A stretch of 64,000 bases of DNA from Leeuwenhoekiella polynyae. GTDB taxonomy: Bacteria > Bacteroidota > Bacteroidia > Flavobacteriales > Flavobacteriaceae. Of this stretch, positions 1 through 64,000 are shown in pieces. Under the pieces are notes generated by a model that was not told the origin of the DNA, did no database searches, and saw only the letters and a program-made list of their open reading frames with translations. Every line of letters starts with the position of its first letter. Position 1 is the stretch's first letter. The translations under genes and the position numbers were made by a program. The stretch lies in assembly GCF_004104075.1 (NCBI RefSeq), contig NZ_QOVK01000001.1:186001-250000 (forward strand), written 5' to 3'.

Positions 1-1014
1 AACTAAATTCTCTCCAAGAATTGATGCGGTTAAGGCATATAACCCCATACTTGACGTATTGTAGATCTGTGTATTTTTTATGTAAAAATCTGGATTCACA
101 TCACCGGTATTTCCATCAGCGAGAATACCTATGTTGTTGTTCTTTATAGTAACATAATCTATAGAGGCTGTGCTACCGGGAGTAAACCAAATTGTTCCCC
201 ACTGACCGGGGACTTCGCTGTATTCTGGTTCTAAGCGGTCACCTTCAAGAATGATCTCGTTTTCTAAAATTTCTTGATCCTCACTCAAAGCACCAGTTGC
301 TTCTAAACGTGATCCATTTGCAAAAATGAGTCCGCTGTTTTCATGAAAATGAATACGCGCACCGGCATCTATTTGCAACGTTTTACCAGAAGGTATTCCG
401 GCATAGCCGTAAATAACATAAGGCTTTTGGTTGGTGAAATTCAATTGATCATCCTCTAGTAAAAAACCTTCAACCGTTAGGGGAGCTCCTGTTTCGTTAA
501 GACCAATTTCTAAGGTTTCTTTAATACCTGCGGCATTTTTCTCTGGATATAAAAAAATCGCATCCTGAATAAGTGTAACCAGTTCTACGGTTTGTAGATT
601 GCTACCAGAATCAAACTGAATTTGATCGGTGTATACAAAGCTGTTTTCGGTTTGAATAGTTGCATCTACAGTAGTTTCAATAAAAATATAAATACTGTCT
701 TTAGGTAGAATTTCTATGTTTTTAAAAACCGTTCCGGCCAGGCCGTCAACATTAAGCCTATATTGAGAGTTTTCGCCTTGCGATAAACCAACATAAGGTA
801 TCGAGATAAGATTAGTTGAGTTGTTGTAAACCTTTAAATTATAAGTGCTGCTGCCAATATTTGAAAAAATCGTATCTAAAAAAACCGTGTCTTTAGAAAA
901 CCACAGGTTCCCTTCACTGCGCGTAGGTTCAAAATCTTCACGGCACGCACTCATAAAAAGCGTAGCAGTAAAAACAGCAAGAAATAGAAGTCCGGTTTTT
1001 AGTAGATTTTTCAA
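1..1014 (-). CDS. Lipoprotein with right-handed beta-helix-like body, partial
   Basis: The reading frame is open on the minus strand from 1014 to the window edge (338 codons, no stop), so the C-terminus is missing. The best start is a TTG at 1014: it gives a short hydrophobic signal peptide ending in the lipobox F-M-S-A-C, with the lipidated Cys at residue 21. The in-frame ATG at 954 would remove that signal. The mature part is rich in beta-strand-forming and Asn/Gly residues and ends in stretches such as IDYVTIKNNNIG, as in parallel beta-helix proteins; the exact family is not recognised. The start lies 4 bp after the stop of the cyclotransferase gene, so the two are probably co-transcribed. 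It is likely exported to the outer membrane. Substrate unknown. Confidence 0.75.
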   Translation of the reverse strand, partial: MKNLLKTGLLFLAVFTATLFMSACREDFEPTRSEGNLWFSKDTVFLDTIFSNIGSSTYNLKVYNNSTNLISIPYVGLSQGENSQYRLNVDGLAGTVFKNIEILPKDSIYIFIETTVDATIQTENSFVYTDQIQFDSGSNLQTVELVTLIQDAIFLYPEKNAAGIKETLEIGLNETGAPLTVEGFLLEDDQLNFTNQKPYVIYGYAGIPSGKTLQIDAGARIHFHENSGLIFANGSRLEATGALSEDQEILENEIILEGDRLEPEYSEVPGQWGTIWFTPGSTASIDYVTIKNNNIGILADGNTGDVNPDFYIKNTQIYNTSSMGLYALTASILGENLV

Positions 1015-1018
1015 CAGA

Positions 1019-2077
1019 TTATTTCTTGATCAGACGAATCTCAAACAATTTGTCCCAATGTTTACCTGTGACGTAAAGCTGGTCTGTTTTGGGGTTGTAA
1101 GCGATCCCATTAAGGACTTCATTACCGGCATCTTCTATAGAATTAATTTTTTTCTTGAGCGATCTCAAATCAACAACACCTTCAATTGCACCGGTTTCTG
1201 GATTTATAATCGAAATGCTGTCAAACTGATAGCTGTTTGCATAAATTTTACCGTTAACCCATTCTAACTCGTTGTATTTAGATCGTAATTTTTTAGAATC
1301 TACCACTTGAATGAATTCTTTTTCAGCATAGGTTTTAGCATCTAGAAGCCATATTTTCTCAGTACCATCAGATTTGTAAATGGTATTGCCATCGTTGCAA
1401 AGACCCCAGCCTTCTTTACTTTTTCCATAATTGAAGGTATCGGTTTTTTCAAAAGTGTCTAAGTCGTAAACAAAACCTTGATTCTCTCTCCATGTCAATT
1501 GAATCAATCTAGAGTCTATTATTGTTAAGCCTTCGGCGAAAAAATTCTTGGCAAGATCAATGCGCTTTAGGATTTCTCCAGTTTTAAAGTCAGTTTTCAG
1601 CAAGCCAGATTTCCCGTATTCGCCTACACTTTCATATAAGGTGTCACCGTGAAATTCCAGACCTTGGGTGTAAGAAGTTTTGCTGTGTGGGTAAGTATTT
1701 ACAATTTCATAAGTGTATAAAACCGGTGCTTCTGAAGCCACAAACGTAAGCTTAGAGGAGAGAGTAGCTTGTTTACCATCTGCATAAACTTCAGCTTCCA
1801 GCATTTTTTCACCTAACTGAGTAACATTGAGAATCGCATCAATGCTGCTCAAATCTTTTTTGCGATCCAAAACCTTATCATCAAAAGAATAAACAACCGA
1901 ATCTATGGTAACATCACCCTTTGGTTTGAGGTTTATAATCACTTGATCTCCGTTTTTTAGAGTAGATTCTGGCTTGTTTAGTGTTAAAGTAAAACTTTTA
2001 CTCAAATCTTTTCCGTTGCCACAGGAGAGAATCGTAAGACTTAAGGTTAAGATAGCGAGAAGGTTATAACTGCGCAT
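1019..2077 (-). CDS. Glutaminyl-peptide cyclotransferase (glutamine cyclotransferase family) lipoprotein
   Basis: Predicted to convert N-terminal glutamine of peptides to pyroglutamate, releasing ammonia, in the periplasm or at the outer membrane. The 352-residue protein starts with a lipoprotein signal (L-S-C, Cys19). Residues about 25-118 form an extra N-terminal all-beta domain. From about residue 120 it matches the plant-type glutamine cyclotransferase beta-propeller, with TQGLEF at 137-142 and the motifs GLTII, LTWREN, GWGLCNDG, LEWVNGKIYAN and LNGIAY further on. The plant-type enzyme is a single propeller, so the leading domain is an addition. The downstream gene begins 4 bp after its stop. 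The family call is strong; the natural substrate is unknown. Confidence 0.88.
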   Translation of the reverse strand: MRSYNLLAILTLSLTILSCGNGKDLSKSFTLTLNKPESTLKNGDQVIINLKPKGDVTIDSVVYSFDDKVLDRKKDLSSIDAILNVTQLGEKMLEAEVYADGKQATLSSKLTFVASEAPVLYTYEIVNTYPHSKTSYTQGLEFHGDTLYESVGEYGKSGLLKTDFKTGEILKRIDLAKNFFAEGLTIIDSRLIQLTWRENQGFVYDLDTFEKTDTFNYGKSKEGWGLCNDGNTIYKSDGTEKIWLLDAKTYAEKEFIQVVDSKKLRSKYNELEWVNGKIYANSYQFDSISIINPETGAIEGVVDLRSLKKKINSIEDAGNEVLNGIAYNPKTDQLYVTGKHWDKLFEIRLIKK

Positions 2078-2130
2078 AAGTATGATAATTTTGCTGTCAA
2101 GTTAAATCAATAAATTCAGTTTAAAAAACG

Positions 2131-2161
2131 TTTGGTTTGCTGTTTGATTGCTGTATATTTG
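2131..2161 (+). promoter_or_regulatory. Bacteroidota-type promoter of the SRP RNA
   Basis: TTTG at 2131-2134 and TATATTTG at 2154-2161 match the -33/-7 consensus (TTTG, 19-21 bp, TAnnTTTG) with a 19 bp spacer. Transcription would start near 2166-2168, exactly where the closing stem of the SRP RNA begins. Confidence 0.7.
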
Positions 2162-2166
2162 CACCC

Positions 2167-2262
2167 GGCAAGTCCTACACAACCAGCTCCTGTCGAATTC
2201 CCCCAGGGCGGGAACGCAGCAAGGGTAGATGGTCGTAGCGGTGTGATGTAGGTAGCTTGCCT
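2167..2262 (+). ncRNA. ffs: Signal recognition particle RNA, small bacterial (4.5S) type
   Basis: This RNA binds the Ffh protein and directs membrane proteins to the translocon. The conserved apical domain is visible: CTCCTGTC on the 5' side, then GGGAACGCAGCAAGGGTAG, which holds the asymmetric and symmetric internal loops recognised by Ffh. The ends pair as one long hairpin: GGCAAG (2167-2172) with CTTGCC (2256-2261), and TCCTACAC with GTGTGATGTAGG. A run of seven T (2262-2268) follows and should act as the terminator. About 96 nt is the small form without an Alu domain. It is preceded by a promoter and sits in a gap otherwise lacking genes; the antisense reading frame over it is not a gene. 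Confidence 0.92.
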
Positions 2263-2310
2263 TTTTTTATGCCTTATATTTACGTATTTTCCCCGCTCTA
2301 AATTTAATGT

Positions 2311-3114
2311 ATGTCTCAAGTAGTCTTGATCACAGGAGCCTCTTCAGGAATAGGAAAATCAATAGCAGAGTTTTTAGTTACAAAAGGATTTACGGTTTAT
2401 GGAACCAGCCGAAGCCCTAAAGTTAGTTCAGATAATGGCGTTCAATTTTTAGCACTTGATGTTACTAAAGAGGAAACCGTTTCTGCTGCAGTTGATCAAA
2501 TTCTTAAAGCTGAAGGTCGCATTGATATTCTTATTAATAATGCCGGTAAAGGAATTACCGGCCCCTTAGAAGAAATTCCCGAAGAAGAACTCAAATCAAT
2601 TTTTGAGACCAATTATTTTGGACCGTTACGGGTGATCAAAGCTGTTCTTCCTAGGATGCGAAAGAAAAAGAACGGACTTATCATTAATGTAACTTCTATT
2701 GCCGGTTATATGGGCTTGCCGTATCGCAGTGCCTATTCTGCCACAAAAGGAGCTTTAGGTTTAACAACCGAAGCTTTGCGAATGGAATTGAAAGAGTTCA
2801 ATATAAAACTGACTAATGTAGCGCCCGGTGATTTTGCAACAAATATCGCTTCGGGTCGCTATCACGCTCCTTTATTAGAAGACTCACCGTATGCTAAAAA
2901 TTATGGAAAGTCTCTCTCTTTGATGGATGAGCATGTAGATCACGGGGAAGATCCTCAAAAAATGGGAGAAGCTGTTTATGCAATCATCAATACTAAAGAG
3001 CCTGAAGTGCATTATAAAGTAGGTGCTTTTATGCAGAAAATCTCTGTTTTTCTAAAAGGAGTTCTTCCAGGCAAAATGTATGAACGTTTGTTGCTAAATC
3101 ATTATAAATTATAG
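2311..3114 (+). CDS. SDR family NAD(P)-dependent oxidoreductase
   Basis: A classical short-chain dehydrogenase of 267 residues in the cytosol. The Rossmann motif TGASSGIG is at residues 8-15, NNAG at 76-79, and the catalytic triad is Ser129, Tyr142 and Lys146 (Y-x3-K). The tail after residue 190 looks like that of the broad-specificity, retinol-dehydrogenase-like subgroup, so the substrate cannot be named. The ATG at 2311 fits the start of the first beta-strand. It lies 42 bp after the T-run of the SRP RNA, so it either has its own promoter or is read through. The next gene is 121 bp downstream and probably separate. Confidence 0.85.
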   Translation: MSQVVLITGASSGIGKSIAEFLVTKGFTVYGTSRSPKVSSDNGVQFLALDVTKEETVSAAVDQILKAEGRIDILINNAGKGITGPLEEIPEEELKSIFETNYFGPLRVIKAVLPRMRKKKNGLIINVTSIAGYMGLPYRSAYSATKGALGLTTEALRMELKEFNIKLTNVAPGDFATNIASGRYHAPLLEDSPYAKNYGKSLSLMDEHVDHGEDPQKMGEAVYAIINTKEPEVHYKVGAFMQKISVFLKGVLPGKMYERLLLNHYKL

Positions 3115-3235
3115 TATTTGAGTGATTTTAGTGTAAATACAACACTTAAATTGTTTTAAATGCTATCTTCTTAAATATTGACGATTATATTGCTTAATTT
3201 TGAGATTCAATTTTTTGATAATCTAAATTCTTCAC

Positions 3236-3892
3236 ATGAAATTTTTTATTGATACAGCAAATCTAGACCAGATTAAAGAAGCTCAGGAACTAGGAGTTCT
3301 TGACGGTGTAACTACAAATCCATCTTTGATGCATAAAGAGGGCATCACCGGAAGAGAAAATATTTTAAAACATTACGTAGATATTTGCAACCTTGTAGAT
3401 GGTGATGTAAGTGCAGAGGTAATATCAACAGATTTTGATGGTATGGTTAAAGAAGGTGAGGAGCTTGCTGCACTTCACGATCAAATCGTTGTAAAAATAC
3501 CTATGATTAAAGATGGTGTTAAAGCGTTAAAATATTTTAGCGATAAAGGTATTAGAACAAATTGTACATTAATATTTTCTGTGGGGCAGGCTTTATTAGC
3601 AGCAAAAGCTGGAGCTTCTTATGTTTCTCCATTCTTAGGTCGTCTTGACGATATCTCTACAGATGGTTTACAGCTTATAGCAGATATCCGTTTAGTCTTT
3701 GATAACTATGCTTTTGAAACTGAAATCTTAGCTGCATCTATACGTCACACTATGCACGTTATTGACTGTGCTAAATTAGGTTCTGATGTTATGACAGGAC
3801 CATTAAGTTCTATTGAAGGTTTATTAAAACACCCACTAACAGATATCGGTTTAGAAAAATTCTTAGCAGATTACAATGCAGGTAACAGTTAA
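3236..3892 (+). CDS. fsa: Fructose-6-phosphate aldolase (TalC/FSA-type transaldolase family)
   Basis: Small transaldolase of 218 residues, the length of the FSA/TalC subfamily rather than the roughly 320 residues of classical transaldolase. Residues 1-10 (FFIDTANL) form the first barrel strand, VTTNPS is at 25-30, and the Schiff-base lysine is K87 in VVKIPM. Then follow TNCTLIFS and SPFLGRLDD. It should cleave or form the C3-C4 bond of fructose 6-phosphate or carry out transaldol transfer in the pentose phosphate pathway; the two activities cannot be told apart by eye. A good terminator follows, so it is likely a single-gene unit. Confidence 0.88.
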   Translation: MKFFIDTANLDQIKEAQELGVLDGVTTNPSLMHKEGITGRENILKHYVDICNLVDGDVSAEVISTDFDGMVKEGEELAALHDQIVVKIPMIKDGVKALKYFSDKGIRTNCTLIFSVGQALLAAKAGASYVSPFLGRLDDISTDGLQLIADIRLVFDNYAFETEILAASIRHTMHVIDCAKLGSDVMTGPLSSIEGLLKHPLTDIGLEKFLADYNAGNS

Positions 3893-3914
3893 ATCTTAGC
3901 CTTTTATAAATTTA

Positions 3915-3940
3915 AAAACCCGCTTTTAGCGGGTTTTTTT
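3915..3940 (+). terminator. Rho-independent terminator after fsa
   Basis: CCCGC (3919-3923) pairs with GCGGG (3929-3933) around a TTTTA loop, preceded by an A-run and followed by seven T. Confidence 0.85.
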
Positions 3941-4064
3941 ATGCTTTGTAGTTTGGGATTGAAGCTTCAGTTATTAAATATTTTACTAAGATTACATTAT
4001 AGTATGTGATTAATCTTGGTAGAAAATGCTACTGTATTTTTTTTGAATTTACCAGACTAATATT

Positions 4065-4170
4065 TATTGCCGCCGCCAAAGAGTTTAATAACACGAGGGA
4101 TTGCTGCAGAATTGAAAAACTTGTTTCTATAATGTATGCCTCGTAGACTTGTCTCGAGAGGTGGTTTACT
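4065..4170 (+). repeat. Dispersed intergenic repeat, copy 1
   Basis: About 105 bp similar to copies at 25926, 31149, 36790 (short) and 63921. Shared blocks in order are ATTGccGCCgCCAAA, TTTAATaaC, GAAtTGAAaA, TTGTTTCTA, TGCCTCGTAGaCTTG, CTCGAGaGG and GTTTACTT. The right half can fold (CCTC...GAGG). The right end coincides with the stop codon of the minus-strand gene at 4166. Confidence 0.65.
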
Positions 4171-5584
4171 TATTCAATCCCTGAAGTAATTCGTTTTCAA
4201 AATTACTACTAAAGATATTTGCGTGGGCATTAATGATAATACCATTGCGATCTAAAATAAAGGTCTTAAGAAGTGAGTTTAAAGCCAGATCGTGAGAAAG
4301 TTCATCAAAACTATCTTCAAAGAAATATTGTTTAGATAGATCAAATTGATAGCGATTAATTGTTCGCTGCCATTTACCGAAATCATCATTTACATTAATA
4401 GCTATATAGGTATACTCAGGATATTTCTGTATTAGCGTTTTGGCTAGCTCTTGAGCCCGAAGCGCATGAGATTTACGGGCAGAAGACCAGAAGAATACAA
4501 AAGTAGGTTTTTTTATAATTTCTTCGATACTCAACGTGACACTATCAGAGTTTATGATTCTCTCGTTAGGAATATGCTTTCCGGTTTCAATCTTTTTATT
4601 AGCTTCGTATAGCTTTTGAATGAGTCTCTTGTCTTTTTTAGAAGCGATACGATCCATATACATATCGTATAATGTTTGTCCTCCTTTTTTATCGTTACTG
4701 TTCGCCAGATAATCTTTTATAGTTCGGGTAAGTAAGAAACTTTCTACAGAATCATTAGAGATCTTAGAGTCTATAGTTCTTAGTTTGTGGAGGTTGTGTG
4801 TGAACGATAACGGATTGTAGGGTTCTTCCTTATAGTAATCTTTAAAAGCTGCCTGATTAAAATAATTGATCAAGAAGCGTTGATAACTGTAAAGGTCTAA
4901 TAGGCTTGCATCATTAAAATCTGCATTGTCTCTATAGCTATAAAAAGATTTAGGAAAACTCTCTAAGAATTCAATGCGATCTACGCCGAAATGAGACATT
5001 GGGTAGACTTCTTGTCGCGCATAAAAATCATAATCAACAATAGCGTGAATTATTTTTTCAAAGTAAGCACTTACAGTATATTTTTGAAGAAAGCGAGAAA
5101 CAATTGCTTCTCGATTTTCTTTCATCTTTGCAATACTTCTGGTAAATGTTTCAGGATCTTGCTGGTAAATCTCTTGCTGAAGCATTAAATCATTTTCCTC
5201 TTCATTCTGAAGGTAGAGGTCTATTATCAGATTGTTGTTTACCGCTCCATAACCTGAGAAAGTCAGCGTTTCGTCAAACTCAAATGTATTTACTCTAAAA
5301 AGTAAACTGTCATTAGGCTCTACGTATATAACTTGTCCTTCGTTGTGAAAAACCTGATAAAGCCCCTGTTTCGGATTTGAAAATTTATATAGAAAGCTGT
5401 TATTTTGGTCTAGTTTGATGCTGTCAATAAGCTTATCATCCTTTTTAAGAAGTAAAAAATTAGAAGTAGGATTGATTATTTGACCACCTATGTAAGTCCC
5501 TGATTCTGTTTTTTGCGTTTCTTTTGAGCAACCTATTAGAACGAGTAGGGAAATACAGGTGGCTAAAATTAGCTTAGAGCTCAT
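4166..5584 (-). CDS. Thioredoxin-fold lipoprotein lacking catalytic cysteines (DUF4369/TlpA-like)
   Basis: A 472-residue exported lipoprotein (lipobox L-I-G-C, Cys19). Residues about 25-110 resemble the beta-rich DUF4369-type domain common ahead of Bacteroidota TlpA proteins. The middle (110-340) is mostly helical. The C-terminal 115 residues have the order of a thioredoxin-like fold (TFVFFW at 361-366, TYIAINV, KTFILDRNG). The place where TlpA has W-C-x-x-C reads W-S-S-A-R, and the cis-Pro loop reads L-L-K-T instead of V-P-T. It is therefore unlikely to be a redox enzyme; a binding or scaffold role is an inference. It stands alone, with a repeat at its 3' end and divergent from the ABC-F gene. 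Confidence 0.75.
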   Translation of the reverse strand: MSSKLILATCISLLVLIGCSKETQKTESGTYIGGQIINPTSNFLLLKKDDKLIDSIKLDQNNSFLYKFSNPKQGLYQVFHNEGQVIYVEPNDSLLFRVNTFEFDETLTFSGYGAVNNNLIIDLYLQNEEENDLMLQQEIYQQDPETFTRSIAKMKENREAIVSRFLQKYTVSAYFEKIIHAIVDYDFYARQEVYPMSHFGVDRIEFLESFPKSFYSYRDNADFNDASLLDLYSYQRFLINYFNQAAFKDYYKEEPYNPLSFTHNLHKLRTIDSKISNDSVESFLLTRTIKDYLANSNDKKGGQTLYDMYMDRIASKKDKRLIQKLYEANKKIETGKHIPNERIINSDSVTLSIEEIIKKPTFVFFWSSARKSHALRAQELAKTLIQKYPEYTYIAINVNDDFGKWQRTINRYQFDLSKQYFFEDSFDELSHDLALNSLLKTFILDRNGIIINAHANIFSSNFENELLQGLNK

Positions 5585-5727
5585 AAAGTGTTGAGATAGA
5601 AATATTGCAATAAAACGAATATTGGTTAAATCATCAAATGTAATTGTGAGATGCTAATTCTGCTGTTAATTGTGCGTTAAAACATAGAATATAAAAGTTA
5701 ATATTTCTTCTTTTAGCTTATTAGCTG

Positions 5728-5735
5728 TACTTTTG
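5728..5735 (+). promoter_or_regulatory. -7 box of the ABC-F gene
   Basis: TACTTTTG matches TAnnTTTG exactly; the -33 region is weak (TTTC near 5704-5707). Transcription would start near 5741, downstream of the in-frame TTG at 5733, which supports the ATG at 5766 as the true start of the next gene. Confidence 0.5.
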
Positions 5736-5765
5736 CAAATCATTATAAAATCAGGGCTTAAGCTT

Positions 5766-7391
5766 ATGTTATCAGTATCAAATTTATCTGTACAGTTTGG
5801 AAAACGTGTCTTATTTGACGAAGTAAATGTTTCCTTTACTCAAGGAAACTGCTATGGAATTATTGGAGCAAATGGTGCAGGAAAATCTACATTTTTAAAA
5901 ATAATATCAGGAAAAGAAGATCCTACAAGTGGTCACGTTCATCTTGAACCTGGTAAGCGTATGTCTGTTCTAGAACAAGATCACTATGCTTATGATGATC
6001 ATACGGTTCTAGAAACAGTTTTGATAGGAAACAAACCTCTGTTTAAAATTAAAACCGAAATAGATGCATTATATGCAGATTATTCTGATGAGAATGCAGA
6101 TCGTATTGGTGAGTTGCAGGTAGAATTTGAAGAGATGAATGGTTGGAACGCAGACAGCGATGCAGCAGCTTTATTGTCTAGTTTAGGTATACCAGAAGAT
6201 TTACATTACAGTTTGGTAAAAGATCTTGATAGCAAACAAAAAGTTCGTGTTTTATTAGCTCAGGCACTTTTTGGTAATCCAGATGTTTTGATAATGGATG
6301 AGCCAACTAACGACCTGGATTATGAGACCATAAACTGGCTTGAGAATTTTTTAGCGAATTACGATAATTGTGTTATTGTGGTATCTCACGACCGTCACTT
6401 CTTAGATGCGGTTTGTACGCATATTTCAGATATAGATTTTGGTAAGATTTCTCACTTTAGTGGTAACTATACCTTCTGGTATGAGTCTTCTCAATTAGCT
6501 GCACGTCAACGTGCTCAGCAGAATAAAAAAGCAGAAGACAAGAAGAAAGAATTAGAAGAGTTCATTCGCCGTTTTAGTGCAAACGTAGCTAAGAGTAAAC
6601 AAGCTACTTCTCGTAAAAAGATGATTGATAAACTTAATGTTAATGAGATAAAACCTTCAAGTAGAAGATATCCCGCAATTATTTTTGAGCGGGAGCGTGA
6701 AGCAGGTGATCAGATTTTAAATATCGAAAAATTAGCTTCTTCCATAGATGGGGAGATCCTGTTTAAAAATGTCAATTTAAATCTGGCTAAAGGAGATAAG
6801 GTTGTTATTTATTCTAAAGACAGTAGAGCAACCAGTGCTTTTTATGAGATCATAAATGGAAAGCAAAAAGCATTAGAAGGAAAATATGAGTGGGGTGTAA
6901 CTACAAACCAATCGTATTTACCCGTTGATAATCAGGAATATTTTGAAAACGAATTAACTTTAGTTGATTGGTTGCGACAATACGCAAAAACTGAGCAAGA
7001 ACGTGAGGAAGTATATTTACGTGGTTTCTTAGGAAAGATGATCTTTTCTGGAGAGGAAGCTTTAAAAACGTCTAATGTATTATCTGGGGGTGAGAAAGTG
7101 CGTTGTATGTTGAGCAGAATGATGATGCAGCGTGCAAATGTTTTGATGTTTGATGAACCTACTAACCACTTGGATTTGGAGTCTATTACTGCTATAAACA
7201 ACAGTCTAAAGAACTTTAAGGGAACCATTCTCCTTACAACAAGTGATCATGAGTTTGCACAAACAGTGGGTAACCGCATTGTAGAATTAACTCCGGGTGG
7301 ATCAATTGATCGTTACCTAACTTTTGACGATTATATGAATGATCCTAAAATAAAAGAACAACGCGAGCAAATGTATGCTGTAGAAGCTTAA
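5766..7391 (+). CDS. ABC-F family ATPase, YbiT-like, with one degenerate ATP site
   Basis: A soluble twin-cassette ATPase of 541 residues without membrane segments, of the ribosome-associated ABC-F class; it looks closest to the YbiT subgroup. NBD1 has Walker A GANGAGKST (34-42), Walker B VLIMDEPTND (174-183) and SHD (207-209), but its signature reads DLDSKQK (153-159). A charged linker spans about 245-300. NBD2 has an intact signature LSGGEK (439-444) and Walker B VLMFDEPTNH (459-468), but its Walker A is replaced by YSKDSRATS (349-357) and the H-loop reads SDH. The composite site of NBD1 Walker A with NBD2 signature is thus complete and the other is not. The ATG at 5766 is chosen over the TTG at 5733, which overlaps the -7 box. 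Confidence 0.88.
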   Translation: MLSVSNLSVQFGKRVLFDEVNVSFTQGNCYGIIGANGAGKSTFLKIISGKEDPTSGHVHLEPGKRMSVLEQDHYAYDDHTVLETVLIGNKPLFKIKTEIDALYADYSDENADRIGELQVEFEEMNGWNADSDAAALLSSLGIPEDLHYSLVKDLDSKQKVRVLLAQALFGNPDVLIMDEPTNDLDYETINWLENFLANYDNCVIVVSHDRHFLDAVCTHISDIDFGKISHFSGNYTFWYESSQLAARQRAQQNKKAEDKKKELEEFIRRFSANVAKSKQATSRKKMIDKLNVNEIKPSSRRYPAIIFEREREAGDQILNIEKLASSIDGEILFKNVNLNLAKGDKVVIYSKDSRATSAFYEIINGKQKALEGKYEWGVTTNQSYLPVDNQEYFENELTLVDWLRQYAKTEQEREEVYLRGFLGKMIFSGEEALKTSNVLSGGEKVRCMLSRMMMQRANVLMFDEPTNHLDLESITAINNSLKNFKGTILLTTSDHEFAQTVGNRIVELTPGGSIDRYLTFDDYMNDPKIKEQREQMYAVEA

Positions 7392-7417
7392 CAATTTACT
7401 GCTCAGATAAATTGAAT

Positions 7418-7468
7418 AAACCTAAAAAAAGGTCTGCGATAAGTAAATCGCAGACCTTTTTTAGGTTT
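7418..7468. terminator. Bidirectional terminator between convergent genes
   Basis: A perfect 10 bp stem, GGTCTGCGAT (7431-7440) with ATCGCAGACC (7447-7456), is extended by A-run/T-run pairing and AAACCT/AGGTTT at the outer ends. It serves the ABC-F gene on the plus strand and the lipoprotein gene on the minus strand. Confidence 0.9.
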
Positions 7469-7479
7469 ATCAAGATTGC

Positions 7480-8079
7480 TTATTCAGCTTCAACTGTATA
7501 GGAAAAACGATTTGCAGGGTCTTGCCCTTCAATGGTAGTTTTCAACTCTACGAAATCTGTTGTTTGTCTGTCTTGTAGTACAACGTAGAATGCATTATCT
7601 ACAGATTGACTGTGTGGAGCTAAGTAAAAGCTTCCAGCTTCGGTCAATTTAATACCTAAACGAGCAGTATAGGCATTTCCATCTTTAAGCCCAGTAATAG
7701 CTAAGCCTTTAGAATCAGATACAAGACGGCGAGTACCATTTTTCTCAACAATAAATATATCTTCTAAAGTAAATGCTAAAGGTGCTTTTTGCTCAGTATC
7801 ATCTCCCTTATATCTGAAAAAGTAGGTTTCTGCAAATTGAGCATTAGGTACTAATGCAGTCAGACTTATGTCTTCTTCCTGATCACTTACAAGAGTTGTA
7901 GGTACTGTTAAGTCAATGTACAGCGTGTCATTGAGTGAATACGTCTCTTGCGCTTCAGGAAAAGTTATTAAATCTGAAACCTCAAAATCATAGTAAATAG
8001 GTTCTTTGTAATCATCAGTATCTGAACAGGAGATGATTAACCCGGATAAGCTTAAAAGTAAAAAATGTGAAAATTTCAT
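7480..8079 (-). CDS. Hypothetical lipoprotein
   Basis: A 199-residue exported protein with a clear lipoprotein signal (L-I-I-S-C, Cys18). The mature part is acidic and rich in beta-strand-forming residues, with no family I recognise and no repeat or metal-binding motif. It ends just before a strong bidirectional terminator. The gene upstream on the same strand (DUF2007 protein) ends 67 bp away, so read-through is possible but not shown. Probably anchored in the outer or inner membrane facing the periplasm. Function unknown. Confidence 0.7.
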   Translation of the reverse strand: MKFSHFLLLSLSGLIISCSDTDDYKEPIYYDFEVSDLITFPEAQETYSLNDTLYIDLTVPTTLVSDQEEDISLTALVPNAQFAETYFFRYKGDDTEQKAPLAFTLEDIFIVEKNGTRRLVSDSKGLAITGLKDGNAYTARLGIKLTEAGSFYLAPHSQSVDNAFYVVLQDRQTTDFVELKTTIEGQDPANRFSYTVEAE

Positions 8080-8146
8080 CAGTTGTAATTTATATTAGTT
8101 TATAACTACAACGTAGATGAAGGTTTTTGTAATTAGTTGCGTCTGG

Positions 8147-8665
8147 CTATCTGGTTTTTGTGAAATGTCTCACTAGCGTTACGGTACAAAACACTGCGAT
8201 AAAACTACTCAAAAGAATTCGATAGGTGGGAAGTTCTTGTCCTTCAAGCAAGGGGTAGAGTCTCCATAAAGAATAAACCAACAAACCCGCGTTTAGAGCA
8301 ATATTAAAAAAGGAACGTTTGGGCTTTTCTTCCTTTGAGATAAGCGGTCGAGCACCTTTTAATTCAGTAGCCTGTTCTTCTAAACGACTGTCTTTAGCTT
8401 GCTGTTCTAGTTCCGTATCAGTAAGATTGGATTCTGAGAATGTTTTTTCTGTTATGTATTTAGCGCGTACTAAATCTTCTTTTTTAACGGAAAGTAAAGC
8501 CTGACTTCCGTAATCACTTAGAGGGCCAAAGCCAGCTCTTAATGCGCTGTCTTGATCGTTACGAATGACGCTGCCTATTCCGGCTTCATCTAATTTATTT
8601 TTAAGGTAATTTACGTTTATTTCAGAGCCTGTAAAAACGCGCTCATAACTAGAATCTTTAATCAT
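8147..8665 (-). CDS. DUF2007 domain protein with C-terminal membrane hairpin
   Basis: Residues 1-75 match the DUF2007 (putative signal-transducing) domain: YERVFTGSEINVNYLKNKL, a GIGSVIRN turn, and LLSVKKEDLVRAKYI. A charged linker (about 80-118) leads to two hydrophobic segments near 121-138 and 150-167, so the domain is probably held at the inner membrane. The ATG overlaps the stop of the upstream membrane-protein gene by 4 bp (ATGA), which indicates translational coupling and perhaps a joint complex. The DUF2007 role is not established. Confidence 0.75.
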   Translation of the reverse strand: MIKDSSYERVFTGSEINVNYLKNKLDEAGIGSVIRNDQDSALRAGFGPLSDYGSQALLSVKKEDLVRAKYITEKTFSESNLTDTELEQQAKDSRLEEQATELKGARPLISKEEKPKRSFFNIALNAGLLVYSLWRLYPLLEGQELPTYRILLSSFIAVFCTVTLVRHFTKTR

Positions 8666-9384
8666 TGTGCTTTATCATATTGACACTTCCAGATAGCGGT
8701 GTTAAAATTTTTACCTAGTGCAAAACCATAGAATAGTACGATTGCTGAAATAGATTTAAACATAAAAAAGAAAACCATTACATCCTGACTAAATGATTGC
8801 TCTGGGGCAAACAAACCATCAGGAATTAATGCTGTAGCAATTAGACTGGAGAGTAATATAGCTACAATGATGTTTTCAAAGCTTTTAAAAGGCCACATCG
8901 TTAATTTGCGTAACGGGTGTAAATCGTTTCCCCATTTGTGAATTAAATAATAATAATCATTACCCATAGGAGCAAATAATAGCGGATCATCTGTCTTATT
9001 CAAAACAAACATTTTAGAGGGTGCCATTATTTTAAATCCATTTAAAGGAGTTTGATGCTCTTTTTCAAGATTTTTAATTTCATTCAAAGCTTCCTGAGGA
9101 AATGTTCCTTTAAAGAAGCGGGTATCTAAAAATCGTAATCTATAATTCACGCAGATTTTTTTGATACTGCTTTCGTGAAAAATACGCTCACTGTCTAACA
9201 GATCAAAATTAAAATCAGTAACATCTGCTTCAATGTTTTTAGAGAGATTTTCTAAAATACGTTGATTGCTAGATGGTGTTTTTTTAATGAATTGATTTAC
9301 CCAGTTTAAAACACCGGCCTCACTAGTTGCGCGATGTTGCTCACGAAGTAATTTATCGTGAATATTGGTTCTTTTTAAAAGCAT
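8662..9384 (-). CDS. Hypothetical membrane protein, coupled to DUF2007 gene
   Basis: A 240-residue protein of no family I recognise. The first 165 residues are soluble and charged. They contain a run with RLRFLDTRFFKG, EALNEIKNLEKEH and LLFAPMGNDYYYLIHKWGNDLHP, the last followed by a basic-aromatic stretch leading into the membrane. Two transmembrane helices follow near 170-190 and 203-223. The N-terminus has no signal peptide, so the large domain should be cytosolic. It overlaps the DUF2007 gene by 4 bp and starts 68 bp downstream of pheT on the same strand. Confidence 0.65.
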   Translation of the reverse strand: MLLKRTNIHDKLLREQHRATSEAGVLNWVNQFIKKTPSSNQRILENLSKNIEADVTDFNFDLLDSERIFHESSIKKICVNYRLRFLDTRFFKGTFPQEALNEIKNLEKEHQTPLNGFKIMAPSKMFVLNKTDDPLLFAPMGNDYYYLIHKWGNDLHPLRKLTMWPFKSFENIIVAILLSSLIATALIPDGLFAPEQSFSQDVMVFFFMFKSISAIVLFYGFALGKNFNTAIWKCQYDKAQ

Positions 9385-9452
9385 CTTTCTTTTTTAGATT
9401 CTTAAAGTTAACCAATTGATCACGAACGCACAATACTGTAAATGCTAAAGTA

Positions 9453-11879
9453 TTAGCGCAAAACCGCGTTAAGTTGCTGCTCAAATTGTTTTTGCAGCGT
9501 ATTCATTATTTTGTCTATTTCTTTGTCTGTAAGCGTTTTGTTTTCGTCCTGAAGCGTGAAACTCACTGCGTAACTTTTTTTGTCTTCCGGCAGGTTTTTA
9601 CCTTCGTAAACATCAAAAAGAGCAACATCTTTAAGGAGCTTTTTCTCTACGTTATACGCTTCCTGATAGATCTGATCAAAACTTATTTCTTTATCCAGAA
9701 GTAAAGCAAAATCACGACGAACCGCAGGATTCTTAGGAATAGGAGTAAAGCTTATTTTGTTTTGCTTTACGAGATCTAAAATTGCATCCCAGTTAAAGTC
9801 TGCAAATAAAACTTCTTGGTCTAGATCAAAATGACTGCGAATCGTCTTAGGTATGAGTCCGAAATTTACTATAGGTTTTTTCTGAGTGGTATAGGTCAAT
9901 CCTTCAGAAAATTGAGCATCTTTTACTGGTTTTACGGTCCAATTGTTAATGCCTAAACGGCTTAAAACAGCTTCAACACTTCCTTTTAAATTGAAAAAAC
10001 TAGTATTCTGCTGTGCTTGAAACCAGTTTTCTGAATTTTGCTTACCGCTCATTAAAAGCGTTAAATGCTTGTGTTCTTCACGACCCCCTGGAAAGTTGTG
10101 GTAGCTTTTTCCGAATTCAAAAAGTTTAAGATCAGGCTGACGACGGTTGCTGTTAAAGGCAACTACTTCTAATCCTGAAAAAAGTAAAGACTGTCGCATT
10201 ACCGAAAGATCTGTACTCAACGGATTAAGTATTTTAACGTTATAATCTTCTTTAAACGCATCGTTCAGAGATGCATAGGTCGGACTAGTCAGTGAGTTAT
10301 TCGATATTTCATTGAAACCCAAAGAAGCTAAAAGGCTTCCGGTGATTTGCTGAACTTTATGATCAGCAAAGCGGCTGCTTTCTGATACTGAAGCATTCAG
10401 CTTTGATTTAAATTGAATTTTATTGTACCCGTAAACGCGTAAAATTTCTTCTACAACATCTACTTCGCGAGTAACGTCATTGCGGTAAGCCGGTATGGTC
10501 ATTCCAATTCCAGACTCGGTAATGTTATTTATTTTAATGTCTAAAGAAGAAAGTATAGACTTAATAGTTTCTTTAGGAATAGCTTCGCCAATCAATTTTT
10601 CTGCGCGATCAAAGCTTAAAAATACTTGATGGTCTTCAATCTTTTTAGGATAAATATCAACTACATCACTCGTGACCTCACCACCTGCACATTCCTGTAT
10701 GAGCAGAACCGCTCTAATGAGTGCGTATTCTGTTAAATTAGGATCTATACCACGCTCAAATCTAAAAGAAGCATCTGTGTTTAAACCGTGACGTTTAGCT
10801 GTTTTTCTAACACTAACGGGATCAAAAAATGCACTTTCTAAAAATATAGAGGTTGTACCTTTGGTTACACCGCTATTTTCTCCTCCAAAAACCCCTGCAA
10901 TACACATTGGTTTTTCAGCATCACAAATCATAAGGTCTTCTTCATGCAATTCACGTTCAATACCATCTAGGGTTGTGAATTTGGTACCTGCAGCAACCGT
11001 TTTGACATTCACTTGTTTTCCGGCAATTTTAGCCAGATCAAATGCGTGTAGAGGCTGCCCCAGTTCATGTAGAACATAATTTGTGATATCGACAACATTA
11101 TTCTTTGGTGTAATCCCAATAGCTTTTAATCTGTTTTGTATCCAAGCCGGAGATTCTTTGATGGTAAGACCACTAAGTGTTATACCACAGTATCTTGGAG
11201 CACGCTCATTGTTGAGTACTTCTACGCTTATTTTTTGAGTGCGGTTATCTATTCTAAACGAACTTGTAGAAGGAGTTATAAATTCTGGAGTAACACCAGA
11301 TTGTATAAGCCCGGCGCGTAAATCACGAGCTGCACCCATATGACTCATCGCGTCAGCGCGATTAGGTGTTAAGCCTATTTCGAAAATAATATCATCTTCA
11401 ACTTCAAAAACTTCAGCCAACGGAGTTCCGGGCTTGAGGTCGTCTTTCAGAATCATAATTCCGTCATGACTTTCGCCAAGACCTAACTCATCTTCAGCGC
11501 AAATCATACCGTTACTCACCTCGCCACGTATCTTGCCTTTTTTTATTTTCCAGGCTTCTCCTTTGTCATCATAAAGTGTCGTGCCTACAGTTGCAACAGG
11601 AACTTTTTGACCAGCATCTACGTTAGCTGCACCACAAACAATTTGTACAGGTTCGCCATCACCAAGGTCAACTGTAGTGAGTTTAAGACGATCTGCGTTA
11701 GGATGTTTTACACAAGTAAGCACGTGACCTACCACAATACCTTTTAGACCGCCTTTTACGCTCTGAAAGTTTTCTATACCTTCAACTTCAAGACCTAGGT
11801 CTGTCAATAAATTGCCGGTTTTTTCGGCATCCCAATCAATATTTATAAACTGCTTTAACCAGTTGTAGCTTATTTGCAT
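9453..11879 (-). CDS. pheT: Phenylalanine--tRNA ligase beta subunit
   Basis: The beta chain of the alpha2-beta2 synthetase that charges tRNA-Phe in the cytosol. All 808 residues are present. The start MQISYNWLKQFI is typical; an EMAP-like tRNA-binding domain lies at about 40-150 (VVGHVLTCVKHPNADRL, GAANVDAG). The B3/B4 editing region (CAGVFGGENSGV) and B5 region follow, then the inactive synthetase core and a C-terminal anticodon-binding FDX-ACB domain (about 715-808, RRDFALLLD). pheS is not in the window, as is usual in this group. The stop of recG is upstream on the same strand, but a promoter-like site lies just upstream of this ATG. Confidence 0.96.
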   Translation of the reverse strand: MQISYNWLKQFINIDWDAEKTGNLLTDLGLEVEGIENFQSVKGGLKGIVVGHVLTCVKHPNADRLKLTTVDLGDGEPVQIVCGAANVDAGQKVPVATVGTTLYDDKGEAWKIKKGKIRGEVSNGMICAEDELGLGESHDGIMILKDDLKPGTPLAEVFEVEDDIIFEIGLTPNRADAMSHMGAARDLRAGLIQSGVTPEFITPSTSSFRIDNRTQKISVEVLNNERAPRYCGITLSGLTIKESPAWIQNRLKAIGITPKNNVVDITNYVLHELGQPLHAFDLAKIAGKQVNVKTVAAGTKFTTLDGIERELHEEDLMICDAEKPMCIAGVFGGENSGVTKGTTSIFLESAFFDPVSVRKTAKRHGLNTDASFRFERGIDPNLTEYALIRAVLLIQECAGGEVTSDVVDIYPKKIEDHQVFLSFDRAEKLIGEAIPKETIKSILSSLDIKINNITESGIGMTIPAYRNDVTREVDVVEEILRVYGYNKIQFKSKLNASVSESSRFADHKVQQITGSLLASLGFNEISNNSLTSPTYASLNDAFKEDYNVKILNPLSTDLSVMRQSLLFSGLEVVAFNSNRRQPDLKLFEFGKSYHNFPGGREEHKHLTLLMSGKQNSENWFQAQQNTSFFNLKGSVEAVLSRLGINNWTVKPVKDAQFSEGLTYTTQKKPIVNFGLIPKTIRSHFDLDQEVLFADFNWDAILDLVKQNKISFTPIPKNPAVRRDFALLLDKEISFDQIYQEAYNVEKKLLKDVALFDVYEGKNLPEDKKSYAVSFTLQDENKTLTDKEIDKIMNTLQKQFEQQLNAVLR

Positions 11880-11898
11880 TCCTTTATTTTTGAAAGAG

Positions 11899-11931
11899 CA
11901 AATATAACATTTACCGTGCTTTTTTACTCAA
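11899..11931 (-). promoter_or_regulatory. Probable promoter of pheT
   Basis: On the minus strand, TATATTTG (11906-11899) matches the -7 box exactly. TTG (11931-11929) lies 22 bp upstream, slightly longer than the usual spacer. The box sits 20 bp before the pheT ATG. Confidence 0.45.
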
Positions 11932-12026
11932 TAAGTCGGGTTTAATCAATTGCAGAAAGAATACTTTTTTAGAACAAAAAGAGAAGCTTTAATAATCAAG
12001 TTATAATCCTGAAATTATAAGGTTTG

Positions 12027-14132
12027 TTAACTGATGTAATTCCAGATATTTTTAAACTTCATTACCGCTGCATACGTCTTTCTAATAGGAAGATTATCTG
12101 GTTTTGCAAGTTGTGGATCGTCTTTGAGTAGAGCAGAAGCATAGTTTCTGGCGATTTTCATAATCTCATTATCCTTAACGATATCAGCAATTTTAAGATT
12201 GAGTACACCGCTTTGTTGAGTTCCCATCAAATCCCCGGGACCACGCAATTTAAGATCCACTTCTGCAATCTCAAAACCGTCATTTGTGTTGGTCATAGTT
12301 TGTAAACGCGTTTTTGAATCTTCAGATAATTTATGGCCGGTCATTAAAATACAATAACTCTGATCTGCACCACGACCTACACGACCGCGTAATTGATGCA
12401 ATTGAGAAAGCCCAAAACGTTCTGCACTTTCAATAATCATCACCGAAGCATTGGGTACATTGACACCAACTTCAATTACCGTAGTCGCAACCATAATCTG
12501 GGTTTCGCCATTCACAAAGCGATTCATTTCAAAATCTTTATCGGCGGGTTTCATCTGCCCGTGAACAATAGAAATTTGATAGTCTGGCATTGGGAATTCT
12601 CTGGCGATGCTTTCATAACCATCCATCAGGTCTTTGTAGTCCAGAGCTTCACTTTCCTGAATCAATGGATAAACCACATAGATCTGTCTCCCTTTTTTGA
12701 TTTCATCTCTGATAAAACCAAAAACTTTCAGTCTGTTATTGTCAAAACGATGCACGGTCTTGATTGCTTTTCTACCCGGTGGCAGCTCATCTATCACCGA
12801 AACATCCAGATCTCCGTAAACACTCATCGCCAAAGTACGTGGAATAGGTGTCGCGGTCATGATCAAGATATGAGGCGGCAGCTCGTTTTTATGCCAGAGT
12901 TTGCTGCGCTGCGCAACTCCAAAGCGGTGTTGCTCGTCAATCACCGCCAAGCCCAGATTTTTAAATTTAACTTTATCCTCAAGCAGGGCATGCGTGCCTA
13001 TTAAAATATTTAATGAACCGTCTTCAAGACTTTCGTGAATGATACGACGTTCTTTGGTTTTAGAAGATCCGGTAAGTAATGCGATCTTGATATCCAAGTG
13101 CTCGCACAAATCACTAATCCCTTGAAAATGCTGAATAGCTAGAATCTCAGTGGGAGCCATCAAACAAGCCTGAAACCCATTATCCAGAGCGATAAGCATT
13201 GTCATCAGTGCGACAATCGTTTTCCCACTACCTACATCACCTTGTAATAGTCGGTTCATCTGAGCCGGTTTTCCCAGATCATTACGTATCTCTTTGAGTA
13301 CGCGTTTTTGAGCTCCGGTTAATTTAAAAGGCAGGTGTTTACTGTAAAAAGTGGTGAAATTATCGCCTATATTTTCAAACGGATATCCCTTAATTTTTTG
13401 CTTATGCAGTTTGTTTTTGACCAGTAATTGTAACTGAATGTAAAAGAGTTCTTCAAATTTTAACCGAAACTGCGCCAGTCCTAACTTTTGTTGTTTCTGG
13501 GGAAAATGAATGTTAAGATAAGCTTCCCGCTTCGGTATTAATTTTAAAGCGGTTAGTATGTCTTGCGAAAGTGACTCTTCAATACTCTTATGAACTTCTT
13601 GAAATAGTGTTTGCATCAGTCCATTCATCACCCGGTTTGTGATGCCTTTATTGCTGAGTTTTTCTGTAGAAGGGTAGACCGGTTGCATAGCAACACGTAT
13701 ACTTTTCTCATGTTCCTCAAGCAATTCCATATCAGGATGCGCGATGGAGTAGGTGCTGCCAAAGCGTTGCACTTTTCCAAAAACCACATAAGGTACATTG
13801 ATTTTTAATCCTTCTCGAATCCATTTCAAGCCTCTAAACCACACCAGTTCCATAGACCCGGTTTGATCTATAAAAGTAGCGACTAGTCTTTTTGAGCGAC
13901 CTTCCCCAACAGTTTTAAGATGTGTGACTTTACCTATGATTTGCACATCTGCACTGGTAGGTTGTAACTGAGTTACCTTGTAATACTGCGTTTTATCAAT
14001 ATAGCGGTTGGGGAATAAATTTAGTAGGTCTTGATAGGTGTGGATACCCAATTCTGAACGCAGCAGATTTGCTCGGTTAGGCCCTACGCCTTTCAAGTAA
14101 TCTATTGGAGTTTGAAGTTTGCTGCTGCTCAT
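12027..14132 (-). CDS. recG: ATP-dependent DNA helicase RecG
   Basis: Branch-migrating helicase that rescues stalled replication forks and processes Holliday-like junctions. The 701 residues have the full RecG layout: N-terminal helical region with the GVGPNRANLL hairpin (15-24), a wedge/OB domain (VQIIGKVTHLKT on), then superfamily 2 helicase motifs: Walker A GDVGSGKT near 300, DEQH, TATPIPRTL, and in the second lobe VATTVIEVGVNVPNAS and QLRGRVGRG. The length is normal. The ATG overlaps the stop of the upstream small membrane-protein gene by 4 bp (ATGA), so the two are coupled. Confidence 0.96.
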   Translation of the reverse strand: MSSSKLQTPIDYLKGVGPNRANLLRSELGIHTYQDLLNLFPNRYIDKTQYYKVTQLQPTSADVQIIGKVTHLKTVGEGRSKRLVATFIDQTGSMELVWFRGLKWIREGLKINVPYVVFGKVQRFGSTYSIAHPDMELLEEHEKSIRVAMQPVYPSTEKLSNKGITNRVMNGLMQTLFQEVHKSIEESLSQDILTALKLIPKREAYLNIHFPQKQQKLGLAQFRLKFEELFYIQLQLLVKNKLHKQKIKGYPFENIGDNFTTFYSKHLPFKLTGAQKRVLKEIRNDLGKPAQMNRLLQGDVGSGKTIVALMTMLIALDNGFQACLMAPTEILAIQHFQGISDLCEHLDIKIALLTGSSKTKERRIIHESLEDGSLNILIGTHALLEDKVKFKNLGLAVIDEQHRFGVAQRSKLWHKNELPPHILIMTATPIPRTLAMSVYGDLDVSVIDELPPGRKAIKTVHRFDNNRLKVFGFIRDEIKKGRQIYVVYPLIQESEALDYKDLMDGYESIAREFPMPDYQISIVHGQMKPADKDFEMNRFVNGETQIMVATTVIEVGVNVPNASVMIIESAERFGLSQLHQLRGRVGRGADQSYCILMTGHKLSEDSKTRLQTMTNTNDGFEIAEVDLKLRGPGDLMGTQQSGVLNLKIADIVKDNEIMKIARNYASALLKDDPQLAKPDNLPIRKTYAAVMKFKNIWNYIS

Positions 14133-14593
14133 CGTTTTATAATCTGTACTATTTTTTTACCCGTGGTAAGGCTAACAACCAGTAAAAGGATCAGGATAAA
14201 CAACCTCATACTGTTTAATACTTTAATAAGAGTATCGTTTCTAAATAAGGCAGAATTGCTTCCGAGGGGTTCAATATTTAAATTTTGCGAATTAAAAACA
14301 GGATTCAATTCTGACAAAAATAAAAGGATTAGAATACACGATAGTATAAAAAGTATGCCTGGGATTACTCCTGAATTTTTAAAGATCAGTAATTTAATTC
14401 CATAACCCAGGAAAAGAAGTAGCGTGAAAATACCTAGCAACATATATAAACCAGATAATATAAAGTAGGTGTCATGTATATTAATATCTATATCATTATC
14501 GATTTGAAAACCAGCTATCCCGAATACTAAAAAATGTATGATAGCCGTAACGATCACAAGAAAAATAAGAAAAAAGGGTTCTCGTTTTAGCAT
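14129..14593 (-). CDS. Small four-helix membrane protein with HDTYF motif
   Basis: A 154-residue inner-membrane protein with about four hydrophobic segments (7-27, 44-70, 79-95, 129-143). Residues 35-52 (IDINIHDTYFILSGLY) resemble the segment of haem-copper oxidase subunit I that enters the haem-binding helix (LHDTYFVVAHFHY), but the haem-ligand histidines are missing here (SGL replaces AHFH). I know no established function; a resemblance by chance or by common membrane-entry structure is possible. It overlaps the recG start by 4 bp, a coupling with no obvious functional reason. Confidence 0.65.
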   Translation of the reverse strand: MLKREPFFLIFLVIVTAIIHFLVFGIAGFQIDNDIDINIHDTYFILSGLYMLLGIFTLLLFLGYGIKLLIFKNSGVIPGILFILSCILILLFLSELNPVFNSQNLNIEPLGSNSALFRNDTLIKVLNSMRLFILILLLVVSLTTGKKIVQIIKR

Positions 14594-14728
14594 TATTTAG
14601 AAAGAATTATAGCATCAAAAAACGAAGATATAAAACCCTATTATTTTATTCTTGTTTTCTCTACGTTTAAAACAAGCGGTTTTAAAATCAAATCCTTAAT
14701 TTGGCAGCCTATTCATTAGTTTGATTTT

Positions 14729-16798
14729 ATGAGATTGATTTTTTCGCTTATCGCTGCATTTTTGATAAGCACAACATACGCCCAACAGACCGAAACGGTA
14801 GACTTTGAACGCATATATGTACTGCTTGATTTTAACTTTGTCGAGGGCACTGTGACCGGAGATATGGAGGTTAAATTCACAATGAAAAGCGATGCTGATT
14901 TTGTATATCTCGACGCAAAAAATATTACTAAATATGAATCGCTACTTAACGGCAAATTGATTAGCACACATACCGATGAAGGTAGAATTATTTTTACTCA
15001 GAGTTTTGAGGCAGGTAATACTTATAATCTCAAACTAAAGTATACCGCAAAGCCTAACAAAGCACTTTATTTTGTAAATAATGGTGGTTTTCAGCAAATA
15101 TGGACACAAGGACAGGGTAAATACACTTCAAACTGGTTGCCTAGTATAGATGATATGAATGATAAGATCGAGTTTGATCTTTCGGTAATTGCTTATCCAG
15201 GTCAGGAAGTTATCGCAAACGGAGTTTTAAAAGAAAAAGAAGAAAGCGACGAGAAATTCATCTGGCATTATGAGATGTCAGAACCAATGTCTAGTTATCT
15301 GGTAGCGGTTATTTTGGGTGATTATCGCAAACAAAAGCGCAGATCAGAATCTGGAGTGCCTATTGATTTGTATTATTATCCAGAAGATTCGCTTAAAGTG
15401 ATGACCACCTATCGCTATAGTGATGATATGTTTGACTTTTTAGAGGAAGAGATAGGAGTTGCTTATCCCTGGCCAAATTATAAGCAGGTTCCTGTAAAAG
15501 ACTTCTTATATGCCGGTATGGAAAATACAACGGCGACTGTTTTTAGCGATCAATATATGGTAGATCGCAGTGGTTTTACAGATCGTAATTATGTAAATGT
15601 AAATGCTCACGAACTCGCGCATCAATGGTTTGGTGATTATGTGACCGAAACTTCAGGAACACATCACTGGCTGCAGGAAGGGTTTGCTACGTATTATGCG
15701 TTATTAGCTGAAGCTGATGCAATGGGCAAAGAAATTTATGCGTGGAAGCTTTTTCAAGCTGCCATGCAACTCAAAGAACTTACAGATAAGGGTAGCGGAG
15801 AGGCATTGCTCAACGCTAATGCTAGTTCACTCACATTTTATCAAAAAGGAGCCTGGGCTTTGCATATGTTACGATTAGAAATAGGTGATGATGCGTTTAG
15901 AACAGCAGTTAAAAACTATTTAGAAAAACATAAATTCAGCAATGTAGAGACTGAAGATTTCTTAATTGAAGCTCGTGCAGTCAGCGGTCAGGATTTATTA
16001 GATTTTGAAGAAAACTGGTTGAACAGTCCAGAATTTAGATATGAAGAAGCTATTGCAACGCTTGAAGAATACCCGGTGATTCAGCGATATAAAAGAACGG
16101 TTGGTTTGCGTAAGCTTTCTTTTGGGCAGAAGTCACAAAAATTATTTGAGCTTTTAGCATTACCAGATAAATACTCGGGCCCTGAAGCGATCTACCAGTT
16201 GGCAGACGTTTCTCCGGAAGCTGCCGGGCGTATTTATGAGCGTGCTTTTTATACTAATAATCCTTGGGTACGACAGGCGATTGCACAAACAGTGCGCAAA
16301 GTACCGGCTTCAATGAAAACCAATTATGAGCGGTTGCTTAATGATGATTCTTACATCACTCGCGAACTGGCATTAATGAATTTATGGTCTTCATTTCCGG
16401 GAGATCGTCATAACTATTTAGATAAGATGAAAGGTGTTCAGGGGTTTGCTAATCATAATGTAGAGATTGCCTGGCTGGCTCTTGCTATTTCTACCCTTGA
16501 TTATGAGGAAGCTTATATACGTGATCAGTTTTTTCGTTTGACACGTTTTACAGGGAATAGATATTCTTTTGAGACCCGCGAGCAGGCGTTTACAAAATTG
16601 TACCAGCTTCAGCTTTTTGAGCCCAAGAGTTTAGAGAATTTAGTAGAAGCGTGTTTTCATCACAATTGGCGATTTGCACAAACATGTAAGCAGATTTTAG
16701 ATGAAGTACTCAAGAATGAAAATTATCGCAAGGAGCTGGAAAAGCTCAATATCAAAGACGAAAAACAAAAAACCTTTTTAGCAGAAAAATTAAGCTGA
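14729..16798 (+). CDS. M1 family metallopeptidase, exported
   Basis: A zinc aminopeptidase of 689 residues with a signal peptide (about 1-18, ending TTYAQ). The exopeptidase motif reads AGMEN (262-266). The zinc site is HELAH (294-298) with the third ligand Glu317, the correct HExxH-x18-E spacing, in VNAHELAHQW...WLQEGFA. A tyrosine in FYQKGAWALHM is the likely transition-state stabiliser. The C-terminal 250 residues look like HEAT-type helical repeats. It probably trims peptides in the periplasm or outside. It runs directly into the patatin gene (TGATG overlap), so both are made from one mRNA. Confidence 0.92.
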   Translation: MRLIFSLIAAFLISTTYAQQTETVDFERIYVLLDFNFVEGTVTGDMEVKFTMKSDADFVYLDAKNITKYESLLNGKLISTHTDEGRIIFTQSFEAGNTYNLKLKYTAKPNKALYFVNNGGFQQIWTQGQGKYTSNWLPSIDDMNDKIEFDLSVIAYPGQEVIANGVLKEKEESDEKFIWHYEMSEPMSSYLVAVILGDYRKQKRRSESGVPIDLYYYPEDSLKVMTTYRYSDDMFDFLEEEIGVAYPWPNYKQVPVKDFLYAGMENTTATVFSDQYMVDRSGFTDRNYVNVNAHELAHQWFGDYVTETSGTHHWLQEGFATYYALLAEADAMGKEIYAWKLFQAAMQLKELTDKGSGEALLNANASSLTFYQKGAWALHMLRLEIGDDAFRTAVKNYLEKHKFSNVETEDFLIEARAVSGQDLLDFEENWLNSPEFRYEEAIATLEEYPVIQRYKRTVGLRKLSFGQKSQKLFELLALPDKYSGPEAIYQLADVSPEAAGRIYERAFYTNNPWVRQAIAQTVRKVPASMKTNYERLLNDDSYITRELALMNLWSSFPGDRHNYLDKMKGVQGFANHNVEIAWLALAISTLDYEEAYIRDQFFRLTRFTGNRYSFETREQAFTKLYQLQLFEPKSLENLVEACFHHNWRFAQTCKQILDEVLKNENYRKELEKLNIKDEKQKTFLAEKLS

Positions 16799-17721
16799 TG
16801 CGGGCATTAGTAATTTCGGGAGGAGGAAGTAAAGGAGCTTATGCCGGTGGTGTAGCGCAACACCTTATGCAAGAACAAGGTCATAAATATGACCTGTTTT
16901 TAGGTACATCTACCGGAAGTCTTTTGATATCTCAATTAGCAAATAACAATATACAACGGGCATACGAAGTTTATACGCAAGTAAACCAGAATACCATTTT
17001 TAACGTGAATCCTTTCAATATAAAAAAGAAAGGAAACCGGGAGTATGTATCTATCAATTACTGGAACACGGTTTGGCAATTTATAAGACGTAAACGTACG
17101 TTTGGTGAAAGTAAAAATCTGCTCAAGAATATCAGGAAAAACCTATCTAAAGCAGAGTTTGAAACTATAAAGCATCAGACTGCAGATGTGGTTGTGACAG
17201 TATCTAACCTTACCAAAAATACCGTAGAGTACAAATCGATCAAGAATTGGGACTACGATGATTTTTGTGAGTGGGTATGGATCAGTTGTAATTATGTGCC
17301 GTTTATGAGTCTGGTAAAAAAGAATGGTTTTGAGTATGCAGACGGCGGTTTTGGGTGTATTGTCCCTATTCGGGAAGCAATACGCCGCGGTGCCACAGAA
17401 GTTGACGCCATTATTTTGGAGTCAGAAAATATGGAGTACAACAAAGTGCTGGGTAAAAACCCGTTTTCTTTGATGGTAAACCTATTTGGCTTTCTGATGG
17501 ATCAGGTAGAATACCATGATGTGATTGTGGGTAAACTTGCAGCAATAAATAAAGAGGTACCATTAAATCTTTACTATACACCTTCTAAACTCACTGAGAA
17601 CAGTCTGATATTCAATAAAAAATTAATGTCAAACTGGTGGCAGCAAGGTTGGGATTACGCAGCTGCTAAAGCAAAACAAGCACAGGATAATAAACTCCGT
17701 GAAATTTCAGAGACTGAATAA
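16798..17721 (+). CDS. Patatin-like phospholipase family protein
   Basis: A Ser-Asp dyad lipid acyl hydrolase of 307 residues. The oxyanion loop GGGSKG is at 8-13, the nucleophile elbow GTSTG at 36-40 (Ser38), and the catalytic aspartate is D182 in YADGG. No signal peptide is seen, so it should act on the cytosolic side of the membrane. The ATG shares its A with the stop of the M1 peptidase (TGATG), a strong coupling signal. The natural lipid substrate is unknown. The gene ends 7 bp before the convergent lipoprotein gene. Confidence 0.9.
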   Translation: MRALVISGGGSKGAYAGGVAQHLMQEQGHKYDLFLGTSTGSLLISQLANNNIQRAYEVYTQVNQNTIFNVNPFNIKKKGNREYVSINYWNTVWQFIRRKRTFGESKNLLKNIRKNLSKAEFETIKHQTADVVVTVSNLTKNTVEYKSIKNWDYDDFCEWVWISCNYVPFMSLVKKNGFEYADGGFGCIVPIREAIRRGATEVDAIILESENMEYNKVLGKNPFSLMVNLFGFLMDQVEYHDVIVGKLAAINKEVPLNLYYTPSKLTENSLIFNKKLMSNWWQQGWDYAAAKAKQAQDNKLREISETE

Positions 17722-17728
17722 TTCAGGT

Positions 17729-18136
17729 TTAATTAACCGTGATGTTTTTTTCTATATAGTCAGTTTCAGAACTTTTAAACTTCAAGGTGTAATTTCCTTT
17801 TTCTGACGGGTTAAAAGCATACGTGGTAGTGCGGATTGGAATATCCATGGTGCAGATACAGCCTTCGTAAATAGCTTCAACTTCGATGGTAATAGTCTTG
17901 CCGGATACAGTTTCTTTAAATTCATTGAATTGACCACAGCCGTTCATAACCGGAAACGAAATTGTCAAGTCAAGCGTGCTTCCAGCCTCAATTGCTTGCT
18001 CTCCTGAGACTTCAGAAATATATGCAATCCCAATTTTAGTGCATTCTTCAGATTCTTCTTCAGGAGTTTTTGAAACAGAATCACAGCTGAACACAATAAA
18101 AGCCGAAAATATTAAAAATAAGGTTTTAATTTTCAT
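17729..18136 (-). CDS. Hypothetical lipoprotein
   Basis: A 135-residue exported protein with lipobox V-F-S-C (Cys18). The ATG at 18136 is preferred to an in-frame TTG at 18151 because it gives a normal signal peptide. The mature part has beta-strand spacing and several cysteines (ECTKIG, GCGQF, GCICTM), which may form disulfides in the periplasm; it resembles an Ig-like fold in size only. No family recognised. Convergent with the patatin gene and 7 bp from it. Confidence 0.65.
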   Translation of the reverse strand: MKIKTLFLIFSAFIVFSCDSVSKTPEEESEECTKIGIAYISEVSGEQAIEAGSTLDLTISFPVMNGCGQFNEFKETVSGKTITIEVEAIYEGCICTMDIPIRTTTYAFNPSEKGNYTLKFKSSETDYIEKNITVN

Positions 18137-18217
18137 AGTAGATTTTTTCAAAAGATGCTTTATGTTTGATTTGGTTGCGTGACTTCAATTTAAATAAAGA
18201 GAAATTGTGAATCCCAT

Positions 18218-19675
18218 TTAGGTATTGAGACAGCGCACAACATCATCCAGACCTTCTTCATCTTCAGAAAGTACAACTAGTGTATCGCCGTCATGAATTA
18301 CAGTAGAGCCTTTTGGAGTAAGAAACTTTTCGTTTCTCTTAATCATTGCAATGATAGCATTTTTAGGAAAACCCAGTTCAACGATTTTCTTATCAATAGC
18401 GTTGCAATGCGGTGTGATCACAATTTCTTTCATAGCTGTTTTGGGTATTTCAGAAATCATACCGGCCATATCTTTGGGTTTAGCTGCTTCCGGTAAGCCT
18501 ACTTTTAGCCATTTTGCAACTATAGAAAGTGTTGTACCTTGAATTAAAACTGAAGTAAGCGAAATGAAGAACACAATATTAAATATTATATGTGCTTTTT
18601 CAATACCAGCCAGTAGCGGATAAGTTGCAAATACAATTGGCACAGCACCTCTTAAACCTACCCACGAGATGTAAAAGCGACGTCGCATTTTCATCTTAAA
18701 AAAGGCTAGACTTATAAAAACCCCAACGGGTCTGGCAATAAAAATCAGAAATAAAGAGATCAAAAGACCAATGCCTATAAACGGAACAACCTGAGTCGGG
18801 AAAACTAGTAAACCAAGGGTTAAGAACAAAACAATCTGCATCAACCAGGCAAGACCGTCAAACATTTTGAGGATAGTCTGTTTGTGAATTAAGTCTTGAT
18901 TCCCCAGATAAACGGCACAAATGTAAATGGCTAGAAATCCATTTCCTCCTATAAATTCTGTAGCTGAAAAGGTGATAAACATCAATGCAATGACGAGAAC
19001 CGGGTAGAGTCCTTCAAAGCCTAGTTGAATTTTATTAATGGTGAGTTTACTCAATTTTCCAAAAATGAAACCTGCAACACCACCTACAATCATTTGGGTT
19101 AGTAGCATCGGTATAACAGAAGCTAAACCTTTATCTTGATTGATTACGAGTGTTAAAAAGGCTATGGTAAGCACGTAAGCCATGGGATCATTACTACCAC
19201 TTTCTAGCTCTAGCGTTGGCCGTAGGTTGGTTTTTAAAGCAAGACTTTTAGAACGAAGGATAGAAAAAACCGCAGCCGCATCTGTTGAAGAAACAATAGA
19301 ACCTAGTAAAAGGCTTTCGTAGATTGTAAAATCGGTCACATAATAAACGAAGCAACCTAGGGTGACTGCCGTAAGCAAAACGCCCATAGTAGAAAGTGCA
19401 AGCCCTTCTCTAAGAATGGGTTTTACCGACGACCAATTCGTATCTAAACCTCCGGAAAATAGAATAAAGTTGAGCGAAACAATTCCAATAAATTGGGCGA
19501 TTTGTGGATCGTCAAATTTAATTCCTCCAATACCATCAGAGCCGGCGAGCATCCCAATACCTAAGAATAACAATAGGGTAGGAACACCAAATTTATAAGA
19601 GGTTTTACCTACTACAATACTTATTAATAGTAAAACAGAGCCAACGAGGACGATGTTCTCAATAGTGAGGTTCAT
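18218..19675 (-). CDS. Potassium/proton antiporter, CPA1 family with C-terminal RCK domain
   Basis: An inner-membrane cation/proton exchanger of 485 residues. About twelve transmembrane segments fill residues 5-395, with family motifs FSGGLD, SSTDAAAVFSIL and ESGSNDPMA, the Asp residues being those expected to carry ions. Residues about 405-485 form a TrkA-C/RCK-like ligand-binding domain (MKEIVI...GDTLVVLSEDE), placing it with the NhaP2/CvrA-type K+/H+ antiporters, where the cytosolic domain regulates transport. It is the last gene in a minus-strand run that begins at the FMN protein; the gap to the DUF3124 gene is 33 bp. Confidence 0.9.
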   Translation of the reverse strand: MNLTIENIVLVGSVLLLISIVVGKTSYKFGVPTLLLFLGIGMLAGSDGIGGIKFDDPQIAQFIGIVSLNFILFSGGLDTNWSSVKPILREGLALSTMGVLLTAVTLGCFVYYVTDFTIYESLLLGSIVSSTDAAAVFSILRSKSLALKTNLRPTLELESGSNDPMAYVLTIAFLTLVINQDKGLASVIPMLLTQMIVGGVAGFIFGKLSKLTINKIQLGFEGLYPVLVIALMFITFSATEFIGGNGFLAIYICAVYLGNQDLIHKQTILKMFDGLAWLMQIVLFLTLGLLVFPTQVVPFIGIGLLISLFLIFIARPVGVFISLAFFKMKMRRRFYISWVGLRGAVPIVFATYPLLAGIEKAHIIFNIVFFISLTSVLIQGTTLSIVAKWLKVGLPEAAKPKDMAGMISEIPKTAMKEIVITPHCNAIDKKIVELGFPKNAIIAMIKRNEKFLTPKGSTVIHDGDTLVVLSEDEEGLDDVVRCLNT

Positions 19676-19708
19676 ACCATATGGGGGTTAAACGGGATTT
19701 ATAATAGC

Positions 19709-20218
19709 TTATTTAATGCGCTTACCTATAGAAGTAAAAGACAAGCCTTGTGTGCCACGCGTAGAAATCATAATCCCTTCAAAAATAGGGTCTGTAACTT
19801 CAGAGTCATCTAACCAGTCAAAAATGAAATTTCCTCCTGTACCACCGGTTTTGTCTCCTTCTTCAATAATTATTTCTACAGTCTCCAGGGGTTTAAGCGT
19901 TATCGGGAAATCAAAATAGGTGCGTATTGGTTTTCCGCTGGTGTCATAATACGCTCCTTTGGTAAGTAAAATAGGATCGGTTTCGCTGGTATTTCTAAGA
20001 CTTACAGTAACGGTCAAGTCGTGTGTAAGATGCTCAGAAGTACTATAGATTTCAGAATAAATACCCAAGTAGGTTTTAGCTAGTTGCAGCGAGTCATTTA
20101 CAGGTATTTCTGCGCGTCTTTTTTCCCAGTTTATGGGATCAATAGAGCTCATAGGCTTTTCTTCGTCACAAGAGATGAGTAGAAAAATACCGACTATAAA
20201 AAGTAAAATGTTACGCAT
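19709..20218 (-). CDS. DUF3124 family lipoprotein
   Basis: The ATG at 20218 gives a 169-residue protein with a short lipoprotein signal (L-L-I-S-C, Cys17). A TTG at 20236 is in frame, but it overlaps the upstream gene and lengthens the signal without need. The mature part matches DUF3124: YLGIYSEIYS, TVTVSLRNT, LTKGAYYDTSGKPIRTY, a V/I-EE-GD-TGGTGGNFIFDW block and a terminal GLSFTSIG. The function is not known; it is probably periplasmic. The start is 10 bp after the upstream gene stop, so it is part of the same transcript. Confidence 0.8.
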   Translation of the reverse strand: MRNILLFIVGIFLLISCDEEKPMSSIDPINWEKRRAEIPVNDSLQLAKTYLGIYSEIYSTSEHLTHDLTVTVSLRNTSETDPILLTKGAYYDTSGKPIRTYFDFPITLKPLETVEIIIEEGDKTGGTGGNFIFDWLDDSEVTDPIFEGIMISTRGTQGLSFTSIGKRIK

Positions 20219-20228
20219 ATGCTTGGTT

Positions 20229-20753
20229 TTAATCAAATAATTCCTGAACCTCTGTCTTAAGATAATCTAAACCTAGTAAAGTAGGATTATGAGACTCATC
20301 AAAATTTGTTAAAATGTACGCTCTAAGGTCATGAGCCGAATTCAACTCAGTATTGGCAACTCCTTTTCTTAGTTGCTGGATCAGGGTGTTTTTTGATGAC
20401 TTGATCACACTCCAGCACTCATTTGAAATATAAATCTGTTGGGTGAGATTGTGTTCAAACTCTTGCTCTATGGTTGCAATCAACAAATCTACGTAAGATT
20501 TTTTATCATCAGATGATGGCTTTACTCGAATTAGAAGTTGGTTGGGACTTATACGCTCTAAAAAAAGTGTAAGACGCTCATAAGCTTGTAACCGTAAAGC
20601 CAACGTGTCTTTTTGATTTTGTTTATGAAGTAAGAAGCGTCTTCTGTTTTCTTCATTTTTCATAAAGGAATCAAAGAAATAATAGGCGAGTAAAGCAACA
20701 ACTATTGCTGGTCCTACCGAAATTAAAATATCTAAAATAGCATCCATATTCAT
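20229..20753 (-). CDS. Hypothetical protein with N-terminal membrane anchor (DUF7935-like)
   Basis: A 174-residue protein: one transmembrane helix at about 9-27, then a cytosolic helical domain with the conserved stretch NEENRRRFLLHKQNQKDTL, RLQAYERLTLFLERI and EFEHNLTQQIYIS. I recall this pattern as a widely conserved flavobacterial family (possibly DUF7935), without known function. The gene lies 3 bp downstream of the FMN glutamate-synthase-like gene and 10 bp upstream of the DUF3124 gene, so all three are probably one operon. Confidence 0.7.
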   Translation of the reverse strand: MNMDAILDILISVGPAIVVALLAYYFFDSFMKNEENRRRFLLHKQNQKDTLALRLQAYERLTLFLERISPNQLLIRVKPSSDDKKSYVDLLIATIEQEFEHNLTQQIYISNECWSVIKSSKNTLIQQLRKGVANTELNSAHDLRAYILTNFDESHNPTLLGLDYLKTEVQELFD

Positions 20754-20756
20754 AAT

Positions 20757-22376
20757 TTAGTATCTTACAGCGTCTTCAAATTGTTTTATTTTACTGTTTT
20801 CACGCTTAACGGTTTCTTTATCGTATTCTCCACCCAAATGTTCACAGTTCAATAAGGATGACATACCATCAAAAGGTACAGCTACTTTATGGTAACTGAA
20901 ACAAGCCGCTAAAGTCTGACTTAAGTTTTTATCGCCTAGAGTTAGATCAACATCTTCTGTAGTTAACTGGCACGGATGCTCATAACCGCAGGCGTGTGTG
21001 ATTTCGAGTAATTCTTTTCTAAAGTTTTTAAAGTAAAAATTGGTACGCACCGCTTTATCTTCAACATCAATACCGGCTTGCAACCATTTGTTTTGAGTAG
21101 CAACGCCACTTGGGCAGGTGTTATTGTGACATGCTTTGGCCTGAATACAACCTATAGAAAGCATCGCTTCACGAGCTACGTTGATTACGTCAGCTCCCAT
21201 TGCAAAAGCCATCGCGCCTTTTGCCGGTAAGCCTAACTTACCACTACCTATAAAAACAATACGTTCTGTGAGGTGGTGTTTTTTAAAGATTTTATATAAA
21301 TCACTAAAAGCATAAACCCAAGGTAAAGATACGTGATCAGCAAAGCTAGGAGGAGCCGCTCCAGTACCACCTTCACCACCGTCAACCTGAATAAAATCTG
21401 GTCCTTTATTGGTTTTAACCATCAATTGGGCTAGTTTTTCCCAATCTTGTAGTTTACCTATTGCGGCTTTAATACCAACGGGAAGTCCGGTAGCTTCAGC
21501 AATTTGTTCTACAAATTCCAATAGTCCTTCTACGCCATCAAAAGCCGTGTGGGTCGCAGGAGAAATCACATCTTTACCCATAGGTACGTGACGTATTTCA
21601 GAAATTTCCTTTGTTATTTTTGAAGCAGGGAGCACGCCACCTTTACCCGGTTTTGCTCCTTGTGACAATTTAACTTCAATCGCTTTGATTTCAGGATTAG
21701 CTTCGACTAAAGCAATCATTTTTTCCATCGAAAAACTCCCGTTCTCATCTCGTACCCCAAAATATCCGGTACCTACTTGAAAGATTACATCTGCACCTTG
21801 TTTATGATAAGGGGACAAACCACCCTCGCCACAGTTATGGTACGCGTGCGCCAATTTGCAACCTTTATTGAGCGATTCGATAGCACGTGCAGAAAGCGAA
21901 CCAAAACTCATAGCAGATACGTTAATTGCAGAAGCCGGTCTATACGGTTTACGGCGTTTATTGTAGGCTCCCATCACTTTTGCGCACGGGAGAAAATATG
22001 GGTTTTTAGCATTGGGATGTTCTGCAGGAACTTTAAATCCCATCATCGCATTATTTATAAAGATGTAATTGGCTTCATAGATATTTTGATCGGTACCAAA
22101 ACCTTCATAGTTATTCTGATTTTTAGCGGAAGCATAAATCCAGCCACGCTCAATTCGATTAAACGGAAGTTCTTCGCGGTTATTTGCAACGATATATTGA
22201 CGCAATTCTGGGCCAATACTTTCTAACATATAGCGAATATGTCCTACCACAGGAAAGTTATGCGTGATAATGTGTTTTTTGTTGAAAAATACATCGCGAA
22301 TACCAATGATTACAAGCACAAGTATAAGCCAGCACCACCAGGGTATGTTGCCTAAAAATGTTAGAAATTCGTTCAT
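20757..22376 (-). CDS. FMN-binding glutamate synthase family protein, membrane-anchored
   Basis: A 539-residue protein with one N-terminal transmembrane helix (IPWWCWLILVLVIIGI), followed by the central/FMN barrel of glutamate synthase: SAMSFGSLS, NCGEGGLSPYH, KLSQGAKPGKGG, QVDGGEGGTGAAP, GSGKLGLPAKGA and the iron-sulfur motif CHNNTCPSG. The glutaminase domain of GltB is absent, so it is not a complete glutamate synthase; the reaction is unknown. The ATG at 22376 is preferred to the TTG at 22397, because the predicted transcription start falls at about that TTG. First gene of a probable operon with the two small genes downstream and the antiporter. Confidence 0.88.
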   Translation of the reverse strand: MNEFLTFLGNIPWWCWLILVLVIIGIRDVFFNKKHIITHNFPVVGHIRYMLESIGPELRQYIVANNREELPFNRIERGWIYASAKNQNNYEGFGTDQNIYEANYIFINNAMMGFKVPAEHPNAKNPYFLPCAKVMGAYNKRRKPYRPASAINVSAMSFGSLSARAIESLNKGCKLAHAYHNCGEGGLSPYHKQGADVIFQVGTGYFGVRDENGSFSMEKMIALVEANPEIKAIEVKLSQGAKPGKGGVLPASKITKEISEIRHVPMGKDVISPATHTAFDGVEGLLEFVEQIAEATGLPVGIKAAIGKLQDWEKLAQLMVKTNKGPDFIQVDGGEGGTGAAPPSFADHVSLPWVYAFSDLYKIFKKHHLTERIVFIGSGKLGLPAKGAMAFAMGADVINVAREAMLSIGCIQAKACHNNTCPSGVATQNKWLQAGIDVEDKAVRTNFYFKNFRKELLEITHACGYEHPCQLTTEDVDLTLGDKNLSQTLAACFSYHKVAVPFDGMSSLLNCEHLGGEYDKETVKRENSKIKQFEDAVRY

Positions 22377-22401
22377 AACGGGGTTTAAAAAATTCAATCT
22401 T

Positions 22402-22431
22402 CAAACTTAGTGTTTCCTATGTTTTTGAAAG
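22402..22431 (-). promoter_or_regulatory. Probable promoter of the FMN protein operon
   Basis: On the minus strand, CTTT (22431-22428) is followed after 18 bp by TAAGTTTG (22409-22402), an exact -7 match. This decides the downstream ATG as start of the FMN protein. Confidence 0.45.
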
Positions 22432-22498
22432 GCTCTAAGTTGAGAATTTAAGAATTATTAACCCTTTCTTAAATAGTTAGGAGTAAAAATTTGAACAT

Positions 22499-22532
22499 AA
22501 AAAAACGAATGTGTGATTACATTCGCTTTTTT
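22499..22532 (-). terminator. Terminator of the amidohydrolase unit
   Basis: Stem CGAATGT (22506-22512) with ACATTCG (22519-22525), flanked by seven A on the left and six T on the right. It can work both ways but follows the minus-strand amidohydrolase. Confidence 0.8.
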
Positions 22533-22593
22533 AGAAAAGAACAGATTTCTAGATAATAGAGATTTAAATACTCTTGAGCATGCATATGATGAG

Positions 22594-23877
22594 CTACTTG
22601 GCGTTTAAGTAATCAAGTGTTAATTGACTCATTGTTTTTACACCCAATAATAATCCGTCATCGTCAATTTGAAAATCTGGAGTATGATGCGGATACGCTT
22701 CTGTATTCCCTGGAGTCATTCCACCTAAAAAGAAAAATAGACCAGGAACTTCCTCTTGGTAATAACTAAAATCTTCACCACCGGTAGTTGCTTTAACCAG
22801 TTTTACGTGATCTTCGCCCGCAACACGTTTAAGGGTGGGAAGCATTTGTTCGGTAAGTGCAAGATCGTTATATGTAATAGCGGTGTTACTCTGAAATTCT
22901 ATTGTAGCGCTTCCGCCATAGGCTTTAGCCAGGCCTTCACTCATTTCAGTCATGCGATCTATGATCAATTCACGCATGTCAGGATCTAAGGTGCGCACAG
23001 TACCTATTAATTCTGCAGTTTCAGGAATGATATTAAATCGAACTCCACCAGAAATTTTACCAACTGTAATCACGGCAGGCTCTACTAATAAGTTAGATTC
23101 TCTACTAATAATAGATTGAAATCCGTCAATAATTTTAGCAGCGATGTATATGGGGTCAACACCTCCCCAAGGTTGAGACCCGTGAGTTTGTTTTCCTTGT
23201 ATTTTAACAACAAAACGTTCTACAGCAGCCATTGTACCTCCTGGTTTATAAGCGATGGTTCCTACCGGAGTTGCACTGTTTATATGCAGTCCGAAAATAG
23301 TATCTACATCAGGATTTTTTAGAACCCCTTCTTTAATCATCAAAGCTGCTCCGCCTTCTTCTCCCGGAGGCGCTCCTTCTTCAGCTGGCTGAAAAACAAA
23401 TTTTACGGTACCGTGAATTTTGTCTTTATTCTCTGCTAGTATCTGAGCTGTACCCATAAGAATAGCGACATGTGTGTCGTGACCGCAAGCGTGCATTACG
23501 CCGGTCTCTTCGCCCATAAAGGTTGCGGTAACTTCACTTTTAAACGGTAAATTATTACGCTCAGTCACCGGGAGTGCGTCTATATCTGCACGTAGGGCTA
23601 CAACTTTACCGGGATGGTCTCCTTTAAGAACGCCTACAACGCCAGTCTTTGCAACTTCGGTTTCTACTTCTATACCTAATGATTTAAGATGTTTTGCGAT
23701 TTTAGCAGCCGTTTCAAATTCGCGATTACTCAATTCCGGATGTTCATGAATGTCATGACGCCATTCGATCACTTGATCTTCTAGAGCTTCTGCAGCAGCA
23801 GTGATTTCAGGATCTGGAGTTTGAGCAAAAGCAGCAGCACCAATGGTTAAGAATGCTAGTGTGTGTAGTTTTTTCAT
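22594..23877 (-). CDS. M20 family amidohydrolase, exported
   Basis: A zinc amidohydrolase of the M20D group (hippurate / indole-acetyl-amino-acid hydrolase type), 427 residues, with a signal peptide ending AFAQ at residue 19. Metal-site motifs: HACGHDTH at 129-136, PAEEG near 165, and a late H-H-T-P-D-F. The dimerisation lid domain lies between. It should cleave N-acyl amino acids or similar amides in the periplasm; the exact substrate cannot be read. It starts 9 bp after the DsrE gene stop, so the two are co-transcribed, and it ends before a good terminator. Confidence 0.9.
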   Translation of the reverse strand: MKKLHTLAFLTIGAAAFAQTPDPEITAAAEALEDQVIEWRHDIHEHPELSNREFETAAKIAKHLKSLGIEVETEVAKTGVVGVLKGDHPGKVVALRADIDALPVTERNNLPFKSEVTATFMGEETGVMHACGHDTHVAILMGTAQILAENKDKIHGTVKFVFQPAEEGAPPGEEGGAALMIKEGVLKNPDVDTIFGLHINSATPVGTIAYKPGGTMAAVERFVVKIQGKQTHGSQPWGGVDPIYIAAKIIDGFQSIISRESNLLVEPAVITVGKISGGVRFNIIPETAELIGTVRTLDPDMRELIIDRMTEMSEGLAKAYGGSATIEFQSNTAITYNDLALTEQMLPTLKRVAGEDHVKLVKATTGGEDFSYYQEEVPGLFFFLGGMTPGNTEAYPHHTPDFQIDDDGLLLGVKTMSQLTLDYLNAK

Positions 23878-23886
23878 ATGTTTTAT

Positions 23887-24432
23887 TTAAAAGGAAATTA
23901 ATGCGTAACCTAAATTCTGATAATGTATTAATGCGGTCATTGCAGATAAAGCAAGTGTTGTATGTTCCCAACGCTTATCTTTTGAAATATCACGAGAACC
24001 GGCGGTTTGCCCACAAAGAAGCACAGGTACATCTAAGGAATGAAGCTTATTTAGCAAGACTAGATTAGGATTGTCAACACCAAATTTCTCCTTATAGTAT
24101 TCATTTTTCAGTAAGCCAAAAGCTGCGCTGCCGTGTACGACTAGTACAGGCTTTAATCGATTTTTATCAACTCCTGCAGCAACGTGCATATTGAGAAAAC
24201 GAACTACAGTATTAAAATATAGATTTAAAGAAGCCGGATCTTCCGGGGCTTTAGCGATGTCAAAAACCACTTTATAATCTTCAGTTGTATTTACAGGAAG
24301 ATCAGGCGCAGGAACAGTATAAGTACTTCCGAAATCTTCAATTAGGGGCCCAATTATTTGTTCTTGTGCAATACCTATTTCCGCGAATGCGAAAAAGAAA
24401 AACAAGCTAATGCCCCAACGTTTTAAGTTCAT
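23887..24432 (-). CDS. DsrE family protein, exported
   Basis: A 181-residue periplasmic protein: signal peptide of about 22 residues, then a DsrE/DsrF-like fold with YKVVFDIAK, NTVVRFLNMHVAAGV, LKPVLVVHGSAAFGLL, and a single conserved cysteine C140 in PVLLCGQTAGSR, the position of the active cysteine in DsrE-type sulfur relay proteins. Sulfur transfer is known for cytosolic DsrE; the role of exported forms is not settled. It is the first gene of a two-gene unit with the amidohydrolase. Confidence 0.8.
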   Translation of the reverse strand: MNLKRWGISLFFFFAFAEIGIAQEQIIGPLIEDFGSTYTVPAPDLPVNTTEDYKVVFDIAKAPEDPASLNLYFNTVVRFLNMHVAAGVDKNRLKPVLVVHGSAAFGLLKNEYYKEKFGVDNPNLVLLNKLHSLDVPVLLCGQTAGSRDISKDKRWEHTTLALSAMTALIHYQNLGYALISF

Positions 24433-24575
24433 AAAAATAATATCAGAAAACTAAAGATATAGAAAAGCTAGAGAAGCTAAAACCGGAAGGTGGAGATTTA
24501 TGAGTATCTGCATTTTGATTTGTAATGCTGTAAAATTGATATTCAGAATCAATTTTAGTGAAAATTAGACAAAAC

Positions 24576-24613
24576 AAAAGCGTGCCTCTAGTTATCTTGA
24601 GACACGCTTTTTT
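24576..24613 (-). terminator. Terminator downstream of the VWA gene
   Basis: AAAAGCGTG (24576-24584) pairs with CACGCTTTT (24603 on), extended by CTC/GAG with one unpaired base on each side. It is followed by T-rich sequence in either direction and lies 39 bp after the VWA gene stop. Confidence 0.75.
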
Positions 24614-24651
24614 ATTCTTCTTTTTCAAAAAAAAAAGTATTAGGAATGATA

Positions 24652-25836
24652 TCAGCTCGTATATTTTGTGATGAGACGTATCATTAATTCTTGAAGGATT
24701 TCAACGTCATAGTCACCTACCGTAGGCTCGAGGTGATCATTACCTACACCGCTATCATTAGTTATAAAAACATACGTTCCGTTTGTTGCTATGCTGAAGT
24801 TTCGCATTAGAAATTCAGTTTCCTTATTAATGCCGCTGGCAACTATGGGAATGATCTTAATTCCTTTTTGAGCCGCTTTTTTAATTGATGTATGCAGGTC
24901 GTCAATTATTTGTGCTTCTTCGTGTGGCGGAGCATCTAACAACAAAAATGCAATGCGTGTTTTTGCAGTTGTAGCCCATTGTAATTCATCTATACTGGTC
25001 TTAAGAGCAGTATGTACAGCCTCGGGGAAATCTCCGCCGCCATCTGCGGACTGTGCATTAATGTAAGTAAGCGTGTTCTCTAGATTTAAGGTAAAATCAG
25101 ATTTTTTAACCAGATATTCGTCATCAATATCTCTGTAGAAAACAGTTCCTGTAGAAATCTGAAGATTAGTATTTGCGGCTTTAACCTTCTGAATAACTTG
25201 TTTAAGATCATCCTTTAGAAAATTCATCTCATCACCCATAGAGCCTGTCGCATCAACGATAAAAGCGAGGTCAACATTGCTGTATACTGGAGCAGAACTG
25301 TTTAGTTTAATTGTGTTTATTCCTTCAGAAAAAGGTTTTACACCACTTAATTTTTGATTACCCAGATAAAAACTATAATTAGAGATATCTGTAGTTTTCT
25401 GGTTTTTGCTCTTGAGATCAATCCAAAGTTCTGCAGTCCCTAAATTATCTGTTTTTGCAGACCATATTACATTTGTACCTTCTTTTATCGTCAAAACAGC
25501 ATCTACAACCGGTAAGCTATTTTCATCTTTCAATTCAAAAGAATAGCGGTTTGCAGTATTGAACTCCCAGTTTGTAGTAAGTTTATCTGCAACTTCCTGA
25601 TTGAGTAAATTTTGCCAGAAACTCCAGTTTGATAAATCATTCCATTCTCCTGCGGTGATAATTCCGGCATTATCAGAACCTCCATTGCCTGATCCTCCTG
25701 TATCACCAGAACCACCAGATTCAGATGAAAAAGCACCATCTGTTAATCCTTCTCCTTCGGTTAGCGAGCCGTCTTCGCTACAGGATAAAAAGAGCGCAAA
25801 AAATAAGAGAATGAGAAAAGCGTAGGATTTTTTCAT
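24652..25836 (-). CDS. VWA domain-containing lipoprotein
   Basis: A 394-residue surface or periplasmic lipoprotein (L-S-C, Cys19). Residues 20-60 are a low-complexity Gly/Ser/Asp linker, 60-180 a beta-rich domain, and from about 186 a von Willebrand A fold: NVDLAFIVDATGSMGDE, with the MIDAS residues D195, T197 and S199 and a GGGDFPEAV loop that should supply further ligands. Such domains bind proteins in a metal-dependent way. Homologous lipoproteins are common in the phylum; the partner is unknown. Monocistronic: a terminator follows and a repeat-containing gap precedes. Confidence 0.85.
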   Translation of the reverse strand: MKKSYAFLILLFFALFLSCSEDGSLTEGEGLTDGAFSSESGGSGDTGGSGNGGSDNAGIITAGEWNDLSNWSFWQNLLNQEVADKLTTNWEFNTANRYSFELKDENSLPVVDAVLTIKEGTNVIWSAKTDNLGTAELWIDLKSKNQKTTDISNYSFYLGNQKLSGVKPFSEGINTIKLNSSAPVYSNVDLAFIVDATGSMGDEMNFLKDDLKQVIQKVKAANTNLQISTGTVFYRDIDDEYLVKKSDFTLNLENTLTYINAQSADGGGDFPEAVHTALKTSIDELQWATTAKTRIAFLLLDAPPHEEAQIIDDLHTSIKKAAQKGIKIIPIVASGINKETEFLMRNFSIATNGTYVFITNDSGVGNDHLEPTVGDYDVEILQELMIRLITKYTS

Positions 25837-25925
25837 AAGGCTGTTCGTTTTTTGATTGATATATAAAATAGATGCTTTTTGTCTAAAAGGTTGCGTGTGA
25901 GTGTCTTATTTTTTTTAATTGAAAT

Positions 25926-26030
25926 TGATTGGCACCGCCAAAAGGTTTAATGCCCCAAGGCTTGCCGTGAAATTGAAGATTTGTTTGTAATAAGTGCCTC
26001 GTAGGCTTGCCGAGGTAGTTTGCTATAGTT
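25926..26030 (+). repeat. Dispersed intergenic repeat, copy 2
   Basis: About 105 bp, close to the copy at 31149. Shared blocks: GATTGGCACCGCCAAAAGG, TTTAATGCC, AGGCTTGCCGTGAAATTGAA, ATTTGTTT, AAGTGCCTCGTAGGCTTGCC, GAGGTAGTTT. The right part folds as CCTCG (25998-26002 region) with CGAGG around TAGGCTTGC. It lies in the 324 bp divergent gap between the VWA gene and uvrD (25837-26160); apart from AT-rich sequence and a weak TAATTTTC box near 26090, nothing else is seen there. Confidence 0.7.
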
Positions 26031-26160
26031 TAAATTTCTTGATAACTAAATACCATAGTGTTCTAATAAAAAATTAAGTTTCCTTAATTTTCGCCATCTT
26101 ACTAAATGGAGGTACTATTATAGCTCATCAAGTTTAGTTTCAGTAAAAAAATCAATTGTT

Positions 26161-28482
26161 TTGGAGGCACTTTTAGAAGGATTAAATGAAGCACAGCGTG
26201 CGCCGGTTTTGCAAAAAGACGGAGCAATGATGGTGATTGCCGGTGCAGGCTCTGGGAAAACCAGAGTACTAACCATGCGTATTGCTTACCTGATGCAACA
26301 GGGAGTAGACGCGTTTAATATCTTATCACTCACATTTACTAACAAAGCAGCACGCGAGATGAAAACGCGTATTGGTAGTATTGTAGGTAATAGCGAAGCA
26401 AAAAACCTGTGGATGGGAACTTTTCACTCGGTTTTTGCTAAGATCTTACGTATTGAAGGACACCACCTGGGCTTTCCACCCAATTTCACGATTTATGATT
26501 CTCAGGATTCTCAGCGACTTATTTCTGCGATCATCAAAGAAATGGGGCTTGATAAAGATATATACAAGTACAAGCAGGTTCATAGCCGTATCTCTTCCTT
26601 TAAAAACAGTTTGATCACCGTTAAAGCTTATTTTCAAAATCCGGAATTGATGGAAGCTGATGCTATGGCAAAAAAGCCTCGTATTGGTGAGATTTATAAG
26701 GAATATGTAGACCGGTGTTTTAAAGCGGGAGCAATGGATTTTGATGATTTATTGTTGCGTACTAATGAATTGCTGGCGCGTTTTCCTGAAGTGCTTGCTA
26801 AATACCAAAAACGTTTTCAGTACATTCTTGTTGATGAGTACCAGGATACAAATCACTCACAATACCTGATTGTAAAAGCACTTGCAGATCGGTATCAAAA
26901 CATTTGTGTGGTAGGGGATGACTCCCAGAGTATTTATGCATTCCGCGGGGCGAATATTAATAATATTTTGAATTATCAGCGGGATTATGATGATGTAAAA
27001 GTGTATCGTCTGGAGCAAAATTACCGCTCAACCAAAAATATCGTAGAGGCCGCAAACTCGGTTATTGAGCACAATAAAACCAAACTGGATAAAGTGGTCT
27101 GGACGGCTAATGATGACGGACCCAAAATCATCGTGCATCGCTCGCTTACCGATGGGGAAGAAGGGCGCTATGTTGCGAGTAACATCTTTGAAACAAAGAT
27201 GAATAACCAGTTACAACACAGTGATTTTGCTATTTTATATCGAACAAATGCGCAATCCCGTGCGATGGAAGATGCACTTAGAAAACGGGAAATTCCGTAT
27301 AGAATTTTTGGTGGACTTTCATTCTATCAGCGGAAAGAGATTAAAGATGTGTTGGCTTATCTGCGTATTTTGGTAAATCCCAATGATGAGGAAGCCTTAA
27401 AGCGTGTGATTAATTATCCTGCAAGAGGTATTGGGGCTACAACTTTAGACCGTCTCGTAATCGCTGCAAAGCAATACGATCGCTCCATTTTTGAAGTGAT
27501 GGAAAATATTCAGCATTTAGATATTAAAATCAATTCAAGCACAAAAAATAAGCTTTACAATTTTGTGAATATGATTCACAGTTTTAAAATTTTAAGCGAA
27601 AACGCCGATGCCTTTGCCGTTGCTGAAACTGTAGCGCGTAAAACAGGATTACTTCAGGAATTGAAAAAAGACGGTACGCCGGAAGGAATTGCACGTATTG
27701 AAAATATTGAAGAATTACTCAACGGTATGCGTGACTTTGTTGAAGGTCAAAAGGAAATAGCAGACGCTACCGGTAGCTTATCAGAATTTTTAGAAGATGT
27801 TGCGTTAGCGACTGATATGGATAAAGACATTGATGATGTTGATCGGGTTTCACTCATGACGATTCACTTGGCTAAAGGGTTAGAATTCCCGTATGTTTAT
27901 ATCGTGGGGCTTGAAGAGGATTTGTTCCCGAGTGGAATGAGTATGAATACCCGTAGCGAACTGGAAGAAGAGCGTCGCCTGTTTTATGTAGCTCTTACCC
28001 GTGCCGAAAAGCAAGCCTATCTCACCTATACCGAGTCTCGCTACCGCTGGGGGAAACTTATTGATGCAGAACCCAGCCGATTTATCGAAGAAATAAATGA
28101 ACAATATCTGGACATCCAGACACCAATGGATAATTATCGCTACAAGCCGATGATTGATACTGATATTTTTGGAGAGCCGGATAAAAGTAAACTGCGTCTC
28201 AAAAAACCGGTAAGCGGAAGCGCCCCAACTGTGGGGAAACCTACTGAAGACCAATTGCGGAAACTGCGTAAGCTACGTCCTCAAAGTACTTCACAGCCGC
28301 AAACTGATGATCTCAACGGGAACCTTTCTAAAGGTATGCGTGTAGAGCACAGTCGTTTTGGCCACGGCGAAGTTATAGGTATAGAAGGAGTAGGGCAGGA
28401 TCAGAAAGCAGAAATAAACTTTCAAACCGGCGGAATTAAGAAGTTGTTGTTGCGTTTTGCGAAGTTGAAAATACTAGATTAG
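26161..28482 (+). CDS. uvrD: ATP-dependent DNA helicase UvrD/PcrA
   Basis: A superfamily 1A 3'-5' helicase of 773 residues for nucleotide excision and mismatch repair. The Q-motif LNEAQR is at 8-13, Walker A AGAGSGKT at 27-34, FTNKAAREM follows, DEYQDTN is near 222, GDDSQSIYAFRGA, then NYRS, and the late motifs LMTIHLAKGLEF and EEERRLFYVALTRA. Residues about 720-773 form the C-terminal Tudor-like domain (RVEHSRFGHGEVIGIEG) that in PcrA contacts RNA polymerase. The start is a TTG: it puts the Q-motif at the usual distance, and the next ATG (codon 23) would delete it. Confidence 0.95.
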   Translation: MEALLEGLNEAQRAPVLQKDGAMMVIAGAGSGKTRVLTMRIAYLMQQGVDAFNILSLTFTNKAAREMKTRIGSIVGNSEAKNLWMGTFHSVFAKILRIEGHHLGFPPNFTIYDSQDSQRLISAIIKEMGLDKDIYKYKQVHSRISSFKNSLITVKAYFQNPELMEADAMAKKPRIGEIYKEYVDRCFKAGAMDFDDLLLRTNELLARFPEVLAKYQKRFQYILVDEYQDTNHSQYLIVKALADRYQNICVVGDDSQSIYAFRGANINNILNYQRDYDDVKVYRLEQNYRSTKNIVEAANSVIEHNKTKLDKVVWTANDDGPKIIVHRSLTDGEEGRYVASNIFETKMNNQLQHSDFAILYRTNAQSRAMEDALRKREIPYRIFGGLSFYQRKEIKDVLAYLRILVNPNDEEALKRVINYPARGIGATTLDRLVIAAKQYDRSIFEVMENIQHLDIKINSSTKNKLYNFVNMIHSFKILSENADAFAVAETVARKTGLLQELKKDGTPEGIARIENIEELLNGMRDFVEGQKEIADATGSLSEFLEDVALATDMDKDIDDVDRVSLMTIHLAKGLEFPYVYIVGLEEDLFPSGMSMNTRSELEEERRLFYVALTRAEKQAYLTYTESRYRWGKLIDAEPSRFIEEINEQYLDIQTPMDNYRYKPMIDTDIFGEPDKSKLRLKKPVSGSAPTVGKPTEDQLRKLRKLRPQSTSQPQTDDLNGNLSKGMRVEHSRFGHGEVIGIEGVGQDQKAEINFQTGGIKKLLLRFAKLKILD

Positions 28483-28551
28483 AATTTACTTATTTGTACG
28501 CAACCATTTTTAGGCTATTGTATCTTCTAAAAGAATAGCTAATCCAAAAAA

Positions 28552-29037
28552 ATGAAAAAACTATTATTTGTTGCAGCGATACTTTTATTTGTTAGTTCTT
28601 GTGCTAATGATGATGACACCCTTATACAGTTAGAAAATTCTGATTTACAAGGCGACTGGTCTATGACCTCTGAAACTGATGTGGAAAATGAAACCTGGAA
28701 AGTTACATATACCTTTAGTTTGAGCGGGGGTTTTGAAGCTGTAACAGCTTATAAAAATCAAGAATCAAACGCCCTTATAGGTTATGGTTATAAAAGGGAA
28801 GGGAGTTATTCTTTTAAACAGGATAGTATAATTATTAATACAGAAAAGGAATTTGTAGTACCTGGCGATTCTGATTACTATGTTGAAGATAGTTCTGAGC
28901 TTGAAGAGCGAGATGTTTTTTATTCTAATACTATGGGCTATAGTCTCACAGAGAATAGGTCAAAACTTACTTTAAAATATAAGCCTTGTGGGCCTTTAGA
29001 AAATTGTGTTGCTGAAACAATTTTATTCAAAGAATAA
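28552..29037 (+). CDS. Lipocalin-like hypothetical lipoprotein
   Basis: A 161-residue exported lipoprotein (V-S-S-C, Cys17). The mature part starts LQGDWSMTSETDVENETWKVTYTFSLSG, which has the G-x-W start and alternating strands of lipocalin-like DUF proteins common in Bacteroidota; two cysteines near the C-terminus (KPCGPLENC) may form a disulfide. No ligand can be inferred. It follows uvrD by 69 bp and ends 9 bp before the convergent phosphoesterase. Confidence 0.65.
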   Translation: MKKLLFVAAILLFVSSCANDDDTLIQLENSDLQGDWSMTSETDVENETWKVTYTFSLSGGFEAVTAYKNQESNALIGYGYKREGSYSFKQDSIIINTEKEFVVPGDSDYYVEDSSELEERDVFYSNTMGYSLTENRSKLTLKYKPCGPLENCVAETILFKE

Positions 29038-29046
29038 TTTAACTTT

Positions 29047-29871
29047 TTAAGTAGACATCTTAATCGAAGCCATTAGGGCTACTGGATCTATTTCTGTGTT
29101 TACAGATTCGTCATCTTTTGAAATAGGTAGATTTTGCTTTTCGTATTCCATTAGAGACCAGGTTTTGTTGTGGTATTCAAGAGCGGTTAAGTTTTCAATC
29201 CAGTCTCCGCTGTTGAGGTATAAGCAACTCCCGTTCCCATTTTCTACTTTTCGCATTTGCGGTTGATGAATGTGGCCACAAATCACATAGTCAAACTTGT
29301 TTTCGATGGCAAGTTCAGCAGCGGTTTCTTCAAAATTGGAGACAAAACTCACTGCTTTTTTTACGCTGTTTTTGATCTTTTTAGAGAGTGAATATTTTGG
29401 TCTTCCTAAGCTTACCAGACACCAGTTTATAAAACTGTTGAGTACAATGAGAAAGTCGTAACCCCAGCCGCCTAACTTGGCAATCCATTTGGTATGTTGG
29501 ATAGAAGCATCAAAAACATCTCCGTGAAAAATCCATGCTTTTTTTCCGTCTAGATTCAATACCAGTTTATCAATCACAGCAATATTTCCCAGTTCAACCG
29601 GACTGAACTTACGCAGTTTTTCGTCATGATTACCGGTGATGTAATACACCTTAGTCCCTTTTGCGGCGAGCGAAATGATTTTTTTAATAACCTGAAGATG
29701 TGATTTTGGGAAATACCGTTTTCTAAACTGCCAGATGTCTATAATATCACCGTTGAGCACCAGAGTTTTAGGTTTGATGCTTTGCAGGTAATTAACCAGT
29801 TCTTTTGCGTGAGCGCCGTACGTACCTAAATGCACATCAGAAAGGATAACAAGTTCTACTTTTCGTTTCAA
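29047..29871 (-). CDS. UDP-2,3-diacylglucosamine diphosphatase-like metallophosphoesterase
   Basis: A calcineurin-type phosphoesterase of 274 residues. Two-metal site motifs: D12-x-H14, GDIID (41-45), GNHDE (80-84), a histidine in IFHGDVFD, and GHIHQP near 207-212. The layout and the helical insert between the fourth and fifth motifs fit the LpxH-type family, which makes lipid X during lipid A synthesis. Bacteroidota carry several such paralogues, so the substrate is not certain. The start is a TTG at 29871, as in MKRKVELV-beginning homologues; no ATG is available nearby. Cytosolic, membrane-associated by analogy. Confidence 0.82.
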   Translation of the reverse strand: MKRKVELVILSDVHLGTYGAHAKELVNYLQSIKPKTLVLNGDIIDIWQFRKRYFPKSHLQVIKKIISLAAKGTKVYYITGNHDEKLRKFSPVELGNIAVIDKLVLNLDGKKAWIFHGDVFDASIQHTKWIAKLGGWGYDFLIVLNSFINWCLVSLGRPKYSLSKKIKNSVKKAVSFVSNFEETAAELAIENKFDYVICGHIHQPQMRKVENGNGSCLYLNSGDWIENLTALEYHNKTWSLMEYEKQNLPISKDDESVNTEIDPVALMASIKMST

Positions 29872-30030
29872 AGAATATGATTTTTAACAAATTACAACCA
29901 TGTCTGTTATCCTAGTTTTACCTCATTATTAAATTATTTAGGTATTTCGGCTTTTTTTACAATGAATTAGCTGCGTAATGACAAGGCTTTTAGCCTAAAA
30001 CATTTTAATTTCGCCGCTCAAACTTTTGTT

Positions 30031-31095
30031 ATGGCAGGTAATACTTTTGGAAAATTATTTACGCTAACCACTTTTGGCGAATCTCACGGTGAAGCTATAG
30101 GTGGAATTATTGATGGATGCCCTGCGGGTGTTGCTATCGATCTGGATTTGGTTTACCGCGATATGGAACGTCGCAAACCGGGCCAGTCTAAAATTGTTAC
30201 CCAGCGTAAAGAGCCCGATTCTGTAAATTTCTTTTCCGGGATTTTTGAAGGAAAAACTACAGGAACTCCTATTGGCTTCAATATTGTGAATACCAATCAG
30301 AAGTCTCACGATTACAGTCATATCAAAGATACTTATCGTCCATCGCACGCAGATTACACTTATGATCAGAAATATGGTGTGCGGGATTACCGCGGTGGTG
30401 GTCGCTCTTCTGCTAGAGAAACTGCTAGCCGTGTTGCTGCAGGAGCAATCGCAAAACAGGTTTTAAAGGATGTGAAAATCAATGCGTTTGTAGATCAGGT
30501 AGGAGATATACGAATGACCACACCCTATCAGGAACTTGATCTTGATAAAAGTGAAACAAATATCGTGCGTTGCCCGGATGAGGCTTTTGCCGAAAAGATG
30601 ATCGATAAGATTAAAGAGATTCGTAAAGCAGGAGATACTATTGGTGGTACCGTGATGTGTGTCATACAAAATGTACCCGTAGGTTTAGGTGAACCCGTTT
30701 TTGATAAACTTCATGCAGAGTTAGGAAAAGCAATGCTATCTATCAACGCTGTAAAAGGTTTTGAATACGGAAGCGGTTTCCACGGAGCTTCTATGTTAGG
30801 AAGTGAGCATAACGATCTTTTCAACAAAGACGGAAGCACGAAGACCAATTTGAGTGGTGGTATACAAGGTGGTATCAGCAATGGAATGGATATTTATTTC
30901 CGTGTAGCTTTTAAACCGGTTGCTACTATAATGCAAAATCAACCTACAATAGATAAAGAAGGAAACGAAACCGAAATGCAAGGTAAAGGGCGTCACGATC
31001 CTTGTGTGGTTCCCAGAGCGGTTCCTATTGTTGAAGCAATGGCTGCTTTAGTTCTTGCAGATTTTCTTTTGATCAATAAAGGTTCTAAAATATAA
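30031..31095 (+). CDS. aroC: Chorismate synthase
   Basis: The last step of the shikimate pathway: anti-1,4-elimination of phosphate from EPSP, needing reduced FMN. The 354 residues contain the signatures [18 protein letters not shown] near the start, [32 protein letters not shown] and a late [18 protein letters not shown]. Length and start ([20 protein letters not shown]) are normal. Cytosolic. It is followed by a terminator, so probably monocistronic; other aro genes are not in the window. Confidence 0.96.
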
Positions 31096-31116
31096 TTCAA
31101 CCTTTAGTAAACCCAT

Positions 31117-31148
31117 AAAAGCTTTCGGAGAAACCCGGGAGCTTTTTT
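31117..31148 (+). terminator. Rho-independent terminator after aroC
   Basis: AAAAGCT-TTCGG (31117-31128) pairs with CCGGGAGCTTTT, followed by a T-run ending at 31148. Confidence 0.75.
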
Positions 31149-31250
31149 ATTGGTACCACCACTGGATTTAATATCCTCGAGGCTTGCCGCGAAATTGAAA
31201 ATTTGCTTCTAACGAGTGGCTCGTGTGCTTACTCGAGGTAGTTTACTTTA
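31149..31250 (+). repeat. Dispersed intergenic repeat, copy 3
   Basis: About 100 bp, directly after the aroC terminator. Blocks: ATTGGTACCACCA, GGATTTAATATCCTCGAGG, CTTGCCGCGAAATTGAA, ATTTGCTTCTAA, GTGGCTCGTGTGCTTACTCGAGG, GTAGTTTACTTTA. It has the same order and orientation as copies 1 and 2. CTCG and CGAG in the right half can pair. Confidence 0.7.
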
Positions 31251-31460
31251 GGACTTATCTATTTTTCTACAAATTTTATGTTTTACTAACAATTCTGTAT
31301 CAAAAACCGTCTTAAACTTAATCTAAATACGGAATTTGTTTATCTTTCACGTCATAGAAAAATCTTCGAGTAAACCGTAATGGTATTAAAATGTACATTC
31401 TTGCTTTCTTAGCAATTATTAAACATCTAAATCTCGATAATTAAAAAGAAAACACCTTTT
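31251..31460 (+). other. Non-coding leader region before the symporter
   Basis: The 365 bp gap 31096-31460 holds the aroC terminator, repeat copy 3 and this AT-rich stretch. TATCTTTC near 31341-31348 is one mismatch from the -7 box, without a convincing -33 box. No reading frame, RNA fold or operator was recognised. Confidence 0.4.
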
Positions 31461-32909
31461 ATGAAGAAAATAGCATTGCACTGGAAAATAATTATAGGTC
31501 TGGTTTTAGGTATAATTTGGGCTTTAATTTCCAGTCAGTTAGGATGGAGTCAGTTTACTATAGACTGGATTGCTCCATTTGGTAAAATTTTCATCAATCT
31601 CTTAAAACTTATAGCAGTTCCGCTGGTGTTGTTTTCTATTATAAGTGGCGTGGCAAATTTAGGAGACCCTGCAAGTCTGGGGAGAATGGGAGGTAAAACG
31701 CTTTTGGCTTATCTGGTTACTACAGTTTTAGCGGTCGGGGTAGGTTTACTTCTAGTAAACGTAATAGGTCCCGGTAAGCTTGTAGATGAGCAAAGCCGAA
31801 TAGATAACCGGATCAGTTATGAGATTTGGGCCGCAGATGAAGGTTATGTGATTAAAGATGGAGTGAACTACCTTCAGGATCCTAAGTTTATGGATCGTGC
31901 CCGAGAGATTTCAGATTTATCGAGAAGCGAACTCAAAGATGCTTCCGTAAATGATAAAATGGCAACTGCTGATGCAGCTAAAGAGGCAGGTCCGCTTCAA
32001 CCTTTAGTAGATATTGTACCAGATAATTTTTTCAGTTCGTTAGCAGATAACGGCTTAATGTTGCAAGTGATATTCTTTGGGTTATTTTTTGGGATAAGTA
32101 TGTTATTTATAGATCCTAAAAAGTCAGCTCCTGTTACGCGTGCTGTAGATGGAATAATGGAGATTTTTCTAAAAATGGTTGACCTCACCATGCAGGCTGC
32201 ACCATTTTTTGTTTTTGCACTTTTAGCTGGTGTTGTAAGTCAAATGGCAGGTAATGACATTAGTAAAGTAGTTGAGATTTTTAAAGGCTTGAGTTGGTAT
32301 TCGCTTACAGTTGTAGGTGGTTTGGGATTAATGATATTCGGTATTTATCCACTTATTTTTAAGCTTTTTGTACGCAAAGTATCTTATTTCGGATTCTTTA
32401 AAGCAATGGGGCCTGCACAAACTTTAGCGTTCTCAACATCAAGTAGTGCAGCGACGCTTCCGGTTACTATGGAATGTGTAGAAGACAACTTAGGTGTAGA
32501 TAAAAAAGTAACCAGTTTTGTATTACCTATTGGAGCAACAGTAAATATGGATGGTACGTGTCTGTACCAAGCGGTAGCAGTTGTTTTTCTGGCTCAATTG
32601 CATATGATAGATCTTACTATAGGTCAGCAGCTTACTATTGTTTTGACGGCTACCTTGGCATCTATAGGATCTGCAGCAGTACCCAGTGCTGGTCTGGTAA
32701 TGCTTATTATTGTATTAGAATCTGTAGGATTGAATCCCGCTTGGATCGGTATTATTTTTCCGGTAGATCGTATTTTAGATATGTGTCGTACAGTAGTAAA
32801 TGTTACAGGTGATGCAACTGTGTCTTCAGTTATTGCAAAAGGGGAAGGATTATTCAATTACAAACCCAATAAAGAACCCGATGCTGCATTCGATATCGAT
32901 GAAAAATAA
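31461..32909 (+). CDS. Dicarboxylate/amino acid:cation symporter (DAACS family)
   Basis: An inner-membrane, sodium- or proton-coupled carrier of glutamate, aspartate or C4-dicarboxylates, 482 residues. Family motifs: LKLIAVPLVLFSIISGV in helix 2-3, the hairpin serine motif STSSSAATLPVT, the ion/substrate site NMDGTCLY and the second hairpin ASIGSAAVPSAGLV. A hydrophilic insert of about 70 residues (about 115-185, DEQSRIDNR...LQPLVDIVP) lies in the periplasmic loop between helices 3 and 4, as in many Bacteroidota members. Substrate cannot be fixed. Monocistronic. Confidence 0.92.
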   Translation: MKKIALHWKIIIGLVLGIIWALISSQLGWSQFTIDWIAPFGKIFINLLKLIAVPLVLFSIISGVANLGDPASLGRMGGKTLLAYLVTTVLAVGVGLLLVNVIGPGKLVDEQSRIDNRISYEIWAADEGYVIKDGVNYLQDPKFMDRAREISDLSRSELKDASVNDKMATADAAKEAGPLQPLVDIVPDNFFSSLADNGLMLQVIFFGLFFGISMLFIDPKKSAPVTRAVDGIMEIFLKMVDLTMQAAPFFVFALLAGVVSQMAGNDISKVVEIFKGLSWYSLTVVGGLGLMIFGIYPLIFKLFVRKVSYFGFFKAMGPAQTLAFSTSSSAATLPVTMECVEDNLGVDKKVTSFVLPIGATVNMDGTCLYQAVAVVFLAQLHMIDLTIGQQLTIVLTATLASIGSAAVPSAGLVMLIIVLESVGLNPAWIGIIFPVDRILDMCRTVVNVTGDATVSSVIAKGEGLFNYKPNKEPDAAFDIDEK

Positions 32910-32939
32910 TTCAAATAGTTGATTTTTAGTGCTTAATAT

Positions 32940-32969
32940 TTTGTTTTTTTGAAATAATTATTAATTTCG
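32940..32969 (+). promoter_or_regulatory. Possible promoter of the Calx-beta secreted protein
   Basis: TTTG (32940-32943), 18 bp spacer, TAATTTCG (32962-32969), one mismatch from the -7 consensus. The gene start is 73 bp further. Confidence 0.35.
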
Positions 32970-33041
32970 AAAGACCCAATCTATTATAGTTGGCCCTACA
33001 CAATTACTTGACTTACCATTTATAAACTTAAATGCGTAAGT

Positions 33042-34166
33042 ATGAAGCATTTTTTACTTCTCTTTTTTGTCGGAATTTATCAAGTATTTGCTCAGGTGGG
33101 TATAGGAACTACAAACCCGAGTGCTGCTTCTATGCTAGAGATTAGCAGCAAATCATCAGACGGAAACTTTAAAGGTTTGATGCCTCCGCGTGTGACGGTA
33201 GCTCAGCGAGATTTGATTCGTGCTACAGAAGGTGACACGGGCCTGATGGTTTTTGTTGACGATGCTGATGCTACAATTTTTGGGCTTCAGGTGTGGAACG
33301 GGACTTTTTGGGAAAATATATACTTACTTCAAAATTCATTGCAACCCACTGAAATAGCTTATACCCTTTCTGAAAATTCACAGCTTGAAAGTATAGCAAG
33401 TGTAGATCTGGAATTTAATATAACCAATCCGTCAACAACAAACTCTGTAAGCGTAACCGTATCAGCATCCTCATATGATGATTTAGTTGAGAATACTTCG
33501 CAGGTATTTACCATTCCGCCAGGTAGTCTAGTTTTTAATGCAATAAGTATCTTCAATCTCCTGGATGATACAGAAGTTGAAGGTAATGAATTGCTGCAGT
33601 TCACAATAACTAAAGTAAGTGGAGGATCTGGCGCACCTACAATCGGTATCAAATCAATTTTTGATTTGACTATAGTAGATAACGATATTGATATTTGGAT
33701 TAATGAAATTCACTATGACAATGTAGGTGGTGACGTAGATGAACGTGTTGAGATCGCTGGTTCGGCGGGTGTTGATTTAAGCGGATATAGTCTTGTTCAT
33801 TACAACGGTTCTGGAGGAACTATTATTTCTAGCGAATCAATTTCGGGAGTAATCGTAGAGATAAATGCGGGTTTAGGAGTTAAGAACATAGATTACCCCG
33901 GCTTACAAAATAGCAATGAAGCAATTGCATTAGTAGACCCCGCCGGTAATGTAATTCAATTCTTGAGTTATGAGGGGAGTGTCACTGCTACTGAAGGACC
34001 TGCCTCAGGTATGACTGCCACACTATTACCAATTGATCAAGATCCTTCAACAGCTTTAGGCAAATCAATGCAGTTAACCGGAGCTGGAAATAAATATACA
34101 GATTTTACCTGGTCAATTGAAAATGAAACCATTGATGAAATCAACTCAGGTCAAACGTTCAACTAA
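33042..34166 (+). CDS. Secreted protein with Calx-beta-like and lamin-tail-like domains
   Basis: A 374-residue exported protein with signal peptide (about 1-17, YQVFAQ). Residues 18-95 (VGIGTTNPSAASMLEISS, FKGLMPPRVT) are the N-terminal module typical of flavobacterial cell-surface and tail-fibre-like proteins. About 100-215 reads as a Calx-beta repeat (PTEIAYTLSENS, LLDDTEVEGNELLQFTI, LTIVDND). About 220-374 (WINEIHYDNVGGDVDERVEIAG, LSGYSLVHYNG) is a lamin-tail-like beta-sandwich. No C-terminal type IX sorting domain is seen. An adhesive or structural role is an inference. Its last 21 bp overlap the convergent HAD gene. Confidence 0.75.
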   Translation: MKHFLLLFFVGIYQVFAQVGIGTTNPSAASMLEISSKSSDGNFKGLMPPRVTVAQRDLIRATEGDTGLMVFVDDADATIFGLQVWNGTFWENIYLLQNSLQPTEIAYTLSENSQLESIASVDLEFNITNPSTTNSVSVTVSASSYDDLVENTSQVFTIPPGSLVFNAISIFNLLDDTEVEGNELLQFTITKVSGGSGAPTIGIKSIFDLTIVDNDIDIWINEIHYDNVGGDVDERVEIAGSAGVDLSGYSLVHYNGSGGTIISSESISGVIVEINAGLGVKNIDYPGLQNSNEAIALVDPAGNVIQFLSYEGSVTATEGPASGMTATLLPIDQDPSTALGKSMQLTGAGNKYTDFTWSIENETIDEINSGQTFN

Positions 34167-34808
34167 CGCATTTAAATCTCTACAATCGTAAGTGGGTTTT
34201 TCTGCAAGTGGATATTTGAATTTTCCTTCACGGGCGATGAATGCGGTTTGTAGTCCGGCTCGTTGTGCGCCGGTAATGTCCCATCCATGAGCCGCGACGA
34301 GTAAACTTTCTGCAGCCTGAGTTTTCATTTCATTTAAGACAAATTCGTAAGGTTCTGAACTTGGTTTAAAAGCACCCGCTTCATCCACACTAAAAATTCG
34401 ATCAAAATAATGATCCAATTCAGCAAAAGCCAATTGCTTTTTAGCAACATCAAGATTTCCATTAGTTAAGGCAACTAATTGAAAACCTTTGTTTTTCAAT
34501 CTTTTTAATGCTTCTGTGCTATCTGGATGTGCAGGTAGTTTGCTGATGAGAGCCAGAACAGCAATGATCTCATCTTCAGGAATTACTTTTTTGAATTTAG
34601 CAGCTGTCATTTCAAAAGTAGCTTTAGCAATGTTGCTAAAATCTTCGTGATTGCCACTTACGGTTTCAACTAAAGAATAATGAAGCAACTTGCTGAACCA
34701 AATCTCAAAGGCTTGTTCATTACTCAACAAAACATTTATACGCCTAGCCAGAGGTTTTAGATCTAGCAAGGTTTCGTTAACGTCAAAAAGAATAAGTTTT
34801 GGTTTCAA
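34146..34808 (-). CDS. HAD superfamily hydrolase, haloacid-dehalogenase type II-like
   Basis: A cytosolic HAD enzyme of 220 residues. Motif I FDVNETLLD gives nucleophile D9; the N at position 11 (D-x-N-x-T) is typical of the (S)-2-haloacid dehalogenase branch rather than phosphatases (D-x-D-x-T). Motif II is LTNGN near 115, the lysine lies in GAFKPSSEPY, and HGWDITGAQRAG is the dehalogenase motif IV. True dehalogenase activity needs testing. The start is a TTG at 34808, giving the family-typical KPKLILFDVNETL. It overlaps the convergent secreted-protein gene by 21 bp at the 3' end. Confidence 0.83.
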   Translation of the reverse strand: MKPKLILFDVNETLLDLKPLARRINVLLSNEQAFEIWFSKLLHYSLVETVSGNHEDFSNIAKATFEMTAAKFKKVIPEDEIIAVLALISKLPAHPDSTEALKRLKNKGFQLVALTNGNLDVAKKQLAFAELDHYFDRIFSVDEAGAFKPSSEPYEFVLNEMKTQAAESLLVAAHGWDITGAQRAGLQTAFIAREGKFKYPLAEKPTYDCRDLNALVERLT

Positions 34809-34816
34809 AAAATGAA

Positions 34817-36718
34817 TTATAGATTAATATTTTGACCTTTAGGATAACGCACTTCGTACGAGAAATTTTTAGTAACCGAAGCTTTTGGAGCCAGTTCTAG
34901 TGTCCATTTTAGGATACCGGTTTTTTCATCATAGGCAGCATCTGAGGTTTCCTGATCAGAAACTTTAATGTCCTTGTTTTGAGAAACCGGAATACGATCT
35001 TCTAAAACCAAATTAACCGCTGAGCTTTTAGTATTTCGAATTGAAATTTCATAAGCTTTTGCTACGACTCGGGTTCCGCCTAAGAACGATTTGCTTTTAA
35101 AGTTATCTTTTTTCTCGCGTTTAACAATAATGTTGGGGTCAATACCTAGAGAGATTTCTAAGCTGTCTGTAGTCGCCAGCGGACTAATAGCTGTCTTGCC
35201 TGCGTAGCTTCCTTCAAAATAAATATTGGCTTCACCTTGCAGTAAATCATAGCGTTCCCAGTCTGTAACCGTGGCGGTGAGAAATACATTTTCATTAAGC
35301 TCCGGTGCAGCATAATGCTGATAGCTTGCGGGTAAGACAAACTTGTCAATCTCAATGGTAGTGATGTCTGCATTTGAAACAATCGTATAGCGTTTTTTAA
35401 TCTCAAAACGGGTATTGGTAAGACTTTCTTCTTTGGCTTCAACATTCTCGTTGTAAGATTCTGAGTTAATAGTAACTCCAGCAACTTTTCCTGCTAAAGC
35501 GCCCACTACAGATCTTTTTTCTTGTGTTCCATAACCTACCACTACAACTTCGTCTAACGACTCGTTGTTAGATTCCATTTGAACATTCATCATAGAGCCG
35601 TGAATGGGTATAGATTCAGTATTAAAACCTACATAAGAATAGTGTAACTCATTCCCGCCATTACTGTTTATTGAAAGGCGGTATTTACCATCAAAATCTG
35701 TCGTCGTACCATTTGAAGAGCCGGCTTGTGCGACATTTGCACCCGGTAATGGAGCGCCAGAATCATCTGTTACAATACCGGAAACACTTCTAATAGTAGG
35801 ATTGTATTTATAATTTGTACGGTTTACAGCACTGGTTTTTCTATAATAACCGTTTACAAAATTGAGATATTTAGGTTGCAAGTCTGGTTTAAAATTATTG
35901 GTGTTGGGATCTCCGGTAGAGAGAACCAACTTCACATTGTCCCAATCTATGCCGCTTTGTTGATACACATTTGCTTTATAGTTGAGTTCAATAGGGCTCG
36001 CAGTGCTTTCTGCGCGGATATCATATAGCGGAAACCATCCTGCATTTTGAATGATATAAGATAACTCCAGGTTGAGGCTTGTAGCACGATCGCTTTGCAG
36101 TTTTACAGTGATTTCGCCGCGCATTTCTTTTCGGGAATCATCAAGATTATTCATTTGCTGCCGGTAATCGTTGATCTTGCGATCTAATTCTTGCATATCC
36201 CGCTTTTGCTTGTAAATGATGTTTTGAATTTCAGTACTCCGCTGGCGATAATAGGCACTTATCTGCTTTACTTTTTCTAAAGAAAGGTCTGTATTATCAC
36301 TATTTATACGTTGATTTTCAGTAAGTAGTTTGAGTTCGCGCTCATAGCCTTCTATAGTATTTTGTATGGAATTCTTCTCATATAGTAGTTGGTCTAAATT
36401 TGTTTTTAGACTTTCATATTCAGCAGAAACTGTTTTCTTATCTAGATAGTCTAAATTGAATGCAATGGAAAGAATACTAGCATCATCAAGCCCTCGTAAC
36501 TGAATACTGTTTTCTAAAATATCTGGCGAAAGATTGTCAAAAACCAATTCGTTAACACCAGATTTTACAGTTACAGATGAAGAACGCTCTATGGTAGCCC
36601 CTTGTAGATAGATCGTTACCTTTTCAATTTTTGAATTTTGAGCAAGAGGTTTTTCTGAAGCTATCAAATTTGGATTGCTTAGAAACAGGCAGAATAGGAG
36701 AAGAACTAGAATTCGCAT
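34817..36718 (-). CDS. MuiA/DUF4139 family protein with inserted CarboxypepD_reg and TonB-plug-like segment
   Basis: A 633-residue exported protein; the ATG at 36718 begins a signal peptide (1-20), while the longer frame upstream runs into a repeat and is not coding. Order: DUF4140-like N-terminus (about 30-95), long coiled coil (95-200), DUF4139 beta domain from 215. That last domain is interrupted at about 310-383 by a carboxypeptidase-regulatory-like fold (VSGIVTDDSGAPLPGANV, DFDGKYRL, SYVGF). At 388-408 there is a segment like the start of a SusC plug (LDEVVVVGYGTQEKR). DUF4139 resumes after about 430. Function unknown; the mosaic is the notable point. Its stop lies 8 bp from the HAD gene, likely one transcript. 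Confidence 0.82.
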   Translation of the reverse strand: MRILVLLLFCLFLSNPNLIASEKPLAQNSKIEKVTIYLQGATIERSSSVTVKSGVNELVFDNLSPDILENSIQLRGLDDASILSIAFNLDYLDKKTVSAEYESLKTNLDQLLYEKNSIQNTIEGYERELKLLTENQRINSDNTDLSLEKVKQISAYYRQRSTEIQNIIYKQKRDMQELDRKINDYRQQMNNLDDSRKEMRGEITVKLQSDRATSLNLELSYIIQNAGWFPLYDIRAESTASPIELNYKANVYQQSGIDWDNVKLVLSTGDPNTNNFKPDLQPKYLNFVNGYYRKTSAVNRTNYKYNPTIRSVSGIVTDDSGAPLPGANVAQAGSSNGTTTDFDGKYRLSINSNGGNELHYSYVGFNTESIPIHGSMMNVQMESNNESLDEVVVVGYGTQEKRSVVGALAGKVAGVTINSESYNENVEAKEESLTNTRFEIKKRYTIVSNADITTIEIDKFVLPASYQHYAAPELNENVFLTATVTDWERYDLLQGEANIYFEGSYAGKTAISPLATTDSLEISLGIDPNIIVKREKKDNFKSKSFLGGTRVVAKAYEISIRNTKSSAVNLVLEDRIPVSQNKDIKVSDQETSDAAYDEKTGILKWTLELAPKASVTKNFSYEVRYPKGQNINL

Positions 36719-36789
36719 AAGTAGTTTATTTTCCTTAAAAATAAACGAAAAGATTAGTTTAAAGATGCTTTTTTGCGAATGAAAATAAT

Positions 36790-36836
36790 TTATTGATGCC
36801 GCCAATGAGGTCAATACTCCGAGGTAGGTTATTAAT
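36790..36836 (+). repeat. Dispersed intergenic repeat, short copy 4
   Basis: The first block (ATTGATGCCGCCAATGAGGTCAATACTCC) is joined directly to the last (GAGGTAGGTTA), with the middle about 55 bp missing compared with copies 2 and 3. The right end forms the stop codon of the minus-strand DCC gene. Confidence 0.55.
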
Positions 36837-37230
36837 CTAAAAATCTAGACTTAAGCTCTGGAGTGGGAATCATACAGCTTTCTTTTTTGCCAAACCATTT
36901 ATAGCGGTTACGAGCTATGTAATCATAAACTGCGTTTCTAATGAATTTAGGGACAATCATAAACCCAAAAAGCAGCGGGTAGCCCTTGTTTAAATACTTT
37001 GCAATACGCAAGGCTGCTGAAGATTTAACCGAAACCGTATCACCCTCAATAAGAACGATAGAGTCTGTTTCTGCGGAATTAATTTGATGCTTTTGAAGCA
37101 AGCGCTGACCAGTTTCTCCTTGCAACGAGGCGAATTTAAACAAGGCTTTGGGATCGTGCTTAATGATAAAATTTATAGCACCATTGCATAAATTACAGAC
37201 TCCGTCAAAAAGAATGATTTTGGTTTCCAT
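36832..37230 (-). CDS. DCC1-like thiol-disulfide oxidoreductase family protein (DUF393)
   Basis: A 132-residue protein with the DCC signature at its start: FDGVCNLCN (8-16), two cysteines C12 and C15 in a C-x-x-C, then FIIKHDP, FASLQGETGQ and a C-terminal YDYIARNRYKWFGK. The fold is thioredoxin-like; a redox role is predicted, but no substrate is known. Its ATG shares one base with the mutS2 stop, so the two are translationally coupled. Confidence 0.88.
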   Translation of the reverse strand: METKIILFDGVCNLCNGAINFIIKHDPKALFKFASLQGETGQRLLQKHQINSAETDSIVLIEGDTVSVKSSAALRIAKYLNKGYPLLFGFMIVPKFIRNAVYDYIARNRYKWFGKKESCMIPTPELKSRFLD

Positions 37231-39401
37231 TATTTTTTGCGCTGTACGAGTTCTAAAGTATCTACATCCACGTTAGTGGTAAACATTCCATAATCAACAA
37301 TAGCTTTTCCTTTTTCAATTTTATCGATGGTTCCCACAGCTCGTCCATCTGGTAAGCGTACGCGGTCACCAATTTTTAGAGTTACTTTAGGTTTTTCTTT
37401 TTCAATTTGAATTTCTTTTTGCTTTTCTACTTTTTTCTTTTCTCTAATGATTTCGACTTTCTTTTCAGCCTCTTGCTGTACTTTTCTTTCTTTAGCTTTT
37501 TGTGCACGTTTCTGTTTAGCATTCAGTTTTGCACGTTTAGAATTTTCAATTTGTACCACTTTGTACAATTCGTCAAGTAGTAGTTTTTTATTCTTATTGG
37601 TGAAAAACGTATCACTCAAATCATCTAGTTTTTGTCCTAGATAAATTAAACGTTGATTGCTATCGTACAATTCTTGATAGCTTTCTAACTTTTCCTGAAT
37701 GCGTGTATTGGTTTTATTAAGCTCCTGCTTTTGCTTAAGCGCTTCTTGTTCTTTGGTTTTAAGCGAGGTTGTGGTTTTTGCCAGTTTACTACGCTCTTTC
37801 TGAAGATCTGCGATACTCTTATCAAAACGTATTTTACCACGTTCCACTTTCTTTTTTGAACGATTGATGAGCGAATATGGAATACCATTCTTCTGAGCAA
37901 CTTCAAAAGTAAACGAACTTCCGGCTTCACCTACGTAAAGTTTATATAGCGGCTCAAGCGTTCGGGAGTCAAAAAGCATATTGGCATTGGTTATCGCTTC
38001 GGTCTCATTGGCCATCATTTTTAGATTGGCATAATGTGTAGTGATAATACCATAACTGTTTCGCTCGTAGAAGACTTCAAGAAAAGTTTCGGCAAGAGCT
38101 CCTCCCAATTCAGGATCACTACCTGTACCAAATTCATCAATTAAGAACAGGGTTTTATCATCACATTTCCTCAGAAAATAGTTCATATTCTTCAGACGGT
38201 AACTGTACGTACTCAGATGATTTTCTATACTTTGATTGTCGCCGATATCCGTGAGTATTTTTTCGAAAAAACAAAATCTCGAATATTCATGAACGGGTAT
38301 CAGAAGACCACTTTGAAGCATTACCTGTAATAAACCTACCGTTTTTAGGGTAATACTCTTACCACCTGCATTGGGGCCACTAATCACGATGATTCTATTT
38401 TGCTCATCTAGCGTGATGTCCTGCGGAAAAGTTTTTTCACCGCGTTTTCTATTGTTGAGCAACAGCAGCGGGTGATAGGCTTCCTTGATTTCTAACTCTC
38501 GATCTTGAGTTATTTTTGGTAAGACAGCATTTAATTTTTTTGCGTATTTGGCTTTCGCCGAAATAACATCAATAGTGCTGAGCAGCTTTTGATAGTCTTT
38601 AAGCAGAGGAGTAAAAGGACGCACAAAATCAGTCAAAGCTTTTAAAATACGCTTTATTTCTTCCTGTTCATCGTATTGAAGATTATTGAGTTCGCGTTGA
38701 TGAGATTGTGTAGCTTCCGGCTGAATGTAAACAATACTTCCGGTTTTTGAGTTTCCTAAAATTGAACCTTTAACCTTGCGGCGGTGCATTGCCGAAACAG
38801 CAAGAACACGCACATTATCTACAATAGACTCTCTGATTTCATCTAAATAACCATAAGAAGAATAACTTGATAAGGCAGATGCAAAACTGCTGTTGATCTT
38901 TCCTTTAACCTGATTGATTGCTCTTCGCGTTTGTTGTAAAAGGGGAGAAGCATCATCTTTTATCTCACCGTATTTATCAACAATAGTATTGATCTCATCA
39001 GTAAGAATAGTGGTGTACTCCGTTTCTCTTACTGTTTGATAAAGCACCGGATACACTTCCTGAAATTTTCTGAAATAGCGTAAATGGCTATTAACCGTTT
39101 CAGACAGACTACCTATTTTTCTAAAACTTCCCACCTCAAGAACCGTGTCTTCAATACCTAACATTTTGAGTTCATGATCAAGTGCATCGAAGCCGTGATT
39201 AGGAATAGGTGTCTCGTGGGTATCAGAATTGATGTATTCCTGAGTTTGGTCGAGAGCAAAAAGCGTTTTTTTATAACTGCGTTTAGGAGCCAATTTTAAA
39301 GCTTTTACCTTTCCCATATCTGTAATGCACAATTCACTCAGTTGCGCACAAACGGTATGAAATTCTAGATCTGATAATGTTTTTGGATGAATTTTTATCA
39401 T
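37230..39401 (-). CDS. mutS2: MutS2 family protein lacking the Smr domain
   Basis: A MutS2-type ATPase of 723 residues. Clamp and core helices fill 1-310; the ATPase has Walker A GPNAGGKS (342-349), the DEFGTGSDP Walker B, and ITTHYANLK. A long charged coiled coil (about 515-660, poor in complexity, rich in K/E/Q) precedes a KOW/SH3-like end (IGDRVRLPDGRAVGTIDKI). The Smr nuclease domain found at the C-terminus of Bacillus and Thermus MutS2 is absent, as is usual in this phylum. Proposed roles in the family are recombination suppression and ribosome rescue; which applies here is open. Confidence 0.88.
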   Translation of the reverse strand: MIKIHPKTLSDLEFHTVCAQLSELCITDMGKVKALKLAPKRSYKKTLFALDQTQEYINSDTHETPIPNHGFDALDHELKMLGIEDTVLEVGSFRKIGSLSETVNSHLRYFRKFQEVYPVLYQTVRETEYTTILTDEINTIVDKYGEIKDDASPLLQQTRRAINQVKGKINSSFASALSSYSSYGYLDEIRESIVDNVRVLAVSAMHRRKVKGSILGNSKTGSIVYIQPEATQSHQRELNNLQYDEQEEIKRILKALTDFVRPFTPLLKDYQKLLSTIDVISAKAKYAKKLNAVLPKITQDRELEIKEAYHPLLLLNNRKRGEKTFPQDITLDEQNRIIVISGPNAGGKSITLKTVGLLQVMLQSGLLIPVHEYSRFCFFEKILTDIGDNQSIENHLSTYSYRLKNMNYFLRKCDDKTLFLIDEFGTGSDPELGGALAETFLEVFYERNSYGIITTHYANLKMMANETEAITNANMLFDSRTLEPLYKLYVGEAGSSFTFEVAQKNGIPYSLINRSKKKVERGKIRFDKSIADLQKERSKLAKTTTSLKTKEQEALKQKQELNKTNTRIQEKLESYQELYDSNQRLIYLGQKLDDLSDTFFTNKNKKLLLDELYKVVQIENSKRAKLNAKQKRAQKAKERKVQQEAEKKVEIIREKKKVEKQKEIQIEKEKPKVTLKIGDRVRLPDGRAVGTIDKIEKGKAIVDYGMFTTNVDVDTLELVQRKK

Positions 39402-39559
39402 ATTGAGTTGCCTATTTTAAGGCTGAAACTAAGGCTCTTTAGTTTAAAATTGATTTGTAAAATTTTAGATGAGAAATTAAAATAATAGTATACAAAATAC
39501 TATTTTGATCTCTATAATAGTTTTCCATTTTTGAACAGGAAAGCAAATTTAAGACATTC

Positions 39560-40225
39560 ATGAACGTTGACATAGACCCCAGCTGGAAAGCTGTATTAGC
39601 CGAAGAATTTGAGAAACCTTACTTCAAATCACTAATAGAATTTGTAAAGAAAGAGTATGCTTCTTTTACCTGTTATCCCAAAGGAAAAGATATTTTTAAA
39701 GCCTTTGATCTTTGTACTTTTAATGATGTAAAAGTGGTGATCTTAGGACAGGACCCATACCACGGCTCAGGGCAGGCTCACGGTTTATGCTTTTCGGTAC
39801 CTGAAGGAATGGCTGTGCCACCTTCTTTGATTAATATTTTTAAAGAAATAGAAGCAGACCTAAAGAAGCCTAATCGAGATTCTGGTAACTTAGAGCGTTG
39901 GTCAAAGCAAGGTGTTTTATTGCTTAATGCAACTTTGACTGTAAGAGCACATCAAGCGGGTTCACATCAAGGCAAAGGCTGGGAAATTTTTACAGATCGT
40001 GTAATAGAATTGATTTCTGAAAAGCGAGAAGGAGTTGTCTTTATGCTTTGGGGTGGTTATGCTAAGAAGAAAATTAAAAAGGTAGATGCTTCTAAGCATC
40101 TTATCTTAACCAGTGGGCATCCTTCTCCTTTAAGTGCAAATAGAGGGTACTGGTTTGGAAATAGGCATTTTAGTACAGCAAATAGCTATTTAGAAAACTC
40201 AGGCAATGTAAAAATTGAATGGTAA
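39560..40225 (+). CDS. ung: Uracil-DNA glycosylase
   Basis: Family 1 UDG of 221 residues that removes uracil from DNA in base excision repair. The water-activating motif GQDPYHG is at 63-69 (Asp65), AHGLCFS follows, and the DNA-intercalation loop HPSPLSANRGYWFG is near 191. LLLNATLTVRAHQAGSHQGKGW is also typical. The start ATG at 39560 gives the normal length. Monocistronic, with a strong terminator. Confidence 0.96.
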   Translation: MNVDIDPSWKAVLAEEFEKPYFKSLIEFVKKEYASFTCYPKGKDIFKAFDLCTFNDVKVVILGQDPYHGSGQAHGLCFSVPEGMAVPPSLINIFKEIEADLKKPNRDSGNLERWSKQGVLLLNATLTVRAHQAGSHQGKGWEIFTDRVIELISEKREGVVFMLWGGYAKKKIKKVDASKHLILTSGHPSPLSANRGYWFGNRHFSTANSYLENSGNVKIEW

Positions 40226-40226
40226 T

Positions 40227-40264
40227 AAAAAAGCGATTCTACTTTAGGGGTAGAATCGCTTTTT
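40227..40264 (+). terminator. Terminator after ung, usable in both directions
   Basis: AAAAAGCGATTCTAC (to 40242) pairs with GTAGAATCGCTTTTT around TTTAGGG. It also lies 23 bp past the stop of the small minus-strand gene. Confidence 0.88.
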
Positions 40265-40287
40265 GTTAGGTTTGATTTGAGGTCGAC

Positions 40288-40449
40288 TTAAGAAGCTTTA
40301 TTAAAAGCCATTTGTCGAGTCAAGGTTGATTGTTTAGGGGTTACATGCTTTTGTGATTTCTCAATCACGGGTCCACCTGCAACACTAAATTTAAATAACA
40401 AAAAATTAATGAGTAACAAGACGCCCAAAATACTAAAAAATGTAACCAT
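40288..40449 (-). CDS. Small 53-residue membrane protein
   Basis: The ATG at 40449 opens a frame of 53 codons ending in TAA at 40288. Residues 3-24 are one strong transmembrane helix (FFSILGVLLLINFLLFKF). The tail is basic and polar (VIEKSQKHVTPKQ), so the expected topology is an N-terminal anchor with a short soluble tail. The frame sits alone in an otherwise empty 344 bp gap, ends before a terminator, and has normal codon use, which argues for a real gene. I recall similar short membrane proteins in flavobacteria but know no function. Confidence 0.6.
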   Translation of the reverse strand: MVTFFSILGVLLLINFLLFKFSVAGGPVIEKSQKHVTPKQSTLTRQMAFNKAS

Positions 40450-40569
40450 TGTTCAATAATTTTGATTGCTTATATTAATTCGGATGTAAAATTGAACATT
40501 TTTTTTACTATTAATGCTAAATTAATTGTAAAACTTTCATTAAATGTGAGTTAAAGAAAAATTAGCATA

Positions 40570-41391
40570 TTACTCTTTATCGATGGATTTGAGTTTAGAA
40601 AGATATTTTTTGACCAAAATAGTTTCTTCCTGAGGTAATTGTTCTTGGGACCAGGTAGTTAATGATAACCACTTTTTAATGTCTTCTAACTTTTGTTCAT
40701 ATCTCTCAGAAAGTAAGTGTTCAATGCGTGTAAGAAGCTTAAAATTCTTTGTTTTTTTATTCAATATATCGAGAAATTTACTGATAGTTGTAGCGTGATT
40801 CGCCTTGTACCTGTCGGTTGCTGCGATAACAAAACTAGACCAAGGTGTGGGGAAATCACTTACACGTCTAAAGAGTTTTTTATCGACTAACGGCTTGGTC
40901 GTAAAATGTTCCCACATAAAATAATCTGCTTCTCCAGCAGTAAGCGCTTTAACCGCAGTATCTATATTATTTACTACAATACAATCAATATTAGAGGTGT
41001 CCCAACCTAATTGTTCGGCTTGTATATAGGCCATGGTGTGACTTCCTGAGCCATAGCGGCTAATAGCAGGTCTTGTGTTTTCTAAGTCTTCAATAGTTTT
41101 AAAATCACTTTTTTGAGCAACGTGAACTCCCCAAATTAAGGGACTTGAAACGTAGTTCTGCACTATACTAGAAGGGTTACCGTTATCGATATCTTTGATG
41201 ATTCCTTCCGTTAAGATTACTGCAAGGTCAATTTCACCGCTACGTAAGGCAGCATTCATAGCGCCTGTACCACCGGGAAATTCTACCCATTCTACGTGAA
41301 TTCCTGCTTCAGCAAAAAGACCTTCTTCAATACACAAATGTATAGGTAGATTAAAATGTTCTGGCACTCCGCCTATTTTTAATGTGGTCAT
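40570..41391 (-). CDS. Orphan substrate-binding protein (periplasmic-binding type 2 fold) without signal peptide
   Basis: A 273-residue protein beginning directly with the first strand of the type 2 binding fold (TLKIGGVPEHFNLP). GLFAEAGIHVEWVEFPGGTGAMNAALRSGEIDLAVI follows, in the style of SsuA, NMT1 and ThiY proteins. No signal peptide or lipobox is present, and no ABC permease or ATPase gene is near. It therefore probably stays in the cytosol as a ligand sensor or enzyme-like protein; ligand unknown. It starts 3 bp after the ppk1 stop, so it is very likely co-transcribed with ppk1. Confidence 0.8.
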   Translation of the reverse strand: MTTLKIGGVPEHFNLPIHLCIEEGLFAEAGIHVEWVEFPGGTGAMNAALRSGEIDLAVILTEGIIKDIDNGNPSSIVQNYVSSPLIWGVHVAQKSDFKTIEDLENTRPAISRYGSGSHTMAYIQAEQLGWDTSNIDCIVVNNIDTAVKALTAGEADYFMWEHFTTKPLVDKKLFRRVSDFPTPWSSFVIAATDRYKANHATTISKFLDILNKKTKNFKLLTRIEHLLSERYEQKLEDIKKWLSLTTWSQEQLPQEETILVKKYLSKLKSIDKE

Positions 41392-41394
41392 ACG

Positions 41395-43446
41395 TTAGTT
41401 TTTAGATTTTAAATAGTCATAAATGGCATATTGTGAGCGAATAGCTTTTTCATTTGACTCTCTTGAGATGTAGGCATTGGATTCTGCCTCATCTTGTATG
41501 CGTGCTTTGGTATTGTCTGATAATTGTATTTCTAAGATATCCTTTAATTCAGAAAATAAATCTTGATCATAAATAGGGGTAAGTACCTCGATGCGACGGT
41601 CTAAATTACGCGTCATCCAGTCTGCAGAGCCCATGTACATTTGCTCATCACCATTATTATGAAATAAATAGATACGACCATGCTCCAGATATCTATCTAT
41701 TATTGAAGTCATATAAATATTCTCACTAAGACCTTTTACACCGGGAATTAGACTTGTAAAACCACGAACAATCATACGAATTTTAACACCCGCTTGACTT
41801 GCTTTGTACAATAACTGAATCATGTCTGGATCTTCAAGACTGTTCATTTTGGCAATGATCTGGGCTTTTTTACCAGTTTGCGCAGCTTCGATCTCATTAT
41901 GAATGAGTTTCTCAAAGGTTCTTCTGGTCGTGAATGGCGAGATCAATAAATGTTTATTTCGGGGTATAATGAGTTCTCCTTCTAAAACTCTAAATACACG
42001 TTCAAGCTCTTTTGTAATCTTCTTATGAGCGGTAAATAGTCCGTGATCACAATATATTTTTGAGGTTTCGCCATTGAAATTTCCTGTGCCTATATAAGCG
42101 TAGCGTCTTGATTTTTTTTCTTCTTCACGTATGATCATCAAAATTTTTGAGTGAACTTTTATACGGGGATAACTGTAAATAACACACGCACCCTTCTTTT
42201 CAAATTTTCGCCCCCAAGTAATATTATTTTCTTCGTCAAAACGAGCTTTAGCCTCAATAAAAATGGTGACTTGCTTCCCGTTTTCTATTGCTTTTAAAAG
42301 CGATGTTGTCAAAATGGACTCATCTGCGACACGATATAAAGAAATTTTTATATGGGTTACTGCAGTGTCATCTGCTGCTTGTTCAACTAATTGCTCAACA
42401 TAATTAAAAGACATAAAAGGAAAGTGTACCAACTGATCTTTCTTCTGAATAGTTTTAAAAAAGTTTGTTGATTTTTCAAGCTCCCGATGTTTGATAAAAG
42501 GCTTTTTATCATAATGCAATGCTGCATTTTCAGTAGGATCAGGGAATTTAAAAAAGTCATTAAAGTTATGATACCTTCCGCCAGGCATCATATCTATCTT
42601 TCCCAGATTCAATAATTTTCGCAAACGCTTTGCAGCAGGTTTTGGCATAGAAGCGTCGTAAAGCAGACGGGTAGGCTGTCCCTCCTGGCGTTGTTCTAAA
42701 GATTTATATATGCGTTCTGCGAGAATCCCGTCTAGCTCATCATCAATATATAACTCAGCATCACGAGATAGTTTGATCTCATAAATCCCTTCTATAGTTT
42801 CAGAATTGAAAATATTATTGATTTCATATCGAATAATATCGTCTAGAAAAGTGATATTATGCGTTTCCTTTACCTTACCAAGATCCACAAAGCGTTCATT
42901 AGTATTTGTAGGTATTTTTACAAAACCTAATTTCTTAGAATCTGTGAATGTGATACAGAAATACAGCACCTGATTTTCAAGGAAAATTTCTTTGTCTTTG
43001 AAAGGATCAATAATTATTGTTTCAAGATCATTTTTAATATGAGCGATGAACCAAATAGTAGCCAATTGCGCCTGAATATTGGTATATTTTTCAGAAGGAA
43101 CTAAAACAATATTATTTTCAGCCAGTTCTGGTATAATCTCTTCATTGTAAACTCTACCGAACTCTTCTTGTTGTTCTTTTACAACGGCAAGAATTTCTTT
43201 GACAGTTTTATTGGGTCTAAGCGCTAACTTTTTACGAATGCTTTTTTCTACCCGTTTCATCTGTCTGAGCTGACTTACCCGAACGCGAAAATACTCATCT
43301 AAATTAGAAGAATATATGGCTAAAAACTTCATACGCTCATAAAGAGGATTGTGCTCTTTATCTTGCGCTTCTTGTAAAACACGGGCGTTAAAGCTAAGCC
43401 AGTTTAAATCCCTGTGTTTTAAATTTTCAGCCAAGTCTGTTTCCAT
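41395..43446 (-). CDS. ppk1: Polyphosphate kinase 1
   Basis: Reversibly transfers the gamma-phosphate of ATP to polyphosphate. The 683 residues carry the N domain (RDLNWLSFNARVLQEA, YSSNLDEYFRVRV), the head domain (about 105-310) and the two phospholipase-D-like catalytic domains. The phosphorylated histidine should be the one in RIKVHSKILM; YIGTGNFNGETSKIYCDHGLFTA and EHGRIYLFHNNG are the other active-site blocks. Peripheral inner-membrane enzyme by family. It ends 3 bp before the substrate-binding gene. A TATTTTTG box on the minus strand (43473-43466) may be its promoter. Confidence 0.95.
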   Translation of the reverse strand: METDLAENLKHRDLNWLSFNARVLQEAQDKEHNPLYERMKFLAIYSSNLDEYFRVRVSQLRQMKRVEKSIRKKLALRPNKTVKEILAVVKEQQEEFGRVYNEEIIPELAENNIVLVPSEKYTNIQAQLATIWFIAHIKNDLETIIIDPFKDKEIFLENQVLYFCITFTDSKKLGFVKIPTNTNERFVDLGKVKETHNITFLDDIIRYEINNIFNSETIEGIYEIKLSRDAELYIDDELDGILAERIYKSLEQRQEGQPTRLLYDASMPKPAAKRLRKLLNLGKIDMMPGGRYHNFNDFFKFPDPTENAALHYDKKPFIKHRELEKSTNFFKTIQKKDQLVHFPFMSFNYVEQLVEQAADDTAVTHIKISLYRVADESILTTSLLKAIENGKQVTIFIEAKARFDEENNITWGRKFEKKGACVIYSYPRIKVHSKILMIIREEEKKSRRYAYIGTGNFNGETSKIYCDHGLFTAHKKITKELERVFRVLEGELIIPRNKHLLISPFTTRRTFEKLIHNEIEAAQTGKKAQIIAKMNSLEDPDMIQLLYKASQAGVKIRMIVRGFTSLIPGVKGLSENIYMTSIIDRYLEHGRIYLFHNNGDEQMYMGSADWMTRNLDRRIEVLTPIYDQDLFSELKDILEIQLSDNTKARIQDEAESNAYISRESNEKAIRSQYAIYDYLKSKN

Positions 43447-43517
43447 AAGTAGTTTAGGTTTTTACCAAAAATACGAAAGGCTTTAACGGTCTGAATTAAG
43501 CTTTTGTTAAAAGAAGA

Positions 43518-44390
43518 TTAGAGTAAGGCAATGCGATCTAGTGCCCACACAATCATATCCTCAACAATTTGTGAAGGTTGACTACTGAAGGTTTCTTTTA
43601 CACGATTTGCAAGAATAGCATTAATGGAAAGTGCACGATGCCCTAATAGCAGACTCAAACTATAAATCCCCGAAGTTTCCATCTCGAGGTTGGTTATTGA
43701 TTCACCTGAATATGAAAAGCTTTCCAGCTTTTTATTCATTTGCGGATCTTGAGTATTGAGGCGTAATTTTCTGCCCTGCGGACCGTAAAATCCTATATTG
43801 GTAGCAGTTATTCCAGAAAAAATAGTTTCTTCCTTAAAATGATTATATAAGTCTTGATTTGCTAAAATACAGTAGGGTTTACTCTTTTCTAAACTCCAGT
43901 TTGTATGCGCAACAAATGCGTTTTCAAAAGCACGATCTCTATAAGATTCATTTTCGTAGAAATGGAGTAATGCGTCAAAGCCCAGTGCTTTTTTACTGAT
44001 TAAGACAGAGTCAACAGGAATTTCTTGCTGAATAGAACCGCTCGTGCCCAATCTGATAATATTGAGCGTTTTTAAATCTTTTTTTATGCGTCGAGTTTCA
44101 AAATCAATATTTGCCAAAGCATCTAATTCGTTGAGAACGATATCAATATTATCAGTTCCTATTCCGGTAGAAACTACGGTTAGACGTTTCCCTTTATAGG
44201 AACCGGTTTGTGTTTTAAATTCTCTTTTTTGAGTTGAAAATTCAATAATGTCAAAATGTTTTGTCACGGTCTCAACCCGTTCGGGATCACCTACTGTAAT
44301 GATAGTGTCAGCAATATGTTCTGGTAATAGATGAAGGTGGTAAATGCTTCCATCTTCATTAAGAATAAGTTCAGAGGGTGCCAGCGTCAT
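43518..44390 (-). CDS. Nucleoside phosphorylase (uridine/purine phosphorylase family)
   Basis: A cytosolic NP-I family enzyme of 290 residues. Visible motifs: VGDPERVETV (phosphate/ribose site), STGIGTDNIDIVLNEL, RLGTSGSIQ and the ribose-binding NLEMETSGIYSL. It should split nucleosides with phosphate to ribose 1-phosphate and base. The base-specificity loop does not let me choose uridine or purine with certainty. Its ATG directly abuts the stop of the DUF1835 gene (no gap), indicating one operon. Confidence 0.88.
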   Translation of the reverse strand: MTLAPSELILNEDGSIYHLHLLPEHIADTIITVGDPERVETVTKHFDIIEFSTQKREFKTQTGSYKGKRLTVVSTGIGTDNIDIVLNELDALANIDFETRRIKKDLKTLNIIRLGTSGSIQQEIPVDSVLISKKALGFDALLHFYENESYRDRAFENAFVAHTNWSLEKSKPYCILANQDLYNHFKEETIFSGITATNIGFYGPQGRKLRLNTQDPQMNKKLESFSYSGESITNLEMETSGIYSLSLLLGHRALSINAILANRVKETFSSQPSQIVEDMIVWALDRIALL

Positions 44391-45326
44391 TTAGCGGTGT
44401 TTAATAAGTTCGTGACTCGCAGGATTATATAAAAAAGAATATTTATGCGTGCCACCGTAAGAAGAATCGTCTTTTAACGTGTCATAGTAATTTTCAGAAC
44501 CATCAAGCACATTTTTACCTTTTGTATTGAGAATAAGTTGGCCATCTTTCATCCTAAAAAATGGTTTAAGCGCTTTGATCATACGGTTGAATTGTAAATC
44601 ACCGTACCCATAATAACCCTGATAGTTCAAAGCATAACCACACAATTGCTTAACAGAGTGTATGTCATATAAATCAATAAGCTTTAAGATGTTTGTTTCC
44701 AGGCTATTAAGGCCGGTGTCTTTATTGGGAAAACGCTCAATATGTGCACGGATACAGCTCGAAAGATATTTAAAATTTGAACTGTTTTTGATTTCGGCTT
44801 TAAGTTCAATCGGTTTTTCATCACAATACAATTGCCAGATGTGATGAGCAATTTTGAGATCTTCTGGTGCAAGCTGAATTTTCTTCTCATAATGCGTTAA
44901 AAGTTGTTCATCTGTAAGTTCAGAAAGGCCTTTTAACTGCGCTTCACCTTTTACCCAGCCGCTGCAAACAATATAAATAGGCATCGTGTTTTTGTGCTGT
45001 ATCAGGTAGCTTATCGCAGCAAGCATATTGATGTGGCAAAACAGATCAAATTCAAACCAAAGTATGACTTCATCATATGTATTTATCTCTGAAAGTTTCT
45101 TAAGCTCAGAAACAAATTTGTTTTCATAATCAGCTGCAGGAATATTATAGGTGTCTTTAAAGAACGCTTTACGTGCATCTATAAATGCTTGAGAACCCAC
45201 CTCTTTTAGCGTGGGGCCTTCACAAAGCATTTCGCGCCAAATGACGAGGTCACCATCTAATTCTAAAGAATCTAATCGCTTGGTAAGACTATCACCATTT
45301 GTAATGTGCAACATATTATTCCCCAT
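44391..45326 (-). CDS. DUF1835 domain-containing protein
   Basis: A 311-residue cytosolic protein of the DUF1835 family: MLHITNGDSLTKRL at the start, LVIWREMLCEGP, EVILWFEFDLFCHINML and a helical C-terminal half. A start at the internal Met5 is possible. The family is annotated with no proven role; the N-terminal half has the look of a Rossmann-like fold. It is followed with no gap by the nucleoside phosphorylase and preceded by the SUI1 gene (15 bp). Confidence 0.82.
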   Translation of the reverse strand: MGNNMLHITNGDSLTKRLDSLELDGDLVIWREMLCEGPTLKEVGSQAFIDARKAFFKDTYNIPAADYENKFVSELKKLSEINTYDEVILWFEFDLFCHINMLAAISYLIQHKNTMPIYIVCSGWVKGEAQLKGLSELTDEQLLTHYEKKIQLAPEDLKIAHHIWQLYCDEKPIELKAEIKNSSNFKYLSSCIRAHIERFPNKDTGLNSLETNILKLIDLYDIHSVKQLCGYALNYQGYYGYGDLQFNRMIKALKPFFRMKDGQLILNTKGKNVLDGSENYYDTLKDDSSYGGTHKYSFLYNPASHELIKHR

Positions 45327-45341
45327 GATTTTGAGTTTAAG

Positions 45342-45674
45342 TTATCCTCCTACACGCTTTACCTTAAAGCCTTTATCTTTTAAAAAAGACATGATTTTGT
45401 CGCGGTAATCTCCTTGAATAATTATTTTTTCTTTTTTAAAACTTCCTCCTACACCCAACATTTTTTTGAGCTCCTTAGACAGAATTTTAAAGTCTGAATC
45501 TGCGCCAGTATATCCTTCAATAATTGTGAGTGGTTTTCCTTTGCGTTTTTCATACTTACAGATAAGAGGATCATCTTGCATCCAGATATCAAGGTCATTA
45601 GGGTCTTCTGTATTTTCAGAAGGCTCAGGTTTATGATCTGGAAAAAGGTTCTTTAACTGGTCTTGTAAGTCCAT
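45342..45674 (-). CDS. SUI1/YciH family translation initiation factor
   Basis: A 110-residue protein with an unstructured acidic N-terminus and a SUI1/eIF1-like C-terminal domain (about 45-110): GKPLTIIEGYTG, LKKMLGVGGSFKKEKIIIQGD and FLKDKGFKVKRVGG. The GGS-K-K block is the ribosome-facing loop. In bacteria, YciH-like factors are thought to act on start-site fidelity or stress translation; details are open. The stop of the dioxygenase gene lies 4 bp upstream, so it is in the same transcript. Confidence 0.88.
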   Translation of the reverse strand: MDLQDQLKNLFPDHKPEPSENTEDPNDLDIWMQDDPLICKYEKRKGKPLTIIEGYTGADSDFKILSKELKKMLGVGGSFKKEKIIIQGDYRDKIMSFLKDKGFKVKRVGG

Positions 45675-45678
45675 TATA

Positions 45679-46629
45679 TTATTTTTTGATCAAGCCTATT
45701 TCAACAAGTCGTTGGTGTAAAAAATCTCCTGCAGTAATATCAGGATAAGCTTTTGGATGATCAGCATCAACGCATTCTTCTAGACAATTGAGAGGCATCT
45801 CGCTGCGCGGATGCATAAAGAAAGGAATAGAATATCGGGGTGTGTCCCACTCTTCTTTAGGAGGATTCACAACGCGGTGAATAGTAGATCTTAGTTTATT
45901 ATTGGTGTGGCGTTCTAACATATCGCCAACATTTATTACGAGTTCGTCTTCATTAGGTATAGCATCAATCCACTCACCATCGTTACGTAAAACTTGTAAG
46001 CCTCCGGCTGAAGCTCCCATAAGAAGTGTAATCAGATTGATATCACCGTGAGCACCGGCACGCACTGCGCCTTTAGGCTCTTCGGTAATAGGCGGGTAAT
46101 GAATGGGACGTAGAATACTGTTTCCGTTTCTGGCCCATTTGTCAAAGTAAAATTCGTCAAGACCTAGATATAAAGACAAGGCTCTTAAAACATAAATACC
46201 GGTTTTTTCAAGCATTTTATAAGCTTCCATACCTGTAGAGTTGAAATACTTAAGCTCTTTAACCTCAACATTTTCAGGATATTCTTCAATTAGATTAGCA
46301 TTAGCATCAGGTTCTTGGCCAAAATGCCAAAACTCTTTTAAGTCACCTTCTTTTTTCCCTTTAGCATGTTCTTTTCCAAATGAAATATAACCGCGCTGAC
46401 CGCCAAGGCCTTCTATCTCATAACTTTGTTTAACATCTTCAGGAAGGTCAAAGAAAGCTTTTACTTCTGCATATAAATTGTCAACTAGAGCATCATCCAG
46501 AAAGTGATTTTTTAAAGAAACAAAACCTATCTCCTCATACGCTTTTCCTATTTCGTCAACAAACTTTTGCTTTTGTGCCAGATCATCACTTAAAAAATCT
46601 GAAAGATTTACACTGGGGATTGTATTCAT
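45679..46629 (-). CDS. Isopenicillin-N-synthase-like 2-oxoglutarate/Fe(II) dioxygenase
   Basis: A 316-residue cytosolic non-haem iron enzyme. With the ATG at 46629 as start (the 46656 frame begins with a GTG and is longer without need), iron ligands are H194, D196 and H251, and the co-substrate site is R265-x-S267. The N-terminal DIOX_N-like part has FVSLKNH and LGGQRGYISFGKEHAK. This family oxidises small molecules in bacteria, often of unknown identity. First gene of the six-gene minus-strand run that ends with the substrate-binding gene. Confidence 0.85.
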   Translation of the reverse strand: MNTIPSVNLSDFLSDDLAQKQKFVDEIGKAYEEIGFVSLKNHFLDDALVDNLYAEVKAFFDLPEDVKQSYEIEGLGGQRGYISFGKEHAKGKKEGDLKEFWHFGQEPDANANLIEEYPENVEVKELKYFNSTGMEAYKMLEKTGIYVLRALSLYLGLDEFYFDKWARNGNSILRPIHYPPITEEPKGAVRAGAHGDINLITLLMGASAGGLQVLRNDGEWIDAIPNEDELVINVGDMLERHTNNKLRSTIHRVVNPPKEEWDTPRYSIPFFMHPRSEMPLNCLEECVDADHPKAYPDITAGDFLHQRLVEIGLIKK

Positions 46630-46781
46630 AACAATTAAGGGTTCAATTTTATACACGTAATCAAATATATCAAATTTAACCCGCTTCTTATTTTAAAGAG
46701 TACTTAAAATAATACGGAAAATTGAATACTTCATAATCAGGTAGATCAATTTAACTAAATTTAATCTATCTAATTTAAGTT

Positions 46782-48791
46782 ATGTCAAACCATTCTTATA
46801 TCATTTCACGACTCAATTTTAACCGAAGAGATTTAGATAACAAGCAGCTTTTAGACCTCTACAAGTCGCTTTTAAAGCCAAGGTTAATTGAAGAGAAAAT
46901 GCTCATTTTGCTGCGTCAAGGAAAAATCTCAAAATGGTTTAGCGGTATAGGTCAAGAAGCCATAGCGGTTGGATTAACTGAGGCTTTAAAGAAGGATGAA
47001 TATATTTTGCCAATGCATCGTAATCTTGGGGTTTTTACTTCAAGGGATGTTCCGCTGGCTAGATTGTTCAGTCAGTGGCAGGGTAAAGCTAATGGCTTTA
47101 CTAAAGGTAGAGATCGCAGTTTTCATTTTGGAACACAAGACTACAAGATTGTAGGTATGATTTCACATTTGGGTCCTCAATTAGGCGTTGCAGATGGAAT
47201 TGCACTGGCTCATAAGCTGCGTTCAGAAAAGAAGATAACTGCTGTTTTTACAGGAGAAGGTGGTACGAGCGAAGGAGATTTTCACGAAGCTTTAAATGTA
47301 GCTTCGGTTTGGGATTTGCCTGTTTTATTTTGCATTGAGAATAATGGCTATGGACTTTCGACACCTACTTTTGAACAATATCGCTGTCAGAATTTAGCAG
47401 ATCGCGGAGTTGGTTATGGTATTGAAAGTCGGATAATAGACGGTAATAATATTCTAGAGGTTTTTTCAGAAATAAAAAGCTTGGCAGCATCTATGCGCGA
47501 AAACCCTCGCCCGGTTTTGGTTGAGTTTAAAACCTTCAGAATGAGAGGGCACGAAGAAGCCAGCGGAACTAAATATGTGCCTGAAGATTTAAGGAACCAC
47601 TGGGCTGCATTAGATCCTGTGGAGAATTATAAAGCTTATTTATTTGAAGCAGGAATTTTAAATGAAGAGACTCAAAATTCAATGATTCAAAATATAAATG
47701 CTGAAATTGATCAGGCTTATAAAATCACTTCTGAAGAGAACGAAATAGTTGCAAACTTAGAAGGCGAACTTGATGATGTTTTTGCTTCCGTTCATTTAGA
47801 ATCGATAAATATTGAAAATGCTCCAAAAACAAGTATTCGGTTTATTGATGCTATTTCAAGCGCGCTGGATTTGAGTTTGGAACATCATCAAAATCTGGTT
47901 TTGATGGGGCAGGATGTTGCTGAATATGGCGGGGTGTTTAAAATTACTCAGGGTTTTATAGATAAATATGGTAAAGATCGCATTCGTAATACACCCATTT
48001 GTGAATCAGCAATAATTGAGGCTGCAATGGGACTTTCAATTAATGGGTATAAAGCTATCGTAGAAATGCAGTTTGCAGATTTTGTAAGTAGCGGTTTTAA
48101 TCCTATTGTAAACTACCTTGCTAAATCACATTATCGCTGGGGGCAAAAAGCTGATGTTGTAATCAGAATGCCATGTGGAGCCGGAGTAGGAGCAGGGCCC
48201 TTTCACAGTCAAACAAACGAAGCTTGGTTTACGCATACTCCTGGATTAAAAGTAGTTTATCCTGCTTTTCCTTCAGATGCAAAAGGATTATTAGCTGCAT
48301 CCATTGAGGATCCTAATCCTGTTTTGTTCTTCGAGCATAAAGCTTTGTATAGAACCATTTATGGAGAAGTTCCAGATTCTTATTATACGATTCCATTAGG
48401 TAAAGCTGCGCTAGTGAAGTGTGGAAGTAAAGCTTCAGTTATTACTTACGGCGCACCGGTACATTGGTGTCTAGATCTTTTAAAATCTCATCCAGAATGG
48501 CATATTGACCTATTAGATTTACGCACCTTATGTCCTTTAGACTACGACGCTATAAAAAAATCGGTAATAAAAACAGGAAAGGTTTTGTTGCTTACTGAAG
48601 ATTCAAATTTTGGTAGTGTAATGGCAGATATTTCAGCATATATCGCTGAGGAATGCTTTGAATATTTAGATGCTCCAGTTAAAAGACTCTCTAGTTTAGA
48701 TACACCTATTCCCTTTGCTCAGAACCTTGAAATAAAGTATTTAGCTAAGAATAAATTAGAAGAGAGCCTAACTAACCTGATGGCTTATTAA
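46782..48791 (+). CDS. Thiamine-dependent 2-oxoacid dehydrogenase E1, alpha-beta fusion
   Basis: A single-chain E1 of 669 residues that decarboxylates 2-oxoacids with TPP and passes the acyl group to a lipoyl E2. The alpha part (about 1-320) has the TPP/Mg motif GEGGTSEGDFHEALN (159-172) with ENNGYG (186-191). The beta part (about 345-669) has MGQDVAEYGGVFK, FADF and GAGVGAGPFHSQ. Resemblance is to the branched-chain type, but E2 and E3 genes are not adjacent, so the substrate is not certain. Divergent from the dioxygenase gene. Confidence 0.9.
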   Translation: MSNHSYIISRLNFNRRDLDNKQLLDLYKSLLKPRLIEEKMLILLRQGKISKWFSGIGQEAIAVGLTEALKKDEYILPMHRNLGVFTSRDVPLARLFSQWQGKANGFTKGRDRSFHFGTQDYKIVGMISHLGPQLGVADGIALAHKLRSEKKITAVFTGEGGTSEGDFHEALNVASVWDLPVLFCIENNGYGLSTPTFEQYRCQNLADRGVGYGIESRIIDGNNILEVFSEIKSLAASMRENPRPVLVEFKTFRMRGHEEASGTKYVPEDLRNHWAALDPVENYKAYLFEAGILNEETQNSMIQNINAEIDQAYKITSEENEIVANLEGELDDVFASVHLESINIENAPKTSIRFIDAISSALDLSLEHHQNLVLMGQDVAEYGGVFKITQGFIDKYGKDRIRNTPICESAIIEAAMGLSINGYKAIVEMQFADFVSSGFNPIVNYLAKSHYRWGQKADVVIRMPCGAGVGAGPFHSQTNEAWFTHTPGLKVVYPAFPSDAKGLLAASIEDPNPVLFFEHKALYRTIYGEVPDSYYTIPLGKAALVKCGSKASVITYGAPVHWCLDLLKSHPEWHIDLLDLRTLCPLDYDAIKKSVIKTGKVLLLTEDSNFGSVMADISAYIAEECFEYLDAPVKRLSSLDTPIPFAQNLEIKYLAKNKLEESLTNLMAY

Positions 48792-48936
48792 TGTTAAAAT
48801 TTTATTGAAAATGGCTTTGGCAAGGTTTTTCGTTAACTGTATTTAACAGCGACGAGTTAAACACTATTAATTCTAAAAAATCAAGTTTGGGTTCTGAGTA
48901 GTTTTGAAGCATTACTAACCAATAAAATTTAGAATT

Positions 48937-49095
48937 ATGTTAAAGTGGACTGTTATATTTATCGTTATTGCAATAATCGCAGCAATCTTCGGATTTGGTG
49001 GAATTGCATCAGGTGCAGAGAGTATTGCAAAAATTCTTTTCTTCATCTTTATAGTATTATTTTTAATCAGCCTTCTTTCAAGATTATTTAGATAA
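48937..49095 (+). CDS. DUF1328 small membrane protein
   Basis: A 52-residue protein with two hydrophobic helices (about 3-20 and 30-47) joined by [15 protein letters not shown], the diagnostic loop of DUF1328 (YtjA-like) proteins. It lies 20 bp upstream of the lipocalin-like gene, so it is probably the first gene of a three-gene envelope unit. The family is often found among stress-induced genes; its role is unknown. A TAGTTTTG sequence at 48899-48906 fits the -7 box, but no -33 box is placed well. Confidence 0.85.
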
Positions 49096-49115
49096 TAACT
49101 TAATTAAAAACAATT

Positions 49116-49598
49116 ATGAAGCGTATACTAAGCGTACTTTTATTAAGCGTGTTTTTAGTTTCTTGCGGCACCAGTAAAGTGGTAAAAGAATCTAGAAAAA
49201 CTCTTAAGGGATACTGGAATTTAGACAATATCAATTATAATAATGCTCCCGGTGTTTATGATGTGACTCTCTTTGGAGATGCATCTTCAGAATGCCTTGT
49301 GGGTAGTACCTGGAGATTCATACCAAATAACAACTTTGGTAATTACGAGATCGCTGATGGTAGCTGTACATTAGGAAAGCGTTATTTTGTGTGGAGTATT
49401 CCTGATCAAGAGGGTGCCACATCTTACGATATTCTTTTGAAACCAACAAATGAGAAGATGAAATCTACCATGAACAATGCAGGTTTTCGTTTAAATATCA
49501 ATTATTTATCTGATAATGAATTGACATTTACTCAAACTGTTCAGGTTGATGGAAAACCGTTTACAATTGTGATGAATTTCTCTAAAATTTCAGAATAA
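49116..49598 (+). CDS. Lipocalin-like lipoprotein
   Basis: A 160-residue exported lipoprotein (L-V-S-C, Cys17). The mature start LKGYWNLDNINYN has the G-x-W of lipocalin-type barrels, and strands alternate through TWRFIPNNNFGNY, YFVWSI and NELTFTQTVQ. Two cysteines (ECLVGSTW, DGSCTLG) may form a disulfide. It sits between the DUF1328 and OmpA genes, 84 bp before the latter, so a role at the outer membrane under envelope stress is a reasonable inference. Confidence 0.75.
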   Translation: MKRILSVLLLSVFLVSCGTSKVVKESRKTLKGYWNLDNINYNNAPGVYDVTLFGDASSECLVGSTWRFIPNNNFGNYEIADGSCTLGKRYFVWSIPDQEGATSYDILLKPTNEKMKSTMNNAGFRLNINYLSDNELTFTQTVQVDGKPFTIVMNFSKISE

Positions 49599-49681
49599 AT
49601 TAAACTAGAATATGCTTTCTATTTGAGCCTAAGGGCTTAATTTGAAGGCATATTTTAATTTTAAATCAAATAAAAACAATT

Positions 49682-50386
49682 ATGAAAACTATACTTAAAA
49701 ATGTTTCGGTATTGGCTATTGCCATTACAATGCTTACCGGTTGTGAAGCCACCAAAAATGCAAATAATCAGCAAAAAGGTTCTGTAATAGGTGCTGCAGG
49801 TGGTGCCATCTTAGGAGCTGTGATTGGTAATAATGTAGGTAAAAAAGGTGATGGTGGTGAGCTGGGTGCAGTTATAGGTGGTGTTGTAGGTGGTGCTGCC
49901 GGGAATGTTATCGGTAAAAAAATGGATAAGCAGGCACAACGTATTGAAGAAGAAATTCCAGGTGCTGAAGTAGAACGTGTGGATGATGGTATCGTTGTAA
50001 ACTTTGATGAAAACAGTGGTGTTTACTTTGCTACAAATAAATATGATGTGAACTCAGCTTCTCAACAAACATTGAATGGTCTTGCAAAAGTAATGGCAGA
50101 ATATCCTCAGACTAACGTATTAGTTGTAGGTCATACAGACAGTACGGGTTCTGCAGAATATAATATGACGCTTTCTAAAAACAGAGCTCAGGCTGTGACA
50201 AATTACTTATCTAGCCATGGTATTTCTGCTGGTAGATTTACCACGCAGTGGTATGGTGAAGAACAGCCAAAATATACTAATGAAACTGCAGAAGGACGTT
50301 CTAAAAACCGTCGTGTAACTTTAGCAATTGTTCCTAATCAAGAGATGGTGAACGAAGCTAAACAAGAGGCTGGTGAAGATCAATAA
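49682..50386 (+). CDS. OmpA family lipoprotein with glycine zipper (YiaD-like)
   Basis: A 234-residue outer-membrane lipoprotein (T-G-C, Cys21). Residues about 35-78 are a double glycine-zipper segment (GAAGGAILGAVIGNN, GAVIGGVVGGAAGN). The C-terminal 110 residues are an OmpA/MotB peptidoglycan-binding domain: VYFATNKYDV, VLVVGHTDSTGSAEYN, LSKNRAQAV and RSKNRRVTL. It should tie the outer membrane to peptidoglycan. Last gene of the trio before a strong terminator. Confidence 0.92.
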   Translation: MKTILKNVSVLAIAITMLTGCEATKNANNQQKGSVIGAAGGAILGAVIGNNVGKKGDGGELGAVIGGVVGGAAGNVIGKKMDKQAQRIEEEIPGAEVERVDDGIVVNFDENSGVYFATNKYDVNSASQQTLNGLAKVMAEYPQTNVLVVGHTDSTGSAEYNMTLSKNRAQAVTNYLSSHGISAGRFTTQWYGEEQPKYTNETAEGRSKNRRVTLAIVPNQEMVNEAKQEAGEDQ

Positions 50387-50423
50387 ACTTTTTTTCCTTT
50401 TTTAGGAAGATTAATTGAGATGG

Positions 50424-50460
50424 AAAACTCCTTACAATATCAATTGTAAGGAGTTTTTTT
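50424..50460 (+). terminator. Rho-independent terminator after the OmpA gene
   Basis: AAAACTCCTTACAAT pairs with ATTGTAAGGAGTTTT around ATCA, then a T-run. The next operon starts 31 bp later. Confidence 0.9.
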
Positions 50461-50490
50461 GTGGGCTTTATTTAGTATCTTCAAACAGCT

Positions 50491-51612
50491 TTGAAAAAGA
50501 ACTTAAATATAGCAATACTAGGCGGTGGTCTCGCTGGACTCACTGCGGCCATACACCTCAAAAAAGCCAAATATGATGTACAGGTTTTTGAGAAAGAAAG
50601 GTATCCTAAGCATAAAGTTTGTGGAGAATATCTTTCTAATGAGATAATTCCGTATTGGCAAAAACTGGGTGTTGACCCGTTTAATTGGGGAGCGGTTGAA
50701 ATTTCAGAACTCCATTTTACTACATCTGAAGGGAAAAATATTAAAACTGCCTTGCCGCTCGGAGGTTTTGGGATCAGTAGATATATGTTAGATTCAAAAA
50801 TGGCTGAAGTAGCTCAGGAAGCTGGTTGTAAATTCATTTTTAAAACTGTAGAATCTGTTGTTCTTGACGAAACTTTTACGATAAAAACACAGGATAACTC
50901 TCAGTATAAAGCAGATCTGGTCATAGGTTCTTTTGGTAAACGTTCTAACCTTGATATTTCGCTTTCCCGGAAATTCATGAAACAGAAAAGTCCGTGGTTA
51001 GGTGTGAAGATGCATTATAAGGCTAAAGTAAATTCACAAACTGTGCAGCTGCATAATTTTGAAGGAGGTTACTGTGGTATCTCTCAGGTTGAAGATAATA
51101 GTGTGAATGTTTGTTACCTCACGCATATGGATGCCTTTAAAAAATGGGGAAATCTCAATAATTTTCAGAATCAGGTGTTGAGGCAAAATCCATATTTAGA
51201 TGCATTTTTTTCAGAAGCTACACCACTTTTTGAAAAACCCTTAAGCATCAGTCAGGTTTCTTTTCAGCAAAAACAGCTTGTGGAAAATCACGTTTTAATG
51301 TGCGGAGATAGCGCCGGGCTCATACATCCGCTTTGTGGTAACGGGATGGCGATGGCGGTTGTAGGAGCTAAAATACTTTCAGAATGTATTATAGAATACC
51401 AGCAAAGCAATCAAAACCGAAGCCAACTCGAAACTAATTATTCTAAAAAATGGAATGCAGAATTTACCGCCAGACTCAGAACCGGTCGTGTTTTGCAGCG
51501 TATCTTACTAAATAAAACAGCAACTAATTATTCCTTAAAAGCGCTACAAACGTTCCCAATTATGATGGATAAATTAATAGCTTCAACTCACGGAAAACCA
51601 GTTAGCTTTTGA
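50491..51612 (+). CDS. FAD-dependent oxidoreductase (geranylgeranyl-reductase/halogenase-like fold) of the type III PKS operon
   Basis: A 373-residue flavoprotein: Rossmann motif GGGLAG (11-16), VFEKERYP with the KHKVCGEYL loop, and a later MCGDSAGLIHPLCGNGMAMA that contacts the FAD. The C-G-E-x-L and GD motifs are those of geranylgeranyl-reductase and flavin-monooxygenase-like enzymes; whether it oxidises or reduces the polyketide is not evident. The start is a TTG, without which the nucleotide motif would be lost. First gene of a four-gene operon; its stop overlaps the next TTG start by 4 bp (TTGA). Confidence 0.82.
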   Translation: MKKNLNIAILGGGLAGLTAAIHLKKAKYDVQVFEKERYPKHKVCGEYLSNEIIPYWQKLGVDPFNWGAVEISELHFTTSEGKNIKTALPLGGFGISRYMLDSKMAEVAQEAGCKFIFKTVESVVLDETFTIKTQDNSQYKADLVIGSFGKRSNLDISLSRKFMKQKSPWLGVKMHYKAKVNSQTVQLHNFEGGYCGISQVEDNSVNVCYLTHMDAFKKWGNLNNFQNQVLRQNPYLDAFFSEATPLFEKPLSISQVSFQQKQLVENHVLMCGDSAGLIHPLCGNGMAMAVVGAKILSECIIEYQQSNQNRSQLETNYSKKWNAEFTARLRTGRVLQRILLNKTATNYSLKALQTFPIMMDKLIASTHGKPVSF

Positions 51613-52310
51613 AAACAAGAAGCCTTATTCCTGAGTTGATGGACGATCCTAAGTTAAATGAAGATCGCTTGCAGGCAGCACTGAAAGATGTGACCTTGGT
51701 AAATCGTTATTTGGGAGGTCAGCAGATTACCATAGATGGTATCAAACATTTTATATTTAAGTTTCCGCAGAAAAAATACAGCATAGTTGATCTGGGTTGT
51801 GGTGATGGCGCGATGCTTCGAAAAATAGCAGATTTTGCCCGGAAAAATAAGCTTGATTTTCAGCTTTTAGGATTGGATCTAAATGCAAAAAGTATTGCTT
51901 TAGCAAAATCTAAATCAGAAAATTATCCTGAAATAAAATATTCACAAAAAGACATCTTACAATTGAATCAAGACACCTTTAGTTGTGATATTATTACCTC
52001 GACGCTTACCATGCATCATTTTACAGATGTAGAGATTCAAACTTTTTTAATGCAGTTTTTATCTATTTCAAAACTGGGTGTCGTTATCAATGATTTACAA
52101 CGCAGTCATGTTGCTTATGTTTTATTTAAAGCGTTTAGTGTGGTATTTATGAAAACACATATTGCACGACACGATGGTTTAATTTCTATCAAAAGAGCAT
52201 TTACAAAAAACGAATTATTAACTTTTACCCAAAAGCTTCAGCTAGAGTCTTACAAATTAAAATGGCGCTGGGCTTTCCGATATTTATGGATTCTAGAAAA
52301 AAAGCAGTAA
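51609..52310 (+). CDS. Class I SAM-dependent methyltransferase
   Basis: A 233-residue enzyme starting with TTG at 51609, inside the stop of the preceding gene. SAM-binding motif I DLGCGDG is at 61-67; LLGLDLNAKSI supplies the acidic residue for the ribose, and DIITSTLTMHHF is the motif IV region. By context it should O- or C-methylate the product of the neighbouring polyketide synthase. The last 25 bp overlap the polyketide synthase start (49 bp if the upstream ATG is used). Confidence 0.85.
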   Translation: MKTRSLIPELMDDPKLNEDRLQAALKDVTLVNRYLGGQQITIDGIKHFIFKFPQKKYSIVDLGCGDGAMLRKIADFARKNKLDFQLLGLDLNAKSIALAKSKSENYPEIKYSQKDILQLNQDTFSCDIITSTLTMHHFTDVEIQTFLMQFLSISKLGVVINDLQRSHVAYVLFKAFSVVFMKTHIARHDGLISIKRAFTKNELLTFTQKLQLESYKLKWRWAFRYLWILEKKQ

Positions 52311-53353
52311 AGATAGCAGGAGTAGCTAAAGCAATACCACAATATCACCGGGAAACTCCAGATATTCTACCACTATTAGACGTTTGGCTTGCAGGTCAAG
52401 AAGAGCGATTTGTGCGCAAGGTTAAAAAGATTTTTACCAATGCAGCAGTAGATAAGCGCTACAGTATTATGGCTCCTGAAGAGGTTTTTACAGCAACTTC
52501 TTTTGAAGATAAAAATGATATTTACAGTCGTGAAGTCGTTAAATTGGGGGAGCAAGCTCTTACCGATGCTTTAAAGAAAACCGGTTGGGATGCGCAAAGT
52601 TTAGATTATATAATTACGGTGAGTTGTACCGGGATTATGATTCCTTCTCTGGATGCTTATCTCATTAATAAATTAAATTTAAGACAAGATATTACGCGAC
52701 TTCCCGTTACTGAAATGGGTTGCGCAGCAGGCATTAGTGGTATTTTATATGCGAACGATTTTTTGAAAGCCAATTCAGGTAAGCGGGCAGCGGTTATCGC
52801 GGTTGAAAGTCCTACAGCTACTTTTCAGCTTAATGATTATTCAATGGCAAATGTGGTGAGCGCAGCGATTTTTGGTGATGGTGGTGCTTGTGTTTTACTC
52901 TCTTCTAAAGAAGAAGATCAAGGTCCGCAAATAGTTGATACCGGTATGTACCACTTTTTTGATGCTGAAGAAATGATGGGCTTTAGGTTGACGAATACCG
53001 GACTGAAAATGATTTTAGATCCCAGTGTGCCAGAGACGATCGCTTCAAACTTTCCAGACATTATTGACCCATTTTTAGAGCGAAATGGTATAACTATAGC
53101 AGATGTAAATAATCTGGTATTTCATCCCGGTGGAAAAAAAATTGTTCAGACCGTTGAAGAGCTTTTTGGCAAACGCGGAAAAAATATAGAGGATACTAAA
53201 GAAGTTTTAAGGCTTTATGGCAATATGAGCAGCGTAACCGTGTTGTATGTTTTGGAGCGGTTTTTAAATCGAAAAATTCCTGCAGAAGATTACGGATTGA
53301 TGCTTAGTTTTGGTCCTGGCTTTTCGGCACAACGTATATTATTAAAATGGTAA
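52286..53353 (+). CDS. Type III polyketide synthase (chalcone/stilbene synthase family)
   Basis: A 355-residue homodimeric ketosynthase that extends an acyl-CoA with malonyl-CoA and cyclises it on its own. With the ATG at 52286 as start (52262 is possible), the catalytic triad is C146 in EMGCAAG, H280 in VFHPGGKKI and N313 in YGNMSSVT. VSCTGIMIPSLD is also typical of the bacterial branch, as is the C-terminal GLMLSFGPGFSAQ. Bacterial relatives make alkylresorcinols, alkylpyrones or tetrahydroxynaphthalene; the starter chain cannot be inferred. Overlaps both neighbours, so expression is tightly coupled. Confidence 0.93.
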   Translation: MDSRKKAVKIAGVAKAIPQYHRETPDILPLLDVWLAGQEERFVRKVKKIFTNAAVDKRYSIMAPEEVFTATSFEDKNDIYSREVVKLGEQALTDALKKTGWDAQSLDYIITVSCTGIMIPSLDAYLINKLNLRQDITRLPVTEMGCAAGISGILYANDFLKANSGKRAAVIAVESPTATFQLNDYSMANVVSAAIFGDGGACVLLSSKEEDQGPQIVDTGMYHFFDAEEMMGFRLTNTGLKMILDPSVPETIASNFPDIIDPFLERNGITIADVNNLVFHPGGKKIVQTVEELFGKRGKNIEDTKEVLRLYGNMSSVTVLYVLERFLNRKIPAEDYGLMLSFGPGFSAQRILLKW

Positions 53354-54156
53354 ATAACTTTGAATTTAATACAAAATCCGGTTCTAATTCCTGGGCACTT
53401 ATACTGGGCGGAAGCAGTGGTTTGGGCTTTGCATCTGCTCAAAAGTTAGCAAAAAAGGGTTTAAATATCTGCATCATTCACCGCACGCGCCGAAGCAAAC
53501 TCAGAGAATTTGAATCAATTTGCGAATCGTTAAGAAGTGATGGTGTTGAGGTAGCAGCATTCAATAAAGATGCGATGAGTGCAGATACTGTTGCAGAGCT
53601 GATTCAATTTTTTAAAGATAATAATGCTGAAATTTTAGTGCTTTTACACAGTATTGCAAAGGGGAATTTAAAACCTATCTATTCAGAAAAAGCAGAAGAA
53701 GCAACCTTGACCGGTAAAGACTTTTTACTAACTGCCGAAGCTATGGCGGTAAGTTTATACGACTGGGCAAGCGCTTTCGCGAAAGCAAAACTATTTAAGG
53801 AAAACGGGAGAATTCTCACATTTACCAGTGAGGGCAGTACAAAACCTTTACCCAATTACGCAGCAGTTTCAGCAGCAAAAGCCGCGCTGGAAGCCATTGT
53901 AAGAAGTCTGGCATTTGAGCTAGCACCCTTAAAGATAACTGCAAATTGTATACAAGCAGGAGTAACAGATACTGAGAGTTTACAACTTATACCAGGTAGT
54001 GCCGTTTTAATAGAACAAGCTTTATCACGCAACCCCCAAAAAAGATTAACGACTGCTCAAGATGTGGCTAACGTGGTGTATTTATTGAGCAAGCCCGAAG
54101 CGAGCTGGATAAATGGAGCTGTAATTCCGGTAGATGGCGGAGAACATTTGAGATAA
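53347..54156 (+). CDS. Enoyl-reductase-like SDR of the type III PKS operon
   Basis: A 269-residue short-chain dehydrogenase whose ATG overlaps the polyketide synthase gene by 7 bp. The Rossmann motif is GGSSGLG (21-27). The active site reads Y171-x6-K178 (NYAAVSAAKAA), the spacing of FabI/FabL enoyl-ACP reductases, not the Y-x3-K of ordinary SDRs. HSIAKG near 101 matches the FabI/FabL HSIA block. It may reduce a double bond in the starter, chain or ring of the product, or supply reduced acyl chains. Last gene of the operon. Confidence 0.85.
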   Translation: MVNNFEFNTKSGSNSWALILGGSSGLGFASAQKLAKKGLNICIIHRTRRSKLREFESICESLRSDGVEVAAFNKDAMSADTVAELIQFFKDNNAEILVLLHSIAKGNLKPIYSEKAEEATLTGKDFLLTAEAMAVSLYDWASAFAKAKLFKENGRILTFTSEGSTKPLPNYAAVSAAKAALEAIVRSLAFELAPLKITANCIQAGVTDTESLQLIPGSAVLIEQALSRNPQKRLTTAQDVANVVYLLSKPEASWINGAVIPVDGGEHLR

Positions 54157-54183
54157 TTTACAACCAATTAATAGAGTTCAATA

Positions 54184-55203
54184 ATGAAGATTGATTTACG
54201 TAGTGATACCGTTACAAAACCAACCCCAGGAATGTTAGATGCGATGATGAACGCAGAAGTGGGTGATGATGTATATAAAGAAGATCCCAGTGTCAATAAA
54301 CTGGAAAAACACATAGCAGAACTTTTTGGGATGGATTCTGCCTTGTATTTCCCTACTGGAAGTATGACCAATCAAGCTGCAATTAAGATTCATACGCAAC
54401 CTGGCGAACAATTAATCGCAGATAAATTTGCACATGTTTACAACTATGAAGGCGGTGGTGTCTCGTTTAACAGTGGTGTTTCGTGTAAATTAATAGATGG
54501 GCACCGTGGTATGATTACGGCAGATCAGGTTGAAGAACAGATCAATCCGCCAGATTTTTATCACAGTCCCTTAACTTCTTTAGTTTGTTTAGAGAATACT
54601 ACCAACAAAGGCGGTGGAGCTTGTTATGATTTTAGAGAAATACTTAAAATAAGAAAAGTGTGTGATGACCACGGCTTAGGACTTCATTTAGATGGAGCTC
54701 GTTTATGGAACGCACTTGTTGTTACTGATGAGTCTCCTAAAGATTATGGTGCTGCTTTTGATACCATTTCGGTGTGTTTGTCAAAAGGCTTAGGGGCGCC
54801 TATGGGTTCTGTACTTGTGGGTAAAAAGGAGTTTATGGATAAAGCTATGCGCGTACGTAAAGTGCTGGGAGGTGGTATGCGTCAGGTAGGTTTTGCTGCA
54901 GCTGCAGGACTTTATGCTTTAGAGTATCACTGGCAACATATGGAGGAAGATCACAAACGCGCTCAGGAGCTTTCAGTCGCTCTAAATCAAATTAACGATG
55001 TCGCGCATGTAGAACCAGTTGAGACTAATATTTTGATCTTTAAACTTCGTGCAGATGTTGATGAGGCTCAATTCATAACCAAGCTAAAAGATGCTGATAT
55101 TCATATTAGCGCTTTAGGAAAAGGTAAACTGCGCATAGTAACGCATTATGATTACACTGCAGAAATGCATACTCATTTTTTAGAGTTTTTAAGTAAACTG
55201 TAG
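54184..55203 (+). CDS. ltaE: Low-specificity L-threonine aldolase (GntG family PLP aldolase)
   Basis: A PLP fold-type I aldolase of 339 residues, splitting threonine or allo-threonine to glycine and acetaldehyde. RSDTVTKPT at the start and the GDDVYKEDP block are signatures; GLGLHLDGARLWNA and the PLP lysine K201 in CLSKGLGAP complete the site. Length is normal. It lies 27 bp after the polyketide operon and may be read with it, but has no clear metabolic link. Cytosolic. Confidence 0.9.
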   Translation: MKIDLRSDTVTKPTPGMLDAMMNAEVGDDVYKEDPSVNKLEKHIAELFGMDSALYFPTGSMTNQAAIKIHTQPGEQLIADKFAHVYNYEGGGVSFNSGVSCKLIDGHRGMITADQVEEQINPPDFYHSPLTSLVCLENTTNKGGGACYDFREILKIRKVCDDHGLGLHLDGARLWNALVVTDESPKDYGAAFDTISVCLSKGLGAPMGSVLVGKKEFMDKAMRVRKVLGGGMRQVGFAAAAGLYALEYHWQHMEEDHKRAQELSVALNQINDVAHVEPVETNILIFKLRADVDEAQFITKLKDADIHISALGKGKLRIVTHYDYTAEMHTHFLEFLSKL

Positions 55204-55349
55204 TTTACTAACAGCCTTTACTTAAAAGTCAACATCTTATCTTTTAGGATAAATATGATGTTTTGATTAATGAAATCAGGTTCAAACTCCTTTAAATTAG
55301 CGATTTTTTAAAAATTTAAGATTTAATAGGAGTTTTTGAAGCTTAGTGC

Positions 55350-55378
55350 TTGATTTTCTTTACGGTATGCTATCTTAG
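55350..55378 (+). promoter_or_regulatory. Possible promoter of the transglutaminase operon
   Basis: TTG (55350-55352), 18 bp spacer, TATCTTAG (55371-55378), which keeps TAnnTT but not the final TG. It is the best candidate in the 230 bp gap 55204-55433, which otherwise shows only AT-rich sequence. Confidence 0.3.
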
Positions 55379-55433
55379 TGTATAGTTAACCCATTAGTGC
55401 TTTTGTTCTAAAAATATTCAAAACCAGTTCTTT

Positions 55434-58400
55434 ATGGCTTTAAAAGTTGCGATCTCCCATAAAACGAAATATAAATATGACAAACGTATTTCGCTTTCTC
55501 CGCATATTTTCAGATTGCGTCCTGCACCACACAGTAGAACTCCTATTGAAGCGTATTCTTTAAAGATCACACCTGAAAATCATTTTTTTAACTGGCAACA
55601 GGACCCTTTTGGTAACTATCTGGCTCGTGTGGTTTTTCCTGAAAAGACAGACGAACTTTCTATAGATGTTGAAATATTAGCCGATTTAAAAACAATAAAT
55701 CCGTTTGATTTTTTTGTTGAGGAAGCGGTTGAAGATTTTCCATTTAAATACAAAGAATCTTTAAAAAAGGAATTATTGCCGTATCTGGAAATTACAGATG
55801 ACGGTCCGTTGCTTAAAGAGTTTCTAAAAACCATAGACGTTTCAGAACAGCTTACTATTTATTTTTTAATAGGTATCAATCGTCATATTAATGAATATTT
55901 AAATTATACCGTTCGTATGGAACCGGGGGTTCAAACCTGTGAAGAAACCCTAGATAAAAAATTAGGTTCTTGTCGGGATTTTGCTTGGTTATTGGTACAA
56001 TCTCTACGGCATTTAGGTTTGGCAGCACGTTTTGTTTCGGGTTATTTAGTGCAATTAAAGTCTGATGAAAAATCCCTGGATGGTCCTTCTGGTCCAGAAG
56101 AAGATTTTACAGATTTGCATGCTTGGGCAGAAGTCTATATTCCCGGAGCAGGATGGATTGGGTTAGATTCTACTTCTGGTCTTTTAGCCGGAGAAGGGCA
56201 TATTCCGCTAGCGTGTACGCCTTCGTTTGAAAGTGCAGCACCCGTAACTGGTTTTTCTGACCCTGCAGAAACGGAGTTTGAATTTGACAATTCGGTGACG
56301 CGTATTTTTGAATCTCCGCGTGTTACAAAACCCTATACAGAAAATCAGTGGAACGAGATTTATAATCTGGGTTTTGAAGTTGAAAAAGAATTACAAGCGG
56401 GTGATGTGCGTCTTACAATGGGAGGGGAGCCCACATTTGTATCTATTGATGATATGGAGTCTGAACAGTGGAATACCGCTGCAGACGGACCAGAAAAACG
56501 TAAACTTTCTGAAGATTTATCAATCCGACTATTACACAAATTTGCAAGCGGCGGAATGTTTCATCACGCTCAGGGGAAATGGTATCCCGGCGAACCTATT
56601 CCGCGTTGGTCTATAGGTATCCATTGGCGTAAAGATGGTTTACCGCTTTGGAAAGATGAAAGCCTTATGGCTTCTTTCAATAAAGAGTATGATTTAAAGG
56701 AAGGTATTTCTAAGAAGTTTCTACAAGAATTGGCAATTAATCTAGGGATTCGTCTGGAGTATATTATGCCCGCCTATGAAGATGTGTTCTATTTTATGTG
56801 GGAAGAGGGCAGGTTACCGGTAGATGTAGATCCTATGAAAGGAGATGATACGGTTACTTCGGTACGCAACCGCTTGAATAAAATATTAAAACAAGGACTA
56901 GATAAAAAGATAGGGCACGTTTTACCTTTAGCAAACATTCAAGGGAAATGGGTTACCAATCCGTGGAAATTTAGGCAAAATAATTTGTTTTTAATTCCGG
57001 GGAATTCACCTGTGGGGCTTCGGTTACCGCTCAATTCGTTAATTGAAGATCCTGAAGTGGCAACACAACCTATTGCAGACCCAGATCTTTTTGATAAGCG
57101 CAAGCCTTTTGGCCCCCACGGGGAAGCTTTAGAAAAACGTAAAGCTTCCGCCAAAGCGAAAACAAAAAACGGAAAGGTTGATTATAATGCCGATAAAAAA
57201 GAGAAAAATCCGTTTGCACGTACAGCAATTTGTGCTGAGGTTCGCGATAAAAAACTCTACCTGTTTTTACCGCCTTTAGACGATGCTGAAACATTTATAG
57301 ATTTAATTGCATCTATAGAAGCTACTGCAAAACAACTGAATACACCTGTACTTATAGAAGGCTATGAACCTCCAAGAGACAATCGCTTAGAAGTATTGAA
57401 AGTAACACCAGATCCGGGTGTTATTGAGGTAAATGTGCACCCTGCTAAAAACTGGGATGAGCTTACTAAAAATACGTTAACGCTTTATGAAGAAGCAAAA
57501 AAGAGTCGTTTGGGTACCGAAAAGTTTATGCTTGATGGCAAACATACCGGCACCGGTGGAGGAAATCATGTGACTTTAGGAGGTGTTAGTCCGGCAGATA
57601 GTCCGTTACTGCGCAGACCAGATTTATTGCGCAGTTTATTAACCTTCTGGCAGCATCACCCGGGACTTTCCTATTTATTTTCCGGCGGATTTATAGGTTC
57701 TACCAGTCAGGCACCGCGTATTGATGAAGGAAGACAAGAAAATTTATACGAGTTGGAGATCGCTTTCAATCAAATTCCTGAAGATGAAGATGTGCCGTTT
57801 TGGTTAACCGATCGTTTGTTTAGACATTTATTAACCGATATAACCGGAAATACCCACCGTGCAGAATTTTGTATCGATAAATTATACAGTCCCGATTCTT
57901 CTTCTGGAAGATTGGGTATTTTAGAACTGAGAGCCTTTGATATGCCACCACATGCTCAAATGAGTTTGATGCAAATGTTACTGGTGCGTACATTGGTTTC
58001 CTGGTTTTGGAATGAGCCGTATAAGCATACATTAACCCGATGGGGAACACAGCTGCATGACAAATTTTTAATGGAGCATTATGTGCGGGAAGATATCAAA
58101 GATATTGTGGAGCAACTCAATGCAGCAGGATATCCATTCAAAGTAGATTGGTTTGATCCGTTCTTTGAGTTCCGTTTTCCATTGTATGGAATGGTAGCTA
58201 TCAAAGATATGAATGTAGAATTGCGCGCTGCTATTGAACCATGGAATGTGCTGGGTGAAGAAATGACCGGTGGCGGAACTTCCCGTTACGTTGATTCTTC
58301 ATTAGAGCGTGTGCAAATTAAAGTTTCAAACTTTAATGACGAGCGATATGTTCTCACGTGTAACGGTGTCAAAGTACAATTGAGTAATACGGGTGTAAAA

Positions 58401-58790
58401 GGAGAGTATGTTGCAGGAGTACGTTACAAAGCCTGGCAACCTTGGTCTGCACTGCACCCTACCATTCCGGTAGACACACCGTTGGTTTTTGATATTGTAG
58501 ATTTATGGAATCAACGTTCTATAGGAGGTTGTACCTATTTTGTATCGCATCCGGGAGGACGTTCATATGAGACGCATCCTATTAATAGTCTGGAAGCAGA
58601 GTCTAGAAGAATTAATCGCTTCTGGGATATGGGGCATACTCAAGGTAATTTGGTCTATACTGAAAAAGAACCTGATAGTAGATTGGTAGGGCGTTCATTA
58701 AAATCCACAACTTCAGAAAAAACATTTAATTTTAAAGAGATTCCGGTAAATCCAGAATTTCCACATTTACTAGATTTACGGAAGAAATAA
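55434..58790 (+). CDS. Transglutaminase-like protein with DUF2126 domain
   Basis: A 1118-residue protein: bacterial transglutaminase N-terminal beta domain (1-95), transglutaminase core with the triad C180 (GSCRDFA), H229 (LHAWAE) and D245 (GLDSTSG), and DUF2126 from about 310 to 1110 (LTMGGEPTFVS, LLHKFASGGMFHHAQGKWYPGEPIPRW, GTGGGNHVTLGG, SHPGGRSYETHP). DUF2126 resembles amidoligase folds by family prediction. No signal peptide, so cytosolic. It should make or cut amide bonds on an unknown peptide or metabolite. First gene of a three-gene operon with the ATP-grasp gene 18 bp downstream. Confidence 0.9.
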   Translation: MALKVAISHKTKYKYDKRISLSPHIFRLRPAPHSRTPIEAYSLKITPENHFFNWQQDPFGNYLARVVFPEKTDELSIDVEILADLKTINPFDFFVEEAVEDFPFKYKESLKKELLPYLEITDDGPLLKEFLKTIDVSEQLTIYFLIGINRHINEYLNYTVRMEPGVQTCEETLDKKLGSCRDFAWLLVQSLRHLGLAARFVSGYLVQLKSDEKSLDGPSGPEEDFTDLHAWAEVYIPGAGWIGLDSTSGLLAGEGHIPLACTPSFESAAPVTGFSDPAETEFEFDNSVTRIFESPRVTKPYTENQWNEIYNLGFEVEKELQAGDVRLTMGGEPTFVSIDDMESEQWNTAADGPEKRKLSEDLSIRLLHKFASGGMFHHAQGKWYPGEPIPRWSIGIHWRKDGLPLWKDESLMASFNKEYDLKEGISKKFLQELAINLGIRLEYIMPAYEDVFYFMWEEGRLPVDVDPMKGDDTVTSVRNRLNKILKQGLDKKIGHVLPLANIQGKWVTNPWKFRQNNLFLIPGNSPVGLRLPLNSLIEDPEVATQPIADPDLFDKRKPFGPHGEALEKRKASAKAKTKNGKVDYNADKKEKNPFARTAICAEVRDKKLYLFLPPLDDAETFIDLIASIEATAKQLNTPVLIEGYEPPRDNRLEVLKVTPDPGVIEVNVHPAKNWDELTKNTLTLYEEAKKSRLGTEKFMLDGKHTGTGGGNHVTLGGVSPADSPLLRRPDLLRSLLTFWQHHPGLSYLFSGGFIGSTSQAPRIDEGRQENLYELEIAFNQIPEDEDVPFWLTDRLFRHLLTDITGNTHRAEFCIDKLYSPDSSSGRLGILELRAFDMPPHAQMSLMQMLLVRTLVSWFWNEPYKHTLTRWGTQLHDKFLMEHYVREDIKDIVEQLNAAGYPFKVDWFDPFFEFRFPLYGMVAIKDMNVELRAAIEPWNVLGEEMTGGGTSRYVDSSLERVQIKVSNFNDERYVLTCNGVKVQLSNTGVKGEYVAGVRYKAWQPWSALHPTIPVDTPLVFDIVDLWNQRSIGGCTYFVSHPGGRSYETHPINSLEAESRRINRFWDMGHTQGNLVYTEKEPDSRLVGRSLKSTTSEKTFNFKEIPVNPEFPHLLDLRKK

Positions 58791-58808
58791 TTATTTACAA
58801 CCCTGAAT

Positions 58809-61373
58809 ATGACGGTGGCTACTAATGCTTGGTTTACTAAGTATTTTACAGACTATACCTACGATGAGATGTTTACTCCAGATCTTAGCGTTAAAGAAGA
58901 CTGGCAAGAACTTTTAGAGAATTTTAAGCGCATAGGTATTGACGGTTTAACGCAGCGGCAGAATGATATCAACTGGCTGCTGGAGGAAAACGGGGTAACG
59001 TATAATGTTTATAACGATCCTAATGGCCTCAATAGACCTTGGAACCTCAATGTCGTGCCTTTTATTTTACAATCTGAAGAATGGCGACAAATAGAAAAAG
59101 GATTGAAACAACGTGCACACCTCTTAGATTTAGTTCTTAAAGATATTTATGGGGAGCGAAGACTCATCAAAGAAGGTATTGTACCGCATGAAGTGATATA
59201 TGGTCACAGAGGTTTCTTGAGACAGTGTGATAAAATCAACTATAAAATAGATAAGCATTTGTTGCTCTATGCTGCAGATCTTGCGCGGGGTAGTGATGGT
59301 AGAATGTGGGTGGTAAATGATCGTTCTCAGGCACCTTCTGGAATGGGGTATGCCTTAGAAAATAGAGCTACAGCAAACCGTGTTCTCGCAGATGTTTTTG
59401 CCGATATGAATATCAAGCGCCTTTCAGAGTTCTTTAAAGAGTTTAATGAGTTTCTTTTAGAGGTGTCTCCAGAGAAAATAGAAAATCCCAATATTGTAAT
59501 TCTTACACCGGGTTCACATAACGAGACTTATTTTGAACACGCTTATTTAGCCTCATTTCTAGGATATCCATTAGTGCAAGGGAATGATCTGGTAGTGCGA
59601 GATGGGTTCTTATTTATGAAATCGCTTAAAGGATTAAAACGCGTACACGTTGTGTTGCGTCGTGTAGATGATGTGTTTACAGATCCGCTTGAATTGCGTG
59701 AAGATTCGCATTTAGGAGTAGCCGGATTATTGGATGTAGTAAGAAGACAAAATGTAGCTGTGGTAAACCCTATTGGAAGTGGAGTTTTAGAAAACCCTGG
59801 ATTGATTCCTTTTATGCCGGCTATTTGTAAATTCTTTTTAAATGAGCAATTGCAACTTCCACAGATTGCATCCTGGTGGTGTGGTCAGGAAAAGGAGAAG
59901 AAATACGTACTTGAAAATCTGTCTAATCTGGTTGTAAAACCCATAGACCGTACGAATAGAGAGCATATTCATTTTGGATCTCTGATGTCTGAACAAGAAT
60001 TAGAAAATCTTAAGAAAGAAATAATTAAAAAGCCTTATCACTTTGTAGCTCAGGAGCGCATTAGTTTTTCTACCACTCCTAACTATAGCAAAGGCACTTT
60101 TGAACCCCGAAATATGGTTGCCCGCACATTTACTATGGCTGGTAAAAATGGTTATAATGTGATGCCGGGAGGTTTAGTTCGTGTCGCTCCAGAACGCGGA
60201 AAACTACGGGTTTCTAATCAGCGTGGAGGTACGAGTAAAGATTTTTGGATCATAGGTGATTCTAAAAATGAAGAGCGTCAAAACTATAGTTGGAACCGTA
60301 GGACTGCAGTTTCTGTGAGTGGTCTTGATGACCTTCCAAGTTTAACAGCTGAAAACCTGTATTGGGCAGGAAGATACGTGGGCCGTACATTGGTCAATGC
60401 ACGTTTTTTAAGAATGGTGCTCAAGCAAATGAACGCTCCTGACACAGTAGCTAATCAGCAGGCGTGTTCTGTAAAAATGAATGTTCTGTATAAAGCGGTA
60501 ACGCAAATGACGGGTACTTACCCCGGTTTTATGGATAAGGACAAAGCCGGGAATTTTGCGATTGATAATCCGTTGAAGGAAATTATCGCAGTTGTTCTTG
60601 ATAAAAATAAACAGGGAAGTCTTGCTAACACCATGATGATGTTTAGCAATTCGTATTATTCAATAAGAAATTTATGGAGCAGTGACATGTGGCGTGTTTT
60701 TGAGAATATTCAAAAATTGTGGCGCAGTCTTGAGAATGAAAAAGATGTTACGGTAAACAAGATGATCAAAACCCTCAATCAGCTGATTACAAGACTGATT
60801 GCGTTTATGGGGCTTATTGAAGAAAGCATTATGGTAGAGCAAGGATTATTGCTTTACTTCATAGGTCTTCAGTTGGAACAAAGTATGCTCACGATTACAA
60901 AATGCCGTTCGTTACTGGTTATAAAACAATCTGGTCAAACCGAATACGAGGTTTTAGAATCCCTGTTGAGTAGCCACGAAAGTCTAAATATTTACAGATA
61001 CAGTTACCGTTCTTTTATACGAGTAGAGCCGGTGATCAGTCTGCTTTTAATGGACTTGAAATACCCGAGATCGCTTACCTTTTTATTAGGTCGTTTGCAA
61101 AAAGATATCGCCAGATTACCCCATTCTAAAAAATCTGATACGCTGATGCAATACGAGAAGAACGTATTTGAAGCATTTTCCAGCCTGAGACTTGCTAACT
61201 CAGAAGAGCTTGCAGTAGTGGGGGGGGAGAACACTCTCATTCGGGAAGATCTTGATACATTATTAGAAAAACTAAGTGATTTGCTTTTTGAAACTTCTCA
61301 ATCAATATCTAATACCTATTTCAACCATACCTATAAGCAAAGTCAATTAGTAGATCAAAACTTCCCCTTATAA
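58809..61373 (+). CDS. Circularly permuted type 2 ATP-grasp and alpha-E domain fusion
   Basis: An 854-residue fusion. About 75-475 is the circularly permuted ATP-grasp (IYGERRLIKEGIVPHEVIYGH, LTPGSHNETYFEHAYLASFLGYPLVQGNDL, LVRVAPERGKLRVSNQRGG). About 500-840 is the helical alpha-E domain (ENLYWAGRYVGRTLVNARFLRMVL, YSIRNLWSSDMWRVFE, YRSFIRVEPVISLLLMD). Many genomes keep these as two genes. ATP-grasp enzymes join a carboxylate to an amine through an acyl phosphate; the substrate here is unknown. It is flanked and coupled (TAATG) to transglutaminase genes on both sides. Confidence 0.9.
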   Translation: MTVATNAWFTKYFTDYTYDEMFTPDLSVKEDWQELLENFKRIGIDGLTQRQNDINWLLEENGVTYNVYNDPNGLNRPWNLNVVPFILQSEEWRQIEKGLKQRAHLLDLVLKDIYGERRLIKEGIVPHEVIYGHRGFLRQCDKINYKIDKHLLLYAADLARGSDGRMWVVNDRSQAPSGMGYALENRATANRVLADVFADMNIKRLSEFFKEFNEFLLEVSPEKIENPNIVILTPGSHNETYFEHAYLASFLGYPLVQGNDLVVRDGFLFMKSLKGLKRVHVVLRRVDDVFTDPLELREDSHLGVAGLLDVVRRQNVAVVNPIGSGVLENPGLIPFMPAICKFFLNEQLQLPQIASWWCGQEKEKKYVLENLSNLVVKPIDRTNREHIHFGSLMSEQELENLKKEIIKKPYHFVAQERISFSTTPNYSKGTFEPRNMVARTFTMAGKNGYNVMPGGLVRVAPERGKLRVSNQRGGTSKDFWIIGDSKNEERQNYSWNRRTAVSVSGLDDLPSLTAENLYWAGRYVGRTLVNARFLRMVLKQMNAPDTVANQQACSVKMNVLYKAVTQMTGTYPGFMDKDKAGNFAIDNPLKEIIAVVLDKNKQGSLANTMMMFSNSYYSIRNLWSSDMWRVFENIQKLWRSLENEKDVTVNKMIKTLNQLITRLIAFMGLIEESIMVEQGLLLYFIGLQLEQSMLTITKCRSLLVIKQSGQTEYEVLESLLSSHESLNIYRYSYRSFIRVEPVISLLLMDLKYPRSLTFLLGRLQKDIARLPHSKKSDTLMQYEKNVFEAFSSLRLANSEELAVVGGENTLIREDLDTLLEKLSDLLFETSQSISNTYFNHTYKQSQLVDQNFPL

Positions 61374-62263
61374 TGCTCTATTCTGTAACGCATACCACAA
61401 AATACGATTACGATGCTCCGGTAAGTTATTGCCATAATATAGCAGTACTTAAACCCAGAAGATCACTAGGGCAGGAGTTGCTCGAGTATAAAATGGTGGT
61501 CTCACCAGAAGCTGATGAAGTTTCTGAACGTGTAGATTTCTTCGGAAATTATATTACGCGTTTTTCTATTCAGAAAGAACACCGTCAATTGAAGGTTACA
61601 ACAAAGAGCAGGCTACGTCGGGAATATGAGCAATTTAAAACAGATTTTAGATCTGATAAATGCGTGAAAATTACGCTGGAGCAGGCAAAAAATTCTCTAT
61701 TGAAAACTGATGTAGAGATTCTTGAAGCCAAACAATTTGTACTTGAATCGATCTTTATAAAAAGGGCCAGCGCCGCAGTTGAAACATATGCCAGACAGAG
61801 TTTTAAACCCAATCGATCGGTTTTTGAAGCAGCAGAAGAATTGATGCAACGTATTTATACAGACTTTGATTTTGTCTCTGGTTTTACCAGTGTTTCAACA
61901 CCCATAGATGAGGTGATGGAAGAACGCAAAGGGGTTTGTCAAGATTTTGCACAGATTGCTATAGCTTGTATAAGATCTATCGGTTTACCCGCGCGATATA
62001 TAAGTGGATATATTGAAACCTTACCCCCTCCGGGACAAGAAAAACTGGTAGGAGCAGATGCCTCACACGCATGGTTTTCTATTTTTATTCCGGGTTTTGG
62101 ATGGGTTGATTTTGACCCAACTAATAATCAAATCCCCGGAGATCAACACTTGGTTGTGGGGTGGGGAAGAGATTATTATGATGTACCTCCTTTAAAAGGT
62201 GTGGTATATGGTAGCGGAAAAAGCAAACTTGCGGTTGAGGTTGATATCGCACGAGTGATATAA
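61373..62263 (+). CDS. Transglutaminase family protein
   Basis: A 296-residue protein: N-terminal transglutaminase-associated beta domain (1-85, YSVTHTTKYDYDAPVSYCHN, similar to the first domain of the DUF2126 protein) and a core with the triad C189 (GVCQDFAQ), H232 (ASHAWFS) and D248 (VDFDPTN). No signal peptide. It starts on the stop of the ATP-grasp gene and ends 3 bp before the convergent acetyltransferase. It probably works with the two preceding proteins, for example in cutting or crosslinking a product made by the ATP-grasp enzyme. Confidence 0.9.
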   Translation: MLYSVTHTTKYDYDAPVSYCHNIAVLKPRRSLGQELLEYKMVVSPEADEVSERVDFFGNYITRFSIQKEHRQLKVTTKSRLRREYEQFKTDFRSDKCVKITLEQAKNSLLKTDVEILEAKQFVLESIFIKRASAAVETYARQSFKPNRSVFEAAEELMQRIYTDFDFVSGFTSVSTPIDEVMEERKGVCQDFAQIAIACIRSIGLPARYISGYIETLPPPGQEKLVGADASHAWFSIFIPGFGWVDFDPTNNQIPGDQHLVVGWGRDYYDVPPLKGVVYGSGKSKLAVEVDIARVI

Positions 62264-62266
62264 AAG

Positions 62267-62725
62267 TTAGATTGAGCCCAAATACTTTAAGAAGCACATA
62301 CTACCACCTATACCGCTATACTGTCCGTAATTAGGAATAATATCATAATCCCGTTTCTTGTATAATGCTATAGCAGGAGGCTGAAAAATGCCTGTTTCAA
62401 GAATACATTTATTGTAGCCTATTTCACAAGCCCAATTTTCTAGAGCTTCAAGAATAGCACTTGCATAACCACGTTTTCTATATAATGGTTTAGTGTACAT
62501 CCTTTTTATTTCTACGCTTTTAGGACCGTATTCTCTAAAAGATCCACAAGCTACAGGTATACCGCTATCGTAAGCAACGATCACATTTTTAATTCGGTCT
62601 AATGAATTGAATTGATTATAGAATGCATGATCTTCACCATCAGTTACTTTGAGGGTTTGATCTAATTCTTTTATCATTTTTAAGAAGTCGGCATTCTTAG
62701 AATCGGTACGTACAAGATTAAGCAT
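62267..62725 (-). CDS. GNAT family N-acetyltransferase
   Basis: A 152-residue GNAT enzyme. Motif A lies at about 81-95 (PLYRKRGYASAILEAL; acetyl-CoA-binding R-x-x-G-x-A), preceded by the VEIKRMYTK strand and followed by CILETGIFQPPAIALYKKRDY. It transfers an acetyl group from acetyl-CoA to an unknown amine. Convergent with the transglutaminase operon, 3 bp apart, so no functional link is implied. Confidence 0.88.
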   Translation of the reverse strand: MLNLVRTDSKNADFLKMIKELDQTLKVTDGEDHAFYNQFNSLDRIKNVIVAYDSGIPVACGSFREYGPKSVEIKRMYTKPLYRKRGYASAILEALENWACEIGYNKCILETGIFQPPAIALYKKRDYDIIPNYGQYSGIGGSMCFLKYLGSI

Positions 62726-62946
62726 TTCTAAAATGATGTTTGATTGGTTGAACTCGAAAGATACATTTCTAGAACACTTTTTAAAAGATTTACAGAAAGT
62801 ATTTTTTTAAGAGTTATCAAAATATGCCTCTAAAACTGTAGTATATATAAATTGTAGGAGTGTAATTTTAGATATATGTAATGTATTATCAATAATAGAT
62901 GGTATATAAACCTATAAAGAACTTTAATATGATCAATATAGAACAT

Positions 62947-62972
62947 AAAAAAACCTGCATACACAGGTTTTT
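62947..62972 (-). terminator. Terminator of the gene at 62991
   Basis: AAACCTG (62951-62957) pairs with CAGGTTT (62964-62970); on the minus strand it is followed by a T-run. The rest of the gap 62726-62990 is AT-rich without features. Confidence 0.8.
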
Positions 62973-62990
62973 AAAAGCTTTTCTAAATTC

Positions 62991-63209
62991 TTATTTTAAG
63001 GGAATATATTCACCAACTAATAGTCCTAAACATTTCAATTCGTTTTTAATTCGCTCATAAACACTAGGCTTTGCATAATCTACAGCGATAATATTTTTCT
63101 GGAGATTAATTTCAAGAACACGCACCTCCATAATCCTATTGAGACACATTAAGATGACTTCTTGCGTACCTTTAAAATTATGATCTGAGATTTTTAGAGC
63201 GGCTTTCAT
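62991..63209 (-). CDS. Small hypothetical protein, HMA-like
   Basis: A 72-residue soluble protein. The strand-helix-strand spacing of VLEINLQKNIIAVDYAKPSVYERIKNELKCLG recalls heavy-metal-associated (HMA) domains, but the C-x-x-C metal site is absent, so metal binding is not predicted. It may be a regulatory or degenerate member; the family is not recognised with certainty. A terminator follows. Isolated from neighbours by more than 150 bp on its 5' side. Confidence 0.6.
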   Translation of the reverse strand: MKAALKISDHNFKGTQEVILMCLNRIMEVRVLEINLQKNIIAVDYAKPSVYERIKNELKCLGLLVGEYIPLK

Positions 63210-63365
63210 AGTCCTTGTTTTGGAGAATTAAACATTTGAGGATATTAAAAGTACAATTAGATTTCAATTTAAATGTTAAGGAAATGTTTTAAAAATATTG
63301 ATTTACAAGGTTTTAGTGTTAATTTTCATACTAAACCGTTTAAGTATAATACAACTACAATCACC

Positions 63366-63746
63366 TTATTGAAGAACTTTATCTGCTAAATAGCGTTGTA
63401 CAGCATATATATCAATTTCTTTCGTAAACTTTTTACTAACGCTAGGTGTATTTTCACTAGAAATCCAGATTTTAAGTTCAGAATCTAGGTCAAACGTACC
63501 TGCACTTTCTAAAGAAAATCTAGAAATACTTTTATAAGGAAGTGACTTATATTCTGTTTTGCTTCCGGTGACTCCTTGCTTGTCTATAAGTATTAATCGT
63601 TTTGAAGTAAAAATAAATACATCTCTAAAGAGTTTAAATCCCAGCTCTATATGTTCTTTTTCTGTTAAAAGCCGCTCGTATTTAGAAGTTAACTCTTCAA
63701 TAGATACTTCACTTGCATTTCCCAATATTCTATTTAATATACTCAT
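63366..63746 (-). CDS. Bacterial PH domain protein (bPH_1/DUF1696-like)
   Basis: A 126-residue cytosolic protein. From about residue 25 it matches the bacterial pleckstrin-homology type: LTEKEHIELGFKLFRDVFIFTSKRLILIDKQG, YKSLPYKSISRFSLESAGTFDLDSELKIWI, ending in a helix (IYAVQRYLADKVL). No membrane segment. The family forms ring-like oligomers in structures known to me; its role is not settled. Single gene. Confidence 0.8.
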   Translation of the reverse strand: MSILNRILGNASEVSIEELTSKYERLLTEKEHIELGFKLFRDVFIFTSKRLILIDKQGVTGSKTEYKSLPYKSISRFSLESAGTFDLDSELKIWISSENTPSVSKKFTKEIDIYAVQRYLADKVLQ

Positions 63747-63868
63747 GATTTTTTTAGTTTGATAGTATTACTAATGAGTTACGAAAGAAAATTAGAAAGA
63801 GTTACACCTCAATTAGTGTTTAACAAGACTTTAGCGTGTATCGTATTTTTTTTTAAAGTTCACATTAT

Positions 63869-63892
63869 AAAAAAAGCATCCACTTGGGATGC
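63869..63892 (-). terminator. Terminator reading leftward from beyond the window
   Basis: GCATCC (63876-63881) pairs with GGATGC (63887-63892) around ACTTG; seven A on its left give a T-run on the minus strand. It probably belongs to a minus-strand gene right of the window. Confidence 0.65.
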
Positions 63893-63920
63893 CTCTTAAT
63901 TCAATGTATTTTACTCAATA

Positions 63921-64000
63921 ATCGAGATTTAAATGCTTCGAGACTTGTCTCGTTCTAAAAATGTTTTGTTCAGTTTAATGCTTTGCGGGCTTGCCTTTGT
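63921..64000 (+). repeat. Dispersed intergenic repeat, copy 5, cut by the window edge
   Basis: A diverged copy: GATTTAAATGCTTCGAGACTTG, TCTCG, then ATGTTTTGTT, and TTTAATGC, GCGGGCTTGCC to the window end. CGAG (63939 region) pairs with CTCG around ACTTGT. The 254 bp from 63747 to 64000 hold this, the terminator above and AT-rich sequence. Confidence 0.45.

Follow-up and report, generated by a model that had tools for sequence, protein, structure and literature searches.

What is the N-terminus of an outer-membrane receptor doing in the middle of a protein of another family? The question is raised by a gene on the minus strand (36718 to 34817) of a 64,000-nucleotide stretch of Leeuwenhoekiella polynyae DNA, hereafter the window, which encodes a protein of 633 aa. 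An earlier note on this DNA had described the product as a MuiA/DUF4139 protein split by a SusC-like segment, and Pfam and NCBIfam profiles agree with that description. Judged by score, the protein is a member of the MuiA/DUF4140-DUF4139 family, with 292.9 bits against the NCBIfam MuiA model TIGR02231 (cut-off 112.6), 189.6 bits against PF13598 (DUF4139; cut-off 31.8) and 68.3 bits against PF13600 (DUF4140; cut-off 27). A signal-like start, read by eye, suggests that it is exported. Its nearest relatives in named records belong to Leeuwenhoekiella (5 of 11 loci). From the N-terminus onwards, the following features can be recognized.

36653..36718, minus strand: N-terminal signal-like segment, residues 1-22 (read from the sequence; AF2 helix 2-13)
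36323..36619, minus strand: DUF4140 N-terminal domain, residues 34-132 (Pfam PF13600, 68.3 bits)
36134..36424, minus strand: long helical hairpin, residues 99-195 (AF2 helices 99-134 and 147-195)
35870..36070, minus strand: first half of DUF4139, residues 217-283 (PF13598 at 217-627 with a large insertion; boundary from the core HMM)
35567..35791, minus strand: NTE or CarbopepD_reg_2 domain, residues 310-384 (Pfam PF13715, 60.9 bits, profile 312-393; TIGR04056; SusC-built NTE HMM, 83 bits; PDB 6ytc, 8aa4, 5t3r, 6sli)
35528..35557, minus strand: putative Ton-box motif LDEVVVVGYG, residues 388-397 (same or close motif in 13 SusC-like proteins of the same genome; Ton box of Bt1763 VDEVVV in the excerpted text of PMC7782687)
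35468..35500, minus strand: plug remnant ALAGKVAGVTI, residues 407-417 (SusC LxGKVAGV motif, 23 bits; SusC-built plug HMM positions 15-48, weak, 12 bits)
34838..35425, minus strand: second half of DUF4139, residues 432-627 (Pfam PF13598; core HMM)

The DUF4139 domain is thus interrupted by about 100 extra residues: core positions 300 and 431 enclose 130 residues, whereas insert-free homologues have 23-49 there. In the AF2 model of the whole protein the core is of moderate confidence (mean pLDDT 65.6) and residues 274-433 fall below 50; the insert modeled alone reaches a pLDDT of 32.8, probably because just five similar insert sequences served as input. A Foldseek search of the whole-protein model against the PDB returned no match at E<=0.001, and therefore no functional hint was taken from the core.

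By profile and motif, the insert (residues ~310-417) is a SusC-type receptor N-terminus made up of the NTE (CarbopepD_reg_2), the LDEVVVVGYG motif and the plug remnant ALAGKVAGVTI. The SusC/RagA model TIGR04056 aligns with residues 311-409 over positions 2-99 of 981 (113.8 bits, E 8e-33), which falls far short of the cut-off of 368 for a whole SusC, and the DUF4139 domain resumes at about residue 432 with no barrel after the insert, as the note had stated. The carboxypeptidase-regulatory fold proposed there for about 310-383 corresponds to CarbopepD_reg_2 at 312-393 (Pfam), and the notion of a mosaic of receptor pieces within another protein, in one gene and with no barrel, is borne out. What had been called a TonB-plug-like start at 388-402 is a receptor piece as well, but the motif at 388-397 would be the Ton box, which stands ahead of the plug, and the short plug remnant comes after it. 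The protein has the NTE-then-Ton-box succession of SusC/RagA receptors, and Pfam yields no PF07715 (Plug) match in it, nor is a complete plug present; the verdict "too short to be a plug" therefore suits this protein but not the many relatives with a recognizable plug. The resemblance is not due to chance, because at 64 other places in the genome there is a match to the middle part alone (29-49% identity, inside residues 251-431), and this part is also matched, with E-values from 4e-17 to 2e-9, by five sequences of solved structure, which are SusC/RagA chains or NTE domains (6ytc being one of the latter). The host genome has 79 matches to the Plug family. In 13 of its SusC-like N-termini the NTE is followed by LDEVVVVGYG or a close variant (GYG in 11 of 13), then, about 30 residues further on, by an LxGKVAGV-like motif and by a plug core that ends in NGVVLITTK or close to it. 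Among the matches listed in the openly licensed PMC literature there is no description of receptor pieces in MuiA/DUF4139 proteins.

The distribution of the insert was surveyed at three depths: 13 genomes of the genus (E<=1e-40), 397 of the family (E<=1e-28) and 395 of the phylum, the last with the DUF4139 model as query. The gene was present in eight of the 13 genus genomes and not found in the other five at that threshold; the family survey gave matches in 94 of 397 genomes, and the phylum survey DUF4139 in 86 of 395 (90 proteins, one copy in 82 of the 86). Since its query carried the insert, the family survey favors insert-bearing proteins, and the phylum survey provides the fairer count. 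From 193 complete homologues, 188 were left after removal of identical C-terminal parts, one of them proteobacterial (L048); the split or partial L074, L100 and L211 were excluded from the counts. Loops were classified with HMMs built solely from the 13 SusCs of the window's genome, with the box defined by a strict pattern. On this basis 106 of the 188 loops contain an NTE, and 52 match the plug over 60 positions. The NTE is accompanied by box and plug in 43 loops, which thus have all three pieces without a barrel, by the box in 32, by the box and a plug fragment in 16 and by the plug in two, and is alone in 13. Loops without an NTE comprise box alone (10), box and plug (2), box and fragment (1), plug alone (5), fragment alone (3) and none of the pieces (61); weaker versions of the box occur in most of the 13 "NTE alone" loops and in some of these 61. 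Five of the seven plug-without-NTE proteins have no box.

A scan of the whole homologous proteins gave 106 NTE and 58 plug domains, every one inside this loop and none outside it, which indicates that the insert is not accidental: the pieces recur in one loop across 188 homologues. Pfam Plug scores above its cut-off inside DUF4139 in nine of ten proteins chosen from the 52 plug carriers (L049 is below), and relatives such as L028, L058 and L140 have a complete plug. In loops inspected by eye only receptor N-terminal pieces, and no barrel strands, were seen. The NTE is found in 61 of 71 family genera with a classified DUF4139 protein, most of which come from the survey with the insert-bearing query, and also in families and classes other than the host's. 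The earlier note had reasoned that insertion at random positions in few strains would point to accidental recombination; the NTE is instead widespread and all 106 matches lie in one loop. Of the 90 proteins sampled across the phylum, 29 have an NTE, eight a plug and 41 at least one piece, leaving 49 with none. Two Bacteroidota plasmid copies were encountered, one from Persicobacter with an NTE and LEEVVVVGYG and one from Aureibacter with neither. The MuiA family at large, including MuiA of Pseudomonas aeruginosa, shares with the window protein the same N- and C-terminal core in the same order, but six proteobacterial members (Leminorella, Pseudomonas, Ruegeria, Comamonas, Bosea, Tritonibacter) have a plain loop without NTE or plug match and without a clear Ton box by eye, though Leminorella has SDYVVTD. 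Excerpts of PMC10418997 and PMC7603352 link P. aeruginosa MuiA to swarming and biofilm, a link that does not yet account for the graft.

The short motifs can be followed beyond the domains. With a SusC-built Ton-box matrix, 102 of the 106 NTE carriers score at least 8 bits (8.07 expected by shuffling). Among the 75 loops without NTE or plug, 19 do so, versus 1.04 after shuffling and 1.16 elsewhere in the same proteins, and 13 score at least 10 bits (0.31 and 0.29, respectively); several families are represented, related rows not being independent. The longer form LxEVVVxGY occurs in 78 of the 106 NTE loops and in seven of the 75, five of those from one family. An LxGKVAGV-type motif of at least 12 bits, scored with a matrix built from 10 of the 13 SusCs, is found in 34 of the 61 plug-free NTE loops (0.56 shuffled) and in six of the 75 (0.22 shuffled).

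For the Ton box itself the point of reference is the SusC protein Bt1763; in the excerpted text of PMC7782687 its Ton box is given as VDEVVV and follows the NTE (Pfam 13715). The same excerpts report that its deletion or mutation causes growth defects on levan like those of a SusD deletion, and that by NMR it is unstructured and lies outside the seven-stranded NTE. Deletion of the NTE abolished growth, a worse effect than loss of the Ton box; the authors propose that the NTE confers specificity for TonB paralogues and suggest a non-transport role as well. Could the insert rather be a structural or adhesive Ig-like module, whose LDEVVV tail is the usual end of the domain in Bacteroidota and binds no TonB? 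The CarbopepD_reg_2 profile of Pfam does extend through LDEVVV. Moreover, of 12 other NTE-type proteins of the same genome shorter than 700 aa, which are non-receptors by length only, four have tails of at least 8 bits for the Ton box (LEEVVVKD in L245, LDPVVITA in L217, LGMVVVGY in L218 and LDEVRLTS in L254) and seven of at least 7 bits; with four of 12 control tails box-like, such a tail is by itself weak evidence for TonB. We nevertheless regard the Ig-like module as unlikely, since the SusC box is disordered and outside the NTE fold (PMC7782687, as excerpted), DUF4139 loops show box motifs even where no NTE is present, the plug motif is retained too, and L218 alone among the 12 controls has a tail resembling the LxEVVVxGY that most NTE loops share. 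At the level of motifs, it is the LxEVVVxGY form, the retained plug or plug motif and the boxes without NTE that distinguish the DUF4139 loops from the controls.

The history of the insert was traced on a loop-free tree of the core with 187 rows (one of the 188 was omitted for its short core). The NTE requires 11 changes on this tree, compared to a mean of 61 for shuffled states (minimum 51), and the plug 14, compared to 45.7 (minimum 38); both states are heritable with the core. Relatives adjoining the window's genus (L028, L034, L035, L058) carry NTE, box and plug, and the window's lineage would therefore, most simply, have lost its plug. Plugs without NTE or box (L140, L101, L133, L156, L190) lie elsewhere on the tree, a scatter that suggests repeated capture. 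"Box kept after NTE loss" was considered for L104 and L105 and set aside, as they fall inside an NTE clade on the 187-row tree and outside it on a 64-row tree; L181, inside a small NTE clade, is a better example. Recent gene conversion from the genome's own SusCs was likewise rejected: besides itself, the insert matches only seven short DNA pieces, 75-88% identical, and has no long genomic match.

Within the genus (pooled NG86, 21 pairs from 7 sequences), omega is 0.05 and 0.03 for the core halves, 0.14 for the NTE, 0.12 for the box and 0.36 for the remnant, values that are rough because dS, at 1.0-2.6, is near saturation. The insert thus evolves faster than the core, and both NTE and box bear signs of purifying selection. 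L010, which contains a stop, was excluded from this test. The DUF4139 gene is broken by a stop or split in L010/L044 (Leeuwenhoekiella marinoflava), L074 and L100, and it may accordingly be dispensable in some lineages.

These data bear on a second alternative, that a tolerant loop has been seeded repeatedly by receptor genes, of which there are dozens of copies per genome, and that the pieces are mostly neutral, decaying passengers. The widely varying contents of the loop, for which the tree requires about 11 changes in the NTE and 14 in the plug, the plug-only loops such as L140 and L101, the rate of the insert relative to the core and the 49 of 90 proteins with no piece are all compatible with it, as is the altered motif order of L161 and L163, where an LxGKVAGV-like motif precedes a Ton-box-like one, opposite to SusC. 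(In L126, box-like words stand on both sides of an LxGKVAGV-like motif.) Passengers would not, however, be expected to show the signs of purifying selection seen for NTE and box, nor box and LxGKVAGV motifs above chance where other pieces are absent, nor receptor N-terminal pieces and no barrel strands in the loops inspected; in the window's lineage, furthermore, the insert has been inherited with the core without recent copying. Neutral capture is in our judgment possible but doubtful. From profiles and tree together, the insert-bearing form of the MuiA/DUF4139 protein is real, widespread and, in the window's lineage, inherited with its core; its function is predicted only.

The likeliest single role, which we hold tentatively and at somewhat less than an even chance, is that of a docking site, at which the loop would bind TonB or some protein that partners receptor N-termini. 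We infer a course that includes export, plug loss, TonB binding, and force coupling or competition. The periplasm-facing front end of a SusC-type receptor (NTE, Ton box and plug) would have entered one loop of an exported MuiA/DUF4139 protein, and the window's lineage would later have shed most of the plug, keeping the NTE, the Ton box and the short plug motif. The TonB C-terminal domain would engage the loop by strand addition to the Ton box, and the NTE would perhaps select among the genome's TonBs (six TonB_C matches, one with a stop). In this way the DUF4139 protein could be coupled to TonB binding or pulling; alternatively, it could compete with the many receptors for TonB. Excerpts of PMC11658791 and PMC5413942 describe how the C-terminal domain of TonB takes up the Ton box as a parallel strand, in a contact that can hold under forces sufficient for partial unfolding of the plug. 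Colicins that depend on TonB, such as colicin M, are non-receptor proteins whose Ton box binds TonB (PMC11658791, as excerpted); they are unrelated and enter from outside, whereas the DUF4139 protein would be resident. Docking is favored because strand addition to Ton boxes is known and the Ton boxes of these non-receptor proteins work. SusC/RagA receptors (TIGR04056) have a homologous NTE and Ton box and, as do many DUF4139 relatives, a plug, in the same order; they have a barrel, whereas the DUF4139 module is an internal insert without one and, in the window copy, without most of the plug.

Counted against docking are the 49 phylum-sample proteins without any piece, the lack of a box in most plug-only forms, the box-like tails of four of the 12 controls, the faster evolution of the insert relative to the core (with dS near saturation), the failure to find the gene in five of 13 genus genomes at E<=1e-40, the stop in one copy, and a gene neighborhood in which no TonB or SusCD genes were recognized. 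TonB is regarded as a motor for outer-membrane receptors and for the bacteriocins that hijack them. A broader proposition, which on present sequence data we would offer as speculative and rather improbable, is that Bacteroidota have resident non-receptor TonB clients, DUF4139 proteins wired to the motor via a borrowed receptor front end, which would let an exported non-transporter read out, or be acted on by, the state or force of the motor. If this is true, Bacteroidota couple the TonB motor to something besides receptors, and TonB may have clients that are not receptors. The DUF4139 loop also offers a barrel-free setting for probing the role of the SusC NTE, left open in the excerpted text of PMC7782687.

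A third alternative is that the loop mimics a receptor and is recognized not by TonB but by some other factor that handles the N-termini of receptors, such as one involved in SusC assembly, so that the protein would monitor or regulate receptor biogenesis. The more severe effect of NTE deletion in Bt1763 and the suggested non-transport role (PMC7782687, as excerpted) fit this idea, and the plug-only loops, together with an M56-like peptidase that carries half a plug, suggest that plug pieces can be useful alone. We consider it quite improbable, as there is no known partner and no assembly factor was recognized in the gene neighborhood. Nor was a link to a TonB-dependent system, which the earlier note had suggested testing, seen there: no SusC, SusD or TonB was recognized by eye in 22 neighbor clusters, in which flanks were often only 1.5-4 kb. 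The neighbors shared with the window look like housekeeping genes, which we take to encode a DCC-type protein (62 of 193 loci), MutS2 (40), a dicarboxylate symporter (25) and chorismate synthase (16). No box-only or plug-only protein shares the MutS2 or DCC neighbor, and the orthology of these proteins therefore rests on the tree.

Several minor observations were made along the way. L214 (G000 contig 4, about 1421-3325, minus strand) encodes a 635 aa protein that ends in the second half of a plug (ALFIIDGEEVDEYELKNINPDDIESIDIIKG...GAILITTKK) and which we take, from its sequence, to be an M56-like membrane metallopeptidase. As in the DUF4139 loops, a plug piece is here attached to a non-receptor protein, but this one is a membrane peptidase with only the second half of the plug and with no NTE or box seen. 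L218, one of the control proteins, is a minus-strand ORF of 235 aa; several cysteines lie close to its start, and it combines an NTE-type domain with a receptor-like GMVVVGYVVQKKR tail. At L216 (838-844) a SusC-like gene lies in two frames (145 and 929 aa), split just past the Ton box where seven A stand in a row; the split may be due to a sequencing error, to breakage of the gene or to slippage. Finally, 58 records of a phage collection match the window protein, and the five listed (H11-H15, unannotated human fecal "Bacteriophage sp.") match only about residues 308-438; they may be receptor genes of Bacteroidota that were binned as phage, or else phage NTE-type domains.
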